From Candidatus Methanoperedens sp. (lineage in GTDB: Archaea > Halobacteriota > Methanosarcinia > Methanosarcinales > Methanoperedenaceae): 64,000 nucleotides of DNA. The DNA lies in NCBI GenBank assembly GCA_027460525.1, contig JAPZAS010000004.1:49055-113054 (forward strand), written 5' to 3'. Of this stretch, positions 1 through 64,000 are shown one piece after another. The notes below the pieces were generated by a model. The model was not told the DNA's origin and made no database searches. It saw nothing but the letters and a program-made list of their open reading frames with translations. Position numbers and translations under genes: made by a program. The number at the start of each line of letters is the position of its first letter. The first letter of the stretch is position 1.

Positions 1-412
1 AGTATCCTATTCTGGAAAAGATATTTGCACTTGAGAGGAAGAACTTATGTTTTATCTCTTGTTCTAATGGATAAACAATCCCATAAACTTGCGCAATATC
101 ATGTGTTTCAAAATCATTCTTTATTATCTCCAGCCAATCAAAAGGAATAAAGCAATCTGCATCAGTAGTAGCTATGATATCTCCACTGGCAAGATTTACT
201 CCATCATTCCTCGCCCCTCCCACCTTTTTGCTACTTTGAATAATGACATCATCCGCATAAGCCCGTGCTAATTCACGGGTGCTGTCTGTTGAATTTCCAT
301 CAACTACAATGATTTCGTATTTATCCCGGTGAAGTGTCTGGTGGCAGAGTGATTGCAGACAGGTTGTAACGTTCGCTTCTTCATTATAGGTAGGGACAAT
401 TACTGATATCAT
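1..412 (-). CDS. Family 2 glycosyltransferase, N-terminal part (runs off the left edge)
   Basis: Only the first 137 codons are visible; the gene continues beyond position 1. It begins MISVIVPTYNEEANV, the usual opening of a GT-A fold family 2 glycosyltransferase, followed by the VVDGNSTDST nucleotide-binding segment near residues 37-45 and a metal-binding D-A-D at residues 84-86. Such enzymes transfer sugar from a nucleotide or lipid-linked donor at the cytoplasmic membrane; the acceptor cannot be told from this fragment. The ATG at 412 overlaps the TGA of the upstream GT4 gene by four bases, so the two are translationally coupled in a surface-glycan operon read right to left. Confidence 0.85.
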   Translation of the reverse strand, partial: MISVIVPTYNEEANVTTCLQSLCHQTLHRDKYEIIVVDGNSTDSTRELARAYADDVIIQSSKKVGGARNDGVNLASGDIIATTDADCFIPFDWLEIIKNDFETHDIAQVYGIVYPLEQEIKHKFFLSSANIFSRIGY

Positions 413-1386
413 GATTCGACCAGCTTCCTGTATAGATCATAATGCATGTCAGCAATATTTTTGATGTCGTAATGCTCGGTAAAATCACGAGCTTTGGCTG
501 AATTGCGCCGCAATGAAACGTCATCTGTGATGTGGGCTCCTGCCTCCTCAATATTACTGAAGAACAGCGCCGCATCTCCGAAAATCTCTCTAAATTCTGG
601 TATTCCGCGAGCAACTACAGGTAGACCACAGGATAGCGCCTCCAATATTGCCAGTCCAAAGGTCTCTGCATACGAAGGCATGAAAAATACATCTGCTCCA
701 CTGTAAGCCTCTACGATGTCGGGAATAAACCCAGTAAATATGGCATTCTCTCTACACAAGCTCTTTATCTTTTTTATATTGAGATAATCCTTTGACAGCG
801 CCCCGTAAGGAAACCCGCCTACCCAGACCCAGCGTATCTCAGGATACTTTCTTGAGAGTTCAATAAAATCGTATATACCCTTTCGCGGTGTTAGCTGAGC
901 CACCGTGAGCACAACTTTATCGTTATCATCGATATGGAAATTGTCCCTGAAAATCTTCCTTTTACCTGGATCCTTTTTGAAATAATCTCTATCAATTCCA
1001 TTCGGTATTAATGTAGCAGGCATATCTGGTACCATCTGTTCAATCTCCCGCTGGCATGAAAGCGATATGTTGATAATATGATCAAACTTTCGATATATAG
1101 AGGGATAATGGGAATTGATGGAACTGCAAAAAGCCAGATTGCCTTCATTAAGGCGAGGTGTGGAATGCGCAGTCAATACCTTGATACCTTGGGAATATTT
1201 TCGATTCAAAAGTGATAGTGGCCCAAAAGTATGGTAATGTACCAGATCAAAATCATGACCATTCGAGTTCCACGATATGTCCATCCCTGGCATTTGGGAT
1301 AAATGACTATATAACGTCTTTGCTACTGTTGCACATCCAATGTACTTTAAAAAAAGCATATCCTCCGCGAAAATATTCACTCGCAT
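409..1386 (-). CDS. GT4-type (group 1) glycosyltransferase
   Basis: A 325-residue GT-B fold glycosyltransferase. The C-terminal donor-binding half carries the family signature: VAQLTPRKGI near residue 162, then ETFGLAILEALSCGLPVVA around residues 241-260 with the E-x7-E arrangement of retaining group 1 enzymes. The N-terminal half has HYHTFGP, typical of the acceptor side. No membrane segment is visible. It abuts the flavin oxidoreductase upstream by a one-base overlap (1386) and the family 2 transferase downstream by four bases, so the three form one minus-strand operon, probably for cell-surface polysaccharide or glycoprotein glycan. Donor and acceptor sugars are unknown. Confidence 0.85.
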   Translation of the reverse strand: MRVNIFAEDMLFLKYIGCATVAKTLYSHLSQMPGMDISWNSNGHDFDLVHYHTFGPLSLLNRKYSQGIKVLTAHSTPRLNEGNLAFCSSINSHYPSIYRKFDHIINISLSCQREIEQMVPDMPATLIPNGIDRDYFKKDPGKRKIFRDNFHIDDNDKVVLTVAQLTPRKGIYDFIELSRKYPEIRWVWVGGFPYGALSKDYLNIKKIKSLCRENAIFTGFIPDIVEAYSGADVFFMPSYAETFGLAILEALSCGLPVVARGIPEFREIFGDAALFFSNIEEAGAHITDDVSLRRNSAKARDFTEHYDIKNIADMHYDLYRKLVES

Positions 1387-2696
1387 CAGTTGTTCCTCAC
1401 AAAATTTATTGCACTTCTAATACAGTCATCCATATTGAGATATTTAAACTCTGCAAAACGCCCAATGAGCCCGATACCCCTCCTTGCGCAGAAATCTTTC
1501 ACTACGGTTACATTCTGAATATAATCGAGATCGTATATAACATAGGCATATTTTTGCCTATCCAAAGCAGCTAATACCACATCTTTTTTGCTAGTTATAA
1601 TCTCCATGTTTTTAAGCGCTGAGATTACATGGGTAATTATATCATTGTCGGTCATGGCTGATACCTGATCACCTTCGTGATATGTAATCTCAACGAGGAT
1701 TGACGAGTGTCCAAGCGGTGCAACCTCGGTACTGTAGTTGGAAGGGAATGAGACCCGGTTAAAGAGCCCTAAATCTTTCTCATGAACATACAGCCATGAA
1801 ATGTCCGGAACTTTACCCCTTATGCCAAGGAAAACGCATGCAAGCGAGTTATACTTTAATTCATCACAACATCGCTGGACACTTTCAGGGACATTATCCA
1901 GGCATTTCAGGAGATCCTGTAATGGGATGGTTGATATGCAGCGATCGGCAGTAATTTTATTGACACCGTCACTGATAATAAACATTCCATCTTCTACTCT
2001 GATCGAAGAAACCGTGAATCCTGTTTGTATGTTTTTTTCAATGAGTAATGCGATTGCTTTGATCATGGCTTCTATTCCGCCTCTTTTAGGGTAATTAAAA
2101 ATTGCTTGGTGGGTATATCCTTCTGTCTCAATCCCGACAGCAGACTTTATCACATCCTCAACCGGGGGTCTGGGAATGCGCCCTTCTACCCAATGCAACG
2201 ACATAAATTCCGTGGGAAATTTCCAGATTTTCTCGTTATAAGGGATCAGGTATAAATCAGCTATGCCTTTCCCGAAGGTGTATGTTATCCACTCACGAAA
2301 ATTTTTAGGGGGTTGCAATTCACCTTTTTCAACTGCAATCAAAGTCTTGACAAATTCGTTGATACAGAAATAAAGATCCTCCTTTGGAAGCTGATATAGC
2401 CCATTTTCAAAAGGATATTTGATATATCGCCCCCTGTAGAAAATTTTTGTATTGCGTTTGTTCTGTTGGCTGTTCTCTCCCAGCACATCACGCATGAATT
2501 TGAGGACCTCTGCATCCCGGCTGAAAATGATGTGTGAGCCTCCTATATCAAAAGTGAACCCTGAATCGCACCTTGAACGGCATAACCCTCCATAATCAGA
2601 TTCTCGCTCAAGTACTAAAACTTCATTACCTTTTTCATGAAGCAGTCGGGCTACCGTGACACCGGTAAGACCTCCACCTAGGATCGCGGTTTTCAC
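1386..2696 (-). CDS. FAD/NAD(P)-dependent oxidoreductase (UDP-galactopyranose mutase / protoporphyrinogen-oxidase-like)
   Basis: 436 residues starting with a dinucleotide-binding Rossmann motif, AILGGGLTGVTVARLLHEKG at about residues 4-23, followed by the LERESDYGGLCRS flavin-binding stretch. The overall architecture matches the amine-oxidase-like superfamily that includes UDP-galactopyranose mutase and HemY-like enzymes. Position at the head of a glycosyltransferase operon favours a role in nucleotide-sugar or glycan metabolism, but the fold alone does not prove mutase activity. The ATG at 2696 is preceded by an AT-rich region shared with the divergent cdhD promoter. A second member of the superfamily lies at 34894-36165. 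Confidence 0.75.
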   Translation of the reverse strand: MKTAILGGGLTGVTVARLLHEKGNEVLVLERESDYGGLCRSRCDSGFTFDIGGSHIIFSRDAEVLKFMRDVLGENSQQNKRNTKIFYRGRYIKYPFENGLYQLPKEDLYFCINEFVKTLIAVEKGELQPPKNFREWITYTFGKGIADLYLIPYNEKIWKFPTEFMSLHWVEGRIPRPPVEDVIKSAVGIETEGYTHQAIFNYPKRGGIEAMIKAIALLIEKNIQTGFTVSSIRVEDGMFIISDGVNKITADRCISTIPLQDLLKCLDNVPESVQRCCDELKYNSLACVFLGIRGKVPDISWLYVHEKDLGLFNRVSFPSNYSTEVAPLGHSSILVEITYHEGDQVSAMTDNDIITHVISALKNMEIITSKKDVVLAALDRQKYAYVIYDLDYIQNVTVVKDFCARRGIGLIGRFAEFKYLNMDDCIRSAINFVRNN

Positions 2697-2817
2697 ATCC
2701 TATAACTTGTTATCACTACTTATATAAGTTAATGTTTTCTATCGACAATAATTTCAGGGTTATCTGACCGGATACAATGTTATTAGAATCTTTTTTCACC
2801 CTTGCAAATCTTGAATC

Positions 2818-2831
2818 TAAAAATATATATG
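2818..2831 (+). promoter_or_regulatory. Probable TATA box for cdhD-cdhE
   Basis: The run TAAAAATATATATG lies about 50 bases upstream of the cdhD ATG and is the best archaeal TATA candidate in the 183-base gap to the divergent oxidoreductase gene. A start site about 25 bases downstream would give a leader of roughly 25 bases. Not tested; the region is AT-rich throughout, so other placements are possible. Confidence 0.5.
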
Positions 2832-2879
2832 TAGCAACTCCTATCTGGGACGATTAATAATGCTAAATGAGATGCAATA

Positions 2880-4163
2880 ATGGCAAAAAAGATTAAACTC
2901 TCCGAACTCGGAAGCCTGCTTGGCGGCGAAATCCAGTCCCTCGAAGGAGTGAAGATAGAAGGCGATGTGGAGATCGACCTTGGACAAATGGGGCTCAGCC
3001 CCCAGCTTGCATATGCGCTGGGGCATGAGACGGCGCAACTTGCCCTTCACTTAATGAATATCTCCAGGATTCTGGGTTATCCCATTGACCAGATGCTCGG
3101 CGCCGCCCCCCAGCCGAAGAAGCTCTCAAAATTAATCGAGTCAAAGTTCAGCGTCGGCAGAACCGAGGAATGGAAGACGCCGATACAGGAGGTGGTGCTG
3201 GGTGCTACTTCCTCTGACGGAGGCTCACGCAAGAGCACGGTAACACTGGGAGGGGAGGGAGCGCTTCCGTATTATTTCGATTCCCCGATGCCCCACCGCA
3301 ATTACATAACCATGGATGTTTTCGACATGCCCATAAACATGGCAAAGGCTGTCAAATCCAACTATGAGGACGTAATCAACAGCCCTGCAGAGTGGGCAAA
3401 AAAGGTGGTACGGGATTATGGGGCAGACATGGTCACGATCCATCTCATAAGCACGGACCCCAATGTCAAGGACACCTCTCCGAAGGACGCGGCAAAAACA
3501 GTGGAAGATGTTCTCCAGGCTGTGGATGTTCCGATCGTGATCGGAGGCTCCGGCAATCCTGAAAAAGATCCTGCCGTACTTGAGAAAGCTGCAGAGGCAG
3601 CAGAAGGTGAACGCTGCCTGCTTGCCTCGGCAAGCCTGAACCTTGACTATGCGCGAATAGCGGAAGCAGCCAAGAAATACAACCATGTCGTGCTTTCATG
3701 GACGCAGCTTGAGATAAATGCACAGAAAGAGCTGAACAGGAAATTAATGAAGCAGTGCGGCGTGGCGCGCGAGAATATGCTGATGGACCCCACGACCGCA
3801 GCACTTGGATACGGCCTTGATTATGCTTACACCAATATGGAAAGGATAAGGCTTGCAGGCTTGTCTGGCGATGCCGAGCTCAATTTCCCCATGTCGAGCG
3901 GCACCACCAACGCATGGGGAGCGCGCGAGGCATGGATGGTTTCATCGCCTCTAAAAGAAGACTCGGACTGGGGACCCCGTGAATACAGGGGACCGATATG
4001 GGAGATTGTCACAGGATTGACTTTATCGCTCGCAGGCAACGACCTTTTTATGATGATGCATCCAACGGCTGTGCAGGTTTTGAAAGAGATAACCCAGACG
4101 TTGTACGGCTTGAAGGAAACCGAATTAATAAATATCGATAACTGGATATCGGCGGTGGTATAA
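2880..4163 (+). CDS. cdhD: Acetyl-CoA decarbonylase/synthase complex, delta subunit
   Basis: 427 residues that read as CdhD throughout, from [20 protein letters not shown] near the N-terminus to the TIM-barrel core ([45 protein letters not shown]). With the gamma subunit it forms the corrinoid iron-sulfur methyl-transfer component of the archaeal CO dehydrogenase/acetyl-CoA synthase, moving a methyl group between tetrahydrosarcinapterin (or methanopterin) and the A-cluster. The protein is cytoplasmic. Its stop overlaps the cdhE start by one base (TAATG), so the two are translationally coupled. The alpha, epsilon and beta subunits are not in the neighbourhood; upstream genes are divergent and unrelated. 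Confidence 0.95.
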
Positions 4164-5572
4164 TGAAACTGAATAGCCCGCTTCAGGTTTATAAGTATTT
4201 ACCCCAGACAAACTGCGCGGAATGCGGCGAAGCGACATGCATGGCTTTTGCATCCCATCTCATTGACCGCTCAAAGAAGCTGGAGGATTGTCCTCCCATG
4301 CTTAAAGGCGAGTTCAAGAAAAAATATGTAGAGTTACAGACGCTTCTTGCTCCAGAGATACGTGAAATCACAATAGGCACTGGGGAACATGCCAAAAAGA
4401 TAGGCGGAGACGACGTTCTCTACCGCCACCAGTTGACCTTTTTTGACCCCACCGCGTTGGCCTATGATGTCTGGGACACCATGCCCGACATCGAACTTGT
4501 GGAGAGGATAAACAGGATTCAGAACTTCAGGAAATTCTATGTCGGAAAATTCCTGAAAGTGAACATGGTGGCAGTGAGGTGCGTTTCAGGAGATGCGCTA
4601 AAGTTTGCCAGTACTGTTAAGAAGGTAAGTGAAACAACGAAACTTCCCCTGATACTGTGCTCTTTTGACCCGGCTGTTCTTAAGGCTGCACTTGAAGTGG
4701 TCAAGGATGAAAACCCGCTGATATACGCTGCAACAGAGAAAAACTGGGGAGAAGTGGCAGAACTTGCCCTGAATTATAAGGTTCCAGTGGTGCTGTTCTC
4801 GACTGATCTGGATAAACTCAAATCGCTTGCTCTGACGTTCCGGGAAATGGGAATAAAAGACCTTGTGCTCGATCCAGGTACTTATCCGCAGGGAAAGCAA
4901 CTGAAAGAAACCTTCGAGAGATTCGTAAAGCTTCGCCGCGCCGGTATAAAAGAAGGGCAGAAGGATATAGCCTATCCGATTATGGCTGTTCCACTGAATG
5001 CATGGCTTGTTTATAAGGACACGGTGACGGCTTCCTACTGGGAAACAGTGCTTGCTTCGGTTTTCATGGTCAGGTATGGGGACATCATGATTCTTCACAG
5101 CCTTGAGCCGTATGCCGTATTACCCGAGGTTCATATCAGGGATACGATTTACACAGACCCCAGAACCCCTGTTAAAGTGGCGCCTGGCGTGAATGAAGTT
5201 GGCTCGCCAACAAAGGATTCGCCAGTGATAATTACAACCAATTTTGCCCTCACTTATTATACTGTGGAGAGCGACCTTTCTTCCAACAAGATAAACTGTT
5301 ATCTTGCAGCTGTGGATACAGACGGCATAGGAGTAGAGGCTTCAGTTGCAGGCGGGCAGCTCACCGCAGCCAAGATAAAGGATACCTTCCAGAAAGCCAA
5401 TTTCGAATTCAAGGATAAGACAACTCATAATACCCTGATACTGCCAGGTCTTGCAGCCCGGCTGCAGGGGGATGTGGAGGATGCGACGGGCTTGAGGGTT
5501 ATGATAGGACCCCCTGATTCCGGGCGTATCCCGGGATGGATGGAGAAAAATTGGCCGCCTAAACCAAAGTAA
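4163..5572 (+). CDS. cdhE: Acetyl-CoA decarbonylase/synthase complex, gamma subunit (corrinoid iron-sulfur protein)
   Basis: 469 residues, the expected length for CdhE. The N-terminus has the [4Fe-4S] ligand set C18-x2-C21-x4-C26-x16-C43 (NCAECGEATCMAF), which binds the cluster that reductively activates the corrinoid. A TIM barrel follows and then the C-terminal corrinoid-binding part (VEASVAGGQLTAAKI, LPGLAARLQGDVEDATGL). It carries the methyl-cobamide intermediate in acetyl-CoA synthesis or cleavage, which also ties this locus functionally to the cobamide cluster at 17-26 kb. It is followed by a short hairpin and T-run and then by a separate promoter for ftsZ. Confidence 0.95.
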   Translation: MKLNSPLQVYKYLPQTNCAECGEATCMAFASHLIDRSKKLEDCPPMLKGEFKKKYVELQTLLAPEIREITIGTGEHAKKIGGDDVLYRHQLTFFDPTALAYDVWDTMPDIELVERINRIQNFRKFYVGKFLKVNMVAVRCVSGDALKFASTVKKVSETTKLPLILCSFDPAVLKAALEVVKDENPLIYAATEKNWGEVAELALNYKVPVVLFSTDLDKLKSLALTFREMGIKDLVLDPGTYPQGKQLKETFERFVKLRRAGIKEGQKDIAYPIMAVPLNAWLVYKDTVTASYWETVLASVFMVRYGDIMILHSLEPYAVLPEVHIRDTIYTDPRTPVKVAPGVNEVGSPTKDSPVIITTNFALTYYTVESDLSSNKINCYLAAVDTDGIGVEASVAGGQLTAAKIKDTFQKANFEFKDKTTHNTLILPGLAARLQGDVEDATGLRVMIGPPDSGRIPGWMEKNWPPKPK

Positions 5573-5590
5573 AGCCCGGAGCTTTTTTTC
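5571..5590 (+). terminator. Short hairpin plus T-run after cdhE
   Basis: Immediately at the cdhE stop codon, AAAGC and GCTTT form a five-base stem around CCGGA, followed by a run of Ts. This looks like an intrinsic, U-rich archaeal termination signal. The stem is small, so the T-run probably does most of the work. Confidence 0.5.
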
Positions 5591-5617
5591 AACTCCACAC
5601 GAGTTCATCAATAATAT

Positions 5618-5630
5618 CTATATACTTAAA
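5618..5630 (+). promoter_or_regulatory. Probable TATA box for ftsZ
   Basis: CTATATACTTAAA lies about 70 bases before the ftsZ ATG. The expected start site, about 25 bases downstream, falls at or just before the first copy of the 13-base direct repeat at 5647. Confidence 0.5.
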
Positions 5631-5646
5631 AGTTGTAACTGGAGTA

Positions 5647-5680
5647 GCCATAATTTGGTAGATTTAAGCCATAATTTGGT
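5647..5680 (+). promoter_or_regulatory. Two perfect 13-base direct repeats in the ftsZ leader (operator-like)
   Basis: GCCATAATTTGGT occurs at 5647-5659 and again at 5668-5680. The copies are 21 bases apart start to start, exactly two helical turns, so a protein could read both from the same face. They sit between the probable TATA box and the Shine-Dalgarno sequence AAGGAGG (5683-5689), the position expected of a repressor or roadblock site, or of a paired element in the leader RNA. No known motif is assigned. Confidence 0.6.
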
Positions 5681-5696
5681 TTAAGGAGGCATTAAC

Positions 5697-6677
5697 ATGG
5701 TTAACGAGAAGTTAGCAGAATTCGTAAAAACTGCAAAACCATCTGTGGCCGTAGTCGGGCTTGGTGGTGCAGGATGCAATATAACGACTTGGATTCACGA
5801 AAAGGGAATGGCTGGCGGCAAGATTATCGCAGCCAACACTGATGTAAATCACCTGAGTACAATGAGCAAGGCTGATAAGCTGATTTTACTTGGTGAGAAA
5901 TTATGCAAGGGGCATGGATGCGGTGGATATCCTGAAATGGGTGCGCAGGCAACCAAAGAGAATATTTCAGAGATAAAAGCTGAATTAGAGGGGGCAAACC
6001 TCGTTTTCCTCGTTGCAGGATTGGGAGGAGGAACAGGTACAGGCGCGATCCCTGTCGTTGCAGAAGTGTCAAGAGAAGTCGGGGCACTTACAATCGCATG
6101 CACAACGATTCCTTTCAAGATTGAGCAGTTTAGAAGAGAGAAGGCAAGAGAAGCCATAAAGGCACTCACAGAAAGCTGCGATTCAACTATCGTGATCGAT
6201 AACTCAAAGTTAAGGGAAGTGGCAGGAAACCTTCCTTTGAAAGAAGCACTCGCAGTCGCAAATGCACTTGTGGGCGCGTTCGTAAAGAACATAACCGAGA
6301 CAATCACCCAGCCAAGCCTTATTAACCTTGACTATGCAGACCTTCGTGCTGTCATGGAGAGGGGCGGGATATCCGCTATTGGCATAGGCGAAGGCGACGG
6401 CGAGGACAGAGTGGCAAAAGCCGTATCACAGGCAATCGCTGTTCCATTGCTCGATATCTCCGACATGGCAGCAACGTATGGTGTGCTCATCCACATCGTG
6501 GGCGGCGAGGACTTAACTCTCGAAGAGGTCGCTGTAACTGGCGAGTTGATCATGGACAAGGTCCCGAATACCAAGAGGGTTATCTGGGGCGCAAAAGTGG
6601 ATGATCAACTGACAGGCAGAGTACGTGTGATGGCGGTCTTGACAGGTGTCAAGAGCCCATTCATGGAAGGTCAGTAA
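5697..6677 (+). CDS. ftsZ: Cell division GTPase FtsZ
   Basis: 326 residues with the whole tubulin/FtsZ core: N-terminal VVGLGGAGCNITTWI, the GTP signature GLGGGTGTGA at residues 108-117, and the T7 loop N-L-D-Y-A-D at residues 210-215 with both catalytic aspartates. It polymerises at mid-cell as the division ring scaffold. It is shorter than most archaeal FtsZ proteins: there is almost no C-terminal linker after VRVMAVLTGVKSP and no obvious conserved tail for SepF binding, so the membrane anchor may differ or another FtsZ may exist elsewhere. The start is set by a strong AAGGAGG seven bases upstream. A hairpin terminator follows. Confidence 0.95.
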   Translation: MVNEKLAEFVKTAKPSVAVVGLGGAGCNITTWIHEKGMAGGKIIAANTDVNHLSTMSKADKLILLGEKLCKGHGCGGYPEMGAQATKENISEIKAELEGANLVFLVAGLGGGTGTGAIPVVAEVSREVGALTIACTTIPFKIEQFRREKAREAIKALTESCDSTIVIDNSKLREVAGNLPLKEALAVANALVGAFVKNITETITQPSLINLDYADLRAVMERGGISAIGIGEGDGEDRVAKAVSQAIAVPLLDISDMAATYGVLIHIVGGEDLTLEEVAVTGELIMDKVPNTKRVIWGAKVDDQLTGRVRVMAVLTGVKSPFMEGQ

Positions 6678-6685
6678 AGTTTAAA

Positions 6686-6720
6686 GTGATGTGATAACCA
6701 CATCACATAATTTCTTTTTT
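6686..6720 (+). terminator. Intrinsic terminator after ftsZ
   Basis: GTGATGTG (6686-6693) pairs perfectly with CACATCAC (6699-6706) around a five-base loop. It is followed by TAATTTCTTTTTT. The eight-base stem plus T-run is the clearest terminator in the window. Confidence 0.75.
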
Positions 6721-6788
6721 ATTAGATTAAATTTGACATATCGGTATTCCATACGTTTTTTGCTTATTATCTCATATAACTCAACTGG

Positions 6789-6992
6789 ATGAGTTCGATT
6801 TCGATAGAGTCAAGCAATGAAAACCAGCTCACGGTTGAGGAGTATGTGCGCTATATCAGGATAAAGGAAGAGATTCAGCAGATTTTAGACAAAGCAAATA
6901 TAAAAGAAGCTCTGCGCGAAGCAGAGGAATCCATCAATGGGCTTACCATTGATTTGACAGTAAAATGCAGAGTATGCAAGAAAAAATATTAG
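6789..6992 (+). CDS. Small unknown protein with a C-terminal CxxC
   Basis: 67 codons between ftsZ and the convergent aRF1 gene. The protein is acidic and helical (TVEEYVRYIRIKEEIQQIL, ALREAEESI) and ends VKCRVCKKKY, so a single CxxC might bind metal or dimerise. No family is recognised. The codon choice resembles the neighbours, but there is no strong Shine-Dalgarno sequence before the ATG; translation could be leaderless. Its last four bases overlap the end of the aRF1 gene on the other strand. It may be a real small protein or chance coding. Confidence 0.45.
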   Translation: MSSISIESSNENQLTVEEYVRYIRIKEEIQQILDKANIKEALREAEESINGLTIDLTVKCRVCKKKY

Positions 6993-8236
6993 ATTCCCGT
7001 CTTGAATCTCAGTATCGCCCCTATCCCTCCAAACGCCGTGAGTAATTGATTGCCTTCTTCAAACTCATTTGAAATGAAAACTACGTTCGTCCCCATCTGG
7101 TCTGCAATGGTTGAAAGCTCATCCACGATATCAATGGACTCCACGATACGGAGGCTTGACCCGCACTTAGGACAGTTCCCGGGCTGGTATTCCTCCTCGC
7201 CGGGTTTTTTCGTAAAGGTCTTCTTTTCCTCAAAATCACAGTTATTGCATTTCAGCGTGAGGCGCATCTTTCGAAGTTCATCCGAAAGCAAAAGCGTCTC
7301 CACAGAACCCATCTCCAGGTTCTTCCTGACCTGTTCCTCGCCATAGGAGGCAAGCCCCATCTCATTCACAAGTTCTTTAAGGAAACGCTCCATGTGTTTT
7401 TTTTCCTGGACAACTTCCACATTTTGCAGGGCATCGCCAAGTTTATCGAAAAGTTCGGTCAAACCCGACTCATCAGTGTTTGCCACATCGAAAAGGCCAA
7501 GTATCTTTTTCTGTATCTCATGATGAAGGAATTCGCCCGCTTCAAATTCTTCTTTGGTGGGAGATGGTCCGCCTATGAAAACACCCTCGAAGTCCTTAGG
7601 GTCAATCCCCAAATAGACTTCGCTTGCGGCATCTGCGATGCGTGTATAAAAGTCATTAATGGCAATGAGGCGAAGCTGCTGGAACCTGTGAGAACTCTGA
7701 CCTCCTTTTCTCTGCTTGCCAGGAACATTAGAAGTAAGATGAGCCATCTCTTCGATATGCTTGCCGCGCAGCACGCCCACAGTGGCCTCTCGCCTGTCAA
7801 TAACAAGGAGACCGTATGTCTTTTTTTCATGAAGCATCTCCTCAAGCGGCGTGAGAAGGAAGGATGAATCGCAGTGGTACTTGTATGACGTTATTGGCTG
7901 AGGCGGCTCGATTATGTATGTCTCCATATCTGTCTTGTTAGCGCCTATATCCACTGCGCCGCAGAAAATCACAACGCCGTCCTCGGGCGCTTTTGGTATT
8001 AACTTGAGCCTTGAAAGCAGCGATTCGATTGCACCAGTCACGTTCTGTCTTGTCACTCTTGATTTGATGTTGGATGCCTGACCGAATTCTTCCCTGAGCT
8101 GGGAGGCTACTTCGTGTATCTGTTTATCATGCGGGATGTAGAGCGAGATGAGCTCCGTGCCTCTGCCGTGCTTGTTGCGCAGCGCATCAAGCGTTTTTTT
8201 GAATTCGTATTTTTTATGGGCTTCTGATTCTACCAT
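6989..8236 (-). CDS. prf1: Peptide chain release factor aRF1
   Basis: Archaeal/eukaryotic class I release factor. The stop-codon reading NIKS motif is in ASNIKSRVTRQNV, the peptidyl-tRNA hydrolysis GGQ motif is in GKQRKGGQSSHRF, and a C-terminal zinc ribbon has CNNC...CPKC. It ends translation at all three stop codons on the ribosome, with aRF3-like or ABCE1 partners encoded elsewhere. The frame is open to an ATG at 8272, but the internal ATG at 8236 (MVESEAHKKYEFKK) matches where homologues begin and has a GGAG eight bases upstream, so I start there. It is convergent with the small ORF at 6789. Confidence 0.95.
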   Translation of the reverse strand: MVESEAHKKYEFKKTLDALRNKHGRGTELISLYIPHDKQIHEVASQLREEFGQASNIKSRVTRQNVTGAIESLLSRLKLIPKAPEDGVVIFCGAVDIGANKTDMETYIIEPPQPITSYKYHCDSSFLLTPLEEMLHEKKTYGLLVIDRREATVGVLRGKHIEEMAHLTSNVPGKQRKGGQSSHRFQQLRLIAINDFYTRIADAASEVYLGIDPKDFEGVFIGGPSPTKEEFEAGEFLHHEIQKKILGLFDVANTDESGLTELFDKLGDALQNVEVVQEKKHMERFLKELVNEMGLASYGEEQVRKNLEMGSVETLLLSDELRKMRLTLKCNNCDFEEKKTFTKKPGEEEYQPGNCPKCGSSLRIVESIDIVDELSTIADQMGTNVVFISNEFEEGNQLLTAFGGIGAILRFKTGI

Positions 8237-8302
8237 CGGGTATGCTCCGAGAAACAGGAGATTTTGATTCATTCATATTGGCTAAGATAGATAAATGTTG
8301 AC

Positions 8303-9244
8303 TCAATTATATTCTATTCTTGCCCCTTCGTTCCTCGCCTTAGTGATAAACACCTGCCCTTTTTCCCCCAGAAATTCCTTCGCTATTTTTTTGAGATTCC
8401 ATGTATCCTCTCCGAATGCATACACAGTGGGACCGAATGAACTCATGCCTGCGCCGTAGGCGCCGGCGTCTCTCAGCGCCTTCATCAGCTTCATTGAAAC
8501 CGGCTGAAGTTCCACTTCCTTCTTTTTGAATCCAATTTCCTGAATCGCGTTAATACTTTTCCCGAAGGTCAACATATCCTCTTCCACAAGCGCGGGCAGA
8601 AGCTGCATCAGGATGATATGGGACAGTTTTTCCACTTCTTTCAAAGGCAAAGGACATTCTTTCTGGAATATGTTTACCTCGTTCTTCAATGACGCACCTT
8701 TTTGCTCCGGCACTGCAACTACAATATCCCAGTCAGGAAAATCCCTTCTCAATAAAACAGGCGCAGGCGGAAGCTTGCTTGCCGATGAAGGGAGAAAATC
8801 CTTCTTCATGCTGAACTTATGCCCTCCGTCGAGAATGAAGCCTCCAGTTTCAAAAGCAGCCACGCCTATGCCGCTTGTGCCTCCTCTTCCGACTTTTACC
8901 GCAATCTCGTACACGCTAAGACCAAGGTCATATAGTTTATTAGCAGCCATTCCTGATGCAAGGGCAGCCTGCGTTCCTGAGCCAAGACCTATATGAGAGG
9001 GATAATCCTTTTCTATTCCGATGTTTATTCCTGCGCCTTCAGGCAAAAGCTTTGTTGCGCTGTGTCTCATTCTTTCCGCATGCTCGCTTTCTCCTGTAAT
9101 CTCAACGATGTCCGATTTCTCCGCATTTATGCTTATAACAGGCTCATCAAGCGTCAGCCCGATGCCCCCGTCCACGCGCCCGATGCTTGCATTCATGTCG
9201 ATTAAAGTTATATGAAGGCGGGATGGTGTGGTGATTTTTAACAT
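8303..9244 (-). CDS. mptG: Beta-ribofuranosylaminobenzene 5'-phosphate synthase (methanopterin biosynthesis)
   Basis: 313-residue GHMP-kinase-fold protein opening MLKITTPSRLHITLIDMN, with the ATP/PRPP-loop-like stretch DYPSHIGLGSGTQAALASG at about residues 80-98 and GRGGTSGIGVAAFETGGF after it. These match archaeal beta-RFAP synthase, which joins 4-aminobenzoate (or 4-hydroxybenzoate) to PRPP with loss of CO2 in the first committed step of methanopterin synthesis. The enzyme is cytoplasmic. It lies six bases downstream of hisG on the same strand; both use PRPP, so co-transcription makes metabolic sense. Confidence 0.9.
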   Translation of the reverse strand: MLKITTPSRLHITLIDMNASIGRVDGGIGLTLDEPVISINAEKSDIVEITGESEHAERMRHSATKLLPEGAGINIGIEKDYPSHIGLGSGTQAALASGMAANKLYDLGLSVYEIAVKVGRGGTSGIGVAAFETGGFILDGGHKFSMKKDFLPSSASKLPPAPVLLRRDFPDWDIVVAVPEQKGASLKNEVNIFQKECPLPLKEVEKLSHIILMQLLPALVEEDMLTFGKSINAIQEIGFKKKEVELQPVSMKLMKALRDAGAYGAGMSSFGPTVYAFGEDTWNLKKIAKEFLGEKGQVFITKARNEGARIEYN

Positions 9245-9250
9245 ATTTTG

Positions 9251-10123
9251 TTAATGCACAATCTTGGCAATGTCCATCTCAAGTATATCCTCTGCACCCA
9301 GGCTCTTGAGTTTCGGGATGAGTATATTGATCTCACTCTTGCTTATCACGGTTTCAACGGCATAATAATCCGATTTGTAGAGTTTCGAGACCGTGGGTTT
9401 CTTCATCGCCGGCAGTGCGCTCACAACACTGTCCAGTTTATCTTCGCGTACATTCATCACAATAAAAACCCTGCCTCGCGCTTCCAGAACAGCCAGCAGG
9501 AGGATTTTTATTTCCTCGATTTCCTTCCTTTTCACGGGGTCTTTCCAGCTTTTCTTGTTCGCTATGAGTTTTGTATTGGATTCAAGTATAATGTCCACGA
9601 TTTTTAATCCGTTTTTCCTCAGAGTCGAGCCTGTCTCCGTAAGGTCAACAATAACGTCAACAAGTTCAGGGACTTTCGCCTCTGTCGCCCCGTAGGAGTA
9701 GCGTATATCCACAGGGATTCCAAGCTTATCAAAGAACCGTTTCGTGAGTTTAGGATACTCTGTCGAGACCCTGCTCCCGGGTTTAATATCCTTTGCGCTT
9801 TTTATCTCCTTATCAACAGGAACTGCAACAACTATTTTCACTATCCCCTCTCCAAGTTTGCTGTAGAACATATCCGCTACTTCCACCACATCGGCATCCG
9901 ACTCTATAACCCAGTCCTTTCCGGATATTCCCAGGTCAAAGTAACCCTCTTCAACGTACTTGGGTATTTCTTGCGGCCGGAGTATCTTGACCTTTTTTAT
10001 CCTCGGGTCATGTACCGTGGGGTTATACTCGCGGTCGGTTTTTCTTATCTCAAGGTCTGCCTGCTTGAACAAAAGCAGCGTCTGTTCCTCAAGGCTGCCT
10101 TTCGGGAGAGCGATGTCTATCAT
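9251..10123 (-). CDS. hisG: ATP phosphoribosyltransferase, long form
   Basis: 290 residues, the HisG-L length. The catalytic domain begins MIDIALPKGSLEEQTLLLF and contains DLGISGKDWVIE and the PRPP-binding region DVIVDLTETGSTLRKNGL. The C-terminal ACT-like regulatory domain (residues ~210-290) ends KSLGAEDILEMDIAKIVH, so histidine feedback without HisZ is expected. It catalyses ATP plus PRPP to phosphoribosyl-ATP, the first step of histidine synthesis. No other his gene is nearby. mptG follows six bases downstream on the same strand. Confidence 0.95.
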   Translation of the reverse strand: MIDIALPKGSLEEQTLLLFKQADLEIRKTDREYNPTVHDPRIKKVKILRPQEIPKYVEEGYFDLGISGKDWVIESDADVVEVADMFYSKLGEGIVKIVVAVPVDKEIKSAKDIKPGSRVSTEYPKLTKRFFDKLGIPVDIRYSYGATEAKVPELVDVIVDLTETGSTLRKNGLKIVDIILESNTKLIANKKSWKDPVKRKEIEEIKILLLAVLEARGRVFIVMNVREDKLDSVVSALPAMKKPTVSKLYKSDYYAVETVISKSEINILIPKLKSLGAEDILEMDIAKIVH

Positions 10124-10162
10124 ACTAACCCTAACATGAATTCAGCGATTAAAAGCTTTGCT

Positions 10163-10591
10163 TTACTTGGATCCCTTTCTCGAATTTCTTTTATTGAAAA
10201 CCACCTCAAGAATCCCATTCTTATACGTTGTTTTCATGCCAGTTTTATTGACCCTTGCAGGCAGGTTGATAACCTCTCTTACGGTTTTTGCATCGTTATC
10301 TGCTGTTATCTCAAGAACCGTTCCTGAACAGGTCAGTTGAATCTTTTCTTCCGCCATTCCGGGAAGTGATACCACGGCATGAATATTTTTCTCCGTTTCA
10401 AGTATATCCACAGGGGTTTTCCCAGGCGCTTCGGCAGCGATCCCTGAATTAAAAAACATGTGCGGGCACAGGTTTATTGAGATTTCAATATTTACAGGTC
10501 TGTCTTCCGGCAGGTTCATCTCATCTATAATATTATCGATAGCTTCCTCTAATTGTCTCAGGAATTCTTCAAATTCATTTCGTTTTCTCAT
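10163..10591 (-). CDS. Hsp20/alpha-crystallin-like small heat shock protein
   Basis: About 142 residues from the internal ATG at 10591 (MRKRNEFEEFLRQLEEAIDN). The open frame runs 20 codons further, but that stretch overlaps the cdc48 end and is lysine-rich low complexity, so I reject it. The C-terminal alpha-crystallin beta-sandwich is recognisable (TPVDILETEKNIHAVVSLPG; YKNGILEVVFNK), while the family's C-terminal I-x-I is not evident. A helical N-terminus precedes the domain. It probably holds unfolded proteins for the Cdc48 unfoldase encoded four bases upstream, and the two are likely one transcript. Confidence 0.8.
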   Translation of the reverse strand: MRKRNEFEEFLRQLEEAIDNIIDEMNLPEDRPVNIEISINLCPHMFFNSGIAAEAPGKTPVDILETEKNIHAVVSLPGMAEEKIQLTCSGTVLEITADNDAKTVREVINLPARVNKTGMKTTYKNGILEVVFNKRNSRKGSK

Positions 10592-10595
10592 AGTT

Positions 10596-12809
<2,214 letters not shown>

Positions 12810-12871
12810 TTAGTCATGTTTTATTACTGATAATACATAAAGCATGACATGGATTTAGAACATCGGTAATT

Positions 12872-14329
12872 TCACAGTATATCAAATCTGGGGCATGGCG
12901 CCTTCGCTATTAAAACGGATATTCCCTTCTTTTTGAGTTTTTCCAGAAGTTTGTCTTTTAAATCAATGTCCTGCGGGTCTATTATTGCGGTATCTTTGAC
13001 ACACGTTTTGATTAAATCTGTTAAATCAGGAACTTCCTGCCCCCCTGTCATGGCAGCCACCTCGTTCTGCAGCACCACGACCAAGACCTCATGTTTATTA
13101 TGGACTGCGTTGATAAGTCCGCAAATCCCTGAATGTGCAAGACCGAAATCACCGATTATCGCTATTCCCTTCCTGCTGAACCCGCACGCTGTGGCAATGG
13201 ACGAGCCGAGGGAAAACGCGGCGTCAAGGAGGGAGAGCGGCGGCGATGCTGTCATTATGGAGCATCCGATGTCGCCTGCCACGGGCACTCCTAGCTCTTT
13301 TATCGCCCTGTAAAGAGGGATGTAGGGGCAGTCCTCGCAGAGGGGACGGCTCCCTCTTTTCTTGATGGTCTGTGGTATTATTCTGCGCTCTACTGCGTCG
13401 TTGTTGATATTTTTGATTGCACTTCGTATATCCCTGGCTTCAACGAGCCCGTAAGGCAGGTGTCCTGTTAGTTTCCCGAGCACTCTTTTTGAAAGCTGTC
13501 TTTCAATAACGGGTTCTGTCTCTTCCACAACGAGCACGCGGTCATGCTCTCCTATGAAGCGGTTAATTAACCGAAGTGGCAGGGGATTGGTTATTGCGAG
13601 GTAAAGATGGGAAAAGTTTTGAGGTTTTATGGATTCAACGAGAGATGCCGGGAAACCTGATGAGATTACTCCTGTGCCGCCTCTTTTTTTATATTTGTTG
13701 AATTTTGAGCTTTCGGCGTACTCACACATTTTTGGATAAGACGTGCTGTGAAAACGCTGGTGTTTGCCCTGCATTGTGAGATGCCATATTTTTTTGTCAA
13801 AGGATATGTGTGCAGCAGGTTCGTTTCTCCTTGTAACTTCGCCCTCACTTTTGAGGAGTCTATCCGTAATTCTGATTATCACGGGAGTACTGGCATCTTC
13901 TGACAGAAGAAACGCCTCTTTGATACACTGGTAGGCAGTTTGCGGCGTCGATGGGTCAAATACCGGAACCTCTGCAACCAATCCGTAAAAACGCGAATCC
14001 TGTTCGTTCTGGGATTTCTGTGCGCCCGGGTCGTCCCCTGCAATGATTACCACGCCTGCACCTATCGTATGCGTTGCAGAAGAGATAAGCGGGTCTGCGA
14101 GGATGTTCACACCTACATGTTTTGCTATCACTGCGCTGCGTTCCCCGCATACCGATGAGCCGAGGGCAATTTCAAGTGCAACCTTTTCATTCACAGACCA
14201 TTCATGCTTTGTTTTGATAGCTTCCATGAGTTCGGTTATCGGGAAACCCGGGACTCCAGTCACTATTTTAACGCCGCAGTCCGAAAGCGCAGCAGCTATG
14301 GCCTCAAGACCATTCATAGAGTTTTTCAT
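12872..14329 (-). CDS. IorA-like thiamine pyrophosphate enzyme lacking the ferredoxin domain
   Basis: 485 residues resembling the alpha subunit of indolepyruvate ferredoxin oxidoreductase (COG4231-type). The N-terminal pyrimidine-binding domain has GVPGFPITELMEAI. A central domain follows, and a C-terminal PP domain has CEDCPYIPLYRAI, AGDIGCSIMT, GDFGLAHSGICGLINAV and VVLQNEVAAMTGGQ. The usual IorA C-terminus with two [4Fe-4S] clusters is missing: the protein stops at CPRFDIL. It therefore may be a decarboxylase or carboligase rather than a ferredoxin reductase, or it may need a separate iron-sulfur partner. Its start overlaps the stop of methanogenesis marker 11 by four bases, which ties it to methane or C1 metabolism. 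The substrate is unknown. Confidence 0.75.
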   Translation of the reverse strand: MKNSMNGLEAIAAALSDCGVKIVTGVPGFPITELMEAIKTKHEWSVNEKVALEIALGSSVCGERSAVIAKHVGVNILADPLISSATHTIGAGVVIIAGDDPGAQKSQNEQDSRFYGLVAEVPVFDPSTPQTAYQCIKEAFLLSEDASTPVIIRITDRLLKSEGEVTRRNEPAAHISFDKKIWHLTMQGKHQRFHSTSYPKMCEYAESSKFNKYKKRGGTGVISSGFPASLVESIKPQNFSHLYLAITNPLPLRLINRFIGEHDRVLVVEETEPVIERQLSKRVLGKLTGHLPYGLVEARDIRSAIKNINNDAVERRIIPQTIKKRGSRPLCEDCPYIPLYRAIKELGVPVAGDIGCSIMTASPPLSLLDAAFSLGSSIATACGFSRKGIAIIGDFGLAHSGICGLINAVHNKHEVLVVVLQNEVAAMTGGQEVPDLTDLIKTCVKDTAIIDPQDIDLKDKLLEKLKKKGISVLIAKAPCPRFDIL

Positions 14330-15210
14330 AGTGCCACCGCTTCATCATTGCGCGAAAACCATGGAAGTGCTGCCAGAGCGCCAATTACGCCTTTACCATC
14401 AATGCATATTTCAACGCCATTTTCCTTTGCTGTTTTTTGAGCAAGTTCCTTTGATACAATCCCGCTCCTGCACAGCCTGCTGTATTCCATGAGAGCGGAG
14501 GCATCAAATTCCGATAGAGCCACCATTCCGGTCTCAGGGGACACGCTGTATTTTAGAAGTCCTTTTCTTATTTTTGCAAGCAATTCTTTTTTTGCTCCGC
14601 CGATGCATGCAAATTCAAGAACCGTCGAAACGCAGTTCTGTGTCTTCTCTGGCACGGGATAAAGCTGGACAAGGGTATGGGAGATGTACTTATGCTCAGG
14701 CGTATCGACCGCATCTGCGATATTGTGGGCGAGCGTCCAGGTCGCTCCAACCTCTTTTGAATCTGTGTTGTCAATTCCTACAAGCACTCTTTCCCTTCGC
14801 GGGACAACGATTGTACCGCTTGCACGTTTTCCTCCTCCCGACTCTGAAATTCGACAGCGCAGAACACCGTTCGCATAGGCTCTGCATGTGGTTGCCCCAA
14901 CGCCTCCGCCCCCGAGACCGCTGTATGTTATCTCGATTTCTTTATCATTCACGAAGACCGATTCAATTCCCGCAGCCGCTGTCGATGAGCGCAGGTCAAG
15001 GGGTGAATGCCCTGTTCTTACGAGGTAGCGCATCATGTCGCCCACAGAACGGCTTTTGATAACAAGCGGGCTTTTGGAATAATGGTATAATGCCCATGCA
15101 GAGCCTCCGTAGCAGCTGGAATGTTCCATTATCTCCACAAGCTCGTTTTTCCTGTCCGCAACTGCATAGATGCCTTTATAAGTTATATTATAAGGGTCGG
15201 ATAGATGCAT
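14326..15210 (-). CDS. Methanogenesis marker protein 11
   Basis: 294 residues matching the family restricted to methanogens and relatives. The first half has the glycine-rich SGLGGGGVGATTCRAYANG. The second half has VLVGIDNTDSKEVGATWTLA, which resembles the GIDDTDS motif of the tRNA(Ile2) agmatinylcytidine synthetase TiaS (DUF1743-like), suggesting a nucleotide-dependent modification enzyme. The exact reaction is unknown. It is the first gene of a two-gene unit with the TPP enzyme downstream. Its start at 15210 is only 33 bases from the divergent Lon-like gene. Presence of this marker supports a methane-metabolising archaeon. Confidence 0.85.
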   Translation of the reverse strand: MHLSDPYNITYKGIYAVADRKNELVEIMEHSSCYGGSAWALYHYSKSPLVIKSRSVGDMMRYLVRTGHSPLDLRSSTAAAGIESVFVNDKEIEITYSGLGGGGVGATTCRAYANGVLRCRISESGGGKRASGTIVVPRRERVLVGIDNTDSKEVGATWTLAHNIADAVDTPEHKYISHTLVQLYPVPEKTQNCVSTVLEFACIGGAKKELLAKIRKGLLKYSVSPETGMVALSEFDASALMEYSRLCRSGIVSKELAQKTAKENGVEICIDGKGVIGALAALPWFSRNDEAVAL

Positions 15211-15243
15211 ATTTACACTGGTTTTAAGTATTTAATCTAATAT

Positions 15244-17127
15244 ATGAGTGTTTGTGAGAAAATGATGACCAAATCCTTCTGGATAATGCCCTTCTGTGCT
15301 ATACTATTATTATTGGCTGCTGTAAACCCTGTCCATGCTCTGGAAGACGGGGTCACGATACCGCTCGTAGCCGACCGCAGCACCGAGAACGGGGATGAGG
15401 GCGTTCTCCTGAGTGCACAGGTAATTGTTACAAACGGCACAGGTCATGTTTTTGTGGATACAAATCCTTATACGCAGGTTGACCTCCAGGGCTCAGCCAG
15501 GCTTGCCGCAATGGTGGCTTCGGATGTGCTCGGGATTGACCAGAAGGCGTATGACTTCTATTACATCATTGACATAAGCTCACCCATTATCGGAGGACCC
15601 TCGGCAGGCGGGGCGTTGACGGTGGCAACGATTGCAGCCATAAAAAACTGGACATTGAAACCTGATGTGGTCATGACTGGGATGATAAATCCGGATGAGT
15701 CCATAGGGCCGGTAGGCGGGATTCCATTCAAGCTTGAAGCTGCAGCTGCAAAGAATGCCACCCTTTTCCTGATACCGCAAGGACAGAGTAATGTTACCAT
15801 AACAAAAACAATTACCACGACGAAAGGTGCCTTCGTCGTCACCCAGGAAACGCAGGAAAATGTGGATGTGGTGGATCTGGGGAAAAATTTAAGTGTAACG
15901 GTGAAAGAAGTCGGCACAATTCAGGACGCAGTGTTGGCTTTTACGGGTAATGAGATAAAGAGGCCTGCTTATCAGGGAACGATTCTAACTCCCAGCTACC
16001 TCAACCTTCTTGAACCTCTCGCCACCAACCTGAAAAAAGAATCCGGCAGCATGTATGACGAGACCGCACAACTTGCGCCTAAAAGCCAGTCCCTGCAACA
16101 GGCAAAGGACATTTTAAGCAGTGCAGACAAGATGTACGGCGACAAGAAATACTATGCTGCGACTTCTTCGTATTTTAATGCCATGATCGACATGCGCTTT
16201 GCGCAGTGGAGCGATGGTTACAGCAAGGCATCCGATAAAGAGCAATATCTTACAGAACTTGTAAATAAAGTCGAGCAGCAGATACAGCTTTCTGAGTCTG
16301 ATCTTGATAACTTTACATTATACGGGGTCAGCGATGTCGAGGCTGTGGGCGCGGCAGAGTCCAGGATTACAGGTTCAATGGCAAAACTCGATGAGGCGAA
16401 AAAACTCAATGATACCAATGAGAAGATTTTTTCACTGGCTTTTGCCAACGAGAGGGCAAGAACAGCGCAGTGGTGGCTTACCCTTGCTTTGCCTGGGGAA
16501 AAAACAGTGCCAGAGAATATATTAAAAGACCGCGCGGGATGGTACCTGAGCCAGGCGCAGTCTATCAATACCTACATGCAGGCATTGCTTTCGGAAAGCG
16601 GGGCTCACGCCGGGATTCTCACAGGCGCGGATGAGGACATTACCAATGCCCAGACAGAACTGGAACGCGGATATTATGCGGGCGCGATTTTTGATTCGCT
16701 TCAGGCGACAATAACAGCCAGCACTTCCATCGGGTTATTGGGCACGACCGATGCCAGGCTGAAAGTAGAAGAGAGCAATGAGTCTGCAAGGGCGGCAATT
16801 AACGAAGCCCGAATGGCTGGAATCGAGCCCACGCTTGCTGTGAGCGCGTATGAATACGCCGAAACATTGACCAATCCCTTTGATAAGATTTCCCAGTATT
16901 CCTATGCAAAAATGGTTGCAAAGACTTCTGTTGTGCTTAATTCCCACGCCGTAGCTTCAAATAAAACCGCGGTTAAACCCACGATCACGCCCTTCATACC
17001 CGGGATTGTAATACCAACTCCAACTGCCACGGCTGCCCCAACGAAACAGAAGACAAAGATACCGGCTTTTGAGTCTGTCGCCTCAATTGCGGTCATATTA
17101 TTTGTATGGCGGTTGAGTAAAAAATAG
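15244..17127 (+). CDS. Exported Lon-type (S16) serine protease with C-terminal membrane anchor
   Basis: 627 residues. A signal peptide lies at about residues 10-32 (FWIMPFCAILLLLAAVNPVHA). A Lon proteolytic domain without an ATPase follows: catalytic Ser120 in IIGGPSAGGALTVATI and Lys163 in VGGIPFKLEAAAAKNA. A long helical region with TPR-like spacing (about residues 250-540) comes next, then a Thr/Pro-rich linker and a last hydrophobic segment. The end, IPAFESVASIAVILFVWRL then SKK, resembles the PGF-CTERM sorting signal with PAF in place of PGF. It probably cleaves proteins at the cell surface. Starts at 15262 or 15265 (after GTGAG) would fit the signal peptide better than 15244. Confidence 0.85.
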   Translation: MSVCEKMMTKSFWIMPFCAILLLLAAVNPVHALEDGVTIPLVADRSTENGDEGVLLSAQVIVTNGTGHVFVDTNPYTQVDLQGSARLAAMVASDVLGIDQKAYDFYYIIDISSPIIGGPSAGGALTVATIAAIKNWTLKPDVVMTGMINPDESIGPVGGIPFKLEAAAAKNATLFLIPQGQSNVTITKTITTTKGAFVVTQETQENVDVVDLGKNLSVTVKEVGTIQDAVLAFTGNEIKRPAYQGTILTPSYLNLLEPLATNLKKESGSMYDETAQLAPKSQSLQQAKDILSSADKMYGDKKYYAATSSYFNAMIDMRFAQWSDGYSKASDKEQYLTELVNKVEQQIQLSESDLDNFTLYGVSDVEAVGAAESRITGSMAKLDEAKKLNDTNEKIFSLAFANERARTAQWWLTLALPGEKTVPENILKDRAGWYLSQAQSINTYMQALLSESGAHAGILTGADEDITNAQTELERGYYAGAIFDSLQATITASTSIGLLGTTDARLKVEESNESARAAINEARMAGIEPTLAVSAYEYAETLTNPFDKISQYSYAKMVAKTSVVLNSHAVASNKTAVKPTITPFIPGIVIPTPTATAAPTKQKTKIPAFESVASIAVILFVWRLSKK

Positions 17128-17137
17128 AATAAATAGG

Positions 17138-17761
17138 TTAAAAACCTGCGGTTCTTTTCAAATACCTCTCGCATACTTCCAGATCCTCCTGCGTATTCAC
17201 ATTCAGTGCAAGCTCCTTGTCCTCTAAAATAAGGTTGTGATCCTCCTGCTCTTCCCGTATCCTGCCTGCGTCAAGGATGTTTATCCCGCACGGCACTATT
17301 AAGCCGTTATTCTTATGGAAAACAGTATCAGGACGAAGCCCGAGTTTATTAAACACATCAAGGTTCATGTGAACCGAGAGTGCAGGCATATTTATCTCAT
17401 GGTATTTTTCTATTATCCTGTCTATCAGTCCTGGTGTTACAAGAGGCAGGTCTGCCATTATAACCAACACATGCCCTGTGATGCCTGCTTTTTCCACTGC
17501 ATAAACCATATCATGGACAAAACCGCCACCGCCAGTCGGGATTATCTCCACATTATCATGCTCTTTCTTGAAATCCAGAAGCCAGTCGTTGGTTTTTTTT
17601 ACCCGTGGAGAGGTTGCAACAAAAATGCGCTCGATGTTTTTTGAGCCAAGAAGAGCGCAGAGCACATAAGAAATCAGGGGTTTGCCAAGAAGGAGGGTGA
17701 GAGGTTTTTCATCCTTCCCAAGGCGCCTTCCCATTCCCCCTGCCATCACAATTGCATCCAT
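17138..17761 (-). CDS. cobY: GTP:adenosylcobinamide-phosphate guanylyltransferase
   Basis: 207 residues, a MobA-like nucleotidyltransferase beginning DAIVMAGGMGRRLGKDEKPL, with LVIMADLPLVTPG as the metal-binding region. Archaea use this CobY in place of the kinase/guanylyltransferase CobU to activate adenosylcobinamide phosphate with GTP. It lies directly after cobS with a 16-base overlap and completes the cobS-cobY end of the cobamide cluster. The product feeds the corrinoid proteins needed by CdhE and by methyltransferases. Convergent with the Lon-like gene, with only ten bases between stops. Confidence 0.9.
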   Translation of the reverse strand: MDAIVMAGGMGRRLGKDEKPLTLLLGKPLISYVLCALLGSKNIERIFVATSPRVKKTNDWLLDFKKEHDNVEIIPTGGGGFVHDMVYAVEKAGITGHVLVIMADLPLVTPGLIDRIIEKYHEINMPALSVHMNLDVFNKLGLRPDTVFHKNNGLIVPCGINILDAGRIREEQEDHNLILEDKELALNVNTQEDLEVCERYLKRTAGF

Positions 17762-18522
17762 GCGAATCCTCCGATGAAGAGAAGAGCAGCGAGGCGTCCC
17801 ACTTCGTTAGACGCACCTATAATATCCCCGCTCACCCCGCCGAAGTGGCGGTTTGCCGTATTCAGGACAAGAAGCGCAGCCAATTGTGAGATTATGAAGG
17901 CTTCAACGCCGAATACCCCGAGAAAAAAGTAGCTCACTATGCCGGTAAAAACCATTCCTATTATGAAGTCGGAGAACCTCGTATTCTCCACCGTCATTGC
18001 CCCGAAACCCTCATGCAACTTCCTGCCAAAAGCTGCAACCGTGACCATGGATTGTTTTGCGCCTGTTTCTGCGACTATTAACGCATAGGGAAGCATATTA
18101 CTTTTTGCAATAGAAAAAAGAGACGCAAAAATTCCAAGGATCGCAATAATACAAAATATTAACCCTCCTGTCCCCACAGCAGTATCGCGCATTGCCGCTA
18201 TCTTTTTTTCTCGTGTGCCATGCGCTGCTATGCCATCGCCAAAATCTGCAAGCCCGTCGATATGATTGAATCCCGTGAGGTAGTAAATAACGATAATGAT
18301 TGCAAACGGTATCACAGCCTGGGGAAATATTATGGAGAATATGTAAGCCATTATTCCAAGGATGACGCCAAGAACCGCGCCGATAAGAGGGAATAGATAT
18401 GCGTGCTTCATGAGCTTCTCTATGCCTTCCATGGTTATACCCACGGGTATTGTGGTGAGAAAACCAAAACCGCTGCGCAGGGCAGAAAGAAACTCTCTCA
18501 TAAAGCCGGTTAATTTTTTCAT
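17746..18522 (-). CDS. cobS: Adenosylcobinamide-GDP ribazoletransferase (cobalamin synthase)
   Basis: 258-residue integral membrane protein with about six or seven hydrophobic segments. The acid-rich family motif is GFNHIDGLADFGDGIAAHG around residues 86-104, followed by REKKIAAMRDTAVGTGG. It joins adenosylcobinamide-GDP and alpha-ribazole (phosphate) to give adenosylcobalamin (5'-phosphate) at the membrane. The start overlaps the cobZ stop by four bases and the end overlaps cobY, so cobZ-cobS-cobY are translated as a coupled unit. Confidence 0.93.
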   Translation of the reverse strand: MKKLTGFMREFLSALRSGFGFLTTIPVGITMEGIEKLMKHAYLFPLIGAVLGVILGIMAYIFSIIFPQAVIPFAIIIVIYYLTGFNHIDGLADFGDGIAAHGTREKKIAAMRDTAVGTGGLIFCIIAILGIFASLFSIAKSNMLPYALIVAETGAKQSMVTVAAFGRKLHEGFGAMTVENTRFSDFIIGMVFTGIVSYFFLGVFGVEAFIISQLAALLVLNTANRHFGGVSGDIIGASNEVGRLAALLFIGGFAWMQL

Positions 18523-19118
18523 CCGGCAAACCCGCCCTCACTTTTCGGGATAGCCTTTCTTTCTTTCGCCTTCGTTTTACCTCCGTCGCCCCTCCCTCTT
18601 GAGTACATGTTGGCTGAGGCTCCTCCTATGAGCCCTGCAATCACATCGTCCATGAAAGGCCCGAGTTTTGAGAGTATGCCGGGTTTTAATTTGTCAAACC
18701 TGACGTATTCAAAGATTCCCTTGTCGCCGCTGATGTATTTTGCTATGCTCATCCCGATTACCTCATCCACGATCAAAAAGGTAAGGTCTTTATTGAAGAT
18801 TTCCTTGCTCATGCCCGGAAGCTTCCCTTCCTCGCCTGCTTTTTCAAGGAGCAAGCCAGCGTATAACAGTATGCAGAGATTCGGGTCTGAGAGGGCATGC
18901 ATTAACTCGCGCCTGAACACACGCTGTGCTATGTCCTTGTTCTCAACTCCCGGATGCGGGACGTAGAGTTCCATAGCCGCTGATACAAGCACTTCTTCAG
19001 AGAGCCCGGCTTCTTCAAGGACGCTCATTATGCTTCTTGCATCCGTGTCTTTGATTTCTTTTGGCTGGTTCTTTTTCTTTTTTCCTTTTATGGTGGATAG
19101 TTTCATGATATTCTCCAT
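18519..19118 (-). CDS. cobZ: Alpha-ribazole-5'-phosphate phosphatase CobZ (PgpA-like domain)
   Basis: 199 residues. The C-terminal two thirds is a phosphatidylglycerophosphatase-A-like domain (FLIVDEVIGMSIAKYISGD; GPFMDDVIAGLIGGASANM). The N-terminus is a lysine-rich tail and a helical VLEEAGLSEEVLVSAAMELY segment. In Methanosarcina a protein of this kind (CobZ) replaces CobC and dephosphorylates alpha-ribazole phosphate or cobalamin phosphate. The overlap with cobS supports that reading over a lipid role. Upstream, at 19119-23866, the cobamide cluster is broken by the repeat-bordered island; cbiB and cobD lie on the far side. Confidence 0.85.
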   Translation of the reverse strand: MENIMKLSTIKGKKKKNQPKEIKDTDARSIMSVLEEAGLSEEVLVSAAMELYVPHPGVENKDIAQRVFRRELMHALSDPNLCILLYAGLLLEKAGEEGKLPGMSKEIFNKDLTFLIVDEVIGMSIAKYISGDKGIFEYVRFDKLKPGILSKLGPFMDDVIAGLIGGASANMYSRGRGDGGKTKAKERKAIPKSEGGFAG

Positions 19119-19263
19119 TCTTTAATCGCTATAACATTCAAAATTTAACCGCTGATTGACGCTCTGAAAAACATTTAACCACATATCGGCGCTATGAAAT
19201 GGTTTTGATACGCTCATGGGCGCAGATAAATGCTGCTGATAGAGGTCGTTTCGTATATTTTTT

Positions 19264-19293
19264 AACCGCAGATGAACGCAGATAAACGCAGAT
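19264..19293 (+). repeat. Dispersed CGCAGAT repeat, copy 1 (left border of the cobamide-cluster island)
   Basis: AACCGCAGATGAACGCAGAT followed by AAACGCAGAT: three near-identical units on a 10-base period. It lies 46 bases downstream of the GxxExxY stop codon. The rest of 19119-19338 is AT-rich with fragments such as GGGCGCAGATAAATGC (19218-19233) that look like decayed copies. It is inverted relative to the copies at 19784 and 23831, so the outermost copies of the island face each other. Confidence 0.85.
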
Positions 19294-19338
19294 ACGTATC
19301 GAACAATTCTGCGCATGTCAGCGCGTATATGTGGTTTT

Positions 19339-19734
19339 TTATATACCATTCACTATCCTCTTGATTTCAACTCTTGGCTTACTGAAATTGATAAGCAAGC
19401 ACAGTTTTAGACCAGTAATTCTAAGATAATTCAGGCACTGTGCGAGATGAATTTCATCGAATTCCTTAACGGTTTTTAGTTCAACTAAGATTTCATCCTC
19501 AACCAGAATATCCGAGATGTAATCGCCGACTAATTCATTTTTATAATACACTTTTAACGGTGCCTGCGGGAATGTTTTTAGCCCTCTTAGTTTAAGCTCG
19601 ACATTAAGAGCATTTTCATAAACTTTTTCAAGAAAGCCAGCGCCAAGAATATTGCTTACTTCAAACGCCGCGCCAATAATCTTCTCTGATAATTCATTCA
19701 ATCTGTGTTCATCTATATTTATCTGTGATTCCAT
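19339..19734 (-). CDS. GxxExxY family protein (PD-(D/E)XK nuclease-like)
   Basis: 131 residues with the defining G33-F-L-E36-K-V-Y39 motif (ILGAGFLEKVYENAL) and a PD-(D/E)XK-like core, D75-x9-E85-L-K87 (SDILVEDEILVELKTV). The biochemical role of the family is not established; the fold suggests nucleic acid cleavage or binding. The first 14 codons (MESQINIDEHRLNE) are a diverged copy of the dispersed CGCAGAT repeat read in the frame Q-I-N-A-D-E-R-R. The gene stands alone on the minus strand inside the island that separates cobZ from cbiB, with repeat copies on both sides. Confidence 0.8.
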   Translation of the reverse strand: MESQINIDEHRLNELSEKIIGAAFEVSNILGAGFLEKVYENALNVELKLRGLKTFPQAPLKVYYKNELVGDYISDILVEDEILVELKTVKEFDEIHLAQCLNYLRITGLKLCLLINFSKPRVEIKRIVNGI

Positions 19735-19744
19735 ATCTTCAAAC

Positions 19745-19941
19745 CATTATAAATCTCTAACAACCTTTTTCTATACTCACCGCTTCATTAAATCTGCGTT
19801 CATCGGCGTCATGCCCGCCGTTATGCATAGACACGTATCTCCACGTATGGAGAAGCCATACGTGTAGGCGACGCCAACTGGCGCAACGGTTGACGTGGAT
19901 GCGCCCTCCCGAGGCGCGACTCGGGGCGTTTATCTGCGGTT
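19745..19941 (+). repeat. Long dispersed repeat, copy 2, split by a 121-base hairpin-rich insertion
   Basis: Positions 19745-19804 match 23791-23851 over about 60 bases (shared blocks CTAACAACCTT and TTCATTAAATCTGCGTTCAT). The match then breaks and resumes at 19926-19941 (GCGTTTATCTGCGGTT), which continues the same repeat. The intervening 19805-19925 is GC-rich and full of inverted repeats: CACGTATGG/CCATACGTG with a five-base loop (19842-19864), GCGCC/GGCGC, and CCCGAG/CTCGGG. Reading: a small structured element inserted into, or replaced the middle of, an older repeat copy. The minus-strand frame through it (ending DADERRFNEAV-like) is not taken as a gene. Confidence 0.75.
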
Positions 19942-20008
19942 CGTTTTCGTTCAAAACCCGCACAGCCTCAATACAATGTTTATTTGTATCCATCTGCGGC
20001 TCCAAACA

Positions 20009-23000
20009 TCAAAACTTATTCAAGAACTCCTCAATAATCTTCTTATCATTCTCATCCAGTCCGTACAGCTTATACACAAGCTCGTTAATCTCTTCCTCAA
20101 GCGCCGCAATCCCCTGTGCTTCCTGCACATCTTTCTGCCAATGGGCCAGCGCCTCTTTCGCAAGCGCCTCGGCGCGCGGGATTAGTATCGTTATTTTCTC
20201 GCCTTTGCTTACTTTCCTGCCTGTGAGCGCGGCTTTAACATACTCAGCTTTTGCCTCGCTGTCCACAAGCATCGGCGCAACGCCTTTTATTTTTATTACA
20301 AATTCTTTATCCAGGGACTTCTCGATATCAACAGAAAGCTCCTTATGATTTGCATTGAAAAAAATCTCTTGCGCATCGAATTCCTCCCCACGGGCGCGGT
20401 ATTCCTTGATGTACTCTTCTGGGAAGCGCGCGGCGCGCTGGTCGGATTTGACTTTTGCGAGTATATTTTCCACGCGCGAAGTTATCTGGGAGACGAGGGT
20501 TTCTTCGGGTGTTTTGGGGATATAAATTGGAAGTTGATTTAAATAACCCGTCATATAGCGATACCATTTACCAGATGCGAAAGGACTTATTTGTTTTAGG
20601 TAAAATTCGAGTGGTCTTGAGTTAAGTAATGCTAAAATGTAAAGGTAATGATTTCTCTCTTTATTTTTTAAGATGATTCCGTAACAATCATGATCTAAAT
20701 AATAATCTTGGTCATCAAAAGCGAAATTATTTTCTGTCGATAGATTGGGAGTAATTATTTTATATTGCTCGAAAATCTTTTTTGGCTTCGGATGAACTAA
20801 TGCAAACCAGACCCCAAACATTTCTTCAGGGGTTTCTCCATAATATTTTCTTTCCTTTAAATCATCGATATGTAATTTTAGATACTCGTATGCATGAGGG
20901 AATTTTGTTTTGAATTGGTCTTCTGCAAGTGGATTTCCTTCATCATTATGTGGATAAATTACATAGCGGTTATCCCAATAAATCTTCCAACGCCTTATAT
21001 CTCTACCTTTTGGAACTTTCTTTAGACTATCTTTTTCCAAATTCAATTTGGAATAATTATCAGAATCTATAAAATAAATTGGATTTGCACCTGTTATAAA
21101 TCCTTCGTAAATATTTTCTTTGAGAGTATCTAAGTTATTTTCACAAATCATCTCCATTTTTTCCATAACTTTTAAAATAGGGACTGGAGCTAATTTCCAG
21201 CTTTTTAACCCCAAGACAGACTGCTCCATATCAAAAATCGAATAGAATTCGTTTCGATACTTCGATGTGCTAATGTTAGTTTTTACATCGGCTAAAACAT
21301 TCTCCTTTGGCATCCGTATAATTACACATTTGATTATATTTTTATCAGGCTTTTGCTTGTTAAGTATTATTATACATGGGTAATTTGTCGCATCTTCAAA
21401 TACCCCTGAATCACCAAAGTCGATAATTTGTTTAATAATGCAACTATCAATTATTAAACCTCTCAATTTTTTCCCATAATCTCTATTAAAGAAAAGATTT
21501 GGATTTATAAATCCCAATCTTCCCTGATTATTTAACCACTGAATTCCCCTTTCAACAAATGGAATGTATAAATCAAATTTTCCTATAACGGTAGTGTAAT
21601 TATTTCTTAGATAGTCATTTACTTCTTTTGAGAGCATTTGCACTCTCACATAAGGTGGGTTCCCCACCACAAAATCATACTCCACATGGTTCTTCAACAA
21701 TCCAGCAAGTATAATATCCTCTATTGACTTCACCAGCCTGCCATCGCCATATTCGCTCCTCAGCTTCTTTATCGTATCCAGAAAGTAGCGCCCATAGGGC
21801 AAAAAGAAACCCGAAAGCCTCGACCAGTCCTTGTTTTGCAGATATATTTTGAGGTTGCTCTCAAGCTTCTCCTGCGTTATCGCCTCTTGCTCGGCGCGCG
21901 CCGCTTCCTTCACTGTATCGAAGAGCGCCTGGAGCGCGGCGAAATATTCAGGGATGTTCAGCAGTCCTGTTTTCTCGGATATTGCTTCGCCCCTGAAAGG
22001 CATTATTATCTCAGCATCCACGAACTTATTGCCGGCGCGAACAGGAAGCGTGATTTTAATCGAAATACTGCGCCCGCCCTCGAACATGGAAAGCGTCATT
22101 GCTTCGCTCTTGCTTTCGTCTATCAGCGAGTCAGTCCTGAAAATTGGCAGGCGCTTGAGCACGAAACTTTTGTTCTTCTCGATAGCCTTTCTGTAATAAG
22201 GAATAAGAACAAGCATGAATTGAATCTGCGCCATTATTGTTGCAAAAGGATGGATGTCAAAACCTACGATATGATATTCGTTGCAGAGCTTGGAAAGAAC
22301 AAAATCCCATCCCTTTTCCTCTGCAAGAGGCTTGGCTTCATCAAGATACTTCTTCAAGGCATCCACAAGGAACGTACCTGAACCGCAGGCAGGGTCAAGA
22401 AGCCTTTTGTCAACGATTCCACGCCCCCTGTAATCAACAGCATCAACAATATATTCCACTACTTCTTTGGGTGTATAGAACTCACCCAGTGCCTTCCTCG
22501 TCTCACGATCAAAATATTTCTGGTATAGATCGCCAAGCGGGTCGCCGATGATTTTTGAAAAATCGAATTTATACAAAGCGTATAGCACCTTAGCCAGCGC
22601 CCTGCTGAAATCCATCAGCGCCACTTCATAACTTCTCTGGTCTGTGTAGATATTGTTCTGCAGGCCTTCAAAATCATCAGTCCACCAGTAAAACAAATCC
22701 TCTTCGAAAACAGATTCTACAAGGTCGCGCCGCATTTTCCGGATAAGGCGCATCACAAGCACGCCCCACACCACAAGGAACGTGCCGCCCCTGCGCTCGC
22801 TGCCTTTGATTTCACTTTCTATGAATTCCGAAAAGTCGATTCCCTGGAAATTATAGTCTTCGCACGCCTTGGCAAGGATGAGACGGGTGAACAAAGCGTA
22901 TGTGGTCTCTAGGCAGAACATGAATTTATACAAATCTTCTTCGCCAGTTGTAAGCCCCGCGCCTTTCAGGAGCTTCTTCCAGCTTTCAGGCACTTTATCA

Positions 23001-23704
23001 GGCTTCTTTGCGTAGGATTTGCGCCAGAAATCGTACGCGCTGGTAAGGAATTTTGAGTGAGAATACTCATAGTCAAATAGCTTGATGGTCTTTTTAAGGA
23101 GCTCGCCAAAGATGGAGTCCTCTTCAAGCTTGAAGTTCTCAAAAAAATGCTCACGCGCGGCATCCGAAGTCAAATAGATTCTTGATTCCGGCGCCGAAAA
23201 TTTATTCAAATAATTTAATATATCTTTTACTTTGGTAAGTTCATAATCCGGCTTTTTTAACAATTTAATAATAAGTTCGCAGTCCTTATCCGAAATCTCG
23301 CTGAGATTTACACGAAGCTCAAGCTTGTTGTTTTCTCCGATTCTCCTGTAAAGAATCAATTCATATCCATTTATTAATGCGCCAAAATCAGCGCGCAAAG
23401 GCTTTACATACCTGTCCCAGAGCTGATCGAAATGGTCTTTTAAGTCAACAGTATCAGAAGGTTTCTTGAATTCAACTACAAAGATAACATTCCCATAGTC
23501 ATCTATGCAAGTAATATCACTTTTTTTTCCCTTAATAAACAGCTCAAGTCGTATATCCTTCCCGATTGCTCTATATCCCAAATTTTCAAGAATATCACTT
23601 TTAGTAAAAAGTGTCCTTAGCTCTTCCTCAGGCATCTCAGGATTTTTCCTTGATTTCTCATAGAGATTCTGAAAATCAAGTTTAATTTTCTGGATGTCAG
23701 GCAT
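20009..23704 (-). CDS. Type IIG restriction enzyme/N6-adenine methyltransferase (single polypeptide)
   Basis: 1231 residues combining nuclease, methylase and specificity parts. The N-terminal PD-(D/E)XK nuclease has D63, E78 and K80 in DITCIDDYGNVIFVVEFKKP. A helical connector comes next. The gamma-class N6-adenine methylase has motif I DPACGSGTF at residues 437-445 and motif IV NPPY at 682-685 (VVGNPPYVRVQ). A C-terminal Eco57I/TaqI-like target-recognition region follows, and the protein ends in a coiled-coil tail. All catalytic residues I can check are intact, so it is probably active in defence. It is alone, with no separate S or R gene. The central specificity region (20.5-21.6 kb) is much more AT-rich than the ends, a mosaic sign. 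It sits between two direct copies of the long repeat. Confidence 0.9.
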   Translation of the reverse strand: MPDIQKIKLDFQNLYEKSRKNPEMPEEELRTLFTKSDILENLGYRAIGKDIRLELFIKGKKSDITCIDDYGNVIFVVEFKKPSDTVDLKDHFDQLWDRYVKPLRADFGALINGYELILYRRIGENNKLELRVNLSEISDKDCELIIKLLKKPDYELTKVKDILNYLNKFSAPESRIYLTSDAAREHFFENFKLEEDSIFGELLKKTIKLFDYEYSHSKFLTSAYDFWRKSYAKKPDKVPESWKKLLKGAGLTTGEEDLYKFMFCLETTYALFTRLILAKACEDYNFQGIDFSEFIESEIKGSERRGGTFLVVWGVLVMRLIRKMRRDLVESVFEEDLFYWWTDDFEGLQNNIYTDQRSYEVALMDFSRALAKVLYALYKFDFSKIIGDPLGDLYQKYFDRETRKALGEFYTPKEVVEYIVDAVDYRGRGIVDKRLLDPACGSGTFLVDALKKYLDEAKPLAEEKGWDFVLSKLCNEYHIVGFDIHPFATIMAQIQFMLVLIPYYRKAIEKNKSFVLKRLPIFRTDSLIDESKSEAMTLSMFEGGRSISIKITLPVRAGNKFVDAEIIMPFRGEAISEKTGLLNIPEYFAALQALFDTVKEAARAEQEAITQEKLESNLKIYLQNKDWSRLSGFFLPYGRYFLDTIKKLRSEYGDGRLVKSIEDIILAGLLKNHVEYDFVVGNPPYVRVQMLSKEVNDYLRNNYTTVIGKFDLYIPFVERGIQWLNNQGRLGFINPNLFFNRDYGKKLRGLIIDSCIIKQIIDFGDSGVFEDATNYPCIIILNKQKPDKNIIKCVIIRMPKENVLADVKTNISTSKYRNEFYSIFDMEQSVLGLKSWKLAPVPILKVMEKMEMICENNLDTLKENIYEGFITGANPIYFIDSDNYSKLNLEKDSLKKVPKGRDIRRWKIYWDNRYVIYPHNDEGNPLAEDQFKTKFPHAYEYLKLHIDDLKERKYYGETPEEMFGVWFALVHPKPKKIFEQYKIITPNLSTENNFAFDDQDYYLDHDCYGIILKNKERNHYLYILALLNSRPLEFYLKQISPFASGKWYRYMTGYLNQLPIYIPKTPEETLVSQITSRVENILAKVKSDQRAARFPEEYIKEYRARGEEFDAQEIFFNANHKELSVDIEKSLDKEFVIKIKGVAPMLVDSEAKAEYVKAALTGRKVSKGEKITILIPRAEALAKEALAHWQKDVQEAQGIAALEEEINELVYKLYGLDENDKKIIEEFLNKF

Positions 23705-23790
23705 ATTTCACTTCAATAACGCTCTTCCGTATAAATTTTTTCAAAAATCAAAAATTTTGACTGAACAATCCGAATAATCTCTTATATGCA

Positions 23791-23870
23791 GTTTCATAAA
23801 TCCCTAACAACCTTACTCATACTTATCCGATTCATTAAATCTGCGTTCATCTGCGTTTATCTGCGGTTAA
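23791..23870 (+). repeat. Long dispersed repeat, copy 3, merging into the end of cbiB
   Basis: This is the intact version of the repeat at 19745: a CTAACAACCTTACTCATAC-like left part and the core TTCATTAAATCTGCGTTCAT, CTGCGTTTATCTGCGGTT at 23831-23868. Read on the minus strand it is CCGCAGATAAACGCAGAT..., and its TTAA supplies the TAA stop of cbiB (23867-23869). It is in the same orientation as copy 2 across the restriction-methylation gene, and opposite to copy 1. Confidence 0.85.
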
Positions 23871-24784
23871 ATTCGCACTAAGGGGACATTGCCGGCAAAA
23901 AAGATTCCTGCAATCACCATGAACGATGAGAACCCTACAATATATACAGCTTTTTTAATCTGAAATGGCTGCGGTTCATTATATTGAGCCCCCAGCACAT
24001 GATAACCTATCTTTTCAAGTCTTACGTGAAGAGCACCCGAAACCGCTGACATGGACCATCCTGAATTGGGAGATGCGGTCTTGTTATGGTCATGTATGCA
24101 CGTTTTGACTGCGTCGATTGGTTTGCCAAAAAAAACGGCGGCAATGAAGATAAATACCAGAGACAAACGAGCAGGTACAAAATTCACAAGGTCATCCAGT
24201 TTTGCAGAGGTATAACCCAAATAGATATAAGGTTCTTTTTTATAACCCACCATGGAATCAAGCGTGTTTATCATGCGGCAGGCAAGCGCGCCTGGAAGAC
24301 CGAATAAGAAAAAATAAAACAATGGCGAAAGGATGCCGTCCACAAAGCTTTCAGCCAGCGATTCTATAACCGCTGAAGCTGACTGTGACTCATTTAGCTC
24401 TGATGTATCCCTTCCCACGAAAGTCCTAAGCTCGCTTCTCACTTTTTCAATCCTCCTTTCGTCAAGGTCTTTTTTTATTCCCAGAGCAGATGCTAACAGC
24501 ATGCGAATGGAAAAGCTGGACTTTAAGAGATATGCCGATGCAATCAATCCCGGGAAGCCTCTGCCAAGTGAGATTACAGCTAAGCTGGCAAGCACTGCTG
24601 CCCCGATGCAGAAAATCACCATGAACAGCCCGTACAGCCTCCTTCGGTGAATGGGTGATTTGCGCACAAACAGGTTTATCAGTTTTCCCATCCACACCAC
24701 AGGATGAAGAGCTGCAGGCGGTTCCCCGAATAAAATATCAAACAAAACGGCAAGAAGCAAAACCTGAATCCAGAAATCCATCAC
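23867..24784 (-). CDS. cbiB: Adenosylcobinamide-phosphate synthase CbiB
   Basis: 305-residue membrane protein beginning MMDFWIQVLLLAVLFDILFG and then the family motif GEPPAALHPVVWMGK at about residues 21-34. INTLDSMVGYKKEPYIYLG and PNSGWSMSAVSGALHVRLEK further on are diagnostic. It attaches aminopropanol phosphate (from CobD) to adenosylcobyric acid. Its start overlaps the cobD stop by four bases. The last codons run directly into the dispersed repeat, which provides the stop codon, so the native C-terminus may have been altered by a few residues when the repeat arrived. Confidence 0.93.
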   Translation of the reverse strand: MMDFWIQVLLLAVLFDILFGEPPAALHPVVWMGKLINLFVRKSPIHRRRLYGLFMVIFCIGAAVLASLAVISLGRGFPGLIASAYLLKSSFSIRMLLASALGIKKDLDERRIEKVRSELRTFVGRDTSELNESQSASAVIESLAESFVDGILSPLFYFFLFGLPGALACRMINTLDSMVGYKKEPYIYLGYTSAKLDDLVNFVPARLSLVFIFIAAVFFGKPIDAVKTCIHDHNKTASPNSGWSMSAVSGALHVRLEKIGYHVLGAQYNEPQPFQIKKAVYIVGFSSFMVIAGIFFAGNVPLVRI

Positions 24785-26352
24785 AGATGCGGCTCCATTA
24801 CAAGCTTCCAGACTTCGTTGATTTTCCTTCCTTTCATCAAGGCGGACAAAACCTTATCTGCAATATCTCCACTGTGGATTATGCTGCACTTTGCGCAGCT
24901 CCATACTGTTCCCCCTGTGGATCTCTTGACCAATTCTCCGCCCGCCCTTGCATCCTCGCATGGGTAAAAAGGACAGAAGCAGAAGGTGCAATCCTGACCT
25001 TCAAAGTGGCAGGGATAATACTCGCAGTCAATCCTGCTCCTGGCAACAACTCCTCTTTCAAGAGACCTGGCGATCTCCTTTTCTGCAAGTTCGGCTCCCC
25101 AGTCCGATACCACCCCTGCAAAAGCCTTAACCAGCCGTCTGTTCTCGCTTCTCTTTCGAACCGCAACCCTGATGTGATTTTCAAGACCAAAAGAGGCACA
25201 ATCGCGGATAATAATCCCGTATCTTAACATTCTCTCAGCCAGCTCTTTGGAATTTATTGCAAAGTCGCGGGTATCAATGAGAATGAAATTTGCATCACTT
25301 GGATAGGGTTTAAAACCCCTTATACCACTGAGCTGGGAGGTTAGCCACTGCCGCTCTTTTCTTATTAAGAGAAGTGAATTTTCGATATAATTTTTATTAT
25401 GTTCAAGAAACAGCTCACCTGCTGACGATGCAATGGAATTGAGATTCCACGGGAGGCGGATATTGTTCAGGAGCTTTGCAAAATCCAAAGAAGCGACAGC
25501 AAAACCAATTCTTAATCCAGGAACAGCGTAGGTCTTGGTAAGTGAACGGAGCGCGATGACAAAATCGTTATTGGCTGCAAGCCCTGCGACACTTTCCTCA
25601 GGGTTTGAAAGCTCGATGAACGCCTCATCAACGAATAAGAAAACGCGAGACGAGGCGCAGATCTGAGCCAGTTGAATGACCTCCTTTCGCCGAAGAAGTT
25701 TGCCGGTTGGATTATTGGGGTTGCAGAGAAAAACAGCCTTGTTCCCATCGGGCTTGACATTCGCTATGTCGTTGTATTCGATATACTCAACCTTTGCACC
25801 AAACAACCTGCACTGGAATTCATATTCACCGAACGTTGGGTATGGTATTATCACTCCGTCCCCGGGCTCGATAACTGTTTCCGCAAAGAGACGGATTAAT
25901 TCGGATGAGCCGTTACCCGGGACGATATTTTCAGGCGACACATGGAGATAATCCGCCGCTGCTTTTTTAAAACCCATGTACCTGTTGTCGGGATAATAGT
26001 TGATACTTTTAGAGGCTCCATTAAGGAGCTTCTTTAATCTTGGCGGACCAAGCGGATTAAGATTGACGCTGAAGTCCGCGAGCTCGTCCACGCTCTTTCC
26101 CGAAGCTTCTGCAAATTCTTCCAGCCTTGCTCCATGAATGCATGGTGCGAGTTCAATGACAGTTTTCTTAACCCGGTTACTTAGCACATGCCCAATTTTG
26201 TCTGGAAAGAATATTAAAGTGCTGTAAAGAATGGTTGATATGACATTAACAGCCCGAAGTTCATGATAGGTAGTGATTTTTTTGTGCAGGAAATGCTCGA
26301 CTATTCTATAACTCTCGATTTTTAGCTGCGTAAACTGTATTTTAAGTCTCAA
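24781..26352 (-). CDS. cobD: L-threonine-O-3-phosphate decarboxylase CobD with cysteine-rich C-terminal domain
   Basis: A class I aminotransferase-fold PLP enzyme. Core motifs are FSVNLNPLGPP, NGSSELIRLFAETV, FLCNPNNPTGKL and SLTKTYAVPGLRIGF, whose lysine should bind PLP. A C-terminal domain of about 100 residues holds a dense cysteine cluster (CEYYPCHFEGQDCTFCFCPF, then CEDA and CAKC), the arrangement reported for the Methanosarcina mazei enzyme, which also phosphorylates threonine. It makes aminopropanol phosphate for CbiB. The frame is open to ATG 26352, but the first ~60 residues do not look like CobD; a later start, perhaps GTG at 26187, is likely. Confidence 0.88.
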   Translation of the reverse strand: MRLKIQFTQLKIESYRIVEHFLHKKITTYHELRAVNVISTILYSTLIFFPDKIGHVLSNRVKKTVIELAPCIHGARLEEFAEASGKSVDELADFSVNLNPLGPPRLKKLLNGASKSINYYPDNRYMGFKKAAADYLHVSPENIVPGNGSSELIRLFAETVIEPGDGVIIPYPTFGEYEFQCRLFGAKVEYIEYNDIANVKPDGNKAVFLCNPNNPTGKLLRRKEVIQLAQICASSRVFLFVDEAFIELSNPEESVAGLAANNDFVIALRSLTKTYAVPGLRIGFAVASLDFAKLLNNIRLPWNLNSIASSAGELFLEHNKNYIENSLLLIRKERQWLTSQLSGIRGFKPYPSDANFILIDTRDFAINSKELAERMLRYGIIIRDCASFGLENHIRVAVRKRSENRRLVKAFAGVVSDWGAELAEKEIARSLERGVVARSRIDCEYYPCHFEGQDCTFCFCPFYPCEDARAGGELVKRSTGGTVWSCAKCSIIHSGDIADKVLSALMKGRKINEVWKLVMEPHL

Positions 26353-26441
26353 GATTCGGTTTTCTCTGGTTTTGAAATACCAACATCAGCAGTCCAGTTT
26401 TTATTAAATCAGCATGCTTAGCCTGATATTTAACCACAAGG

Positions 26442-26491
26442 CTTAAATACTATGATGCTACATTCTAAAGCTTAGACAACAAATCGTTGTC
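26442..26491 (+). promoter_or_regulatory. MC1 promoter and leader hairpin
   Basis: CTTAAATAC at 26442-26450 is a good TATA candidate. About 25 bases downstream, GACAAC (26475-26480) and GTTGTC (26486-26491) form a six-base dyad with loop AAATC just before CGGGGT and the ATG at 26504. A dyad at the expected transcription start could be an operator or could mask the ribosome site; self-binding by MC1 is one possibility. Confidence 0.45.
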
Positions 26492-26503
26492 GGGGTATTA
26501 AAT

Positions 26504-26791
26504 ATGGAAATAAGAAACTTTGTATTAAGAGACAAGAAAGGGAACGAGACTGGAGTATTCACAGGACATCAGCCGCGGCAGGCAGCATTGAAGGCAGCCA
26601 ACCGCAGCGGTGGATCAAAAGCAAAACCAGTAGAACTGAGATTGAGAGAGAGAGGATCCAAGAAGATCCATATCTATAAAGGCTGGAAAGAGACCGTATC
26701 TGCACCCAAGAACAAGCCAAAATGGATGCCTGCCAAGATCAATAAGCCGAATGTAAAGAAGGTAGGCGTCGAGGAGCTTGCGAAAATTTAA
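26504..26791 (+). CDS. Chromosomal protein MC1
   Basis: 95 residues, the full family length: basic, beginning MEIRNFVLRDKKGNETGVFT and with TGHQPRQAALKAANRSGGSK and KKIHIYKGWKETV. MC1 is the abundant monomeric DNA-bending nucleoid protein of Methanosarcinales and haloarchaea; it binds DNA in the nucleoid and bends it sharply. The gene is monocistronic, with its own TATA box, and is followed by a T-rich stretch (26802-26817) that probably terminates transcription. Its presence supports the taxonomic reading of the window. Confidence 0.95.
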   Translation: MEIRNFVLRDKKGNETGVFTGHQPRQAALKAANRSGGSKAKPVELRLRERGSKKIHIYKGWKETVSAPKNKPKWMPAKINKPNVKKVGVEELAKI

Positions 26792-26797
26792 ATTATA

Positions 26798-26818
26798 AAA
26801 TTTTTTTATTTTTTTTCA
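26798..26818 (+). terminator. Poly-T terminator after MC1
   Basis: Two T runs (seven, then eight bases) separated by one A, a few bases after the MC1 stop codon. Typical U-rich archaeal termination signal with no strong stem. Confidence 0.55.
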
Positions 26819-26863
26819 AGCCAGCTTTATACGTCATATCTCAATTTTAAACGAGGTGAATTA

Positions 26864-26971
26864 ATGAAGCTTTCGTTATTATTGGGCTATCTTTGCTGGG
26901 CGTGCGCGGCAATTACAGGCTTATTCTTAGTATCAGTGCTCATTCCTGAGTTCGCTAAAACCCTCGTTTGA
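26864..26971 (+). CDS. 35-residue single-pass membrane microprotein
   Basis: ATG at 26864 is preceded by GAGGTGA with a five-base spacer (26854-26860), a clear ribosome site. The product has one hydrophobic segment covering most of its length (LSLLLGYLCWACAAITGLFL, then VSVLIPEFAKTLV) and stops with TGA at 26969-26971, seven bases before the 3' end of the convergent tRNA-Arg. No family is recognised. The ribosome site and the membrane-helix composition make it a credible small protein; without homologues it remains a prediction. Confidence 0.5.
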   Translation: MKLSLLLGYLCWACAAITGLFLVSVLIPEFAKTLV

Positions 26972-26978
26972 TTTTATA

Positions 26979-27052
26979 CGGGCTCGCCGGGATTTGAACC
27001 CGGGTCACAGGCTCCGGAGGCCCGTGTACTATCCGGACTATACTACGAGCCC
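26979..27052 (-). tRNA. tRNA-Arg (anticodon CCG)
   Basis: Read on the minus strand: acceptor GGGCTCG pairs with CGAGCCC, the anticodon stem CGGGC/GCCTG closes the loop CTCCGGA with anticodon CCG (codon CGG), and the T arm is CCGGG-TTCAAAT-CCCGG. The discriminator base is G, and CCA is not encoded. The first ten bases overlap the last codons and stop of the upstream membrane protein gene (27043-28404). Confidence 0.95.
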
Positions 27053-28404
27053 ATTGAATAATAAAGTGTTCCGGATATAATCGCCCCTGAAATGGTAGCG
27101 AACAGATTGACCCCGTTGTTAGAAAGGTAACCTTTCCGCTGGAGCGTGGCGCCGAGCACACTATCAATGTTTGTTCCGATAAATCCTCCTGCTATAACAG
27201 CCACCAGAATACCGACATCATTTTTTATTAACACGTATGCAAAAAGAGCAATTATGGATGCTCCGAAAAAGGCAGCCCATTCGCCTAAGTGCGAAACTGC
27301 GCCATCGGTGCCAGACCTGACTTTTTTGAATGTCGTTATCATCCTGGGCTCCCCTTTGTATGTTTCGCCTATCTCGCTTGCCAGCGTGTCGCCGCATGCT
27401 GTGGCAACCGAGCCAAGATAGGCGGGCAATAAAATCTTCGCATACGAAGGAAATATCCCATACGCCACTGCGAGGGAAAGGGCAGCCAGCGAGTTGCTGA
27501 AGACGTTCTTATATCCCCGCATACCTCTTTTTTCCTCGGCAATCCCACGAGCGAATTTATAGTGGTATTTGTAACGGGTAAATATACTTCCCAATAAAAA
27601 AAAGGCGAGAAGTATAGAAAATAAAAACCAGCCTTTATCGCTTGATATAATAATCACGACGCCGAACAGTGTTGCACTCAGCATGGCGGATATATCCGCG
27701 ATACGAAGCCTGTATGCAAGATATCCGAGTACAAAAGAAAAAACAAGCGCCAGCATAAGATATACTATACCCACGTTATATCCAAACATAAAGAAAAGCC
27801 ACATTACCATAGCCGAGCCAAAAGGGATAACGATATTATCCTCTGTGGTTGTCATGGATTCAAGAAGTGCGGCGGTAATGGCTCCGATTACTGCAAGGAA
27901 AAAGAGCTTTCCGTAGGGGAAATCCTGTAAAGTAGAGCTAAGTATCCATATCCAAGCTCCTGCAAGGAAGGCAAAAACGCTACCCGCACTCAAAAAAATA
28001 ATGCTTGATTTTGCAGAATATAACCTGGCATCGTTCTCTTCAGTTTGTTTTGCTTTATCAAGACCGTTTATAACATCAGCCACGCCATCGCCAAACGTTG
28101 TAATAGCAAAAGCCGCACCTATTATGAATAGAGGGAATTCAACAATTGAACGTATCATGAAAAGGATAGACATGGTAAAAAAGAGCTGTATAAAACCAAT
28201 AAGTTTTCCTGCTTTAACATCGGATTCACGAGCAAGGAAGCTGAAAATGGATGATTTAGGGGGGATTATTGAAAAAAATACTGCTCCACCAAAAAATGCT
28301 GCTGACATAAAATAAGGTGTTTTTACGAAAGGAAAGAGCAGTACAATCAGCCCAAGAAAAATATAGATGCCCTGTTTCTTACAGCCCGATGCAAGCCTCA
28401 TCAT
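27043..28404 (-). CDS. DUF92 membrane protein fused to a dolichol-kinase-like domain
   Basis: About 450 residues with a dozen or more hydrophobic segments. The N-terminal half has AAFAITTFGDGVADVING, a CTP-dependent lipid kinase/cytidylyltransferase-like motif. The C-terminal half is DUF92 (GSVATACGDTLASEIGETYK; AGGFIGTNIDSVLGATLQRK), the family of the phytyl-phosphate kinase VTE6. The two halves look like distant duplicates. Next to two cis-prenyltransferase genes, a role in making or recycling polyprenyl phosphate is likely but inferred. The frame is open to 28479, which would overlap the divergent gene; the ATG at 28404 avoids that. Its stop codon lies inside tRNA-Arg. Confidence 0.75.
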   Translation of the reverse strand: MMRLASGCKKQGIYIFLGLIVLLFPFVKTPYFMSAAFFGGAVFFSIIPPKSSIFSFLARESDVKAGKLIGFIQLFFTMSILFMIRSIVEFPLFIIGAAFAITTFGDGVADVINGLDKAKQTEENDARLYSAKSSIIFLSAGSVFAFLAGAWIWILSSTLQDFPYGKLFFLAVIGAITAALLESMTTTEDNIVIPFGSAMVMWLFFMFGYNVGIVYLMLALVFSFVLGYLAYRLRIADISAMLSATLFGVVIIISSDKGWFLFSILLAFFLLGSIFTRYKYHYKFARGIAEEKRGMRGYKNVFSNSLAALSLAVAYGIFPSYAKILLPAYLGSVATACGDTLASEIGETYKGEPRMITTFKKVRSGTDGAVSHLGEWAAFFGASIIALFAYVLIKNDVGILVAVIAGGFIGTNIDSVLGATLQRKGYLSNNGVNLFATISGAIISGTLYYSMGS

Positions 28405-28460
28405 CACAGAAACGGTATTTACAGGCAAATACTTTATCCTTACGCCCCAATAAAAGAACA

Positions 28461-29114
28461 ATGGGATTGATTTCAGCATTATATGAATGGAAGCTCAGAA
28501 ATGCAATAAAAAAACAGGATGTACCGAAACATGTCGTCCTTGCCATAGCAGAAAGCGATGTGCTCGCAGATAACAATTATAATAAACTGAATTCTTTCGC
28601 TGCATGGTGCAAAGAGACGGGGACAGATGCCGTTACAATATACATAAGTATAATCGAAGTGGATGCACAGCTCAGCAAAAAAATATGCGGTAAATTGTCC
28701 ACGGAAATACCGTCCGTACTACATGGCATAACTCCCAATATTAATGTAATCACGCGCGGGGACAAAGAAATAAAAAAACACGCAAGCGAAGGAATGGCTC
28801 TTGATATCTCACTCGGGTATAGCGGAAAATATGAATTGACAAGGTCAATTAAGGAAATAATGGCACAGGTAGAACGTGGAATCCTGAACCCTGAGGATAT
28901 CAATGAAGAAGTAATCGAATCCTATCTGTTGTTCAAATCCGAACCTGACATTGTAATACGTGCAGGAGGCAAGAGATTGACAGATTTCCTAATATGGCAA
29001 TCCGTTTATTCTGAGCTGTATTTTACGGATGTTAACTGGCTGGATTTCAGGAAGGTTGATTTCCTGAGGGTGATAAGGGATTTCCAGAAGCGGCAGCGCA
29101 GGTTCGGGAAATAA
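28461..29114 (+). CDS. Divergent cis-prenyltransferase homologue lacking the catalytic aspartate (partner subunit?)
   Basis: 217 residues from ATG 28461. The C-terminal half is clearly UppS-like (PDIVIRAGGKRLTDFLIWQS; SELYFTDVNWLDFRKVDFLR), and the YSGKYELTRSIKEIMA stretch parallels YGGRQELVDAARRMA of the neighbour. The N-terminal VPKHVVLAIAESDVLADNNY aligns with VPSHVAIIMDGNRRFAKKHG but replaces the catalytic Asp with Ala30 and loses GNRR. It should therefore be inactive alone and may be the NgBR/Nus1-like partner of the canonical enzyme; heteromeric cis-prenyltransferases are known in Methanosarcina. It ends three bases from the convergent uppS stop. An upstream in-frame ATG at 28317 is rejected because it overlaps the divergent gene. 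Confidence 0.8.
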   Translation: MGLISALYEWKLRNAIKKQDVPKHVVLAIAESDVLADNNYNKLNSFAAWCKETGTDAVTIYISIIEVDAQLSKKICGKLSTEIPSVLHGITPNINVITRGDKEIKKHASEGMALDISLGYSGKYELTRSIKEIMAQVERGILNPEDINEEVIESYLLFKSEPDIVIRAGGKRLTDFLIWQSVYSELYFTDVNWLDFRKVDFLRVIRDFQKRQRRFGK

Positions 29115-29117
29115 TAG

Positions 29118-30071
29118 TTACCACTTTATCATGCCTTGCATCGCAACATTGTGATGTGCGAGTTCGTGGAGTATCTTTATTATCTCTTCCTTGGGGATTG
29201 AAATGAATCTCCTTGAGATGCGGATAACATCTTCCACTTCCACCATGCCGTAATAACTTAACAGTTTGACAATTCGCATAACCGTGCTCTTTTGCCTTTC
29301 ATGCTCCCTCGTTTGATACGTGCGTATAGCGCGAAGGAAGTCTATTCTTCGGAACTCGGGCCAGAAAGGGGCGCAGAAATATGCAGCGCACTCATTCCCG
29401 TTTGCCTGCCATGGAAGGAAATTTGATAAGCGCTCGTCTCCACCGGTTCGTATAATAAGGTCTACATAGGGCACAGAGCCGCTTGCAGGATACAGGTTAT
29501 TCGATATGGTCTCTTCATTAATGTCTCTTAGAGATAGCTCGCCGTTCCTGATTTTCCACGCCATCCTCCGTGCAGCATCAACAAGCTCCTGCCTCCCGCC
29601 ATAGGCAAGCGCCACATTAAGATATACACCGTCGTAATTTTTTGTAATCTCTTCGGCATGTTTTGCAGAAGATTGCAAAGAGAGGGGAAGATTTTCTATA
29701 GTACCAAGCACCCTGACTCTCATTCTGCGTCTATGAGTTCGTTCATCAGTGCATATTTTATCAAACTTAATCCCTATAAGCTCAAAAAGCCTTTTTTTCT
29801 CCAATTCTGATCTTACAAAATTCTCTGTTGAAAAAGCATAGACTGTGAGCTGTTTAATACCCAGATCAAAACTCCAGTCAAGAACTTTTTCTGTCGTGTC
29901 TGCTCCCCTGAAATGACCATAATACTGTGCCAGCCCATGCTTCTTTGCAAAGCGTCTGTTGCCGTCCATTATAATTGCAACATGCGATGGGACAGGCTTA
30001 TCCTTTATTTCATTGGCAAGTAAAGCCTCATAACCTCCGTACAAAATTCCCGACAAGCTCAATCGAACCAC
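29118..30071 (-). CDS. uppS: Polyprenyl diphosphate synthase (cis-prenyltransferase)
   Basis: 317 residues with the complete catalytic set: VAIIMDGNRRFAKKHG (Asp36), TVYAFSTENF, VALAYGGRQELVDA, and DLIIRTGGDERLSNFLPWQ with the pyrophosphate-binding arginines. It elongates farnesyl or geranylgeranyl diphosphate with isopentenyl diphosphate to the long cis-polyprenyl carrier for glycan assembly at the membrane. A tail of about 70 residues after residue 245 (KLLSYYGMVEVEDVIRISRR; EEIIKILHELAHHN) exceeds typical UppS length and looks helical, perhaps a partner-binding extension. It is convergent with the divergent homologue and 31 bases downstream of hel308. Confidence 0.92.
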   Translation of the reverse strand: MVRLSLSGILYGGYEALLANEIKDKPVPSHVAIIMDGNRRFAKKHGLAQYYGHFRGADTTEKVLDWSFDLGIKQLTVYAFSTENFVRSELEKKRLFELIGIKFDKICTDERTHRRRMRVRVLGTIENLPLSLQSSAKHAEEITKNYDGVYLNVALAYGGRQELVDAARRMAWKIRNGELSLRDINEETISNNLYPASGSVPYVDLIIRTGGDERLSNFLPWQANGNECAAYFCAPFWPEFRRIDFLRAIRTYQTREHERQKSTVMRIVKLLSYYGMVEVEDVIRISRRFISIPKEEIIKILHELAHHNVAMQGMIKW

Positions 30072-30102
30072 GCATCATTAACTGTCTAATAAGTATTAAA
30101 AT

Positions 30103-32301
30103 TTACCTGAAATCTCCCAGCTTACGCTGCTCATCGGCTGGCTCCTCGACGGGTACGGGAGTACCTATCTGTTTCAGGATTTTTTGAGCAATTTTCGGGC
30201 CAATGATTTTTGCAATAATACGCGGCTCCGCCGCCCGAAGCGCTTCCATATCCCTGAATCCGGCATCATAAAGCTTTCTTGCCCTCACCCTGCCTATGCC
30301 TCTTATCTGGATAAGGTCAAGAAGTTCTTGTGCTGCCCCGTATTCAACGCGTTTTTCAAGTTCCCGCGTTTTGTGTGCTATCGGGCTTTTCTGGAATGCA
30401 GCAAGTTCAGCCGTTGAATGAACAAGCCACAGCATTGTTTCGGAGAGAGCACGTATATCACCTTCACCGATGCCGAATTTCTTAACAATATCTTCTTCTT
30501 TTTTCTCATTTATCCAGTCAAGCATCACGCATGCGGTTTTTACCTCTGAAAGGAACCATTCGTAGTCAACCTTGAACTGCGCAGGTACGTGAACGAACTC
30601 CATGTGGTGCTCCATGACCAGATCACTTAACCATTCATAATCGTTTGAGCGAAGATACAATTGCCGCATGTCCGGCGTCCTGCATGCAAGATGAAGAAGC
30701 GTCAGCTCCGTGTACAGCATGCCTTTTTCATCTATCTTCTCCATCCCTTCAAGTATCATTGATGCAGAAAGCGGGTCTATGTATAAGCGGGATACAAGTT
30801 CCCCGAGGCGGGTGGCAAAAAGACCGTCTTTCTCTATTATCATCTTTTTTTCAACAAGGAAATCTATTATTTTTTGAATCACAGCCTTCAAGCTCCACGG
30901 CTCCTGCTGGGTAGAGTAAAAAGTTGCTCCCATGAACTCAAGCAGTTCTTCCATGCTCCTTGCAAAACCTGTTGCGATTGTGGAAAGGATATGTGTGCGA
31001 AGTGCATTTTCCGAACCGAGTTTTGACCAGATTTTTTCAACATCAGCAAGAACATACTGCCTCATGAGTTCCTCAAGTTCATCGTACGTTTTTGCCACAA
31101 GAACGGCTTCGCCGTAAGGATCAAGCCGAGGTCGCCCTGCCCTGCCTGCCATCTGTTTGTACTCAAGCACAGGGATGGGCACGAGTCCGAAATTAACATC
31201 GTACCTCCGATATCCTTTTATTATGACGCGCCGCGCCGGGAGATTCAGCCCCGCAGCCAGCGTTGGCGTAGCAGCTATCACTTTTATCGTGCCCGCGCGG
31301 AACCCGTCCTCAATAATCTTGCGCTGCTCAGAGATAAGACCTGCATGGTGAAATGCGCTTCCATTCTCGATGCCCATGGCAAGCTTTCTTGCAGCCTCCA
31401 CCTCGCTTGATTCCCGGAGATCTGAGGCAAGAACGTGAAGTTTCTCTTTTGTTTCACCGGATAGGAGAGAGGATATGGATGTTCCGATGCGCAAAGCCAT
31501 GCCTTCAGCATTCTTGCGGCTGCTCTCGAATATAAGGCACTGCCCGCCCTCGGCAAGGGTGTCGACAACCAGTGATATGGTGCTGTCTTTGTGGGTTTCT
31601 TTGATTTCGCGCTGGGAGGTGGCGAAATTTATAGCATTTCCGAAGAAGACCCCCTCTTTTAACTCTATGGGGCGCCAGTCGCTCACAACAAGCTCGGCAC
31701 TCAGCCATTTTGCAATCTCGTTGGCATTGCCTATGGTGGCTGAAAGCGCGATAAGCTGCATTTTCGGGTTCATGCGCATCAATTTTGCAAGCACTATCTC
31801 AAGCGTGGGACCCCTGTCAGGGGAATCGATGAGATGAATCTCATCCGCGATTACAATTGTTATCTCCTCCATCCAGCGCGTCCTGTTGCGCAGGAGGGAA
31901 TCCACTTTTTCGGACGTGGCTACGATAATGTCAAAATTCCCGAGCCACTCTTCAGAAGAATCATAGTCGCCGGTTGAAATGGCGGTAGATATTCCCCTGC
32001 CGTCTCTTTTCCTTATACTTTCAAATTTGCGGAAGCTGTCGTACTTTTCGCTTGCAAGCGCCCGCAGTGGCACGATATACAGAGCTTTTCCCCGCTTGTT
32101 CTCATCCAGTATTGAGCTTAGCATGGCAAATTCTGCAAGCAAGGTTTTGCCTGAGGCCGTGGGTATTGCCGCCACGAGATTCTTGCCTTCGAGCAACCCT
32201 CTACCAACAGCATCAGCCTGAGGAGGATAGAGTTCGGTTATACCTGAATCCTTATAGAATTGGATGACGCTGTCAGGAAGGTCGAGGTCTTGGATGTTCA
32301 T
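30103..32301 (-). CDS. hel308: ATP-dependent DNA helicase Hel308
   Basis: 732 residues with all superfamily 2 motifs: Q-motif ELYPPQADAV, Walker A AAIPTASGKTLLA near residue 45, DEIHLIDSPDRGPTLE, SATIGNANEIAKWL, and HHAGLISEQRKIIED with QMAGRAGRPRLD. The C-terminus has the Hel308 ratchet domain and a helix-hairpin-helix (IRGIGRVRARKLYDAGF), ending with PVPVEEPADEQRKLGDF. It unwinds lagging-strand fork DNA 3' to 5' in replication restart. The short C-terminal tail could bind a partner such as RPA or PCNA. It is divergent from the uracil-DNA glycosylase gene, another repair gene. Confidence 0.95.
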   Translation of the reverse strand: MNIQDLDLPDSVIQFYKDSGITELYPPQADAVGRGLLEGKNLVAAIPTASGKTLLAEFAMLSSILDENKRGKALYIVPLRALASEKYDSFRKFESIRKRDGRGISTAISTGDYDSSEEWLGNFDIIVATSEKVDSLLRNRTRWMEEITIVIADEIHLIDSPDRGPTLEIVLAKLMRMNPKMQLIALSATIGNANEIAKWLSAELVVSDWRPIELKEGVFFGNAINFATSQREIKETHKDSTISLVVDTLAEGGQCLIFESSRKNAEGMALRIGTSISSLLSGETKEKLHVLASDLRESSEVEAARKLAMGIENGSAFHHAGLISEQRKIIEDGFRAGTIKVIAATPTLAAGLNLPARRVIIKGYRRYDVNFGLVPIPVLEYKQMAGRAGRPRLDPYGEAVLVAKTYDELEELMRQYVLADVEKIWSKLGSENALRTHILSTIATGFARSMEELLEFMGATFYSTQQEPWSLKAVIQKIIDFLVEKKMIIEKDGLFATRLGELVSRLYIDPLSASMILEGMEKIDEKGMLYTELTLLHLACRTPDMRQLYLRSNDYEWLSDLVMEHHMEFVHVPAQFKVDYEWFLSEVKTACVMLDWINEKKEEDIVKKFGIGEGDIRALSETMLWLVHSTAELAAFQKSPIAHKTRELEKRVEYGAAQELLDLIQIRGIGRVRARKLYDAGFRDMEALRAAEPRIIAKIIGPKIAQKILKQIGTPVPVEEPADEQRKLGDFR

Positions 32302-32383
32302 TTCAGAGCTAAAAGGTGAGGATGCTTAAAAAGAATTTCTCAAAGGAAACTTTAAAGCGATTGCTCAACCTCTCATAATCAGG

Positions 32384-32977
32384 ATGTCAAAGCAGAAACT
32401 TATGGAGGAGGTAGTTGCAGAGGTTCAGGATTGCAGGAAATGCCGGCTCTGGAGATATGCAAAGAACCCTGTTCCTGGAGAGGGCAACCCGGATGCCAAG
32501 CTGATGCTAATAGGCGAGGCGCCGGGTTACCAGGAAGATATTAAGGGCAGACCTTTTGTTGGGAGGGCGGGCAAGCTCCTCGATACGCTGCTCTGCGGCA
32601 TTGGTCTTGGGAGAAGGGATGTTTATATAAGCAATATCGTAAAGCATCGCCCTCCTGAGAACAGGGCACCGAAGGAGGATGAAATCAAGGCTTGCGCTCC
32701 TTACCTTGATGAACAGATTCAGATAATAAGGCCAGAGATTATTGTTACACTGGGAAAGCACTCAACACGATATATTCTATCAAAGGTGAATATAGAGAGT
32801 GAAGGAATAACCGGGGTTAGAGGACGGCTCTACAAGGAGAGGCTTTTTGACTTTCCGGTCAGGATAATACCCACATATCATCCGGCAGCGGTGCTCTACA
32901 ATCCAGCGTATTTGTCCAGCCTCGAAGAAGATTTCAGAAGGATAAAAACTGAGCTTAAGGCTTCCACCAACATATAA
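32384..32977 (+). CDS. udg: Family 4-type uracil-DNA glycosylase with Cys-to-His change at an iron-sulfur ligand position
   Basis: 197 residues. Active-site motif GEAPGYQEDIKGRPFVGRAG at residues 44-63 and C-terminal HPAAVLYNP at 166-174 are those of thermophile-type family 4 UDG. The cluster ligands in this family are C-x2-C...C-x14-17-C. Here C17, C20 and C104 (KACAPYL) are present, but the third position, normally Cys in the NVLKCRPP context, is His88 (NIVKHRPPENR). His can ligate iron-sulfur clusters, so the cluster may survive with altered properties. It removes uracil from deaminated DNA. The start at 32384 lies close to the divergent hel308. Confidence 0.9.
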   Translation: MSKQKLMEEVVAEVQDCRKCRLWRYAKNPVPGEGNPDAKLMLIGEAPGYQEDIKGRPFVGRAGKLLDTLLCGIGLGRRDVYISNIVKHRPPENRAPKEDEIKACAPYLDEQIQIIRPEIIVTLGKHSTRYILSKVNIESEGITGVRGRLYKERLFDFPVRIIPTYHPAAVLYNPAYLSSLEEDFRRIKTELKASTNI

Positions 32978-33024
32978 CATGACAGTTTTATATTATAGAA
33001 GGTAATTTTAATTCTCGTGGTATT

Positions 33025-33558
33025 ATGGTAACATTTAAGAATGCACTATTTATAGCAGCTATCGGGCTTGTAGTTCTCTTCTCAGGATGCACAGGTACCC
33101 AGCAGGGCAAAGTATCAGAAACTGCGGCGCCTACCCCTGCTGTGCAAACCACAGGCGAACAGACTCCTGTTGCGACCTCAAGCTATCAGCTTGCACTTGA
33201 AGTTAAGACACTTGCGGATTGTATCGTAAGTGGAACAAAACAGCCCTGTACTCAAGTAAATCTGGATGTTAAAAATAACAATCCGCAGAGCCTCGATGTT
33301 GCAGTGGTTAAAAACACACTCGGACTAAAAGACGGGAGAACACCGAATATGTACGACAGCGTGGGCGGATTAAGTACCGCGTGCGTGCGCAGTACCGGCT
33401 TGCAGTTTAAGCTGAGTGCTAATACGAATCAAAATCTTGCCATGTGCTATCCCTTAGTCCATAAGAGCGATGCCCCAACGTTAAATCTTGGTGTGATGAT
33501 AAACGGAGAACGAAAGGACTACCCCTTTGATTTAACCAAATATGGGCTGACGGATTAA
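33025..33558 (+). CDS. Predicted exported lipoprotein of unknown function
   Basis: 177 residues. Residues 5-21 form a hydrophobic signal peptide ending in the lipobox FSGC, so Cys22 is the probable lipidated residue. A Thr/Pro-rich linker (to about residue 52) is followed by a small beta-rich domain (YQLALEVKTLADCIVSGT...; VNLDVKNNNPQSLDVAVVKN; LSANTNQNLAMCYPLV) with four more cysteines that could form two disulfides. The LDVKNNNPQSLDV pattern resembles DUF4352-like surface domains, but I cannot assign the family. It probably sits on the outside of the membrane. Monocistronic. Confidence 0.7.
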   Translation: MVTFKNALFIAAIGLVVLFSGCTGTQQGKVSETAAPTPAVQTTGEQTPVATSSYQLALEVKTLADCIVSGTKQPCTQVNLDVKNNNPQSLDVAVVKNTLGLKDGRTPNMYDSVGGLSTACVRSTGLQFKLSANTNQNLAMCYPLVHKSDAPTLNLGVMINGERKDYPFDLTKYGLTD

Positions 33559-33742
33559 AACGAGGTTCTCAAATGACGTATCATCTGCACGCCTGTTGGT
33601 GAAAAGGTCGTATTCTTATACGGAAAGTTTTAAACTTTATTAATGTACAATGCCGTTATCTGCCCGATAGAAAACACATAAGGTTAATCGCAACCTGATA
33701 CGGATTCACACTAATTACTCAGTCTATCCGGCGGCTTATTTC

Positions 33743-34891
33743 ATGTCAGAGTATCGAAAAAACCTTGGTCTTGCCGAGCTTGTAAGTTTCGGTGTGGGAG
33801 GAACCATAGGCTCAGGCATATTCGTGGTTCCAGGCATAGCTGCTGGATTAGCAGGTCCAAGCTCGCTGCTTGCCTGGCTCATGGTTGCAATCTCAGCAAG
33901 CTGCGTCATGTTATCGCTTGCCTGGGCGTCATCAAAATATCCCTCTACGGGTGCTTTTTATTCCATATTTTCAAAAGTCTTTGGCAGAAGGCTTTCAGGC
34001 TCTGTGGTTATACTTTATTTGATAGGTTCAGTTTTCGGCATAGCTACAATTGCAGCAGGGATAGGGCAGTATGTGACTTTTTTCGGGTATCCTGATGTGC
34101 TCTGGCTTGAGATAGTAATCATAGCTCTGTTAGGCATAATCAACATTATAGGCGTAAGACCTTCAGGGAATATTGAAAACGTCCTCACCCTCCTGAAAAC
34201 CCTTCCCCTGATTGTTCTGGCTATTTTTTTGCTGCCGTATATTCTTAAGGAAAACTTTACCCCGTTTTTCACAGGGAATAAAACTGATTTTTTAAAAGTA
34301 GCGATTATCGTGTACTGGCCATACACAGGTTTTGAGATAAGCGCAATACCGGCGGGTGAGACCAGGAATATAAAGGATGTGTTCGCATCGCTTGTAATTG
34401 TGATGCTGATTACCACAACTGTATATCTTTTTCTGAACGTCGCCCTGATAGGCAGCATGGGAAGCGGGTTGCTGGCTTCATCCTCAGCACCTTTGGCACT
34501 CGCGGCGGCCAAGGCATTTCACACCTCTGGAAAGGTAATGGCTGTAATCGGAATTATAGCCATGCTGTCTGCGCTCAATGCTTATATTCTTGCAGCCTCG
34601 CGTGTTTTGCAGAATATATCGTTTGAAAACAGTATTCGCCTGCTCCCTGATCTGAGCAGGAAAGGAACGCCGTATATGGCGATTGCAGTCAGTGCCGCAG
34701 TCGGGGCATCGCTGCTGCTATTCACCAATCATTTCGCACAGCTTGCTACGATTTCAGTTCTCGCCACACTGCTGCCTTATATTTTTATATGCGTTGCCAC
34801 ACTGAAGCTTTTCGAGAACCCCAAAATCCGTACGGTCGCTGCAGTTGGGCTTGTATCCACACTGGCTATTCTTGCGACATTTGTTTTATAG
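33743..34891 (+). CDS. APC-family amino acid permease (short form)
   Basis: 382 residues with the APC signature at the first helix (LVSFGVGGTIGSGIFVVPGI, residues 12-31) and regular hydrophobic segments to the end. PYTGFEISAIPAGETRNIKD matches the sixth-helix region. It probably imports an amino acid by cation symport or exchange; the substrate cannot be told. At 382 residues it is shorter than the usual 430-500, ending in TLAILATFVL, so the last helix or two seem to be missing. It is convergent with the flavin oxidoreductase, two bases between stop codons. Confidence 0.85.
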   Translation: MSEYRKNLGLAELVSFGVGGTIGSGIFVVPGIAAGLAGPSSLLAWLMVAISASCVMLSLAWASSKYPSTGAFYSIFSKVFGRRLSGSVVILYLIGSVFGIATIAAGIGQYVTFFGYPDVLWLEIVIIALLGIINIIGVRPSGNIENVLTLLKTLPLIVLAIFLLPYILKENFTPFFTGNKTDFLKVAIIVYWPYTGFEISAIPAGETRNIKDVFASLVIVMLITTTVYLFLNVALIGSMGSGLLASSSAPLALAAAKAFHTSGKVMAVIGIIAMLSALNAYILAASRVLQNISFENSIRLLPDLSRKGTPYMAIAVSAAVGASLLLFTNHFAQLATISVLATLLPYIFICVATLKLFENPKIRTVAAVGLVSTLAILATFVL

Positions 34892-34893
34892 AG

Positions 34894-36165
34894 TTATTTT
34901 ATCGAGTTCATACTTTCTGCACACTCAAAACCAGCCTTGATCGAGCCGTTCATGCTCCTCTCAGGATAGTTCCCAGCCGAGAACATGCCGGCAAGATAAA
35001 GCCCATTGATATTTGTTTTATAAGGAAGGAGTTTTCTCCTGTATCCTACTTCATACACAGGCGCAGTATCTAAATCCCTGCGCATGCGCCACCATTTCAC
35101 CTTTTCCCGAAATCCCGGGAAGAGTTTTTCAAGACCGCCAAGGTACAGCTCGATAAGCTCTTCATCGCTACATTTCCAGAGCATACTGTCGGGATTCTGG
35201 AAGTACGAGGTCACGTACATCAAATGCTCCCCGTAATCTGAAGCCGGGATAAAGTTGGTATGTTCAATCACTGCGCCGAACGGAAATTTTCCCTTGATGT
35301 TCAGCCAGTAAACATCGCCCATTACTTTTTCGGTCAATCCAAAGAGAGCGCATGCAGTACCCTGATAATTTATATCCATATCAAGTCCTGAAAGCCTTGT
35401 ATTGATTATTTTTTCAAGGATATGGGGGGCAACAGTTGAAATAATCCTGTCGCATTCAATGCGCTCACCATCCGCAACCACGCTCAGCACTGAACCATCC
35501 GCAACCTCGATCTTTGATACGTTGCCCTGCCTTATTATGCCCCCTCGTTTCCTGATACTATCAGCCATTGCTTCTATAAGCGCATGAAATCCCCCGCGCA
35601 TGTAACCCAACCGCTCGCCCCTTGCACCCCTGTTCGAGCGTATCCTGACGCGTCCGAGCAGCCAGGCAGCGGAGACGTTTTCTTTATTTTCCCCGAACTT
35701 GCTCGAAAGTAGAGGAAAGAAGAAATTATTATAAACGGATTCGCCTGCGGTGTCGATTATCCAGTCTTTTGCAGTGATATCATCGTAAGGAGTAGTGTCT
35801 TTTATAGCCCTTGCTTTCAGCACAAGCCTTGTTAACCTTATAACATCCATCAACGGCAAAGCTTTCAGGATTTCAAAAGGGGTATTCATAGGATAGATCT
35901 TACCGTTAAGATAATACCCGGTCGTGCCCCTGAGCCATTCAAGCCGATTCCCCAGACCGAGTTCATTTATCAAGCATATAAGTTCTGTATCGCCTGCAAA
36001 AATATGATGGTAGTATTTTTCGATATGATAGTTATCGATATCATAGCTTGAAGCCATGCCTCCAAGCTCGGGTTCTTTCTCGATGATCAATATTTCATCC
36101 CTGCCAGCAAGCCTGTATGCAGCAGCCAGCCCTGCAAGTCCGCCGCCGATGATAATGGTTTTCGT
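34894..36165 (-). CDS. FAD-dependent oxidoreductase (amine-oxidase-like) with probable ACG start
   Basis: About 424 residues. The usual first start codon in frame is TTG at 36090, but that would cut off the FAD-binding Rossmann motif. Reading upstream in frame gives KTIIIGGGLAGLAAAYRLAG, then RDEILIIEKEPELGGM, with no stop before 36165. The codon just before that Lys is ACG (36163-36165), preceded at five bases by a strong AAGGGAG ribosome site (36171-36177). I therefore take ACG, or an ATG miscalled as ACG, as the start. The rest (HIEKYYHHIFAGD; WLLGRVRIRSNRGARGERLG; YLAGMFSAGNYPERSMNGSI) is a complete UDP-galactopyranose-mutase/phytoene-desaturase-like enzyme. Substrate unknown. It follows the DUF169 gene closely. 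Confidence 0.8.
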   Translation of the reverse strand, partial: TKTIIIGGGLAGLAAAYRLAGRDEILIIEKEPELGGMASSYDIDNYHIEKYYHHIFAGDTELICLINELGLGNRLEWLRGTTGYYLNGKIYPMNTPFEILKALPLMDVIRLTRLVLKARAIKDTTPYDDITAKDWIIDTAGESVYNNFFFPLLSSKFGENKENVSAAWLLGRVRIRSNRGARGERLGYMRGGFHALIEAMADSIRKRGGIIRQGNVSKIEVADGSVLSVVADGERIECDRIISTVAPHILEKIINTRLSGLDMDINYQGTACALFGLTEKVMGDVYWLNIKGKFPFGAVIEHTNFIPASDYGEHLMYVTSYFQNPDSMLWKCSDEELIELYLGGLEKLFPGFREKVKWWRMRRDLDTAPVYEVGYRRKLLPYKTNINGLYLAGMFSAGNYPERSMNGSIKAGFECAESMNSIK

Positions 36166-36182
36166 AAAATCTCCCTTCGCTG

Positions 36183-36941
36183 TTATTTACGGGCAGACGC
36201 TATCCTCTTCTGCACCATCTTCCATGACCCGGTGATAAGGAAACTCTCCTCCATATTCTCTATCATGGTTACAAACTTGTTCATGGGAACTGAAAATGTG
36301 AGCACGTTCTCGGGAACAAAAGGACGCGCTGAGACATCGAACATGCCGAGAACTCCCCTTGGACTATCGGAGTCCTTCTCAAGATATGGGTACTGGACAA
36401 TGGTGGCACAGCCAGCGCCGAAAGGCGAGATTACCCCGTTGGGTTCAGCCATGTCAAAACCTGCAAGGGTGAAAAGACCGGAGAGAACATCGGCATGAGC
36501 GAAGAAGATAACAACCTCCGGGTTATCTTGCTCCTCGAGCATGTCCCACCTCTTGAATACAATGTACTGCGCAGGCGCTTTGAATGCAGGGATTTTTTCC
36601 ATCAGTTCCTTAACAAGCTGCGGGGATTTTTTATAGCGCTCCCCCTCAAGTTCGCCGGGAATACCGCAGGAGAGGAAATATTCGAAGTTGGGTCTGATTT
36701 TGTCGGTGAAGCCGAGATATCGTTTCCCGCCAAAGCAGCCTATGGATTCGATGTTAAAACAGAAAGATTTTCCTTTTCTTATGTTTGATACTGCCCCGAT
36801 CACGCATCGGACTACCGAGCCGGGTTTTGCGAGTTCGGCGTGTCCTTCCTCGTCAGTATAATAAAAGGTGATGGGAAGTTCGGAATCGTTAAAGTATTTT
36901 TTCCAGAGTTCAAGGAATTTTTGTTTGATTTGCATGTCCAT
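36183..36941 (-). CDS. DUF169 family protein
   Basis: 252 residues with the DUF169 pattern: PITFYYTDEEGHAEL near the N-terminus, a cysteine-containing middle (SFCFNIESIGCFGGKRYLGF; FLSCGIPGELEGERYKKSP), and ANGVISPFGAGC-like and TFSVPMNKFVTMIENMEESF at the end. The function of the family is not known; conserved cysteines and its frequency in anaerobes hint at metal or redox chemistry. The stop at 36183 lies 17 bases before the proposed ACG start of the oxidoreductase, so the two are probably one operon. Confidence 0.8.
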   Translation of the reverse strand: MDMQIKQKFLELWKKYFNDSELPITFYYTDEEGHAELAKPGSVVRCVIGAVSNIRKGKSFCFNIESIGCFGGKRYLGFTDKIRPNFEYFLSCGIPGELEGERYKKSPQLVKELMEKIPAFKAPAQYIVFKRWDMLEEQDNPEVVIFFAHADVLSGLFTLAGFDMAEPNGVISPFGAGCATIVQYPYLEKDSDSPRGVLGMFDVSARPFVPENVLTFSVPMNKFVTMIENMEESFLITGSWKMVQKRIASARK

Positions 36942-37383
36942 AAATTAATCTCCTTTATGCCTTCATCGGACATTCTAATCTCACAGTATTGCTTTCACTT
37001 TTGAGCTTTTCTGAATATCCTTTATAATATAATTGTTCAGCTAAAACATAATTCTTTCCTGAGAATGTGCTCCAATACTCAAATCCATCCACGCATGCAG
37101 TTGGTGATTCCACCGCTAAGGGCGCAAAGAACGCAAAGCGTAGAAGTATATTATAAAAATTATAAATCTGCGGCGCGCCTCCGCAAACTCCGCGCAGCCG
37201 AAAGCCGCACCGCCCGCCCCGTCGGCGCGCGAGTGAGGGGGTTATTTTAATTATATCACTTTATCGCTAGTATGAAAATAGATTCGATATCATGATAACC
37301 AATCACTTTCACCCCGCTCTCCTAACCCTTTTTAACCATGACGCTCTCTTTACCATCCATGAACTTTAACAAGGGGAAATAAC
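36942..37383. other. 442-base gap with repeat debris
   Basis: No gene is seen. It contains a CACCGCTAAGGGCGCAAAG-type periodic repeat at 37110-37140 (units like CGCAAAGAA, reminiscent of the CGCAGATGAA family), then a GC-rich block at about 37168-37235 (CGGCGCGCGAGTGAGGG near its end) that resembles the GC-rich element at 45111. Both lie upstream of the Bro-N gene. The rest is AT-rich and may hold the promoter of that gene. Confidence 0.5.
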
Positions 37384-38232
37384 ATGGATTCAAAAGAAGC
37401 GCTGGTAGTATTCGAAGGAGCTAAAATAAGACGAACATGGCATGATGAACAATGGTTTTTCTCAGTGGTTGATGTTGTAAGGGTTTTGACAGACAGCGCC
37501 GACCCAAAGGATTACTGGTACAGGCTAAAAAAACGCGAAGCCGAGTCAAGCGGAATCGAGTTATCGACATTTTGTCGACAACTGAAATTGCTATCAACCG
37601 ACGGCAAAAAATACGAAACCGATTGCGCAAACACCGAATCCATGTTCAGGATAATCCAGTCCATCCCCTCAAAGAAAGCCGAACCCTTCAAAAGATGGCT
37701 GGCAAAAGTAGGATACGAAAGGATACAGGAAATAGAAAATCCCGAACTGGCGCAGGACAGGGCGAAAGAATATTATGAACTCAAAGGCTATCCTGAAGAC
37801 TGGATAGAAAAAAGGCTCCGTGGCGTCGCAATCAGGCAGGAACTCACGGATGAATGGAGAGAAAGAGGGGCCGACGAGAAAAGAGATTATGCCATCCTTA
37901 CAAACGAGATTTCTAAGGCGACCTTCGGGAAGTCGATTAAGGAGCATAGAAAAATAAAAAGCTTGGACCCGCTGAACAAAAACCAGAACCTGAGAGACCA
38001 CATGACCGATCTGGAATTGATTTTCACCATGCTCGGGGAAAAATCCACAACGGAAATCACGAAATCATGGGACTCAAAAGGATTCGATGAGTGTCTTGAT
38101 TCTTCAAAAGAGGGCGGGAAGATTGCGGGAAACGCAAGAAAAGAACTTGAGAAAAAAACAGGGAGAAAAGTTGTAAGTTCTGAGAACTTTCTCAGCATAA
38201 CAGGGAAAAAAGAAACTAAGAAGTTGAAATAA
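37384..38232 (+). CDS. Bro-N/DinD-like protein (phage antirepressor-type DNA-binding domain)
   Basis: 282 residues. The N-terminal Bro-N domain is recognisable from GAKIRRTWHDEQWFFSVVDV and the pattern LTDSADPKDYWYRLKKRE. The middle (IPSKKAEPFKRWLAKVGYER, ELAQDRAKEYYELKGYPEDW) and helical C-terminus match the DNA-damage-inducible protein D type. Bro-N domains bind DNA and are common on phages and mobile elements. A ribosome site (AAGGGGA) precedes the ATG by six bases. It stands alone between repeat debris on one side and the aromatic pathway genes on the other, so it is probably acquired. Its exact role is unknown. Confidence 0.8.
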   Translation: MDSKEALVVFEGAKIRRTWHDEQWFFSVVDVVRVLTDSADPKDYWYRLKKREAESSGIELSTFCRQLKLLSTDGKKYETDCANTESMFRIIQSIPSKKAEPFKRWLAKVGYERIQEIENPELAQDRAKEYYELKGYPEDWIEKRLRGVAIRQELTDEWRERGADEKRDYAILTNEISKATFGKSIKEHRKIKSLDPLNKNQNLRDHMTDLELIFTMLGEKSTTEITKSWDSKGFDECLDSSKEGGKIAGNARKELEKKTGRKVVSSENFLSITGKKETKKLK

Positions 38233-38294
38233 CGTACCCGGCTATGCACGGTAGGTCTCCTCGTGCGTTCCGCGACTACGCCTGCGCCGGAAAA

Positions 38295-39428
38295 TCACTT
38301 CTCAATAATCGTCTCCTCTATCTTAATCCCGAAATGCCTCGCCGCCGCCTCAAAATACAACAGCACCTCATCCCCTTCCTTGAGTGCGGTCACAGCTATG
38401 GGCTTCCCATCGGCGCCGACAAGTTTTATGGTCTCAGCATTCTGAAGCAGCGTCTTGATCCTTGTTCCCTCAACCTCGGCTTCCACAAGCATCAGGGGGC
38501 GGCGCTCGATTTTCACTCTGCCCACGACAGCAGGTCTTGTCTCGCCTTCAGAATCCACTATCAGCACCTCATCGCCCGACGCAAGCTCTGAAAGGTAGCG
38601 CGTCTTCTCGCCGACTCTGATATAGGCATGCACCGCTCCGGCATTCACCCTGAACGGGCGCGCAGCCACATAGGGGCTTTCCTCGCTTTCAGAATGCACC
38701 AGGAACAACCCATTGCTCTGCGAACCAATCAGCATTCCTTCTCCCGGAACCATCAGCGAAGCTGTGTCCACGCATACCCTGTCACCCATGCCCACCTGCT
38801 TAACCTTTGTAACTTTGGCTTTTACCAGTGGTACCTTTTCCATTCCAGACCTGTCACGAATCGCTATGACCTTCTTAATCTCGGAGAGATTATCCGTATC
38901 AAGCAGCACGCCGTCCGAGCCATGCTCCAGCGTCTCAAGCGCAAGCTTTGTCTCCTCCGCGTTCCGGACACCCGCGATGATCTCCACGTCAAGCTTCTGG
39001 AGCCCTGCGATCAGGTTCTCAAGCGGAATCACCTTCCAGTCAGTGCCGATAACGACAAGAAAATCGCACGATTTTCCAAGCTCCAACGCGAATTGCTCGT
39101 ACCTTTTGTTTTTTATCACCACGTATCCTGCAACTGCTTTACCCCCTATTGTAAGGCGCCTTGCTTCGGCTATGTCCCCGGAGTTAGAAAAATCCGGGGG
39201 CAGTTTTTTTGTCCCGTCGCCTTCGCTCTGCCTTCCTACCACTGTTATATCGGCTTCCTCGCTGGGCGCCGCTATCCTGATATTCCCGAGTTCTCTTACC
39301 TTCGGTATATCCCCGGCATTGAGAAGAACGCAGTCGGCGCCTGACTCAAGCCCGGTCGTAACACGCGGCTTGTTTTTTTCCCACGCTTCGCTGTCTGCCT
39401 TTATCCATACTGCCTTTTCTTTTTTCAC
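38295..39428 (-). CDS. aroB': 3-dehydroquinate synthase II (archaeal AroB')
   Basis: 377 residues reading as archaeal-type DHQ synthase [59 protein letters not shown], and [20 protein letters not shown] followed by [15 protein letters not shown]. It oxidatively deaminates and cyclises the ADH-synthase product, using NAD+, to 3-dehydroquinate, bypassing DAHP. It is cytoplasmic. The start overlaps the ADH synthase stop by four bases, so the two enzymes of the alternative early aromatic pathway are coupled. No other aromatic gene is in the window. Confidence 0.95.
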
Positions 39429-40222
39429 CGCAGCGCCTCCATGGCTTCCTCTACGCTTGCGCCTTTGTGAACTATAAGGGTAAGTGCGTGTGTCATTGCA
39501 GTTGGGTTCTCATGCTGGAATACGTTCCTGCCTATTGCCACGCCCCTTCCTCCGGCATCCAGCGCAGAGCGAACCATCGCGAGGAATTCCTCGTCCGTAC
39601 TGGTCTTGGGTCCTCCTGCCATTACCACTGGCACAGGAGTACCTTCAACAACTGTTCTGAATGAATCGATATCGCCTGTGAAATTGGTTTTTATGATATC
39701 TGCGCCGAGCTCAGCACCCACGCGCGCTACATGCGCCACAAGTTCCGGGTCGTTCGGGTTCATGATATCCTTGCCGCGCGGGTACATCATCGCGATAAGT
39801 GGCATCCCCCAGCTATCGCACTGCTCCGCCACAGAGCCCAGTTTCTTCAACTGTTTTGCTTCTGTTTCAGAACCTATGTTGATATGCACGCTCACGGCAT
39901 CAGCTCCCATTTTTATGGCTTCTTCCACAGAGCATACCTGTACCTTGTCGTTGGGGTCTGGCCCGAGCGAAGTGGATGCGCTCATGTGTATGATAAGCCC
40001 GATATCGCGTCCATATCCGCGGTGCCCATGCTTTGCCATTCCTTTCTGCAAAAGAACAGCGTTTGCCCCACCGTCTGCCACCCTGTTCACCATGTCGGCA
40101 AGATTGACGATACCTCTCACCGGTCCCATGGATATTCCATGGTCCATCGGTATTATTACCATGTTCCTGCTTTCCCTGTCCATTATCCTCTCTAAACGAA
40201 TTTTTTTACCAATTTCCGACAA
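39425..40222 (-). CDS. aroA': 2-amino-3,7-dideoxy-D-threo-hept-6-ulosonate synthase (AroA')
   Basis: 265-residue class I aldolase TIM barrel. Motifs are [19 protein letters not shown] near the N-terminus, [40 protein letters not shown] (Schiff-base lysine region) and [20 protein letters not shown] at the phosphate site. It condenses aspartate semialdehyde with a 6-deoxy-5-ketofructose 1-phosphate-derived unit, the first step of archaeal aromatic amino acid synthesis. It is followed at once by aroB'. The related sugar-phosphate aldolase of similar length is less likely because of that pairing. Confidence 0.93.
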
Positions 40223-40338
40223 TTAAATCACCTTTTATTCAATTTCATGTTAGTGTGTGACAGACTTACATGGTTATAACGATATATATAATTAACGATG
40301 CTGCCGGACAGGGAAGCCTTTTGATATTTGAAAGATAA

Positions 40339-40734
40339 ATGAAAAAGATAATGCAAACACAGAACCAATACGTGCCGGGTGTATGTAACATCGGGAAAAA
40401 TGAAATAACAAAAAGACAAACTGCTGGCTGGATAGGACTTATCATCACGGTCGGTCTTTTCGGTTTGTTCACGTACCTCGAAGTGCCCCGCTTCTGGCGG
40501 CTTTTAATTTTTATTCCGGCGACAATGACTGCAATTGGTTTCCTTCAAGCGCGGATGCATTTTTGCGCTTACTTCGGCATGCGAGGCGTGTTTAATTTTG
40601 TAGAAATTGGTAAGACCGATACCATTGAACAGGCAGAATTCCGAGCAAAAGACAGGAGGAAGGCATGGCAGATTATCATATATTCGGTAATTGTCGCTGT
40701 TTTGATAACGATTCCGGCTTATTATTTGCCATGA
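40339..40734 (+). CDS. Small membrane protein of unknown function (VPGVCNIG N-terminus)
   Basis: 131 residues. A conserved-looking cytoplasmic N-terminus (YVPGVCNIGKNEITKRQTAG) is followed by two hydrophobic segments (WIGLIITVGLFGLFTYLEV; FWRLLIFIPATMTAIGFLQA), a middle HFCAYFGMRGVFNFVEIG and a third segment near the end (IIIYSVIVAVLITIPAYYL). The pattern recurs in bacterial and archaeal membrane proteins of unknown role, but I cannot name the family with certainty. The two cysteines (VCN and HFC) could bind metal. It lies 18 bases upstream of the sugar dehydrogenase gene and is probably co-transcribed with it. Confidence 0.65.
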   Translation: MKKIMQTQNQYVPGVCNIGKNEITKRQTAGWIGLIITVGLFGLFTYLEVPRFWRLLIFIPATMTAIGFLQARMHFCAYFGMRGVFNFVEIGKTDTIEQAEFRAKDRRKAWQIIIYSVIVAVLITIPAYYLP

Positions 40735-40752
40735 TAAGAGGGAGAAGGCGTT

Positions 40753-41907
40753 ATGAGTAAAAAAATTGCATGGATGTTAATGGCATTATTCGCAATTGCA
40801 TTAGCCGCAGCTGTGTTTCTACAATACGGCTTCAAGCCTGCCGTGAAATCGGATTCTCTCAACGAAATTAATTTGCCGGGGGGATTCAATATTGAGGTTT
40901 TTGCAAGTAATCTTGGAGGAAGCCCGGTTTCATACCCGGGCACAAATCCCGGTCCGAGGATGATGCTTTTCAAGGATAATGTTTTGTTTGTTACCATACC
41001 TAGCCAGGGAAGAGTTGTTGCGCTTCCTGCAAGGAACGGCGACAATAAAGCCGATGAAACAATAACGTTTATCGACGGGCTCAACGAGCCGCACGGAATA
41101 GATTATTATGAAGGCTGGTTTTATATCGCCGAGGAAAACAGGGTAATACGGGTAAAATCAATCGAAAACGGCTTGATTGCAGACAGGAATACACTTGAAG
41201 TTCTTGTTGACAATCTGCCAACAGGAGGTCATTTTACCAGGACGGTAAAAGTTCATAACAACAGTTTATACATAAGCATCGGCTCTTCATGCAACGTGTG
41301 CTATGAGCAGGATGAAAGGAGGGCAGCCATTATGAAATGCAACCTTGATGGAACAAATTGCAGTGTTTTTGCAAGAGGTTTGAGAAACGCGGTGGGTTTT
41401 GTCTTCCATCCTGTGACTGGCAGGATGTATGCCACGGAAAACGGGCGCGACAACCTCGGTGAGGACGTGCCGCCTGATGAGATAAATTTCGTTGAGGAGG
41501 GAAAAAACTATGGCTGGCCGCTATGCTACGGGAAAAATATCCACGACACTGATTTTGACAGGAACATCAGCGATCCATGCATTGATAAAACGCCGAGCCT
41601 TATTGATCTGCAGGCACACTCTGCGCCTCTTGGTTTAGCGTTCTACTACGGCAAAAGCTTCCCGGAGGAATACAGGGGCAGGCTGTTCGTGGCTTACCAC
41701 GGCTCATGGAATCGAAAAGTTCCTATCGGCTACAAGATTGTAAGTATAGATATGAACACGTCCACAGTTGTGGATTTTGCAACAGGCTGGCTTCAGAGTA
41801 ATGACGTGCTCGGAAGACCTGTGGATATTATTGTGGCGCAGGACGGCTCGCTCTTTGTTAGCGATGACAATGCGGGTAAAATATACAGGATTTATTACGC
41901 GGGGTAA
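40753..41907 (+). CDS. PQQ-type glucose/sorbosone dehydrogenase-like beta-propeller, membrane-anchored
   Basis: 384 residues. Residues 5-24 form one hydrophobic segment (signal or anchor: IAWMLMALFAIALAAAVFLQ). The rest is a six-bladed propeller of the soluble glucose dehydrogenase/sorbosone dehydrogenase family: INLPGGFNIEVFA, GLNEPHGIDYYEGWFYIAEE, GRDNLGEDVPPDEINFVEEG, AHSAPLGLAFYYGKSFPEEY and RLFVAYHGSWNR. Several cysteines in the middle (SSCNVCYEQDERR; MKCNLDGTNC) are consistent with an extracytoplasmic, disulfide-bearing protein. Whether PQQ is used is open: no PQQ synthesis genes are in the window. The upstream small membrane protein may be a partner. Confidence 0.8.
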   Translation: MSKKIAWMLMALFAIALAAAVFLQYGFKPAVKSDSLNEINLPGGFNIEVFASNLGGSPVSYPGTNPGPRMMLFKDNVLFVTIPSQGRVVALPARNGDNKADETITFIDGLNEPHGIDYYEGWFYIAEENRVIRVKSIENGLIADRNTLEVLVDNLPTGGHFTRTVKVHNNSLYISIGSSCNVCYEQDERRAAIMKCNLDGTNCSVFARGLRNAVGFVFHPVTGRMYATENGRDNLGEDVPPDEINFVEEGKNYGWPLCYGKNIHDTDFDRNISDPCIDKTPSLIDLQAHSAPLGLAFYYGKSFPEEYRGRLFVAYHGSWNRKVPIGYKIVSIDMNTSTVVDFATGWLQSNDVLGRPVDIIVAQDGSLFVSDDNAGKIYRIYYAG

Positions 41908-41921
41908 GTTTGAAATTATAT

Positions 41922-41955
41922 AAAACCGCAGATGAACGCAGATGAACGCAGATAC
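41922..41955 (+). repeat. Dispersed CGCAGAT repeat, copy 4, at the start of the midA-like gene
   Basis: AACCGCAGATGAACGCAGAT followed by GAACGCAGATAC at 41924-41955, same orientation as copy 1. The ATG of the downstream methyltransferase (41942) lies inside the second unit, so the codons for M-N-A-D-T come from the repeat. Confidence 0.85.
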
Positions 41956-43045
41956 GGAGTTGTCCGAAATTCTAATAAAAAAAATCCGGCAAAATGGCGC
42001 CATACCCTTTCGCGATTTCATGGAAATGGCGCTGTATTACCCCGAGCTTGGATACTACACTTCTTCAAAAGATAAGATAGGAAAAAGAGGGGATTACTAC
42101 ACCAGTTCTAACATCAGCCCTGCCTTTGGCGAAATGCTTGGAAAACAAATCGGGGAGATGTGGAATATCCTTGGAGAAGAAGGGTTCACGGTCGTTGAAA
42201 TGGGGGCAGGAACCGGACTTCTTTCGTATGATATCCTCTATTATCTTGAGAAAAATCAGCTATACAAGAGCCTTGATTACTGCATCGTGGAAAAAAGTCC
42301 TGCGATGCGTGAAAAGCAGAGAAAGAGGCTGGGTGATAGGGTAAGGTGGTGTGATTCCATACACGAGGTTTCAGGCATTACCGGTTGCGTGTTCTCAAAC
42401 GAGCTTGTGGATGCTTTTCCGGTGCATGCAGTAACTATGGAAAGTGAACTTATGGAAGTGTACGTGGATTATAATAACGATTTTTTCGAGGTTCTGAAAC
42501 CTGCATCGAAAGAACTTAAAAATTATCTCGCTGAACTCAACGTGGTTTTGCCTTATGGATACAGGACTGAAATAAACCTTGATGCGATAAAATGGATAAA
42601 AGAAGTTGCATCTGCCTTAAAAAAAGGATTTGTCATCACTATTGATTACGGCTACCCTTCCTCGGAGTTATATCAGGAGTACAGGAATAAAGGGACGCTC
42701 ATGTGTTATTATAAACACACTTCAGGTGAAAATCCCTACCAGCACATCGGTGAGCAGGATATAACCTCCCATGTAAATTTCTCGGCATTAGCTCACTTTG
42801 GCAGTAAAAATGGAGTGGAGCTCTGCGGATTCACCGACCTGGCGCATTTCTTATTCGGACTTGGTATCGAGGAATATCTGAAAAAATTACAGGAAACCAA
42901 CCCGCAAGACTATCACAAAAGATTGCTTCAGGTCAAGACTCTAATCATGGAGATGGGCGAGACCTTTAAAGTGCTGATACAGAAAAAAGGTGTAAAGTGC
43001 AAAGAGCTATCGGGGGTAAAGTTTCAAAGTCGTTGGAAGATGTAG
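41942..43045 (+). CDS. MidA/NDUFAF7-like SAM-dependent methyltransferase
   Basis: 367 residues of the DUF185 family. Features are GAIPFRDFMEMALYYPELGY YT-type start near residues 19-38, GKRGDYYTSSNISPAFGEML, the SAM motif VVEMGAGTGLLSYDIL, CVFSNELVDAFPVHAV and FVITIDYGYPSSELY. In eukaryotes the relative methylates an arginine of complex I; in archaea the substrate is unknown. The first five residues (MNADT) are encoded by the dispersed repeat and there is no Shine-Dalgarno sequence, so initiation here is unusual: either the repeat has captured the start or the true start differs. A T/A-rich stretch follows the stop codon. Confidence 0.82.
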   Translation: MNADTELSEILIKKIRQNGAIPFRDFMEMALYYPELGYYTSSKDKIGKRGDYYTSSNISPAFGEMLGKQIGEMWNILGEEGFTVVEMGAGTGLLSYDILYYLEKNQLYKSLDYCIVEKSPAMREKQRKRLGDRVRWCDSIHEVSGITGCVFSNELVDAFPVHAVTMESELMEVYVDYNNDFFEVLKPASKELKNYLAELNVVLPYGYRTEINLDAIKWIKEVASALKKGFVITIDYGYPSSELYQEYRNKGTLMCYYKHTSGENPYQHIGEQDITSHVNFSALAHFGSKNGVELCGFTDLAHFLFGLGIEEYLKKLQETNPQDYHKRLLQVKTLIMEMGETFKVLIQKKGVKCKELSGVKFQSRWKM

Positions 43046-43090
43046 TAGAGTAAAAAAGAAAAATTAAAATAAAAATTTAAAATGTTATTT

Positions 43091-43354
43091 TTAGAAGATT
43101 AAACTCATCGGTTCTTCGCAGCAAACAACATTCCCGGCACTGTCTGAAACGCATACGACTTCGCATCCGCAGACATCGCAGACATATGCCATGCCTCTCT
43201 CTGCTTTCTTAGCCTTCTTTGCCTGTACTTTCTTTTTTGCTTTGGGTTTTGCGGTCTTTGCAACTGTTTTAGCACTTGCCATAATTTTACCTCTCTCCTT
43301 CCACCATGAAGACGAAGATGATATGGTGGATTTTGATGCTTTTTTCTTTGCCAT
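43091..43354 (-). CDS. Desulforedoxin-like iron-binding domain with a lysine/alanine-rich tail
   Basis: 87 residues from ATG 43354, which has a perfect GGAGGT six bases upstream (43361-43366). The C-terminal third, YVCDVCGCEVVCVSDSAGNV followed by VCCEEPMSLIF, matches the desulforedoxin/desulfoferrodoxin N-terminal fold with CxxC and CC iron ligands. Before it is a basic, low-complexity stretch rich in Lys, Ala and Ser, like a histone H1 tail. A second in-frame ATG at 43282 has its own GAGAGGT site, so a shorter form (63 residues) may be made from the same gene. An oxygen-stress or nucleic-acid-associated role is a guess. It is divergent from nth. Confidence 0.75.
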   Translation of the reverse strand: MAKKKASKSTISSSSSWWKERGKIMASAKTVAKTAKPKAKKKVQAKKAKKAERGMAYVCDVCGCEVVCVSDSAGNVVCCEEPMSLIF

Positions 43355-43457
43355 ACTCTTACCTCCATTAAATCTATATAGAAAATTAATTAACAATACT
43401 ATAATTTATACGTATCGGTCAAAAGTCTTAATTATCTTGCATCGTATAATACAAATC

Positions 43458-44093
43458 ATGGCGGATGAAAAGGTTAATGAAATCGTTGCACTCTTAAAAA
43501 AGAATTACCCTGATGTCAAGATCGCTCTTGATTTTTCAAATCCTCTGGAGTTGCTGATCGCCACCATTCTCTCTGCTCAGAGCACGGACAAACAGATAAA
43601 TAAAGTCACAAAGACCCTCTTCAAAAAGTACAGGACGCCACAGGATTATGTAAAAACTCCGCAGGAAGAACTTGAAAAGGACATCTATTCTACGGGTTTT
43701 TACAGGAATAAGACAAAGAACATAAAAAAACTGTGCGAGATTCTGGTTAATGATTTCAACTCAAAAGTTCCTGACACCATGGAAGACCTGATTACGCTGC
43801 CTGGCGTGGCAAGAAAAACTGCGAACATCGTATTATCAAGCGCATTCGGGAAGCGAGAGGGAATTGCAGTGGACACGCATGTGAAAAGGGTTTCTGCAAG
43901 ACTTGGGTTCACCAAGAACACGGATCCAGATAAAATCGAAAAAGACCTTATGAAGACCGTTCCAAGAAACGAGTGGGATATTTTTGCGCTCCGGCTGATT
44001 CAGCATGGAAGAGAGATTTGCATTGCCAAAAAACCAAAGTGCGAGATATGCTTTTTGAACAAGGTCTGTCCGAGCGCGTTTACCTTCGGATGA
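43458..44093 (+). CDS. nth: Endonuclease III
   Basis: 211 residues from ATG 43458 (MADEKVNEIVALLKKNYPDV). It has the helix-hairpin-helix LPGVARKTANIVLSSAFGK with the catalytic Lys, the catalytic Asp in GIAVDTHVKRVSARLG, and the C-terminal [4Fe-4S] ligands C-x6-C-x2-C-x5-C (EICIAKKPKCEICFLNKVC). It removes oxidised pyrimidines from DNA and cuts the abasic strand. The frame stays open further upstream to 43191, but that stretch is antisense to the desulforedoxin-like gene and is rejected. Its TGA overlaps the next ATG (TGATG), so it is coupled to the LigD-type phosphoesterase. Confidence 0.95.
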   Translation: MADEKVNEIVALLKKNYPDVKIALDFSNPLELLIATILSAQSTDKQINKVTKTLFKKYRTPQDYVKTPQEELEKDIYSTGFYRNKTKNIKKLCEILVNDFNSKVPDTMEDLITLPGVARKTANIVLSSAFGKREGIAVDTHVKRVSARLGFTKNTDPDKIEKDLMKTVPRNEWDIFALRLIQHGREICIAKKPKCEICFLNKVCPSAFTFG

Positions 44094-44545
44094 TGTTTAT
44101 GACGCTTGAGGAATACCAGAAACACAGGGATTTTTCAAAATCGCCCGAACCAAAAGGCGGCGGGAAAAGAAGTGGTGGGAATATTTTCGTAGTGCACGAA
44201 CACGACGCTTCGCACCTGCATTATGACCTGCGCCTTGCGATGGGCGGTGTCTTGCGTTCATGGGCTGTGCCGAAGGAGCCGCCGGACAAGGAGGGCGTCA
44301 AGCGTCTTGCCATCCAGGCAGAAGACCATCCCCTTGAGTATGCAGACTTTGAGGGCATAATTCCTGAAGGTATGTACGGGGCCGGGACAGTGCGCATCTG
44401 GGATAAAGGCGAGTTCAATCTTGAAAAAGATGTGGGCGATGAACTGCTCTTTGAACTTAAAGGACGAAAGCTAATGGGCAAGTACGCCCTGATAAAAACA
44501 AGGTTCAGAGGAAAGGATTCCTGGCTCTTCTTTAAAAGGAAATGA
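44093..44545 (+). CDS. DNA ligase D-type 3'-phosphoesterase, stand-alone
   Basis: 150 residues from ATG 44093 (MFMTLEEYQKHRDFSKSPEP). Metal and catalytic residues are in NIFVVHEHDASHLHYDLRLA, which holds the conserved His...His-x-Asp set, then WAVPKEPPDKEGVKRLAI and HPLEYADFEGIIPEGMYGAG, and the domain ends SWLFFKRK. It trims 3'-phosphate and 3'-ribonucleotide ends during break repair. In bacteria this domain is usually fused to LigD; here it is free and coupled to nth, whose lyase activity leaves blocked 3' ends, so the pair makes mechanistic sense. No ligase or polymerase domain is nearby. Confidence 0.9.
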   Translation: MFMTLEEYQKHRDFSKSPEPKGGGKRSGGNIFVVHEHDASHLHYDLRLAMGGVLRSWAVPKEPPDKEGVKRLAIQAEDHPLEYADFEGIIPEGMYGAGTVRIWDKGEFNLEKDVGDELLFELKGRKLMGKYALIKTRFRGKDSWLFFKRK

Positions 44546-44549
44546 AAAC

Positions 44550-45145
44550 ATGTGGCCTGACATGGCAAAATTCGGGAAGAGACTCGTTGAGCACGGGCTT
44601 GTGGAGTCGCATTTCGGGAATATCAGTGTCCGCACAGGAAGCGAAATGCTCATAACCAAAACCAGGTCTCCTCTTGATGGGATATCCGGGAAAAGTGTTG
44701 TGGAGGTGGATATAGATAAGCCTTCGAGCCTCGATAATATCGCATCATCAGAGGTGACAGTTCACAGGTCGATAACAAATACACTTCGGCGCTTGCGGTT
44801 ATCCATGCTCATCCACTTTTTGCTGTTGTTGAGTCGCTGCTTGCTGAAGAAGATAAGATTGTTCCGGTAAATATCGAAGGGCAGTACTTCCTGCTTGAGA
44901 TTCCTGTAGTGAGAGGCGTCGCAGGGACGCCAGAGCTTGCGAAAAGCACTTCAGACGCGTTAAGAGACCACAAAGGGGCTATCATTTTCGGACATGGCAT
45001 TTTTGCAGTTGGAAAAGCACTTGAGGAAGCTTATTTTATTACGGCACAGATAGAGCATAGCTGTAAGTTGAAGTATTACTTCGATCTTGCGAAGAAAATA
45101 ATCCAATCGAGGGCGCGCCCGCGTGAGGGCGGGGGGCAGGCTTGA
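44550..45145 (+). pseudogene. Class II aldolase/adducin-type sugar aldolase, frameshifted
   Basis: The first frame (MWPDMAKFGKRLVEHGLVES HFGN-type opening; SVRTGSEMLITKTRSPLDGI; SSEVTVHRSI) is a class II aldolase such as fuculose-phosphate aldolase. Near 44776-44784, in GATAACAAATACAC, the homology jumps one base to the frame reading YTSALAVIHAHPLFAVVESL, which has the metal-binding H-A-H, and on to VVRGVAGTPELAKS and IIFGHGIFAVGKALEEAYF. Restoring one base would give an intact protein of about 198 residues. It is either a recent pseudogene or an assembly error. The last ten codons (RARPREGGGQA) come from a GC-rich repeat, so the native end was replaced. Confidence 0.8.
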
Positions 45146-45150
45146 TGGGG
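45111..45150 (+). repeat. GC-rich dispersed element, copy C
   Basis: GGGCGCGCCC then GCGTGAGGGCGGGG and GGCAGGCTTGATGGGG (45135-45150). The last 16 bases are identical to 47689-47704 in copy A, and the GGGCGCGC...GCGTG part is similar there too. It overlaps the 3' end of the frameshifted aldolase. 45151-45279 holds nothing I can support. Confidence 0.7.
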
Positions 45151-45279
45151 AAGGTCGCTGGTTTTGGTTGGGTTAAATGTATACTTCTTCAAAAAAGTAC
45201 TTCGGCAAGAAGTATACGTGCTAATAGAAAATAAGGTAATCATGCTACAAAGCATCGATACAATAAAGATTTTAATAGC

Positions 45280-45714
45280 TCAAAGTTTTCCGATGTCTTC
45301 TTTCCATAGCAGAGGGAAATCCCATATGAATTTGTTCATCAATTGCTTGCATTCATCATTGTTCAAATCGACTACCAGAACACCCTGAGATTCCATAAAT
45401 TCCCTGGCGCCTGCGAAGGTCTCAGATTCTCCTACAATGACTTTCTTAATCCCAAACTGGACGATCGCTCCGGCGCAAAGATAACAGGGCATCAATGTGG
45501 AATAAAGAACTGTCCCGCTGTATCTGCCAATTCTTCCGGCATTACGCAGGCAATCAATTTCCGCATGCATTATCGGGTCATTATCCTGAACGCGTCTGTT
45601 GTGTCCTCTCCCGACAATTTTCCCATCCTTCACAAGGATGGAACCGATTGGAATTCCACCCTCACCTAACCCCTTTTTGGCTTCTTCAATAGCCGCTTCA
45701 ATATAGACATCCAT
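45280..45714 (-). CDS. Cytidine/cytosine deaminase-family zinc deaminase
   Basis: 144 residues with the zinc and proton-shuttle motifs H50-A-E52 (DPIMHAEIDCL) and P76-C77-x2-C80 (LMPCYLCAGAIVQFGIKKVI). Overall it is closest to yeast-type cytosine deaminase and guanine deaminase (GGIPIGSILVKDGKIVGRGH; NRRVQDNDP). It should deaminate a free base or nucleoside for salvage; the C-terminal DFPLLWKEDIGKL parallels the lid of yeast cytosine deaminase, so cytosine is the best guess. It stands alone on the minus strand within the accessory stretch. Confidence 0.85.
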   Translation of the reverse strand: MDVYIEAAIEEAKKGLGEGGIPIGSILVKDGKIVGRGHNRRVQDNDPIMHAEIDCLRNAGRIGRYSGTVLYSTLMPCYLCAGAIVQFGIKKVIVGESETFAGAREFMESQGVLVVDLNNDECKQLMNKFIWDFPLLWKEDIGKL

Positions 45715-45757
45715 AACTGACTTCTCTCTTCGATATTTGCCTGAATATCTTTTATGT

Positions 45758-46018
45758 TTATCGCTTAAATGCTATTTTATTCACAGCAAATATAACTATC
45801 AGATAGGCAAGCGTCCTGATTATTATTAACATACTTACTATCCTTTGTGCAAGGCCGAGCAGTGTTGCAAGATGCGAAACGCCAAAGAGCCCGAAGGCTA
45901 CACCAACATAAAGAGGCACCTTATCGTTGCTCTTTTTATAGCCCCAATAGCCCAAGACCAGTATTATTACGCTGAGCACCAGATTTACTGCGGTGATCGG
46001 ATCCCATATAAATGCCAT
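45758..46018 (-). CDS. Small membrane protein (three predicted helices)
   Basis: 86 residues: hydrophobic segments at about residues 9-26 (AVNLVLSVIILVLGYWGY), 35-55 (PLYVGVAFGLFGVSHLATLLG) and 60-82 (IVSMLIIIRTLAYLIVIFAV). No catalytic motif. It lies 20 bases downstream of the larger membrane protein on the same strand, with GAGGTGATGAG just before its ATG, so the two are probably one operon. The compact helical-bundle pattern recurs in archaeal proteins beside sensor-like membrane domains, but I cannot name a function. Confidence 0.65.
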   Translation of the reverse strand: MAFIWDPITAVNLVLSVIILVLGYWGYKKSNDKVPLYVGVAFGLFGVSHLATLLGLAQRIVSMLIIIRTLAYLIVIFAVNKIAFKR

Positions 46019-46038
46019 TTCTCATCACCTCCTCTTGT

Positions 46039-46647
46039 TTAAATCCAATAATTTCTAACATATACTCCAGATTTTTTAATGTGAGGCGTAATGTATCTGA
46101 GCAGCAATGGGGTAATCGCGATAGTTACTATCAGATCGCCGATGAGCCAGCTGGCGAATATATCAGGAGCATTATTCCATGAAATAATCCCGCCCACTGC
46201 AAGCGTACTTGCACCCCATCCAGCCCCCACAAGATTATTTAACACCACGCCAAAAACCAGGAATATTAAAAAGTCCCTCTGTGTTTTAAGAACCGCATCT
46301 GCACCTAATGTCCTGAAGGCTATCAATGGTATCAAAACCTGCCAGAAATCGGCTAAAGACCAATAGACATTGACACTGGGTGGCAGACCTGTTGTGCTCA
46401 TCCCGGCTCCTATAAAACATCCAATATATGCTGCAATTGCGCCCCAAACCCCAAACCATAGCGCAAAGGCAATCATGAAGGCAACTGCAAAGTATAATCC
46501 TGAAACTCCCTGGGCAATCTGCCAGGTAATTACGGCAAAACGCGACAAAAGCGAATTTATTATAGTAATTATTATTAAAATTATCAGATAAGTATATAAT
46601 GACTTTTGGTTCTGATTACCTCCAATATTCAATTTTACCACATCCAC
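46039..46647 (-). CDS. Integral membrane protein, MASE1-like or ECF S-component-like
   Basis: 202 residues with about six hydrophobic segments. The stretch GVSGLYFAVAFMIAFALWFG, then GAIAAYIGCFIGAG, and the FWQVLIPLIAFRTLG and GIISWNNAPDIFASWLIGDL stretches resemble MASE1-type sensory membrane domains and, less strongly, substrate-binding components of ECF transporters. No kinase or cyclase domain follows; the protein ends after the last helix, and the next gene is the small membrane protein. It may be a membrane sensor or transporter part whose partner lies elsewhere. The function is not assigned. Confidence 0.55.
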   Translation of the reverse strand: MDVVKLNIGGNQNQKSLYTYLIILIIITIINSLLSRFAVITWQIAQGVSGLYFAVAFMIAFALWFGVWGAIAAYIGCFIGAGMSTTGLPPSVNVYWSLADFWQVLIPLIAFRTLGADAVLKTQRDFLIFLVFGVVLNNLVGAGWGASTLAVGGIISWNNAPDIFASWLIGDLIVTIAITPLLLRYITPHIKKSGVYVRNYWI

Positions 46648-47049
46648 ACTATATGGGATTCCACGTGAAATTCGTCCCTTAATGTCCCAATTTTAATATT
46701 ATTGTTTAAAGTTAATAAGACTTTGTATTATGCTGCTGGTGGTATGATTGACAAAAAATAGGGTAGCTTTCGCTCTCTTCTCCGAAGCATTACCCCTTCT
46801 TTCTGAGCGGGATTACGGTTATTAGCCGCGAACTGGGTACGAACTTGATACGAACCCAATTCATCTGTGGTTGTGCTGCGGCGCCGCCCTGTCATCGAGC
46901 CGGAGGAGCGCCTGCATGAGGGAGGGGCGATGTGGGTTTCTGCAGTTCCATACACGAATATAAAGGTCGCTGAATAACTTTTGATAATCCTTTCGGTCCT
47001 AATCTGCTTTGTCAGCAAGTTAAATATATGTTTGAACATATGTTGACAT
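46648..47049. other. 402-base gap upstream of vapB
   Basis: No gene is supported. The gap holds GC-rich element copy B (46878-46906 and a diverged continuation to about 46930). The last 70 bases before vapB are AT-rich and contain an ACATATG-type short palindrome near 47031-47050 (CATATGTTGACATATG), which could be the VapBC operator. An open minus-strand frame through the GC-rich element is treated as chance. Confidence 0.5.
46878..46906 (+). repeat. GC-rich dispersed element, copy B (left of vapBC)
   Basis: 29 bases, GCGGCGCCGCCCTGTCATCG followed by AGCCGGAGG, identical to 47642-47670. The first part is self-complementary (GGCGCC). It is followed by a diverged GC-rich tail. Confidence 0.9.
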
Positions 47050-47052
47050 ATG
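47031..47052 (+). promoter_or_regulatory. Palindrome at the vapB start (possible operator)
   Basis: Two CATATG hexamers lie ten bases apart, at 47036-47041 and 47046-47051 (within AACATATGTTGACATATGGC). The vapB ATG (47050) is inside the second. VapBC complexes commonly bind palindromes over their own promoter, so this is a plausible autoregulatory site. Confidence 0.4.
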
Positions 47053-47265
47053 GCAACCAAGACGATAACAATAAAGGAAGATATTTACAAAATGCTTCTC
47101 TCTATAAAGGGAACAAATGAGAGCTTCAGCAATTTCTTCGAGCGCCTGGTGAAATCCCGCAGTAACATCGATAAACTCAGGGAATTGAGGGGTTCTGTTG
47201 AGTTTATGAACAAGGAAGCTCTTTTGGGAGAGTTATCCGTGAAAAGAAGGGAGACAAGATATTGA
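47050..47265 (+). CDS. vapB: VapB-type antitoxin
   Basis: 71 residues of the DUF217/VapB kind found in archaea: a ribbon-helix-helix-like N-terminus (ATKTITIKEDIYKMLLSIKG) and a C-terminal NIDKLRELRGSVEF, then VKRRETRY, which would wrap the toxin. It should bind and neutralise the PIN nuclease and repress the operon. It overlaps vapC by four bases. The whole cassette lies between two identical 29-base GC-rich repeats. Confidence 0.85.
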   Translation: MATKTITIKEDIYKMLLSIKGTNESFSNFFERLVKSRSNIDKLRELRGSVEFMNKEALLGELSVKRRETRY

Positions 47266-47639
47266 TTCTTGTTGATACTGATGTACTGATCGAAATCCTT
47301 GATAAGAACTCGAAGAAAGGAGATGAAGCGTTGAGGAAAATCGAGGATGCCGGAGAAGATATTAGCCTCACATCTTTAAATCTCCATGAAATTCTTTTCG
47401 GTCTGTATAAGTATGCTGATAACAAAAAGATAGAGAACGTAAAATTTCTCGAAGTTATTGATTTCACCAAGAACGATGCAATTCTCTCCGCAAAGCTTGA
47501 GGTGAAAGCCGAGAAGAGAGGTGAAAAGATTCCGAGGTTTGATGCAATGATCGCAGCGGTTGCGATAAACCGGGGTTTTAAGCTGTTTACTTTCAATAAA
47601 GACCACTTTGAAGGATTTGATGAGCTAATGCTGTTTTAG
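47262..47639 (+). CDS. vapC: VapC-type PIN-domain ribonuclease toxin
   Basis: 125 residues with the four PIN acidic residues: D5 (ILVDTDVLIEIL), E43 (LNLHEILFGLY), D94 (RFDAMIAAVAI) and D114 (FTFNKDHFEG). All are present, so it should be an active Mg-dependent RNase, usually against tRNA or rRNA, when VapB is lost. The start is TTG at 47262, overlapping the vapB TGA. The stop is followed within two bases by the right-hand GC-rich repeat. Confidence 0.9.
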   Translation: MILVDTDVLIEILDKNSKKGDEALRKIEDAGEDISLTSLNLHEILFGLYKYADNKKIENVKFLEVIDFTKNDAILSAKLEVKAEKRGEKIPRFDAMIAAVAINRGFKLFTFNKDHFEGFDELMLF

Positions 47640-47641
47640 GG

Positions 47642-47704
47642 GCGGCGCCGCCCTGTCATCGAGCCGGAGGGCGCGCATGCGTGGAGGCGGCAGGCTTGAT
47701 GGGG
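47642..47704 (+). repeat. GC-rich dispersed element, copy A (right of vapBC)
   Basis: The fullest copy, about 63 bases. The first 29 are identical to copy B. The last 16 (GGCAGGCTTGATGGGG) are identical to part of copy C at 45135-45150. Within it CATCGAGCC and GGCTTGATG are near-complementary, and GGCGCC is a perfect palindrome, so the element can fold. REP- or MITE-like; no transposase is seen. Confidence 0.85.
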
Positions 47705-47737
47705 TTTACCCTGTAAACCTGTTAGTACGATTACACT

Positions 47738-48001
47738 TCAAGTATTCTGCTCTTGTAATTTCTCTTGCAACCACAAATTTAAAAGAGTGTCCGGTGATAC
47801 ACCGTGCTGCCTGGCAAATTCCTGAACCTTTGCTGATAATTTATTGTCAACTGCATAGTATGTAACTTCGGATTTAATATCAACTTCAAATTCGGCTGGT
47901 TTTGTTTCTTCCCAGTGCTCGGCAAGGTCATGCTTGTCCCAATACTCACCGATTTCTTTGTAGCTCTGTGCTTTCGATATTGAACTTTTATTTTTGCTCA
48001 T
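47738..48001 (-). CDS. CopG-type antitoxin (BrnA-like), without an obvious BrnT partner
   Basis: 87 residues from the ATG at 48001 (MSKNKSSISKAQSYKEIGEY); the frame extends 11 codons upstream, but that part lacks a ribosome site. It matches the CopG antitoxin family with YWDKHDLAEHWEETKPAEFE, then VDIKSEVTYYAVDNKLSAKV and a final ribbon-helix-helix helix pair (EFARQHGVSPDTLLNLWLQE). Such proteins bind DNA and neutralise BrnT-like toxins. No toxin gene is adjacent. The gene upstream on the same strand, 48 bases away, is the frameshifted FRG protein, which may be its unusual partner. Confidence 0.75.
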   Translation of the reverse strand: MSKNKSSISKAQSYKEIGEYWDKHDLAEHWEETKPAEFEVDIKSEVTYYAVDNKLSAKVQEFARQHGVSPDTLLNLWLQEKLQEQNT

Positions 48002-48048
48002 ATTTCTTCCGTTCTGCACGTGCAATTGTATCAAGATTCTTAATAATT

Positions 48049-48875
48049 CTATATATACTCGTAAATTCTACCTAATTCGCCATCAGACAAATCGTATTTA
48101 TTTGTAATGTCGTTAATTATGTTTATGAATTTTTTATTACCTTTAAGGTATCTATATGTACTATCATATAATTCACTTGGAAACATATACTTCTTCTCGA
48201 AAAGAGGCCCTTCTAGTTTCCATTTATCATTGTTACGGAATTTAACAGTCGCTACAACAAAATCGTTTAAGCAACGATTATTAAAATTCCATGCTGGATC
48301 TTTTCTGGTTGCAGATAAGCCATGTTGAACGTGTAATCTTAAGCTTAATGATGATTGCTCCTCTTTTAAATCATAATACTTTAACTCTGCGCCATTGTCT
48401 AGCTTAGTCCTAATAAAGTAAATCCATCCAAATTTTGGCTTAGTTTTTTCATTTTTTGGATTGTGTGTCGCAAACCAGATTGCAGTGTATAAATTAGCCA
48501 CCAAATCTAACCAAGGCGTTTTTATTCCATAATTTTGTAAGAGTGGTCCAACGCTATCTTTTTTAAATCGTTGTTTTTTGAAATCATTTTGAATGGAAGT
48601 TATTAATTCTTTGTAAGCTGAATATCGACTTTTGAATAATTCCTTAGTTATATCCTCTCTAAAAAGGCTAGGTATCATGGTACCATCCTTATATTGACCT
48701 CGAAGGAAAACTTTTGATGTTGAGTCAGGTTTTGTTATATTTTTTTTGAGATATCCCGCAAATCTAGCAAGAATACGAGGGTCATCTAAATAGAGATACG
48801 GGCGTTCTGTTTTTTATCACAATATTTTATTGTAAATTTTTCAGTTAAATTTTTAAAAGATGCAAATCTTTCCAT
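48049..48875 (-). pseudogene. FRG-domain protein, frameshifted in a homopolymer
   Basis: The FRG domain is clear: VFLRGQYKDGTMIPSLFRE and, 70 residues on, PLLQNYGIKTPWLDLVANLY, then TAIWFATHN. The long frame has an ATG only at 48678, after the FRGQ-like motif, and no start upstream before a stop. A different frame starts at ATG 48875 (MERFASFKNLTEKFTIKYCD) and reads into the A6 run at 48810-48815 (T6 on the plus strand). One extra A there would join the two into a full protein (DKKTERPYLYLDDPRILARF). It is either a slippage mutation or an assembly error. The function of FRG proteins is unknown; they recur near toxin and defence genes. The AT-rich composition differs from gyrA just upstream. 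Confidence 0.75.
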
Positions 48876-48904
48876 GTAATTGATAGTTTGCTCTCCTGCC
48901 TTCC

Positions 48905-51394
48905 TCATTCCAGCTTCTCCTGCACCGCTTTCTCCTCCCCATTCTCTTCCTTCGCCAGCGTCGCCACCCCAACCACCCTGTCCTTCTCCTTAACATCCAT
49001 TATCGTAACTCCCTGCGTGTTCCTGCCCTGCACGCGAATCCCGCTCACTGGCACGCGGATGACGATGCCGTTCGAGGTCGTCACCATTATCTCATCGTCC
49101 TCATGAACGCTCCTGATATCCACAACATTGCCGTTCCTCACGTTCACGTCGATGGTAATCACACCCTGCCCACCCCTGTTCGAGGTGCGGTACTCCTCAA
49201 ATCCCGTGCGCTTCCCGTAGCCGTTCTCGGTCACAGTGAGAAGCGTCGCTCCCTCTTCCACCACTGCCATGCTCACCACATCGTCCTCGCCCACAAGTTT
49301 CATGCCCCTGACGCCGTATGCACCGCGCCCCATGTCCCGAACACCAGTTTCGTTGAACCTGATGGCTTTGCCGTGCTTTGTGCCGATTACTACCTCCCGG
49401 CTGCCATCAGTGAGCTTCACGGAAACAAGCTTATCCCCTTCATCCAGCGATATGGCAATAATCCCTGTCTTCCTTGGATTTGAGAACTCTGAGAGCGCTG
49501 TCTTCTTGGCTGTCCCTTTCTTTGTTACCATCAAGAGATAGTGCTTGTCATCGAATTTGCTGATGGGAATATAGGCGTTAATCTTCTCTCCCTGCTCAAT
49601 CTGGAGCAGATTCACTATCGCTGTTCCCCGCGCCTGCCTCCCTGCCTCGGGTATCGCATATACTTTCAGCCAGTACACCTTGCCTTTGTCCGTGAAGAAA
49701 AGAATATAGTCGTGCGTGTTGCCGATGAAAAGGTCGCTTACGAAATCCTCTTCTTTTGTCTCCATGCCCACAACGCCCTTCCCGCCGCGGCGCTGCTGCT
49801 TGTACGCATCCACGGCGATGCGCTTGATATACCCACTGTTCGTGATTGTGATGACGTCATCCTCTTTCGGGATGAGGTCTTCGGTTACGAGTTCCCCTGT
49901 ACTCTCGATGATCTCGGTCCGCCTTTTATCTGCGAATCGTGCCCTGAGGTCGGAAAGCTCTGATTTTATCAAAGCAAGTATCTTGATTTCGCTTGCCAGG
50001 AGGTCCTTGAGCCAGGCAATCGTTTTTAAAAGCTCGCTGTATTCAGCGTCTATCTTCTCGCGCTCTAAGCCAGTGAGGCGTTGAAGCCTCATATCAAGGA
50101 TAGCCTTTGCCTGCTCTTCGCTCAGGCTGAACTTTGCGATAAGACCTACACGCGCATCATCCGGTGTCTTTGAAGCTTTTATGAGTTTAATAACCGCATC
50201 GATATTGTCAAGTGCAATTATCAAACCTTCGAGGATATGGGCACGCTGCTGTGCCTTTTTGAGCTCAAACTGGCTTCTTCTTATTATTACATTCTTCCTG
50301 TGTGAAATATACTGGACAATTATTTCTTTTAACGGAAGAACAATTGGCCTCCCATCGACAAGTGCAAGGTTGATAACGCCAAAAGTGGTCTCAAGCTGGG
50401 TATGCGAATACAACTGGTTCAAAATGATGTTCGCCTGCGCCTGTCTTGATACTTCCATTACTATGCGGATACCATCTTTATCAGATTCATCACGAAGGTC
50501 GGTTATCCCCGCAATTTTCTTGTCCCTCACAAGACCTGCAATATCCTCTATCAATTTTGCCTTATTCACCTGATAGGGGAGCTCATTAACAATTATCTGT
50601 TCCTTGTTCTTTTCTTCCTCGATTATTGCACGGGCGCGCATCTTGATTGAGCCACGACCGAATTGGTACGCATCCTGAATTCCCTGCCGTCCGTATATGA
50701 ATCCAGCTGTGGGAAAATCAGGCCCTTTGACAGCGGTCATGAGTTCTTTCCATTCGACAGCAGGATTATCTATGACCATAATAATTCCGTCAATAACCTC
50801 CCCAAGATTATGAGGCGGCATGTTGGTCGCCATGCCGACCGCGATGCCTGTCGAACCGTTGATGAGGAGGTTGGGAAGCTTACATGGGAGAACTGAAGGC
50901 TCTTTTAATGAATCATCGTAGTTGGGTACGAAATCAACGGTTTCTTTGTCTATGTCCCCGAGTATCTCATCTGCTATTTTTCCGAGCCTGACTTCAGTGT
51001 ATCGCATCGCTGCTGCACTATCTCCATCAATACTACCGAAGTTGCCCTGCCCGTCGATAAGCGGATAACGAAGCGAAAACTCCTGTACCATCCTTACGAG
51101 AGAATCGTAAACAGCGATATCACCATGCGGGTGGTATTTACCCAGAACATCTCCCACGATTCTTGCGGATTTCTTGTATGGTTTGTCATGGGTCATCCCC
51201 TGCTCGTTCATCGCATAGAGGATGCGGCGATGAACGGGTTTCAAGCCATCCCTGACGTCTGGAAGCGCGCGCCCCACAATGACACTCATGGCATAATCGA
51301 TATAGGAGCGCTTCATCTCGTCCTCGATATTTACCGGGGTGATTTTTTCAACTACAAGTTTCTGCTGTGTGTCTTTGGGTTCTGGGTCGGTCAT
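48905..51394 (-). CDS. gyrA: DNA gyrase subunit A
   Basis: 829 residues. The breakage-reunion domain has the catalytic Tyr132 in [11 protein letters not shown]. The C-terminal beta-pinwheel has the GyrA box [11 protein letters not shown], so supercoiling rather than decatenation is expected. The quinolone-region loop reads [18 protein letters not shown]: Ile93 at the E. coli Ser83 position and Asp97 at Asp87. The C-terminus ends in a short Glu-rich tail. It acts with GyrB to introduce negative supercoils; the pair in Methanosarcinales and Halobacteria came from bacteria. It is separated from gyrB by three unrelated genes. Confidence 0.97.
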
Positions 51395-51441
51395 GGTATC
51401 AGCTCAAATCGATATAAGTTAAATATTTATTAATTGTGAAA

Positions 51442-51804
51442 TTAGGCCATCTTTCCGCTTCTTTCATCATAAATTTCAATTCCCTCTTCTTCAATGGTCA
51501 TTATGAAATCCATTTTTTCTTTTTTCATAGTTTCAAGCTCTAAAGGAGAATAAACCAGAGGTTCAAGCGTAAGGAGAGTATTGTTCAGCTTTATTACATC
51601 TGCAATCCTATCTATGAACCTTTTAGAGGTTTCTTTTATCAACATGAGGTCTATATCGCTGCCTTCATGCGCTTCTCCTCTTGCGTAAGAACCAAAAAGC
51701 ACAATTTTCTGTGGAGCATAGTTGCTGATTATGCTCTGGATGATATCGGTGAATGCGTCCTGAATTTTTTTATCTTTTGAAATTTGTGCGATGTTTAAAG
51801 GCAT
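51442..51804 (-). CDS. MNT-type nucleotidyltransferase (orphan)
   Basis: 120 residues with the polymerase-beta-like signature GSYARGEAHEGSDIDLMLI, giving the two metal-binding Asp residues, and a third acid further on (EPLVYSPLELETM). This is the minimal nucleotidyltransferase of MNT-HEPN toxin-antitoxin pairs, in which MNT adenylylates and silences the HEPN RNase. No HEPN gene is next to it, so it is an orphan or pairs in trans. It lies between gyrA and a second MNT gene, with a dispersed repeat between the two. Confidence 0.8.
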   Translation of the reverse strand: MPLNIAQISKDKKIQDAFTDIIQSIISNYAPQKIVLFGSYARGEAHEGSDIDLMLIKETSKRFIDRIADVIKLNNTLLTLEPLVYSPLELETMKKEKMDFIMTIEEEGIEIYDERSGKMA

Positions 51805-51885
51805 TGTGAATCAGCTCTGGAGTCGCACTGTGGGAGGACGCACACACATATGCTTTCGGGCGCATACATGGATACCCGAGAAACT

Positions 51886-51916
51886 AATCTGCGTTCATCT
51901 GCGTTTATCTGCGGTT
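51886..51916 (+). repeat. Dispersed CGCAGAT repeat, copy 5, between the two nucleotidyltransferase genes
   Basis: AATCTGCGTTCATCTGCGTT followed by TATCTGCGGTT, identical in its core to 23839-23868 and in the same orientation. It lies in the gap between the two MNT genes inside the gyrB-gyrA interval. Confidence 0.85.
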
Positions 51917-51936
51917 TTTTATTTAATTTAAATATA

Positions 51937-52254
51937 TTATCCATAAATGACCTTTCCTTTTTTCATGACGGAAGTAATAAATGCCGCAGATGCATTTTTC
52001 CATTTTTCAACTTCCTGCGGAGTGTAAACGATAATTTCTTTAGGTATTCTTATGTCCTGAAGCAATTTTCTTATCCTTGTCACTCTCGTGTGCATCGGTT
52101 CTTTTGTTGGAAGGATTACTAACAAATCCAAGTCGCTATCTTTTGTAGGGGTTCCATAAGCGCATGAACCAAAAAGGATTATTTTTTCGGGATGGACGGC
52201 GCTGACGATGCGGTCTTTGATTTCCTGGATTAGTTCTTCGGTTATTGGTTGCAT
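51937..52254 (-). CDS. MNT-type nucleotidyltransferase (second orphan)
   Basis: 105 residues from ATG 52254 (MQPITEELIQEIKDRIVSAV); the frame reaches back to 52320 but would then overlap the upstream gene by 58 bases. Signature: ILFGSCAYGTPTKDSDLDLL, then the third acid region PKEIIVYTPQEVEKWKNASA. Same superfamily as the gene at 51442, but clearly different in sequence, so it is not a recent duplicate. No HEPN partner is adjacent. It starts eight bases after the unknown gene 52263-52874 and could share its transcript. Confidence 0.8.
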   Translation of the reverse strand: MQPITEELIQEIKDRIVSAVHPEKIILFGSCAYGTPTKDSDLDLLVILPTKEPMHTRVTRIRKLLQDIRIPKEIIVYTPQEVEKWKNASAAFITSVMKKGKVIYG

Positions 52255-52262
52255 GATTCTAC

Positions 52263-54790
<2,528 letters not shown>

Positions 54791-55037
54791 CTAGTAAAAA
54801 TAATTATAAATTTTTTAATTGCATCTAAACATTCCATTCCTTCGACCGCTCAATTCCTTCCGTCTCTAATTGTTCTCAAAGCATATATAGCTTATTGCCT
54901 CAATGCATAGCGATTTCAATTTTTATTTCAAAATTAACAATAAAAATAAAACTTTCGCAGATTTTTGTGTTAAATTCATCAAGTTTATTGGATTAATCAG
55001 CGAATAATATTTAACAAAAGCGTGTGAATTAATACTC

Positions 55038-56177
55038 ATGGTATATGTTACAGGTTTCAAGTGCTTCAGATGCGGGAGGAAGCATAAGCCCCATGAAATA
55101 GAAAGGCTTCCCATACCGAGATGCGAATGCGGCTCCGCAGTTGACGCAGAATACGATTACAAGTCCATACAGAAAGTAATTCTGCGCGATGAATTCATGC
55201 GGGATATGCCCACCCACTGGAAATACTGGGCATTTATGCCTGTAAAAGACCTCTCCAAGAAAATAACGATGGGAGAAGGCGGCACTCCCTTACTTTCGAA
55301 CAAACGTTTGGACAAGAACGGGAGGCTGCTCATAAAATATGAAGCTGTAAACCCCACCGGCTCCTTTAAAGATCGCGGCTCTTCACTTGAAATAACCAAA
55401 GCACTTGAGTTCAGAAAACACAGGGTGGCGCTTGCATCCACGGGCAACATGGGAGCTTCCATCGCAGCATATGCAGCATTTGCAGGACTTGAGTGCACGG
55501 TATTTATACCTGACATGGTGGGCAGAGAAAAGATTACACAGATAAAAGCCTATGGCGCTGAGGCTATAATTGTTGATGGGGATTATTCCGTCGCAATGAA
55601 ACGGGCGGAAGAGTATGTTCTTTCCCATGGCGATTCGTTCCTTACAGGCGATTATCCATGGCGCAGTGAAGGCACAAAGACCGTGGGTTTTGAGATAGCA
55701 GACCAGTTGTACTGGCATGTGCCCGAGTATGTTGTAGTGCCGGTGGGTAACGGCACCCTGATATGGAGTATTTACGAAGCTTTCCGGGAGCTTGCGCTTG
55801 TAGGTATTACTGATAAAATACCGAAGATAGTAGGTGTGCAGGTTGAGAACTGCGCCCCTGTGGTGCATGCATGGGAGAATGAGCTTTCGGAAATAATCCC
55901 GGTGCGAAACCCGGATACGATAGCAACAGCCATAGCATGCGGCGACCCAATAGACGGTCTTGCTGCGCTTCGTGCCATCCGGGATTCGGGAGGCTGTGCA
56001 ATCAAGGTCAGTGATAAGGAGGCGCTTTCTGCAAGAGATAAACTTGCCAGGAACGGCATATTTGTCGAGCCCAGCGGCGCAGTGGCTTATGCGGGTTTTA
56101 TTAAAAACGAGCTCTGCGGTACGACTGTGTGCCTTGCGACAGGGCACGGATTAAAGGATATGTACGGGATTGCGTGA
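55038..56177 (+). CDS. thrC: Threonine synthase
   Basis: 379-residue PLP enzyme, the short archaeal form. An N-terminal zinc-ribbon-like start (FKCFRCGRKHKPHEI; PRCECGS) precedes the fold-type II core with the PLP lysine in NPTGSFKDRGSSLEITKALE and the phosphate loop VVPVGNGTLIWSIYEA. It converts O-phosphohomoserine to threonine. Fold relatives such as cysteate synthase are possible but less likely: the N-terminal ribbon plus GSFKDRG is typical of ThrC. A TATA-like AATATTTAAC at 55006-55015 lies so close to the ATG that the transcript may be leaderless. Convergent with the ABC permease. Confidence 0.88.
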   Translation: MVYVTGFKCFRCGRKHKPHEIERLPIPRCECGSAVDAEYDYKSIQKVILRDEFMRDMPTHWKYWAFMPVKDLSKKITMGEGGTPLLSNKRLDKNGRLLIKYEAVNPTGSFKDRGSSLEITKALEFRKHRVALASTGNMGASIAAYAAFAGLECTVFIPDMVGREKITQIKAYGAEAIIVDGDYSVAMKRAEEYVLSHGDSFLTGDYPWRSEGTKTVGFEIADQLYWHVPEYVVVPVGNGTLIWSIYEAFRELALVGITDKIPKIVGVQVENCAPVVHAWENELSEIIPVRNPDTIATAIACGDPIDGLAALRAIRDSGGCAIKVSDKEALSARDKLARNGIFVEPSGAVAYAGFIKNELCGTTVCLATGHGLKDMYGIA

Positions 56178-56966
56178 TTATTCCGAAAGTCGCAACAGTA
56201 TCCCCGACCGCCTCGCCATGATAATCGCCCTGTCCAGTGCAATTAACCCGATGGCGAAATAGAAAATCCCAAGCCCAAACCCGAGCATTATATTTGCCTC
56301 CCCAAAACCATAGAACGAACGCATATACTCAAGGAAATACGTAAGCGGAATCGCCCTTGCTACGACCTGAACAGCCTGCGGAAGCACAGAAACAGGATAA
56401 TAAATCCCGCAGATGAACATCATTATGCCCGTCATTGTCCAAGCAGCCACCTCTGCACGCTGCCCGAACCTGAGTATCGAGATGCAGACCAGAATCCCTA
56501 CCGATGCCGAGGTCAGGAAAAGCCCTGCCAGAAACACCAGCACCGGCATAACGCCTGCAATCAGGAAATTAAATCCGAAAGCATAGAGACTTATAGCCAT
56601 CAGGATGATAAACACAAGGCTGCTGCGCAGTATGCCGAACAGCAGCGAACCGATTATCAGGTGGTGCCCCCTCACCGGAGCTATGAATGTGTGCTTTATG
56701 CTCTTGCTCCACATATCAAACAGCATTACGTATGCGATATCTATCTGGCAAACCTGGACTATGCTGAATGCGATTGCGCCTATGAGAATGAACGAAATCG
56801 TGTTCGGGTCGAGCCTGAAAAAGCTTCCCATAAGACCGATGGACATAAGACCGATAAAAGGCCAGAATAGCACCTCAAAAATGGTGAAGAAATTCCTTTT
56901 AGCCATTATCCAGCTTTTGTAAAAGGATGCGGCAATCCTTCCGGATTCGATGGTTGGATTAAACAT
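56178..56966 (-). CDS. ABC-2 type transporter permease (no ATPase nearby)
   Basis: 262 residues with six hydrophobic segments and the ABC-2 pattern: FFTIFEVLFWPFIGLMSIG early, KHTFIAPVRGHHLIIGSLLF, and the last third FICGIYYPVSVLPQAVQVVA, then AIPLTYFLEYMRSFYGF. It would export a lipid, polysaccharide or drug with an ATP-binding subunit. None is adjacent: downstream is the convergent thrC and upstream is the flavoprotein, which it overlaps by eight bases. The ATPase must be elsewhere, or the locus has lost it. Confidence 0.85.
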   Translation of the reverse strand: MFNPTIESGRIAASFYKSWIMAKRNFFTIFEVLFWPFIGLMSIGLMGSFFRLDPNTISFILIGAIAFSIVQVCQIDIAYVMLFDMWSKSIKHTFIAPVRGHHLIIGSLLFGILRSSLVFIILMAISLYAFGFNFLIAGVMPVLVFLAGLFLTSASVGILVCISILRFGQRAEVAAWTMTGIMMFICGIYYPVSVLPQAVQVVARAIPLTYFLEYMRSFYGFGEANIMLGFGLGIFYFAIGLIALDRAIIMARRSGILLRLSE

Positions 56967-57585
56967 CTGTCTCTTTTGTTTTCTTTATCGTTAAAGCCAG
57001 TTTCATCAATCTATTCACGGTCTTGCGCATACTTTTTAATCCTTCCTCGTCTTCTTTTGCACCTTCTGCGCCTTTATCTTTTGACCAGAAAGTTCCGCCA
57101 AGGTTTGCCCCGAATGAACCCCCGCCAACAGGCAGCGCTTCATTTATGACATAAAAATTGAGTATTGCCTGAATCGCAATTTCCTGCCCTCCTATCCTGT
57201 CGCCACCTGCGGCAAGAGCAGCACCGGGCTTGTTCAGGATAAAATGCGGCTCCTGTGCGGCAACTGCCCTGCACCTGTCTATTATTACCTTTGTCTGACC
57301 GCTGAGCGTTCCCTGGTATACAGGCGTGCCGATTATGAGCGCATCAGCCCATTTGAGTTTCTCATATACCTCCAGCATGTCATCATTGTGGATGCACCCT
57401 TTTTTCTCTCGAATGCAGTAATCGCAGTGGATGCAGAAGTTTAATTTTTTCCGCATTGCAGAGAAGTATTCCGTTTCTGCATTGTATTTCTCTTTTGCGT
57501 ATTCCAGTGCCTCCTGCACGATATAATCTGTTGCGCCTTTTTTTGGGCTGCCGCAAATCCCGTAGAGTTTTATCTTTTCGCCCAC
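56959..57585 (-). CDS. Iron-sulfur flavoprotein (Isf-type NAD(P)H:FMN reductase fold)
   Basis: 208 residues: flavodoxin-like start KLYGICGSPKKGATDYIVQE, then the compact cluster motif C51-x2-C54-x2-C57-x6-C64 (FCIHCDYCIREKKGC), typical of the Isf family first described in Methanosarcina, where FMN and a [4Fe-4S] cluster pass electrons, probably to O2 or peroxide. GTPVYQGTLSGQTKVIIDRC is the FMN-binding loop. It is the first gene of a pair with the ABC permease. The ATG is followed by normal codons; a purine-rich AAAAGGTGAAAC precedes it. Confidence 0.88.
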   Translation of the reverse strand: MGEKIKLYGICGSPKKGATDYIVQEALEYAKEKYNAETEYFSAMRKKLNFCIHCDYCIREKKGCIHNDDMLEVYEKLKWADALIIGTPVYQGTLSGQTKVIIDRCRAVAAQEPHFILNKPGAALAAGGDRIGGQEIAIQAILNFYVINEALPVGGGSFGANLGGTFWSKDKGAEGAKEDEEGLKSMRKTVNRLMKLALTIKKTKETDV

Positions 57586-57746
57586 GCTGTTTCACCTTTT
57601 ATGATTATAACCCAAGTTTATCAAATAGTTTGTGACATAATTTTAAGTACAATAATTTTCTAAATATAATCCTTGGAGGCAGTTGCAAGTTGAAAAAAGT
57701 TGATATTTACATTATTTTCTTGGAAAAATCCTTCTAAATATCCTGT

Positions 57747-58064
57747 TTACTTCTTTTCCTTGACGATAGACTTCACAATCAGGAATATCACTAATGCGAT
57801 GATTATGAAATCGAGGAGCTCCCCCACAAAATCCCCGACCAAGAACCTTATGCTTCCAATATTCAGGGTCGCAGCTCTCCAGTCGCCGCCAGGAAGCAAA
57901 GCTGCGATAATCGGCATTATCAGGTCTGTAACAAGGGCAGACACAAGTTTGGTAACTGCTGCACCAATGACAAACGCAACGGCAAGCCCTATCACTCCAT
58001 ACTTGTTCAAAAAGTCTATAAACTCCTGCATGAAGGATTTCTTTTCTTCTACCACATAAATCAC
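57747..58064 (-). CDS. mscL: Large-conductance mechanosensitive channel
   Basis: 105 residues. The first helix has KYGVIGLAVAFVIGAAVTKL and then VSALVTDLIMPIIAAL, the diagnostic MscL stretch. A short extracellular loop follows, and then the second helix (LLDFIIIALVIFLIVKSIVK) and a basic end. It opens under membrane tension as a homopentamer and releases solutes on osmotic downshock. The C-terminal bundle is short. The gene is alone, with an unremarkable 160-base gap on its downstream side and an inverted repeat on the other. Confidence 0.95.
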   Translation of the reverse strand: MIYVVEEKKSFMQEFIDFLNKYGVIGLAVAFVIGAAVTKLVSALVTDLIMPIIAALLPGGDWRAATLNIGSIRFLVGDFVGELLDFIIIALVIFLIVKSIVKEKK

Positions 58065-58114
58065 ACCTGTAACAGATATCGTTTTAATGATATATAGTCA
58101 TCCGCAAAACATAA

Positions 58115-58185
58115 TCAACCACGGAGGACACGGAGAGCACAGAGAATTGTATTTTGTCTCTGTGTCCTCTGTGAACTCTGCGGTT
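58115..58185 (+). repeat. Inverted pair of a GGACAC-type intergenic repeat
   Basis: Left arm AACCACGGAGGACACGGAGA then GCACAGAGA (58117-58145); right arm TCTCTGTGTCCTCTGTGAAC then TCTGCGGTT (58157-58185). The reverse complement of the right arm begins AACCGCAGAGTTCACAGAGG, clearly the same unit. The two arms face each other around an AT-rich spacer and can fold. It lies between mscL and PAC2, ending six bases before the PAC2 stop. The ~10-base purine units recall the CGCAGATGAA family. Confidence 0.75.
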
Positions 58186-58190
58186 TATAA

Positions 58191-58952
58191 CTACCCTATA
58201 TATCTCAAATCCTCATCCGTGGAAGCTGGCATCTGACCCTGCTCCATCTCCCGAAGCTTTGCAACAATCTTTTCCATCTCAGCAGCCCTTTCTTCCAGCG
58301 CCTGCATATCCACGTCTATATCAAGAATCTTGCACAGCACCTTCAGTACAGCCTGGGCGCTTTTTGGGTCAACAAGGTAGCCAGAGGTCACTCCCATGAG
58401 ACATGCAGCATCGATGCCGCGAAGCTCGCTTAAGCCAAGAAGAAGTCCTGATGCGCCGACAATACCTCCGCCGGGTTCGTTCGCCCTGAATTCCACGCCG
58501 TATTCTTTAAGCTCCCGCACAAGTTTTATGTTATTTGCAGCGCCAAGAACAACATCAGTTTCAACAAGCTGACCTACGCCGTAGCCTCCGAGTGCATAGA
58601 TCCGCTCAACCTTGAATTCTTCCGCGATATCGAGGAATACGCCGCATAATTCGTAATGTCCCTCGTTTGTGGCGCTCTGATGGTCGCCAACCAGTATCAG
58701 AAGGTCGTGTTTTCCCTTGGACTTATACGCATAGAGTTCATTTCTGACGAGTTTGATAGTGCCGTCATCATTAACCAGTACCTGAGGTGGGAAATGCGGA
58801 GAGTAAATCTCCATTATCTTTTTCGCCCCGAGCTCTTCCACCATGTGCTCTGCTACCAGTTTCCCCACATGCCCGACTCCAGGCAGCCCTTCTACAAGTA
58901 CGGGGTTTTTCAGCCTCGGTTTTTTACTGCGTAAAATGGTTGTTTTAATCAT
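58191..58952 (-). CDS. PAC2-family protein (proteasome assembly chaperone-like)
   Basis: 253 residues with the PAC2 hallmarks: KPRLKNPVLVEGLPGVGHVG at residues 10-29, GKHDLLILVGDHQSATNEGH, ALGGYGVGQLVETDVVLGAA, and VGASGLLLGLSELRGIDAAC. It ends in a helical, Glu-rich tail. Archaeal PAC2 homologues are proposed to help assemble the proteasome, though direct evidence is limited. It is the last gene of the conserved block priS-gins-L44e-S27e-aIF2alpha-nop10-PAC2; its ATG overlaps the nop10 stop by four bases. Confidence 0.9.
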   Translation of the reverse strand: MIKTTILRSKKPRLKNPVLVEGLPGVGHVGKLVAEHMVEELGAKKIMEIYSPHFPPQVLVNDDGTIKLVRNELYAYKSKGKHDLLILVGDHQSATNEGHYELCGVFLDIAEEFKVERIYALGGYGVGQLVETDVVLGAANNIKLVRELKEYGVEFRANEPGGGIVGASGLLLGLSELRGIDAACLMGVTSGYLVDPKSAQAVLKVLCKILDIDVDMQALEERAAEMEKIVAKLREMEQGQMPASTDEDLRYIG

Positions 58953-59104
58953 GGTTCTTTTTTGGTTATCCTTCTATATTTGCCATATCTGTCTTCAAGG
59001 GAAAATCGTGCCGGTCGGCAATACTTTGTCAAAGAGCCGCACACAGGACAGACTTCTTTCAGCGTGTATCTCCCGCAGGCACATTTTTTTATTTTCGATA
59101 CCAT
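58949..59104 (-). CDS. nop10: H/ACA ribonucleoprotein protein Nop10
   Basis: 51 residues: MVSKIKKCACGRYTLKEVCP then VCGSLTKYCRPARFSLEDRY and GKYRRITKKEP. The zinc ribbon (CxC...CxxC plus a later Cys) and the PARFSxEDRYGKYR signature are those of Nop10, which with Cbf5, Gar1 and L7Ae forms the H/ACA pseudouridylation particle. It sits exactly where archaeal genomes keep it, between aIF2-alpha and PAC2, two bases after the aIF2-alpha stop. Too short for many ORF finders. Confidence 0.95.
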   Translation of the reverse strand: MVSKIKKCACGRYTLKEVCPVCGSLTKYCRPARFSLEDRYGKYRRITKKEP

Positions 59105-59106
59105 GT

Positions 59107-59901
59107 TTAGCTGTTTTGCTCACTATATCTGTGGAACTCGCCGCTTCCGCCTGCCTTTTCAATAATCTTAATCGCTGACTGTGCCGATTTTTTAAGCACG
59201 CTCTCAGCTTTTTTATAATCAGGTGCTGTAACATGAATCCTGTACCTTGGCGCTCCGGTATATGCAATTTTCACACCGATATCCTCCCCATCCACACTGC
59301 CTGCTGCAATCAAAGCCTTTTTTATGTGCTCGATGCCGTCTGGAAGATAGTTTGTGAGGTCAATATAGCCGGAAATATCCACCTGGGGTTTCTTCAGGTT
59401 CTCGTTTGCAACCTTTGCGATAGCCTCGGCAACTTCCTTGCCCACTCCGATCTTTGTTAGTACCGCCACCCCTTCGAGCCTTGATTTCTCAAAAACAGAA
59501 TAAACGCTGCCGAACTTCCCATAGAATAGCTCTATCAACTTATTCAGGTCTTCGTTTCCAAGTTTTGTGGTTTTAGCCACATACTGTATCCATTTCTCAG
59601 CTTTCTGCTCGTTCTTCCACTCCTGTATCTTTTCACGGCGCTGGTGTTCATTCACGTCCTTGAGCGAGAGGTCGATGTGGTGCTTGGCTGTATCCACATA
59701 CAGTACCTTGCATACTATTTTCTGCCCTTCCCTGACATGGTCCCTGATGTACTTGACCCAGCCCGAAGCTACATCCGAGATATGGATTAAGCCTTCTTTA
59801 TGCCCGTATTCATCCAGTTCTACAAACGCCCCGAAATCGGTAACCCTCTTAACGCTGCATACAACAAGGTCGTCTGTCTCTGGCCATCCGCTTCTTTCCA
59901 T
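59107..59901 (-). CDS. Translation initiation factor aIF2, alpha subunit
   Basis: 264 residues in the three-domain order. An N-terminal S1/OB domain has VVCSVKRVTDFGAFVELDEY and EGLIHISDVASGWVKYIRDH. A helical domain (residues ~95-175) has DLNKLIELFYGKFG and GVAVLTKIGVGKEVAEAIAK. A C-terminal alpha-beta domain (YIDLTNYLPDGIEHIKKALI) binds aIF2-gamma. It forms the ternary complex with GTP and initiator tRNA. The stop of S27e overlaps its ATG (TAATG), and nop10 follows after two bases, so the block is a tight operon. Confidence 0.95.
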   Translation of the reverse strand: MERSGWPETDDLVVCSVKRVTDFGAFVELDEYGHKEGLIHISDVASGWVKYIRDHVREGQKIVCKVLYVDTAKHHIDLSLKDVNEHQRREKIQEWKNEQKAEKWIQYVAKTTKLGNEDLNKLIELFYGKFGSVYSVFEKSRLEGVAVLTKIGVGKEVAEAIAKVANENLKKPQVDISGYIDLTNYLPDGIEHIKKALIAAGSVDGEDIGVKIAYTGAPRYRIHVTAPDYKKAESVLKKSAQSAIKIIEKAGGSGEFHRYSEQNS

Positions 59902-60074
59902 TACTCCAGAACCTCAACTATCTGGGTTTTGATGAACGCCTTCCCGCCAGCGGGCTCGGCAAGAGTTCTTCCGCATACAAGGCAGCTTACGGGCGTGCTG
60001 GCGCTCCCGAAAATTATCTGCTCGTTCTCGCAGTCATTGCATTTGACTTTTAAAAATCTGCTTTTAGGTTCCAT
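59901..60074 (-). CDS. 30S ribosomal protein S27e
   Basis: 57 residues: [20 protein letters not shown] then [20 protein letters not shown] and [17 protein letters not shown]. The four cysteines in two CxxC pairs form the zinc finger of S27e, and the VKCNDC...VSCLVCG pattern is typical. It lies two bases after L44e and overlaps the aIF2-alpha start by one base. It is too short to be caught by length-limited gene finding, but its position and sequence leave little doubt. Confidence 0.95.
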
Positions 60075-60076
60075 AT

Positions 60077-60361
60077 TCAAGACTCCACAAGTTCAAATTT
60101 CCCTGCCCTGAAGCATTTGGGCTTAAGGTGCGCTTTTTTACACTTTGTGCATCTGTACCTCAGGTTTACACGCTTTGTGGGCTTATCTCCGCCCGGCACT
60201 TTTGAGAATTTGCCCGAGTTCCCTATGCCAGTATGTCTGTACTTCTGCCTCGATATACGGGTTAATGTCGAAGCCTGTCCCTTCTTTACCCTTTCCACTA
60301 CATGAGGTGTATGGGTTTTGCAGACAGGACAGTAAGTATTGAAGTTCTTGGGTATTTTCAT
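60077..60361 (-). CDS. 50S ribosomal protein L44e
   Basis: 94 residues from ATG 60361 ([20 protein letters not shown]); the open frame includes three codons upstream that overlap the gins stop region. Two CxxC pairs ([14 protein letters not shown]) form the zinc site, with [20 protein letters not shown] and [20 protein letters not shown] between and after. It binds 23S rRNA near the E site. It is the second gene after gins in the priS block and is followed at once by S27e. Confidence 0.95.
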
Positions 60362-60366
60362 GAATA

Positions 60367-60996
60367 TCACCTTTTAACTGTAATTTGTTGAGCTGCTTTG
60401 CGATTTATTAATGCTTTAGCATTCACTGCCGATAAAACAGCGATATCTTCTTTTGCTAAAGTATAATTGCGTCCATCGATTCCGACAAACGTCGGAATGT
60501 CTTTTAGCAAACGCACGACAATGTATTCTTTACTTATATCCTTTTTGCCTTCGGAAGATTCTTTTTCCTTAGTCTCATCTTCACAAATCGTATGAGGAGG
60601 TTGTTTTTCTTTTTTGAAGATTTTTTCAAGGAGTTCACCGCGCGATTGCGTTACGAGCGCGAGAAGGCGATTATAGAACTCCCGTTCCTCCTGTGTTAAT
60701 GAATCGATATCCTGTTTTTCTTTCTGTTTGGATGATGCGCGAAGGGAAGCTTCTTTTATTATCTTGCCCGTCCGCCTCTCGATAATGTTCTCTAATGATT
60801 TCCTTGCTGTTTTAATCTCATCTTCAATGATTGCATACTTCGTGCTGTATATGTCCTCAATCCTGCTTTTTTCTTCTTCAAGTTCGTGTATCTGCCTTGC
60901 TGCTTTCTCATAGAAATCGCTTTCAAGGGGAACGAGTTTTGATTTCCGTTCATCTCTTAGAATATTGTTAAGGTTGATACTGGATTTTTCAGGCAT
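60367..60996 (-). CDS. GINS complex subunit Gins51-type
   Basis: 209 residues. The N-terminal alpha-helical A domain has [20 protein letters not shown] and a long helix rich in charged residues to about residue 110. A charged linker follows ([14 protein letters not shown]), and the small beta B domain is at the C-terminus ([40 protein letters not shown]). A-then-B is the Sld5/Psf1-like (Gins51) order. GINS joins MCM and Cdc45/GAN in the replicative helicase. Genes for this subunit next to priS are common in archaea; here they overlap by eight bases. Confidence 0.85.
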
Positions 60997-62389
60997 ATTC
61001 GGCTGCCCCCCGGCACATCAGGTATACTGCCGCATACTCAGGCAGGGTATTGATACCTTCTGTCACTGTAAAGCTTTTTCCTTTCATCTCGACCACTGAA
61101 TTTTGAGGTTTCAACGGGGAAATAACTTCTATTTTTATCTCGTTTTCCCCGAATACCACAGCCTCATTGAGCGGCTCAAACTCTGGGAGAAGAGCCAGAC
61201 TGAGCGGCACAACCCGCATTCCTGAGCCGCCGTGCAGGGATGAAGCCATGCGGATGAGGCGCTTTACATCTGCGGTGACGGGTTCGTCGGTATGGGCGCT
61301 GCCAAGATTAATGCTATTCTCTTCTATTGCCTTTTGCACAATTGCATCAAAAATAATTGAATCATCGATGAAACCTTTATTTTCTATCATCTCTAAGCTT
61401 TTTGGATTTCGTGCAATTTTTTGTAGGTTTTTTAGTTTTATGGAAGCTTCTGCCTTAAAATCCCACATATCATTTGCTATCAAAACATCACGTATTTTCT
61501 CTGTCGCGACTCCGACATCATCTGCAATTTTTAGCAAACCAATTTTGCGATTTTCGTTTTTCATCTGGATTATTCGTTCTACAATATCCACTGGAAGTTT
61601 TTCAGAGTATGCATTTTTCAATCTATAGCTCTTGATTAGCTCTATTATGTCATTTATAGCATCCTCGTCATCTTTCTTAGAAATATCCTTCAAAAAATGA
61701 ATTAAGTATTGACTGATGCGTTTCCCCCACCCAAATCCTCCCGTCACTTCTTCAAAAGAGGCTATCCTTCTTGATGATTGCAATTCTTTTTTCCTGAATT
61801 TTCCTGTATCATAAACTTTATGTTTTGCTGGTTTGAACAAAAAATCAATCGATAATCCAGTCCCGCTAACATAATCCACAATCTCCCGCCGCTCTGCGCT
61901 TTCAAGCATCATTACCTTCGGGTCTCGGATATGGATATGATACCCACGCCCTCCCGAAAAAGCAATGCTCATGTTATCCTCCGAAAATCCAAAGTCTTCA
62001 AGAAGAAAATCAAGAAGCTTGATGGTTTCAGCTTTCACATTGGACAGCATCTCTGCATAAGACTTTGGCTTCTGCGGCAGATGGTCGGCATCAAGGTCAA
62101 AAATCAGGTCAGCGCCCTGCCACTGCTTCTCCTTCATGGTAGCTGCGCCCGGAAACCGGTAATATGCTGCGGAATGATACACATGCGCTGGCACCATACT
62201 TCCAAGGTACTCAAGCGCTTCGCTTTCTGAGTTAAAAGCCTTGTGTCGTCGCATCACCACCTCGGGCAGCTCGTCAAAAAATATAAAGCCCCATTCGCGC
62301 CTTGCCAGCTCCGGCGGCAGGGTAAGCTTGCTGGCTCTATAATAATCCCCGAATCTTTTCCGAAGATACTGTTTTGTCCTGAAGTTCAC
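60989..62389 (-). CDS. priS: DNA primase small (catalytic) subunit
   Basis: 466 residues. The catalytic acids are in the DLDAD motif at residues 98-102 (GADLIFDLDADHLP), and the phosphate-binding loop is SIAFSGGRGYHIHIRD. The C-terminal part (FDAIVQKAIEENSINLGSAH; DEPVTADVKRLIRMASSLHG, GSGMRVVPL) is conserved in archaeal PriS. With PriL it makes RNA/DNA primers. The helical insert in the middle (residues ~240-330) makes it somewhat long. It is the first gene of the replication/translation block and is divergent from ogg, with 59 bases between the starts. Confidence 0.95.
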   Translation of the reverse strand: MNFRTKQYLRKRFGDYYRASKLTLPPELARREWGFIFFDELPEVVMRRHKAFNSESEALEYLGSMVPAHVYHSAAYYRFPGAATMKEKQWQGADLIFDLDADHLPQKPKSYAEMLSNVKAETIKLLDFLLEDFGFSEDNMSIAFSGGRGYHIHIRDPKVMMLESAERREIVDYVSGTGLSIDFLFKPAKHKVYDTGKFRKKELQSSRRIASFEEVTGGFGWGKRISQYLIHFLKDISKKDDEDAINDIIELIKSYRLKNAYSEKLPVDIVERIIQMKNENRKIGLLKIADDVGVATEKIRDVLIANDMWDFKAEASIKLKNLQKIARNPKSLEMIENKGFIDDSIIFDAIVQKAIEENSINLGSAHTDEPVTADVKRLIRMASSLHGGSGMRVVPLSLALLPEFEPLNEAVVFGENEIKIEVISPLKPQNSVVEMKGKSFTVTEGINTLPEYAAVYLMCRGAAEYA

Positions 62390-62448
62390 AGGATTTTATT
62401 GTCCTGTAACTTTAAAACCGTAATGTATTTCTTTCCTGCGTATGATGC

Positions 62449-63282
62449 TTGAGTGTGTACCGTATCGATACAAGGGATTTTAATCTTGACCATACTCTTT
62501 CATGCGGTCAGGTTTTCAGATGGGAAAAAAATGACTGGTGGACTGGAGTTGTATCGGGCGAGATTGTAAGGGCAAAACAGGAAGGCGACGAGCTTATAAT
62601 TGATTCACCTCTTGGCGAGAAATTCATCCGGGATTATTTCAGGCTCGATGACGATATGGATAGAATATATGCGTCCGTCAACAGGGATGAAAAAATAGCA
62701 TTGCTAATCAAAAAATACAGGGGTTTGCGCCTCATCCGCCAGGATCCATGGGAATGCCTTGTATCGTATATCTGCTCAAGCAATAATACAATCAGGAATA
62801 TCAAAAATTCAATCCGGCGCATGTGCGAATGCTTTGGAAGGGAAATCGGGAGAGGCTATTATTCATTCCCTGCGCCTGAGGTGCTTGCAGGGCTCGAACT
62901 TTGCGACATGGAAGAGTGCAGGCTTGGTTTTCGTGCCCCGCGCGTCCTGAAAATCGCATCCATGATAGAAAACGGCGAATTTGAGCTTTATGGAATAAAA
63001 GACCTCCCGTATATGGATGGGCGAAAAGAACTTATAAAAATCGAAGGTGTGGGGAACAAGATTGCTGATTGCGTGCTGCTTTTCGCGTTCGGAAAGCTTG
63101 AATCATTCCCTGTTGATACGCATATCGAACAGATAATGGAGAGGTTTTACAGCGACAAGTTCAAAGGTTCCAGGAGTAAAATGAGAGAGGAGATAGCCGG
63201 ATTTGCGCGAAATTATTTCGGGAAATATTGCGGTTATGCACAGGAATATCTGTATATGGCGGATCTGGGTAAGTTATTGTGA
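62449..63282 (+). CDS. ogg: 8-oxoguanine DNA glycosylase, Ogg1-type
   Basis: 277 residues. The OGG_N domain opens the protein (FNLDHTLSCGQVFRWEKNDW), and a HhH-GPD domain follows: QDPWECLVSYICSSNNTIRN, then the hairpin KIEGVGNKIADCVLLFAFGK with the catalytic Lys, and SFPVDTHIEQIM with the Asp. These mark a bifunctional glycosylase/lyase for 8-oxoG opposite C. The start used is TTG at 62449, as no ATG fits the frame; a GTG two codons later is the alternative. It lies back to back with priS and is the fourth base-excision gene in the window (with udg, nth and the phosphoesterase). Confidence 0.92.
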   Translation: MSVYRIDTRDFNLDHTLSCGQVFRWEKNDWWTGVVSGEIVRAKQEGDELIIDSPLGEKFIRDYFRLDDDMDRIYASVNRDEKIALLIKKYRGLRLIRQDPWECLVSYICSSNNTIRNIKNSIRRMCECFGREIGRGYYSFPAPEVLAGLELCDMEECRLGFRAPRVLKIASMIENGEFELYGIKDLPYMDGRKELIKIEGVGNKIADCVLLFAFGKLESFPVDTHIEQIMERFYSDKFKGSRSKMREEIAGFARNYFGKYCGYAQEYLYMADLGKLL

Positions 63283-63320
63283 TATAATTGGCAAGAACGA
63301 GGAATGTGAGGTAAAATGAT

Positions 63321-63587
63321 ATGAAAATGCGACTTTTACTCCGACCCGGTGCTTTAGAGCATTTTACTTCAAAGCATCCAGTGACCAAAGAAGAACTTGA
63401 AGGAATACTGGACAAGCCGAAGTATGTTAAGAGGGTCAGCAGAAATCGATATGAATTCCTTGGGCGAGGTAAGTCCGGGAGGTATCTCACTATCATTTTA
63501 GAGGATATGGGTTTGTTCTACGAAATCGTTACAGTTCGACCTAGTGAAAAGGATGAGAAGGCTTTATATCGGAAAAAGGCAAAGTGA
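63321..63587 (+). CDS. Small RelE/BrnT-like protein, possible toxin
   Basis: 88 residues, basic. RLLLRPGALEHFTSKHPVTK, EELEGILDKPKYVKRVSRNR and LTIILEDMGLFYEIVTVRPS resemble BrnT/DUF4258-like toxins: helix, turn, then a three-strand sheet ending VTVRPSEKDEKALYRK. GAGGT lies before the ATG at suitable spacing. It overlaps the next small gene by four bases, the toxin-first order of BrnTA-like pairs. Family assignment is by eye; RNase activity is inferred. Confidence 0.6.
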   Translation: MKMRLLLRPGALEHFTSKHPVTKEELEGILDKPKYVKRVSRNRYEFLGRGKSGRYLTIILEDMGLFYEIVTVRPSEKDEKALYRKKAK

Positions 63588-63802
63588 TGTTGATGGAGAA
63601 AGCAAATATCAAGACATTGAAAGACCTCAATAAATTAAAAATCGGAGAGACCTATGAGGTTGATGAATGGGGACTTGAACCTGAAATAATCGAAGAAAGG
63701 GAAGCAAAACTGCTTATCAAGAACAAGCAAATTGAAATTCCAGTGAGTAGGGCAGTGTATAGAAAATTGAAAGGTAAAAAAGTTGTTTTTAAAGTCAGGT
63801 AA
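63584..63802 (+). CDS. Small unknown protein, possible antitoxin partner
   Basis: 72 residues: NIKTLKDLNKLKIGETYEVD, EWGLEPEIIEEREAKLLIKN and KQIEIPVSRAVYRKLKGKKV. No family is recognised. It is more acidic in the first half and basic at the end, and looks like a small beta-barrel rather than a ribbon-helix-helix. Coupled to the BrnT-like gene by a four-base overlap, it may be the cognate antitoxin. It lies about 110 bases from tRNA-Pro, a common integration neighbourhood. Confidence 0.5.
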   Translation: MMLMEKANIKTLKDLNKLKIGETYEVDEWGLEPEIIEEREAKLLIKNKQIEIPVSRAVYRKLKGKKVVFKVR

Positions 63803-63909
63803 TGGTAGTATCCATTTTCATAGGAACCTTCCTTTCAATCAGAAAGAATAAAATACTGACAGGATATCTAAGGCTGTGCACCTTTGATGAACTGGTTTCA
63901 TCAAACCGA

Positions 63910-63984
63910 GGGGCCGTAGGGTAGCTTGGTCCATCCTTCATGCTTGGGGTGCATGAGACCTGAGTTCAAATCTCAGCGGCCCCA
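63910..63984 (+). tRNA. tRNA-Pro (anticodon GGG)
   Basis: Acceptor GGGGCCG pairs with CGGCCCC. The anticodon stem CATGC/GCATG closes loop TTGGGGT with anticodon GGG (codons CCC/CCU). T arm CTGAG-TTCAAAT-CTCAG. The discriminator is A, and CCA is not encoded. The 107-base stretch before it holds no gene; an AT-rich AATAAAATAC at about 63847-63857 could be part of the promoter. Confidence 0.95.
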
Positions 63985-64000
63985 TGTAACTATATTGCTA

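Follow-up and report, generated by a model that had tools for sequence, protein, structure and literature searches.

The GxxExxY gene and the short repeat that overlaps its first codons are best explained as parts of one short mobile element: with a probability of roughly 0.7, the nuclease that this element is predicted to encode cuts its ends, and so spreads the element itself and, in trans, copies that carry no gene. An unexplained protein family and a set of short interspersed repeats thereby receive one likely explanation, namely a small mobile element with its derivatives, and the question of what moves such repeats narrows to one 131-residue protein and a 30-bp site. The system may also reveal how elements that have no known transposase move, the intervening sequences of 23S rRNA being a parallel case.

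The window, that is, the whole stretch of 64,000 nucleotides analysed here, belongs to an archaeal genome of 2.44 Mb, and Candidatus Methanoperedens is among the named sources of the nearest homologues of its GxxExxY protein. The open reading frame (ORF; 19339..19734, minus strand) encodes 131 amino acids, matches PF13366 (E 1.4e-40; score 138.7, cut-off 22) and TIGR04256 (141 bits, cut-off 35), and is modelled by AlphaFold2 with a pLDDT of 93 as a predicted PD-(D/E)XK nuclease. Its 5′ end is at the same time a terminal repeat (19700..19730, minus strand), sharing 25 of its 31 bases with the dispersed repeat AACCGCAGATAAACGCAGATGAACGCAGATT. The best match in 60 Markov-randomised windows was 21, and none reached 23. 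This rules out a coincidence between the N-terminus of the gene and the repeat, and the claim of an earlier note on this DNA, that the first codons are a diverged copy of the dispersed repeat, is borne out. Just past the stop codon, and absent from that note, an inverted terminal copy is found (19264..19294, plus strand; 28 of 31 bases). To judge by its sequence, the purine-rich unit ahead of the start codon may double as a ribosome-binding region.

Further copies delimit a larger inserted region, the edges of which were placed by comparison with relatives where the site is empty. The left edge consists of degenerate outer copies identified by reading the sequence (TAACCGCTGATTGACGC..., TAACCACATATCGGCGC... 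and GCGCAGATAAATGC...; 19146..19240, plus strand), and the right edge of an outer copy that matches the repeat at 31 of 31 bases (23838..23868, minus strand). Stand-alone copies had been said to continue in the same frame, Q-I-N-A-D-E-R-R-F-N-E, before a stop. This is correct for the right-edge copy, which translates as P-Q-I-N-A-D-E-R-R-F-N-E-S-D-K-Y-E-stop, and incorrect for the copy assigned to 19745, a position slightly off: the inner part of this upstream copy lies at about 19757..19811 (minus strand) and translates as D-A-D-E-R-R-F-N-E-A-V-S-I-E-K-G-C-stop. It is without Q-I-N because a separate dispersed element of about 150 bp (19790..19941, minus strand) splits it, the remaining part of the copy being located at 19926-19941. 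Three near-full copies of this second element, 91-98% identical, are found at other places in the genome (e.g. G000:C16:2088-2239) and further ones in relatives; the N-terminal codons of one GxxExxY homologue (P0092) resemble it. Between the repeat copies lies a type IIG-like restriction-modification (R-M) ORF, possibly cargo (20009..23704, minus strand; Eco57I and TaqI_C domains, type IIG models). A 61-bp stretch at 23796-23856, overlapped by the right-edge copy, recurs in direct orientation at 19749-19809 with 80% identity, and the R-M ORF sits between these direct copies as if captured between GxxExxY element ends. The window holds in addition two solitary copies, at 41924..41954 (plus strand; 29 of 31) and 51886..51916 (minus strand; 31 of 31).

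In nine relatives compared base by base (G393, G400, G402, G417, G360, G418, G397, G414 and G395), the site is empty: the two genes that border the inserted region, which we take to be the cobalamin genes cobZ and cbiB, are there no more than about 40 bp apart. In another relative, G409, the GxxExxY element is present at this locus, but nothing matches the R-M ORF over its length; a stretch of about 130 bp over the repeat and the 3′ end of the R-M gene, a possible remnant, aligns at 65%, and G409 may have lost this ORF rather than never gained it. Both genes are carried by G416 and G419. At the window locus, the R-M gene could thus have arrived with the element, been added later or been lost in G409.

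Comparison of genomes shows that a GxxExxY unit with inverted iterated ends has inserted, amplified and given rise to deletion derivatives. In one genome (G019), two elements that are 98.8% identical over 641 bp stand at unrelated sites, and another pair is 96% identical over 752 bp. A full-length element of G266 (L174) occupies a site that is empty in G212, G163, G315 and G426. A multi-copy derivative, recognised by reading, joins the first ~36 codons of the gene to a C-terminal motif between the same ends; it is present in four of six genomes of one genus. From a larger number, 20 copies were retrieved, not all of them complete; they have 19 different flanks, two copies being apparently orthologous. 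In the derivative of G150 and G244, residues 1-26 are fused directly to residues 101-116 (numbering of the ~116-residue domain). One derivative site is filled in G184, G219 and G204, the copy in G204 having a further internal deletion, and is cleanly empty in G273. As a separate observation, a hairpin of about 113 bp in G424 (L277, G424:C23:88500-89700) adjoins the right flank of the G266 element site, the left flank being on another contig.

The layout seen in the window recurs in other lineages with other sequences, among them (CGCAGAGAG)x3, (CGCAAAGGG) and (CACAGAGGG); with the motif used, the 29 loci surveyed for this layout include some that show no repeat. Among the nearest homologues of the window protein (best 120 of 4660), 113 of 120 have a repeat-like motif N-terminal to the conserved domain, typically like EPQINADERRLN, the motif being one fitted to those same 120 homologues. 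Upstream of the start, the frame in which the repeat is read differs by lineage; the residues directly preceding the domain are, for example, AENAESAEM or TPQRARRTQRM.

Inverted ends were scored in a set made of the best 80 of 553 confirmed GxxExxY loci, drawn from named genomes of many phyla and found with a motif tailored to a single branch of the family; 78 loci entered the scoring, two being dropped for too short a flank. The upstream-versus-downstream inverted-repeat score has a median of 22 within loci; cross-locus pairs have a median of 11, and random windows drawn from the locus itself one of 10. The score exceeds the 99th percentile of the control in 56 of 78 loci (22 do not exceed the control) and that of the cross pairs, which share a common family motif, in 22 of 78, while 51 of 78 loci score higher than 95% or more of the cross pairs to which they belong. 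Of the 78 loci, 57 have an inward-pointing two-unit motif in the upstream flank, 60 have one in the downstream flank and 49 have both; the counts for outward-pointing motifs are 15 and 18. Ends anchored on ACC are found on both sides in 45 of 80 loci, spaced 421-655 bp apart (median 449). All nine further Planctomycetota loci judged by eye have inverted ends (10 fetched, one with a short flank). In a second scoring, only 4/29 and 0/9 loci were above the same-locus control, because this control was contaminated by the arrays themselves (99th percentile 39); the count of inverted ends relies on the 78-locus scoring, where loci are longer, and on the by-eye reading of the nine Planctomycetota alignments.

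For the protein itself, structure prediction gives a PD-(D/E)XK nuclease fold. The active-site motif of this fold is D ... E-x-K, and D75, E85 and K87 are invariant in a 50-sequence alignment and in its 45-row subset. The dN/dS ratio, at most 0.30 in 27 pairs, denotes strong purifying selection, and the family spans named genomes of many phyla in both bacteria and archaea. In Pfam, the ORF matches PF13366 only, with neither a DDE transposase nor PF01797. A sequence search for a structurally known relative gave at best an unrelated enzyme (E 0.23), PADLOC returned 0 families at E 0.001 with no anti-phage defence model applying, and PHROGs gave no match.

The proposed element is a segment of about 450 bp that encodes one protein and is bounded by inverted copies of a triple unit of 8-10 bases. 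GxxExxY would recognise the repeated unit, and the predicted nuclease would cut DNA at the iterated units and so drive movement; in the version we favour, host repair would complete the insertion or copying. This process would also account for the solitary 30-bp copies, either as minimal derivatives or as its relics, and they would have moved in trans. An earlier suggestion that nuclease and repeat make up one mobile system is strongly supported as regards the mobile unit (by termini, empty sites, derivatives and the association in copy number); an action of the protein on the repeat is what we infer. No fixed target-site duplication was found in excess over cross pairs in 45 loci (offsets 0-7, lengths 2-12), nor by eye among the fetched copies of the multi-copy derivative, and a DDE-like mechanism is therefore not supported; the edges in the window would permit a 5-bp duplication, AAATT.

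The same null result favours a homing-type process, which overlaps the preferred explanation in the role it gives to the nuclease: GxxExxY would cut repeats that already exist and recombination would copy the gene in, making the repeats targets first and products second. A predicted nuclease fold fits such a process, as does the clustering of copies beside copies, seen in the window and at three loci (L067, L069 and L080) where arrays of repeat units lie beside GxxExxY genes, with a regular spacing that is close to 157 bp in some and roughly 170-200 bp in others. At the empty window locus, G397 and G414 retain stretches of 6-7 bases (CTGCGG, TGCGGTT) that are possible remnants of a repeat edge, but no repeat unit is seen there in the other seven of the nine relatives, nor where relatives lack the g73 derivative or the L174 element. 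Homing of this type is unlikely, if the strongest of the competing readings. In a separate comparison, matches of at least 22/26 to a gene's own repeat within 20 kb were enriched (9/39 versus 73/2379 cross pairs), with a median rank of only 0.51.

The association between gene and repeat across genomes bears on whether GxxExxY is the mover. A census with a generic three-unit pattern, which, unlike the two-unit motif used for flanks, is not noisy (its reversed control is near zero), covered 392 genomes of the window's own phylum. At least five repeats were found in 38 of 50 genomes with the gene above cut-off and in 22 of 342 gene-negative ones (odds ratio 46, p 8e-27). In the Planctomycetota (246 genomes, gene called at E 0.001; above cut-off in 111 of 246), the corresponding figures are 90/112 and 18/134 (odds ratio 26, p 1e-27). 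Kinship was controlled by family strata in the own-phylum set, where at least five repeats occur in 21/23 gene-positive and 11/28 gene-negative genomes of family f9 and in 0/4 and 0/10 of family f7; the Planctomycetota statistics ignore relatedness. Among 50 named gene-positive genomes, picked from the 80-locus set for spread of phyla, 49 have repeats (median 37.5; 3839 in total versus 64 for the control). Repeat number thus tracks the gene. The refuting case named in the earlier note, many repeats with no gene, exists as a minority (the 22/342 and 18/134 above), with repeat-rich genomes such as G538 (227 matches), G526 (92) and G297 (51) in which no gene was detected, some gene-negative repeat-rich genomes being incomplete assemblies. 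Conversely, 12/50 gene-positive genomes of the own phylum and 22/112 of the Planctomycetota have fewer than five repeats. These exceptions weaken a one-to-one link between gene and repeat, not the association.

A real mobile unit could also be moved by an unrelated host enzyme, for instance a Y1 (RAYT-type) transposase, with GxxExxY as a passenger that has another job. The absence of a recognised strand-transfer domain from the protein (by Pfam and structure prediction) speaks for this; to our knowledge, PD-(D/E)XK nucleases do not by themselves carry out strand transfer. The repeats are moreover linked to other mobile genes, namely Y1_Tnp (PF01797; odds ratio 7.4) and 23S-IVP (11.1). Against it, the odds ratios for GxxExxY within the Y1 and IVP strata are still 12-29, its coefficient in a joint model is the largest (2.6 versus 1.3 and 1.5 for Y1_Tnp and 23S-IVP), and an element of 421-655 bp holds little beyond the GxxExxY ORF. 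We regard a passenger role as distinctly unlikely, slightly more so than homing.

In the source genome, 66 matches to CGCAGATRAACGCAGAT with at most two mismatches (0 for the reversed pattern) were merged by hand into 43 sites, a few of the weakest of which may be due to chance. The genome contains a single GxxExxY gene match, and no gene fragments were detected at the repeat sites, so that the case for movement in trans in this genome rests on other lineages. At one of its loci (L032, G000:C24:84300-87200), three close repeat sites combine a CGCAGAT repeat with an inverted CGCAAAG-type one, like hairpins with mixed ends. The earlier note had proposed that the intergenic repeats are relics of the 5′ ends of GxxExxY genes. 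This proved too narrow: the repeat forms both inverted ends of the element, and its N-terminal reading is a by-product. In its strict form, in which solitary copies would be only the decayed 5′ ends of lost genes and would never have moved on their own, the idea is improbable. Two copies near the gene do run on into gene-like codons (F-N-E), but most copies in this genome end at the repeat and have unrelated flanks, several of them adjoining a second dispersed element, and hairpin copies recur in one genus. Adjacent copies in the flanks of the 80 loci also tell against decay, facing inward in 26 cases, outward in 5 and the same way in 11, as found with a noisy motif (49 clusters for the reversed control, with the element unmasked, versus 106 in masked flanks). 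Least probable by far is that the repeats are independent small mobile sequences: many are solitary and some genomes contain them while lacking the gene, but the inverted ends on both sides of the gene and the narrow range of element lengths argue otherwise, and derivatives that fuse both gene ends between the termini, together with empty sites for whole elements, strongly contradict it and rule out a chance gathering of repeats at the gene.

Several known systems resemble the proposed element in part. In REP/RAYT systems, one gene per genome can accompany many short dispersed palindromic repeats, and the RAYT enzyme is a tyrosine HUH nuclease. GxxExxY likewise combines few genes with many short dispersed repeats, whereas PF01797 is absent from its protein and is less strongly associated with the repeats than GxxExxY is. 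MITEs are gene-deleted derivatives with inverted ends; gene-deleted GxxExxY copies similarly keep the ends of the autonomous element, but the parent protein has no DDE transposase match and the fixed target duplication was not found. Terminal inverted repeats are shared with DDE insertion sequences, the DDE transposase not being encoded here. From the Cas4, lambda-exonuclease and Hjc branch of PD-(D/E)XK enzymes, GxxExxY differs in being small, in standing alone and in lying within a mobile unit. More tentatively, with somewhat less than even odds, the GxxExxY elements could constitute a new transposon superfamily of bacteria and archaea, whose single enzyme, a PD-(D/E)XK nuclease of ~130 residues, would recognise their inverted triple iterons; the CACAGAG/CGCAGAT/CGCAAAG-type repeats of many phyla would be its non-autonomous progeny, and together with free-standing IVP genes (same layout, other sequences) it would form a larger class of tiny mobile elements. 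We know of no such single-PD-(D/E)XK transposition enzyme described so far. No report linking GxxExxY with repeats was found in the open PMC literature, where some queries were narrow, and the mention of GxxExxY in one paper is unrelated to mobility (PMC8934634).

A close parallel in layout is that of the 23S rRNA intervening sequences and their proteins (IVS/IVP; S23p, PF05635), which, like the GxxExxY element, are short and have inverted ends and a single small ORF. The IVS of Coxiella is described as a selfish sequence of 428 nt that ends in inverted repeats and contains a single small ORF, for which a role in mobility has long been proposed (PMC4990558). The IVS/IVP element differs in encoding a four-helix bundle and in lying in rRNA; GxxExxY belongs to a different family, and the copy in the window lies between protein genes. 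The repeat units at IVP loci are also unrelated, since the two-unit CRCRRAK motif occurs beside 0/30 of these genes, upstream or downstream. Inverted tandem short units nevertheless stand on both sides of most free-standing IVP genes: in a set (L293-L322) where L300, L313 and L315 are cut by contig ends and gene coordinates may be misplaced, 26 of 30 loci score above 17 (the GxxExxY control level), with a self median of 23.5 versus 9 for cross pairs, which suggests that these genes are mobile units too.
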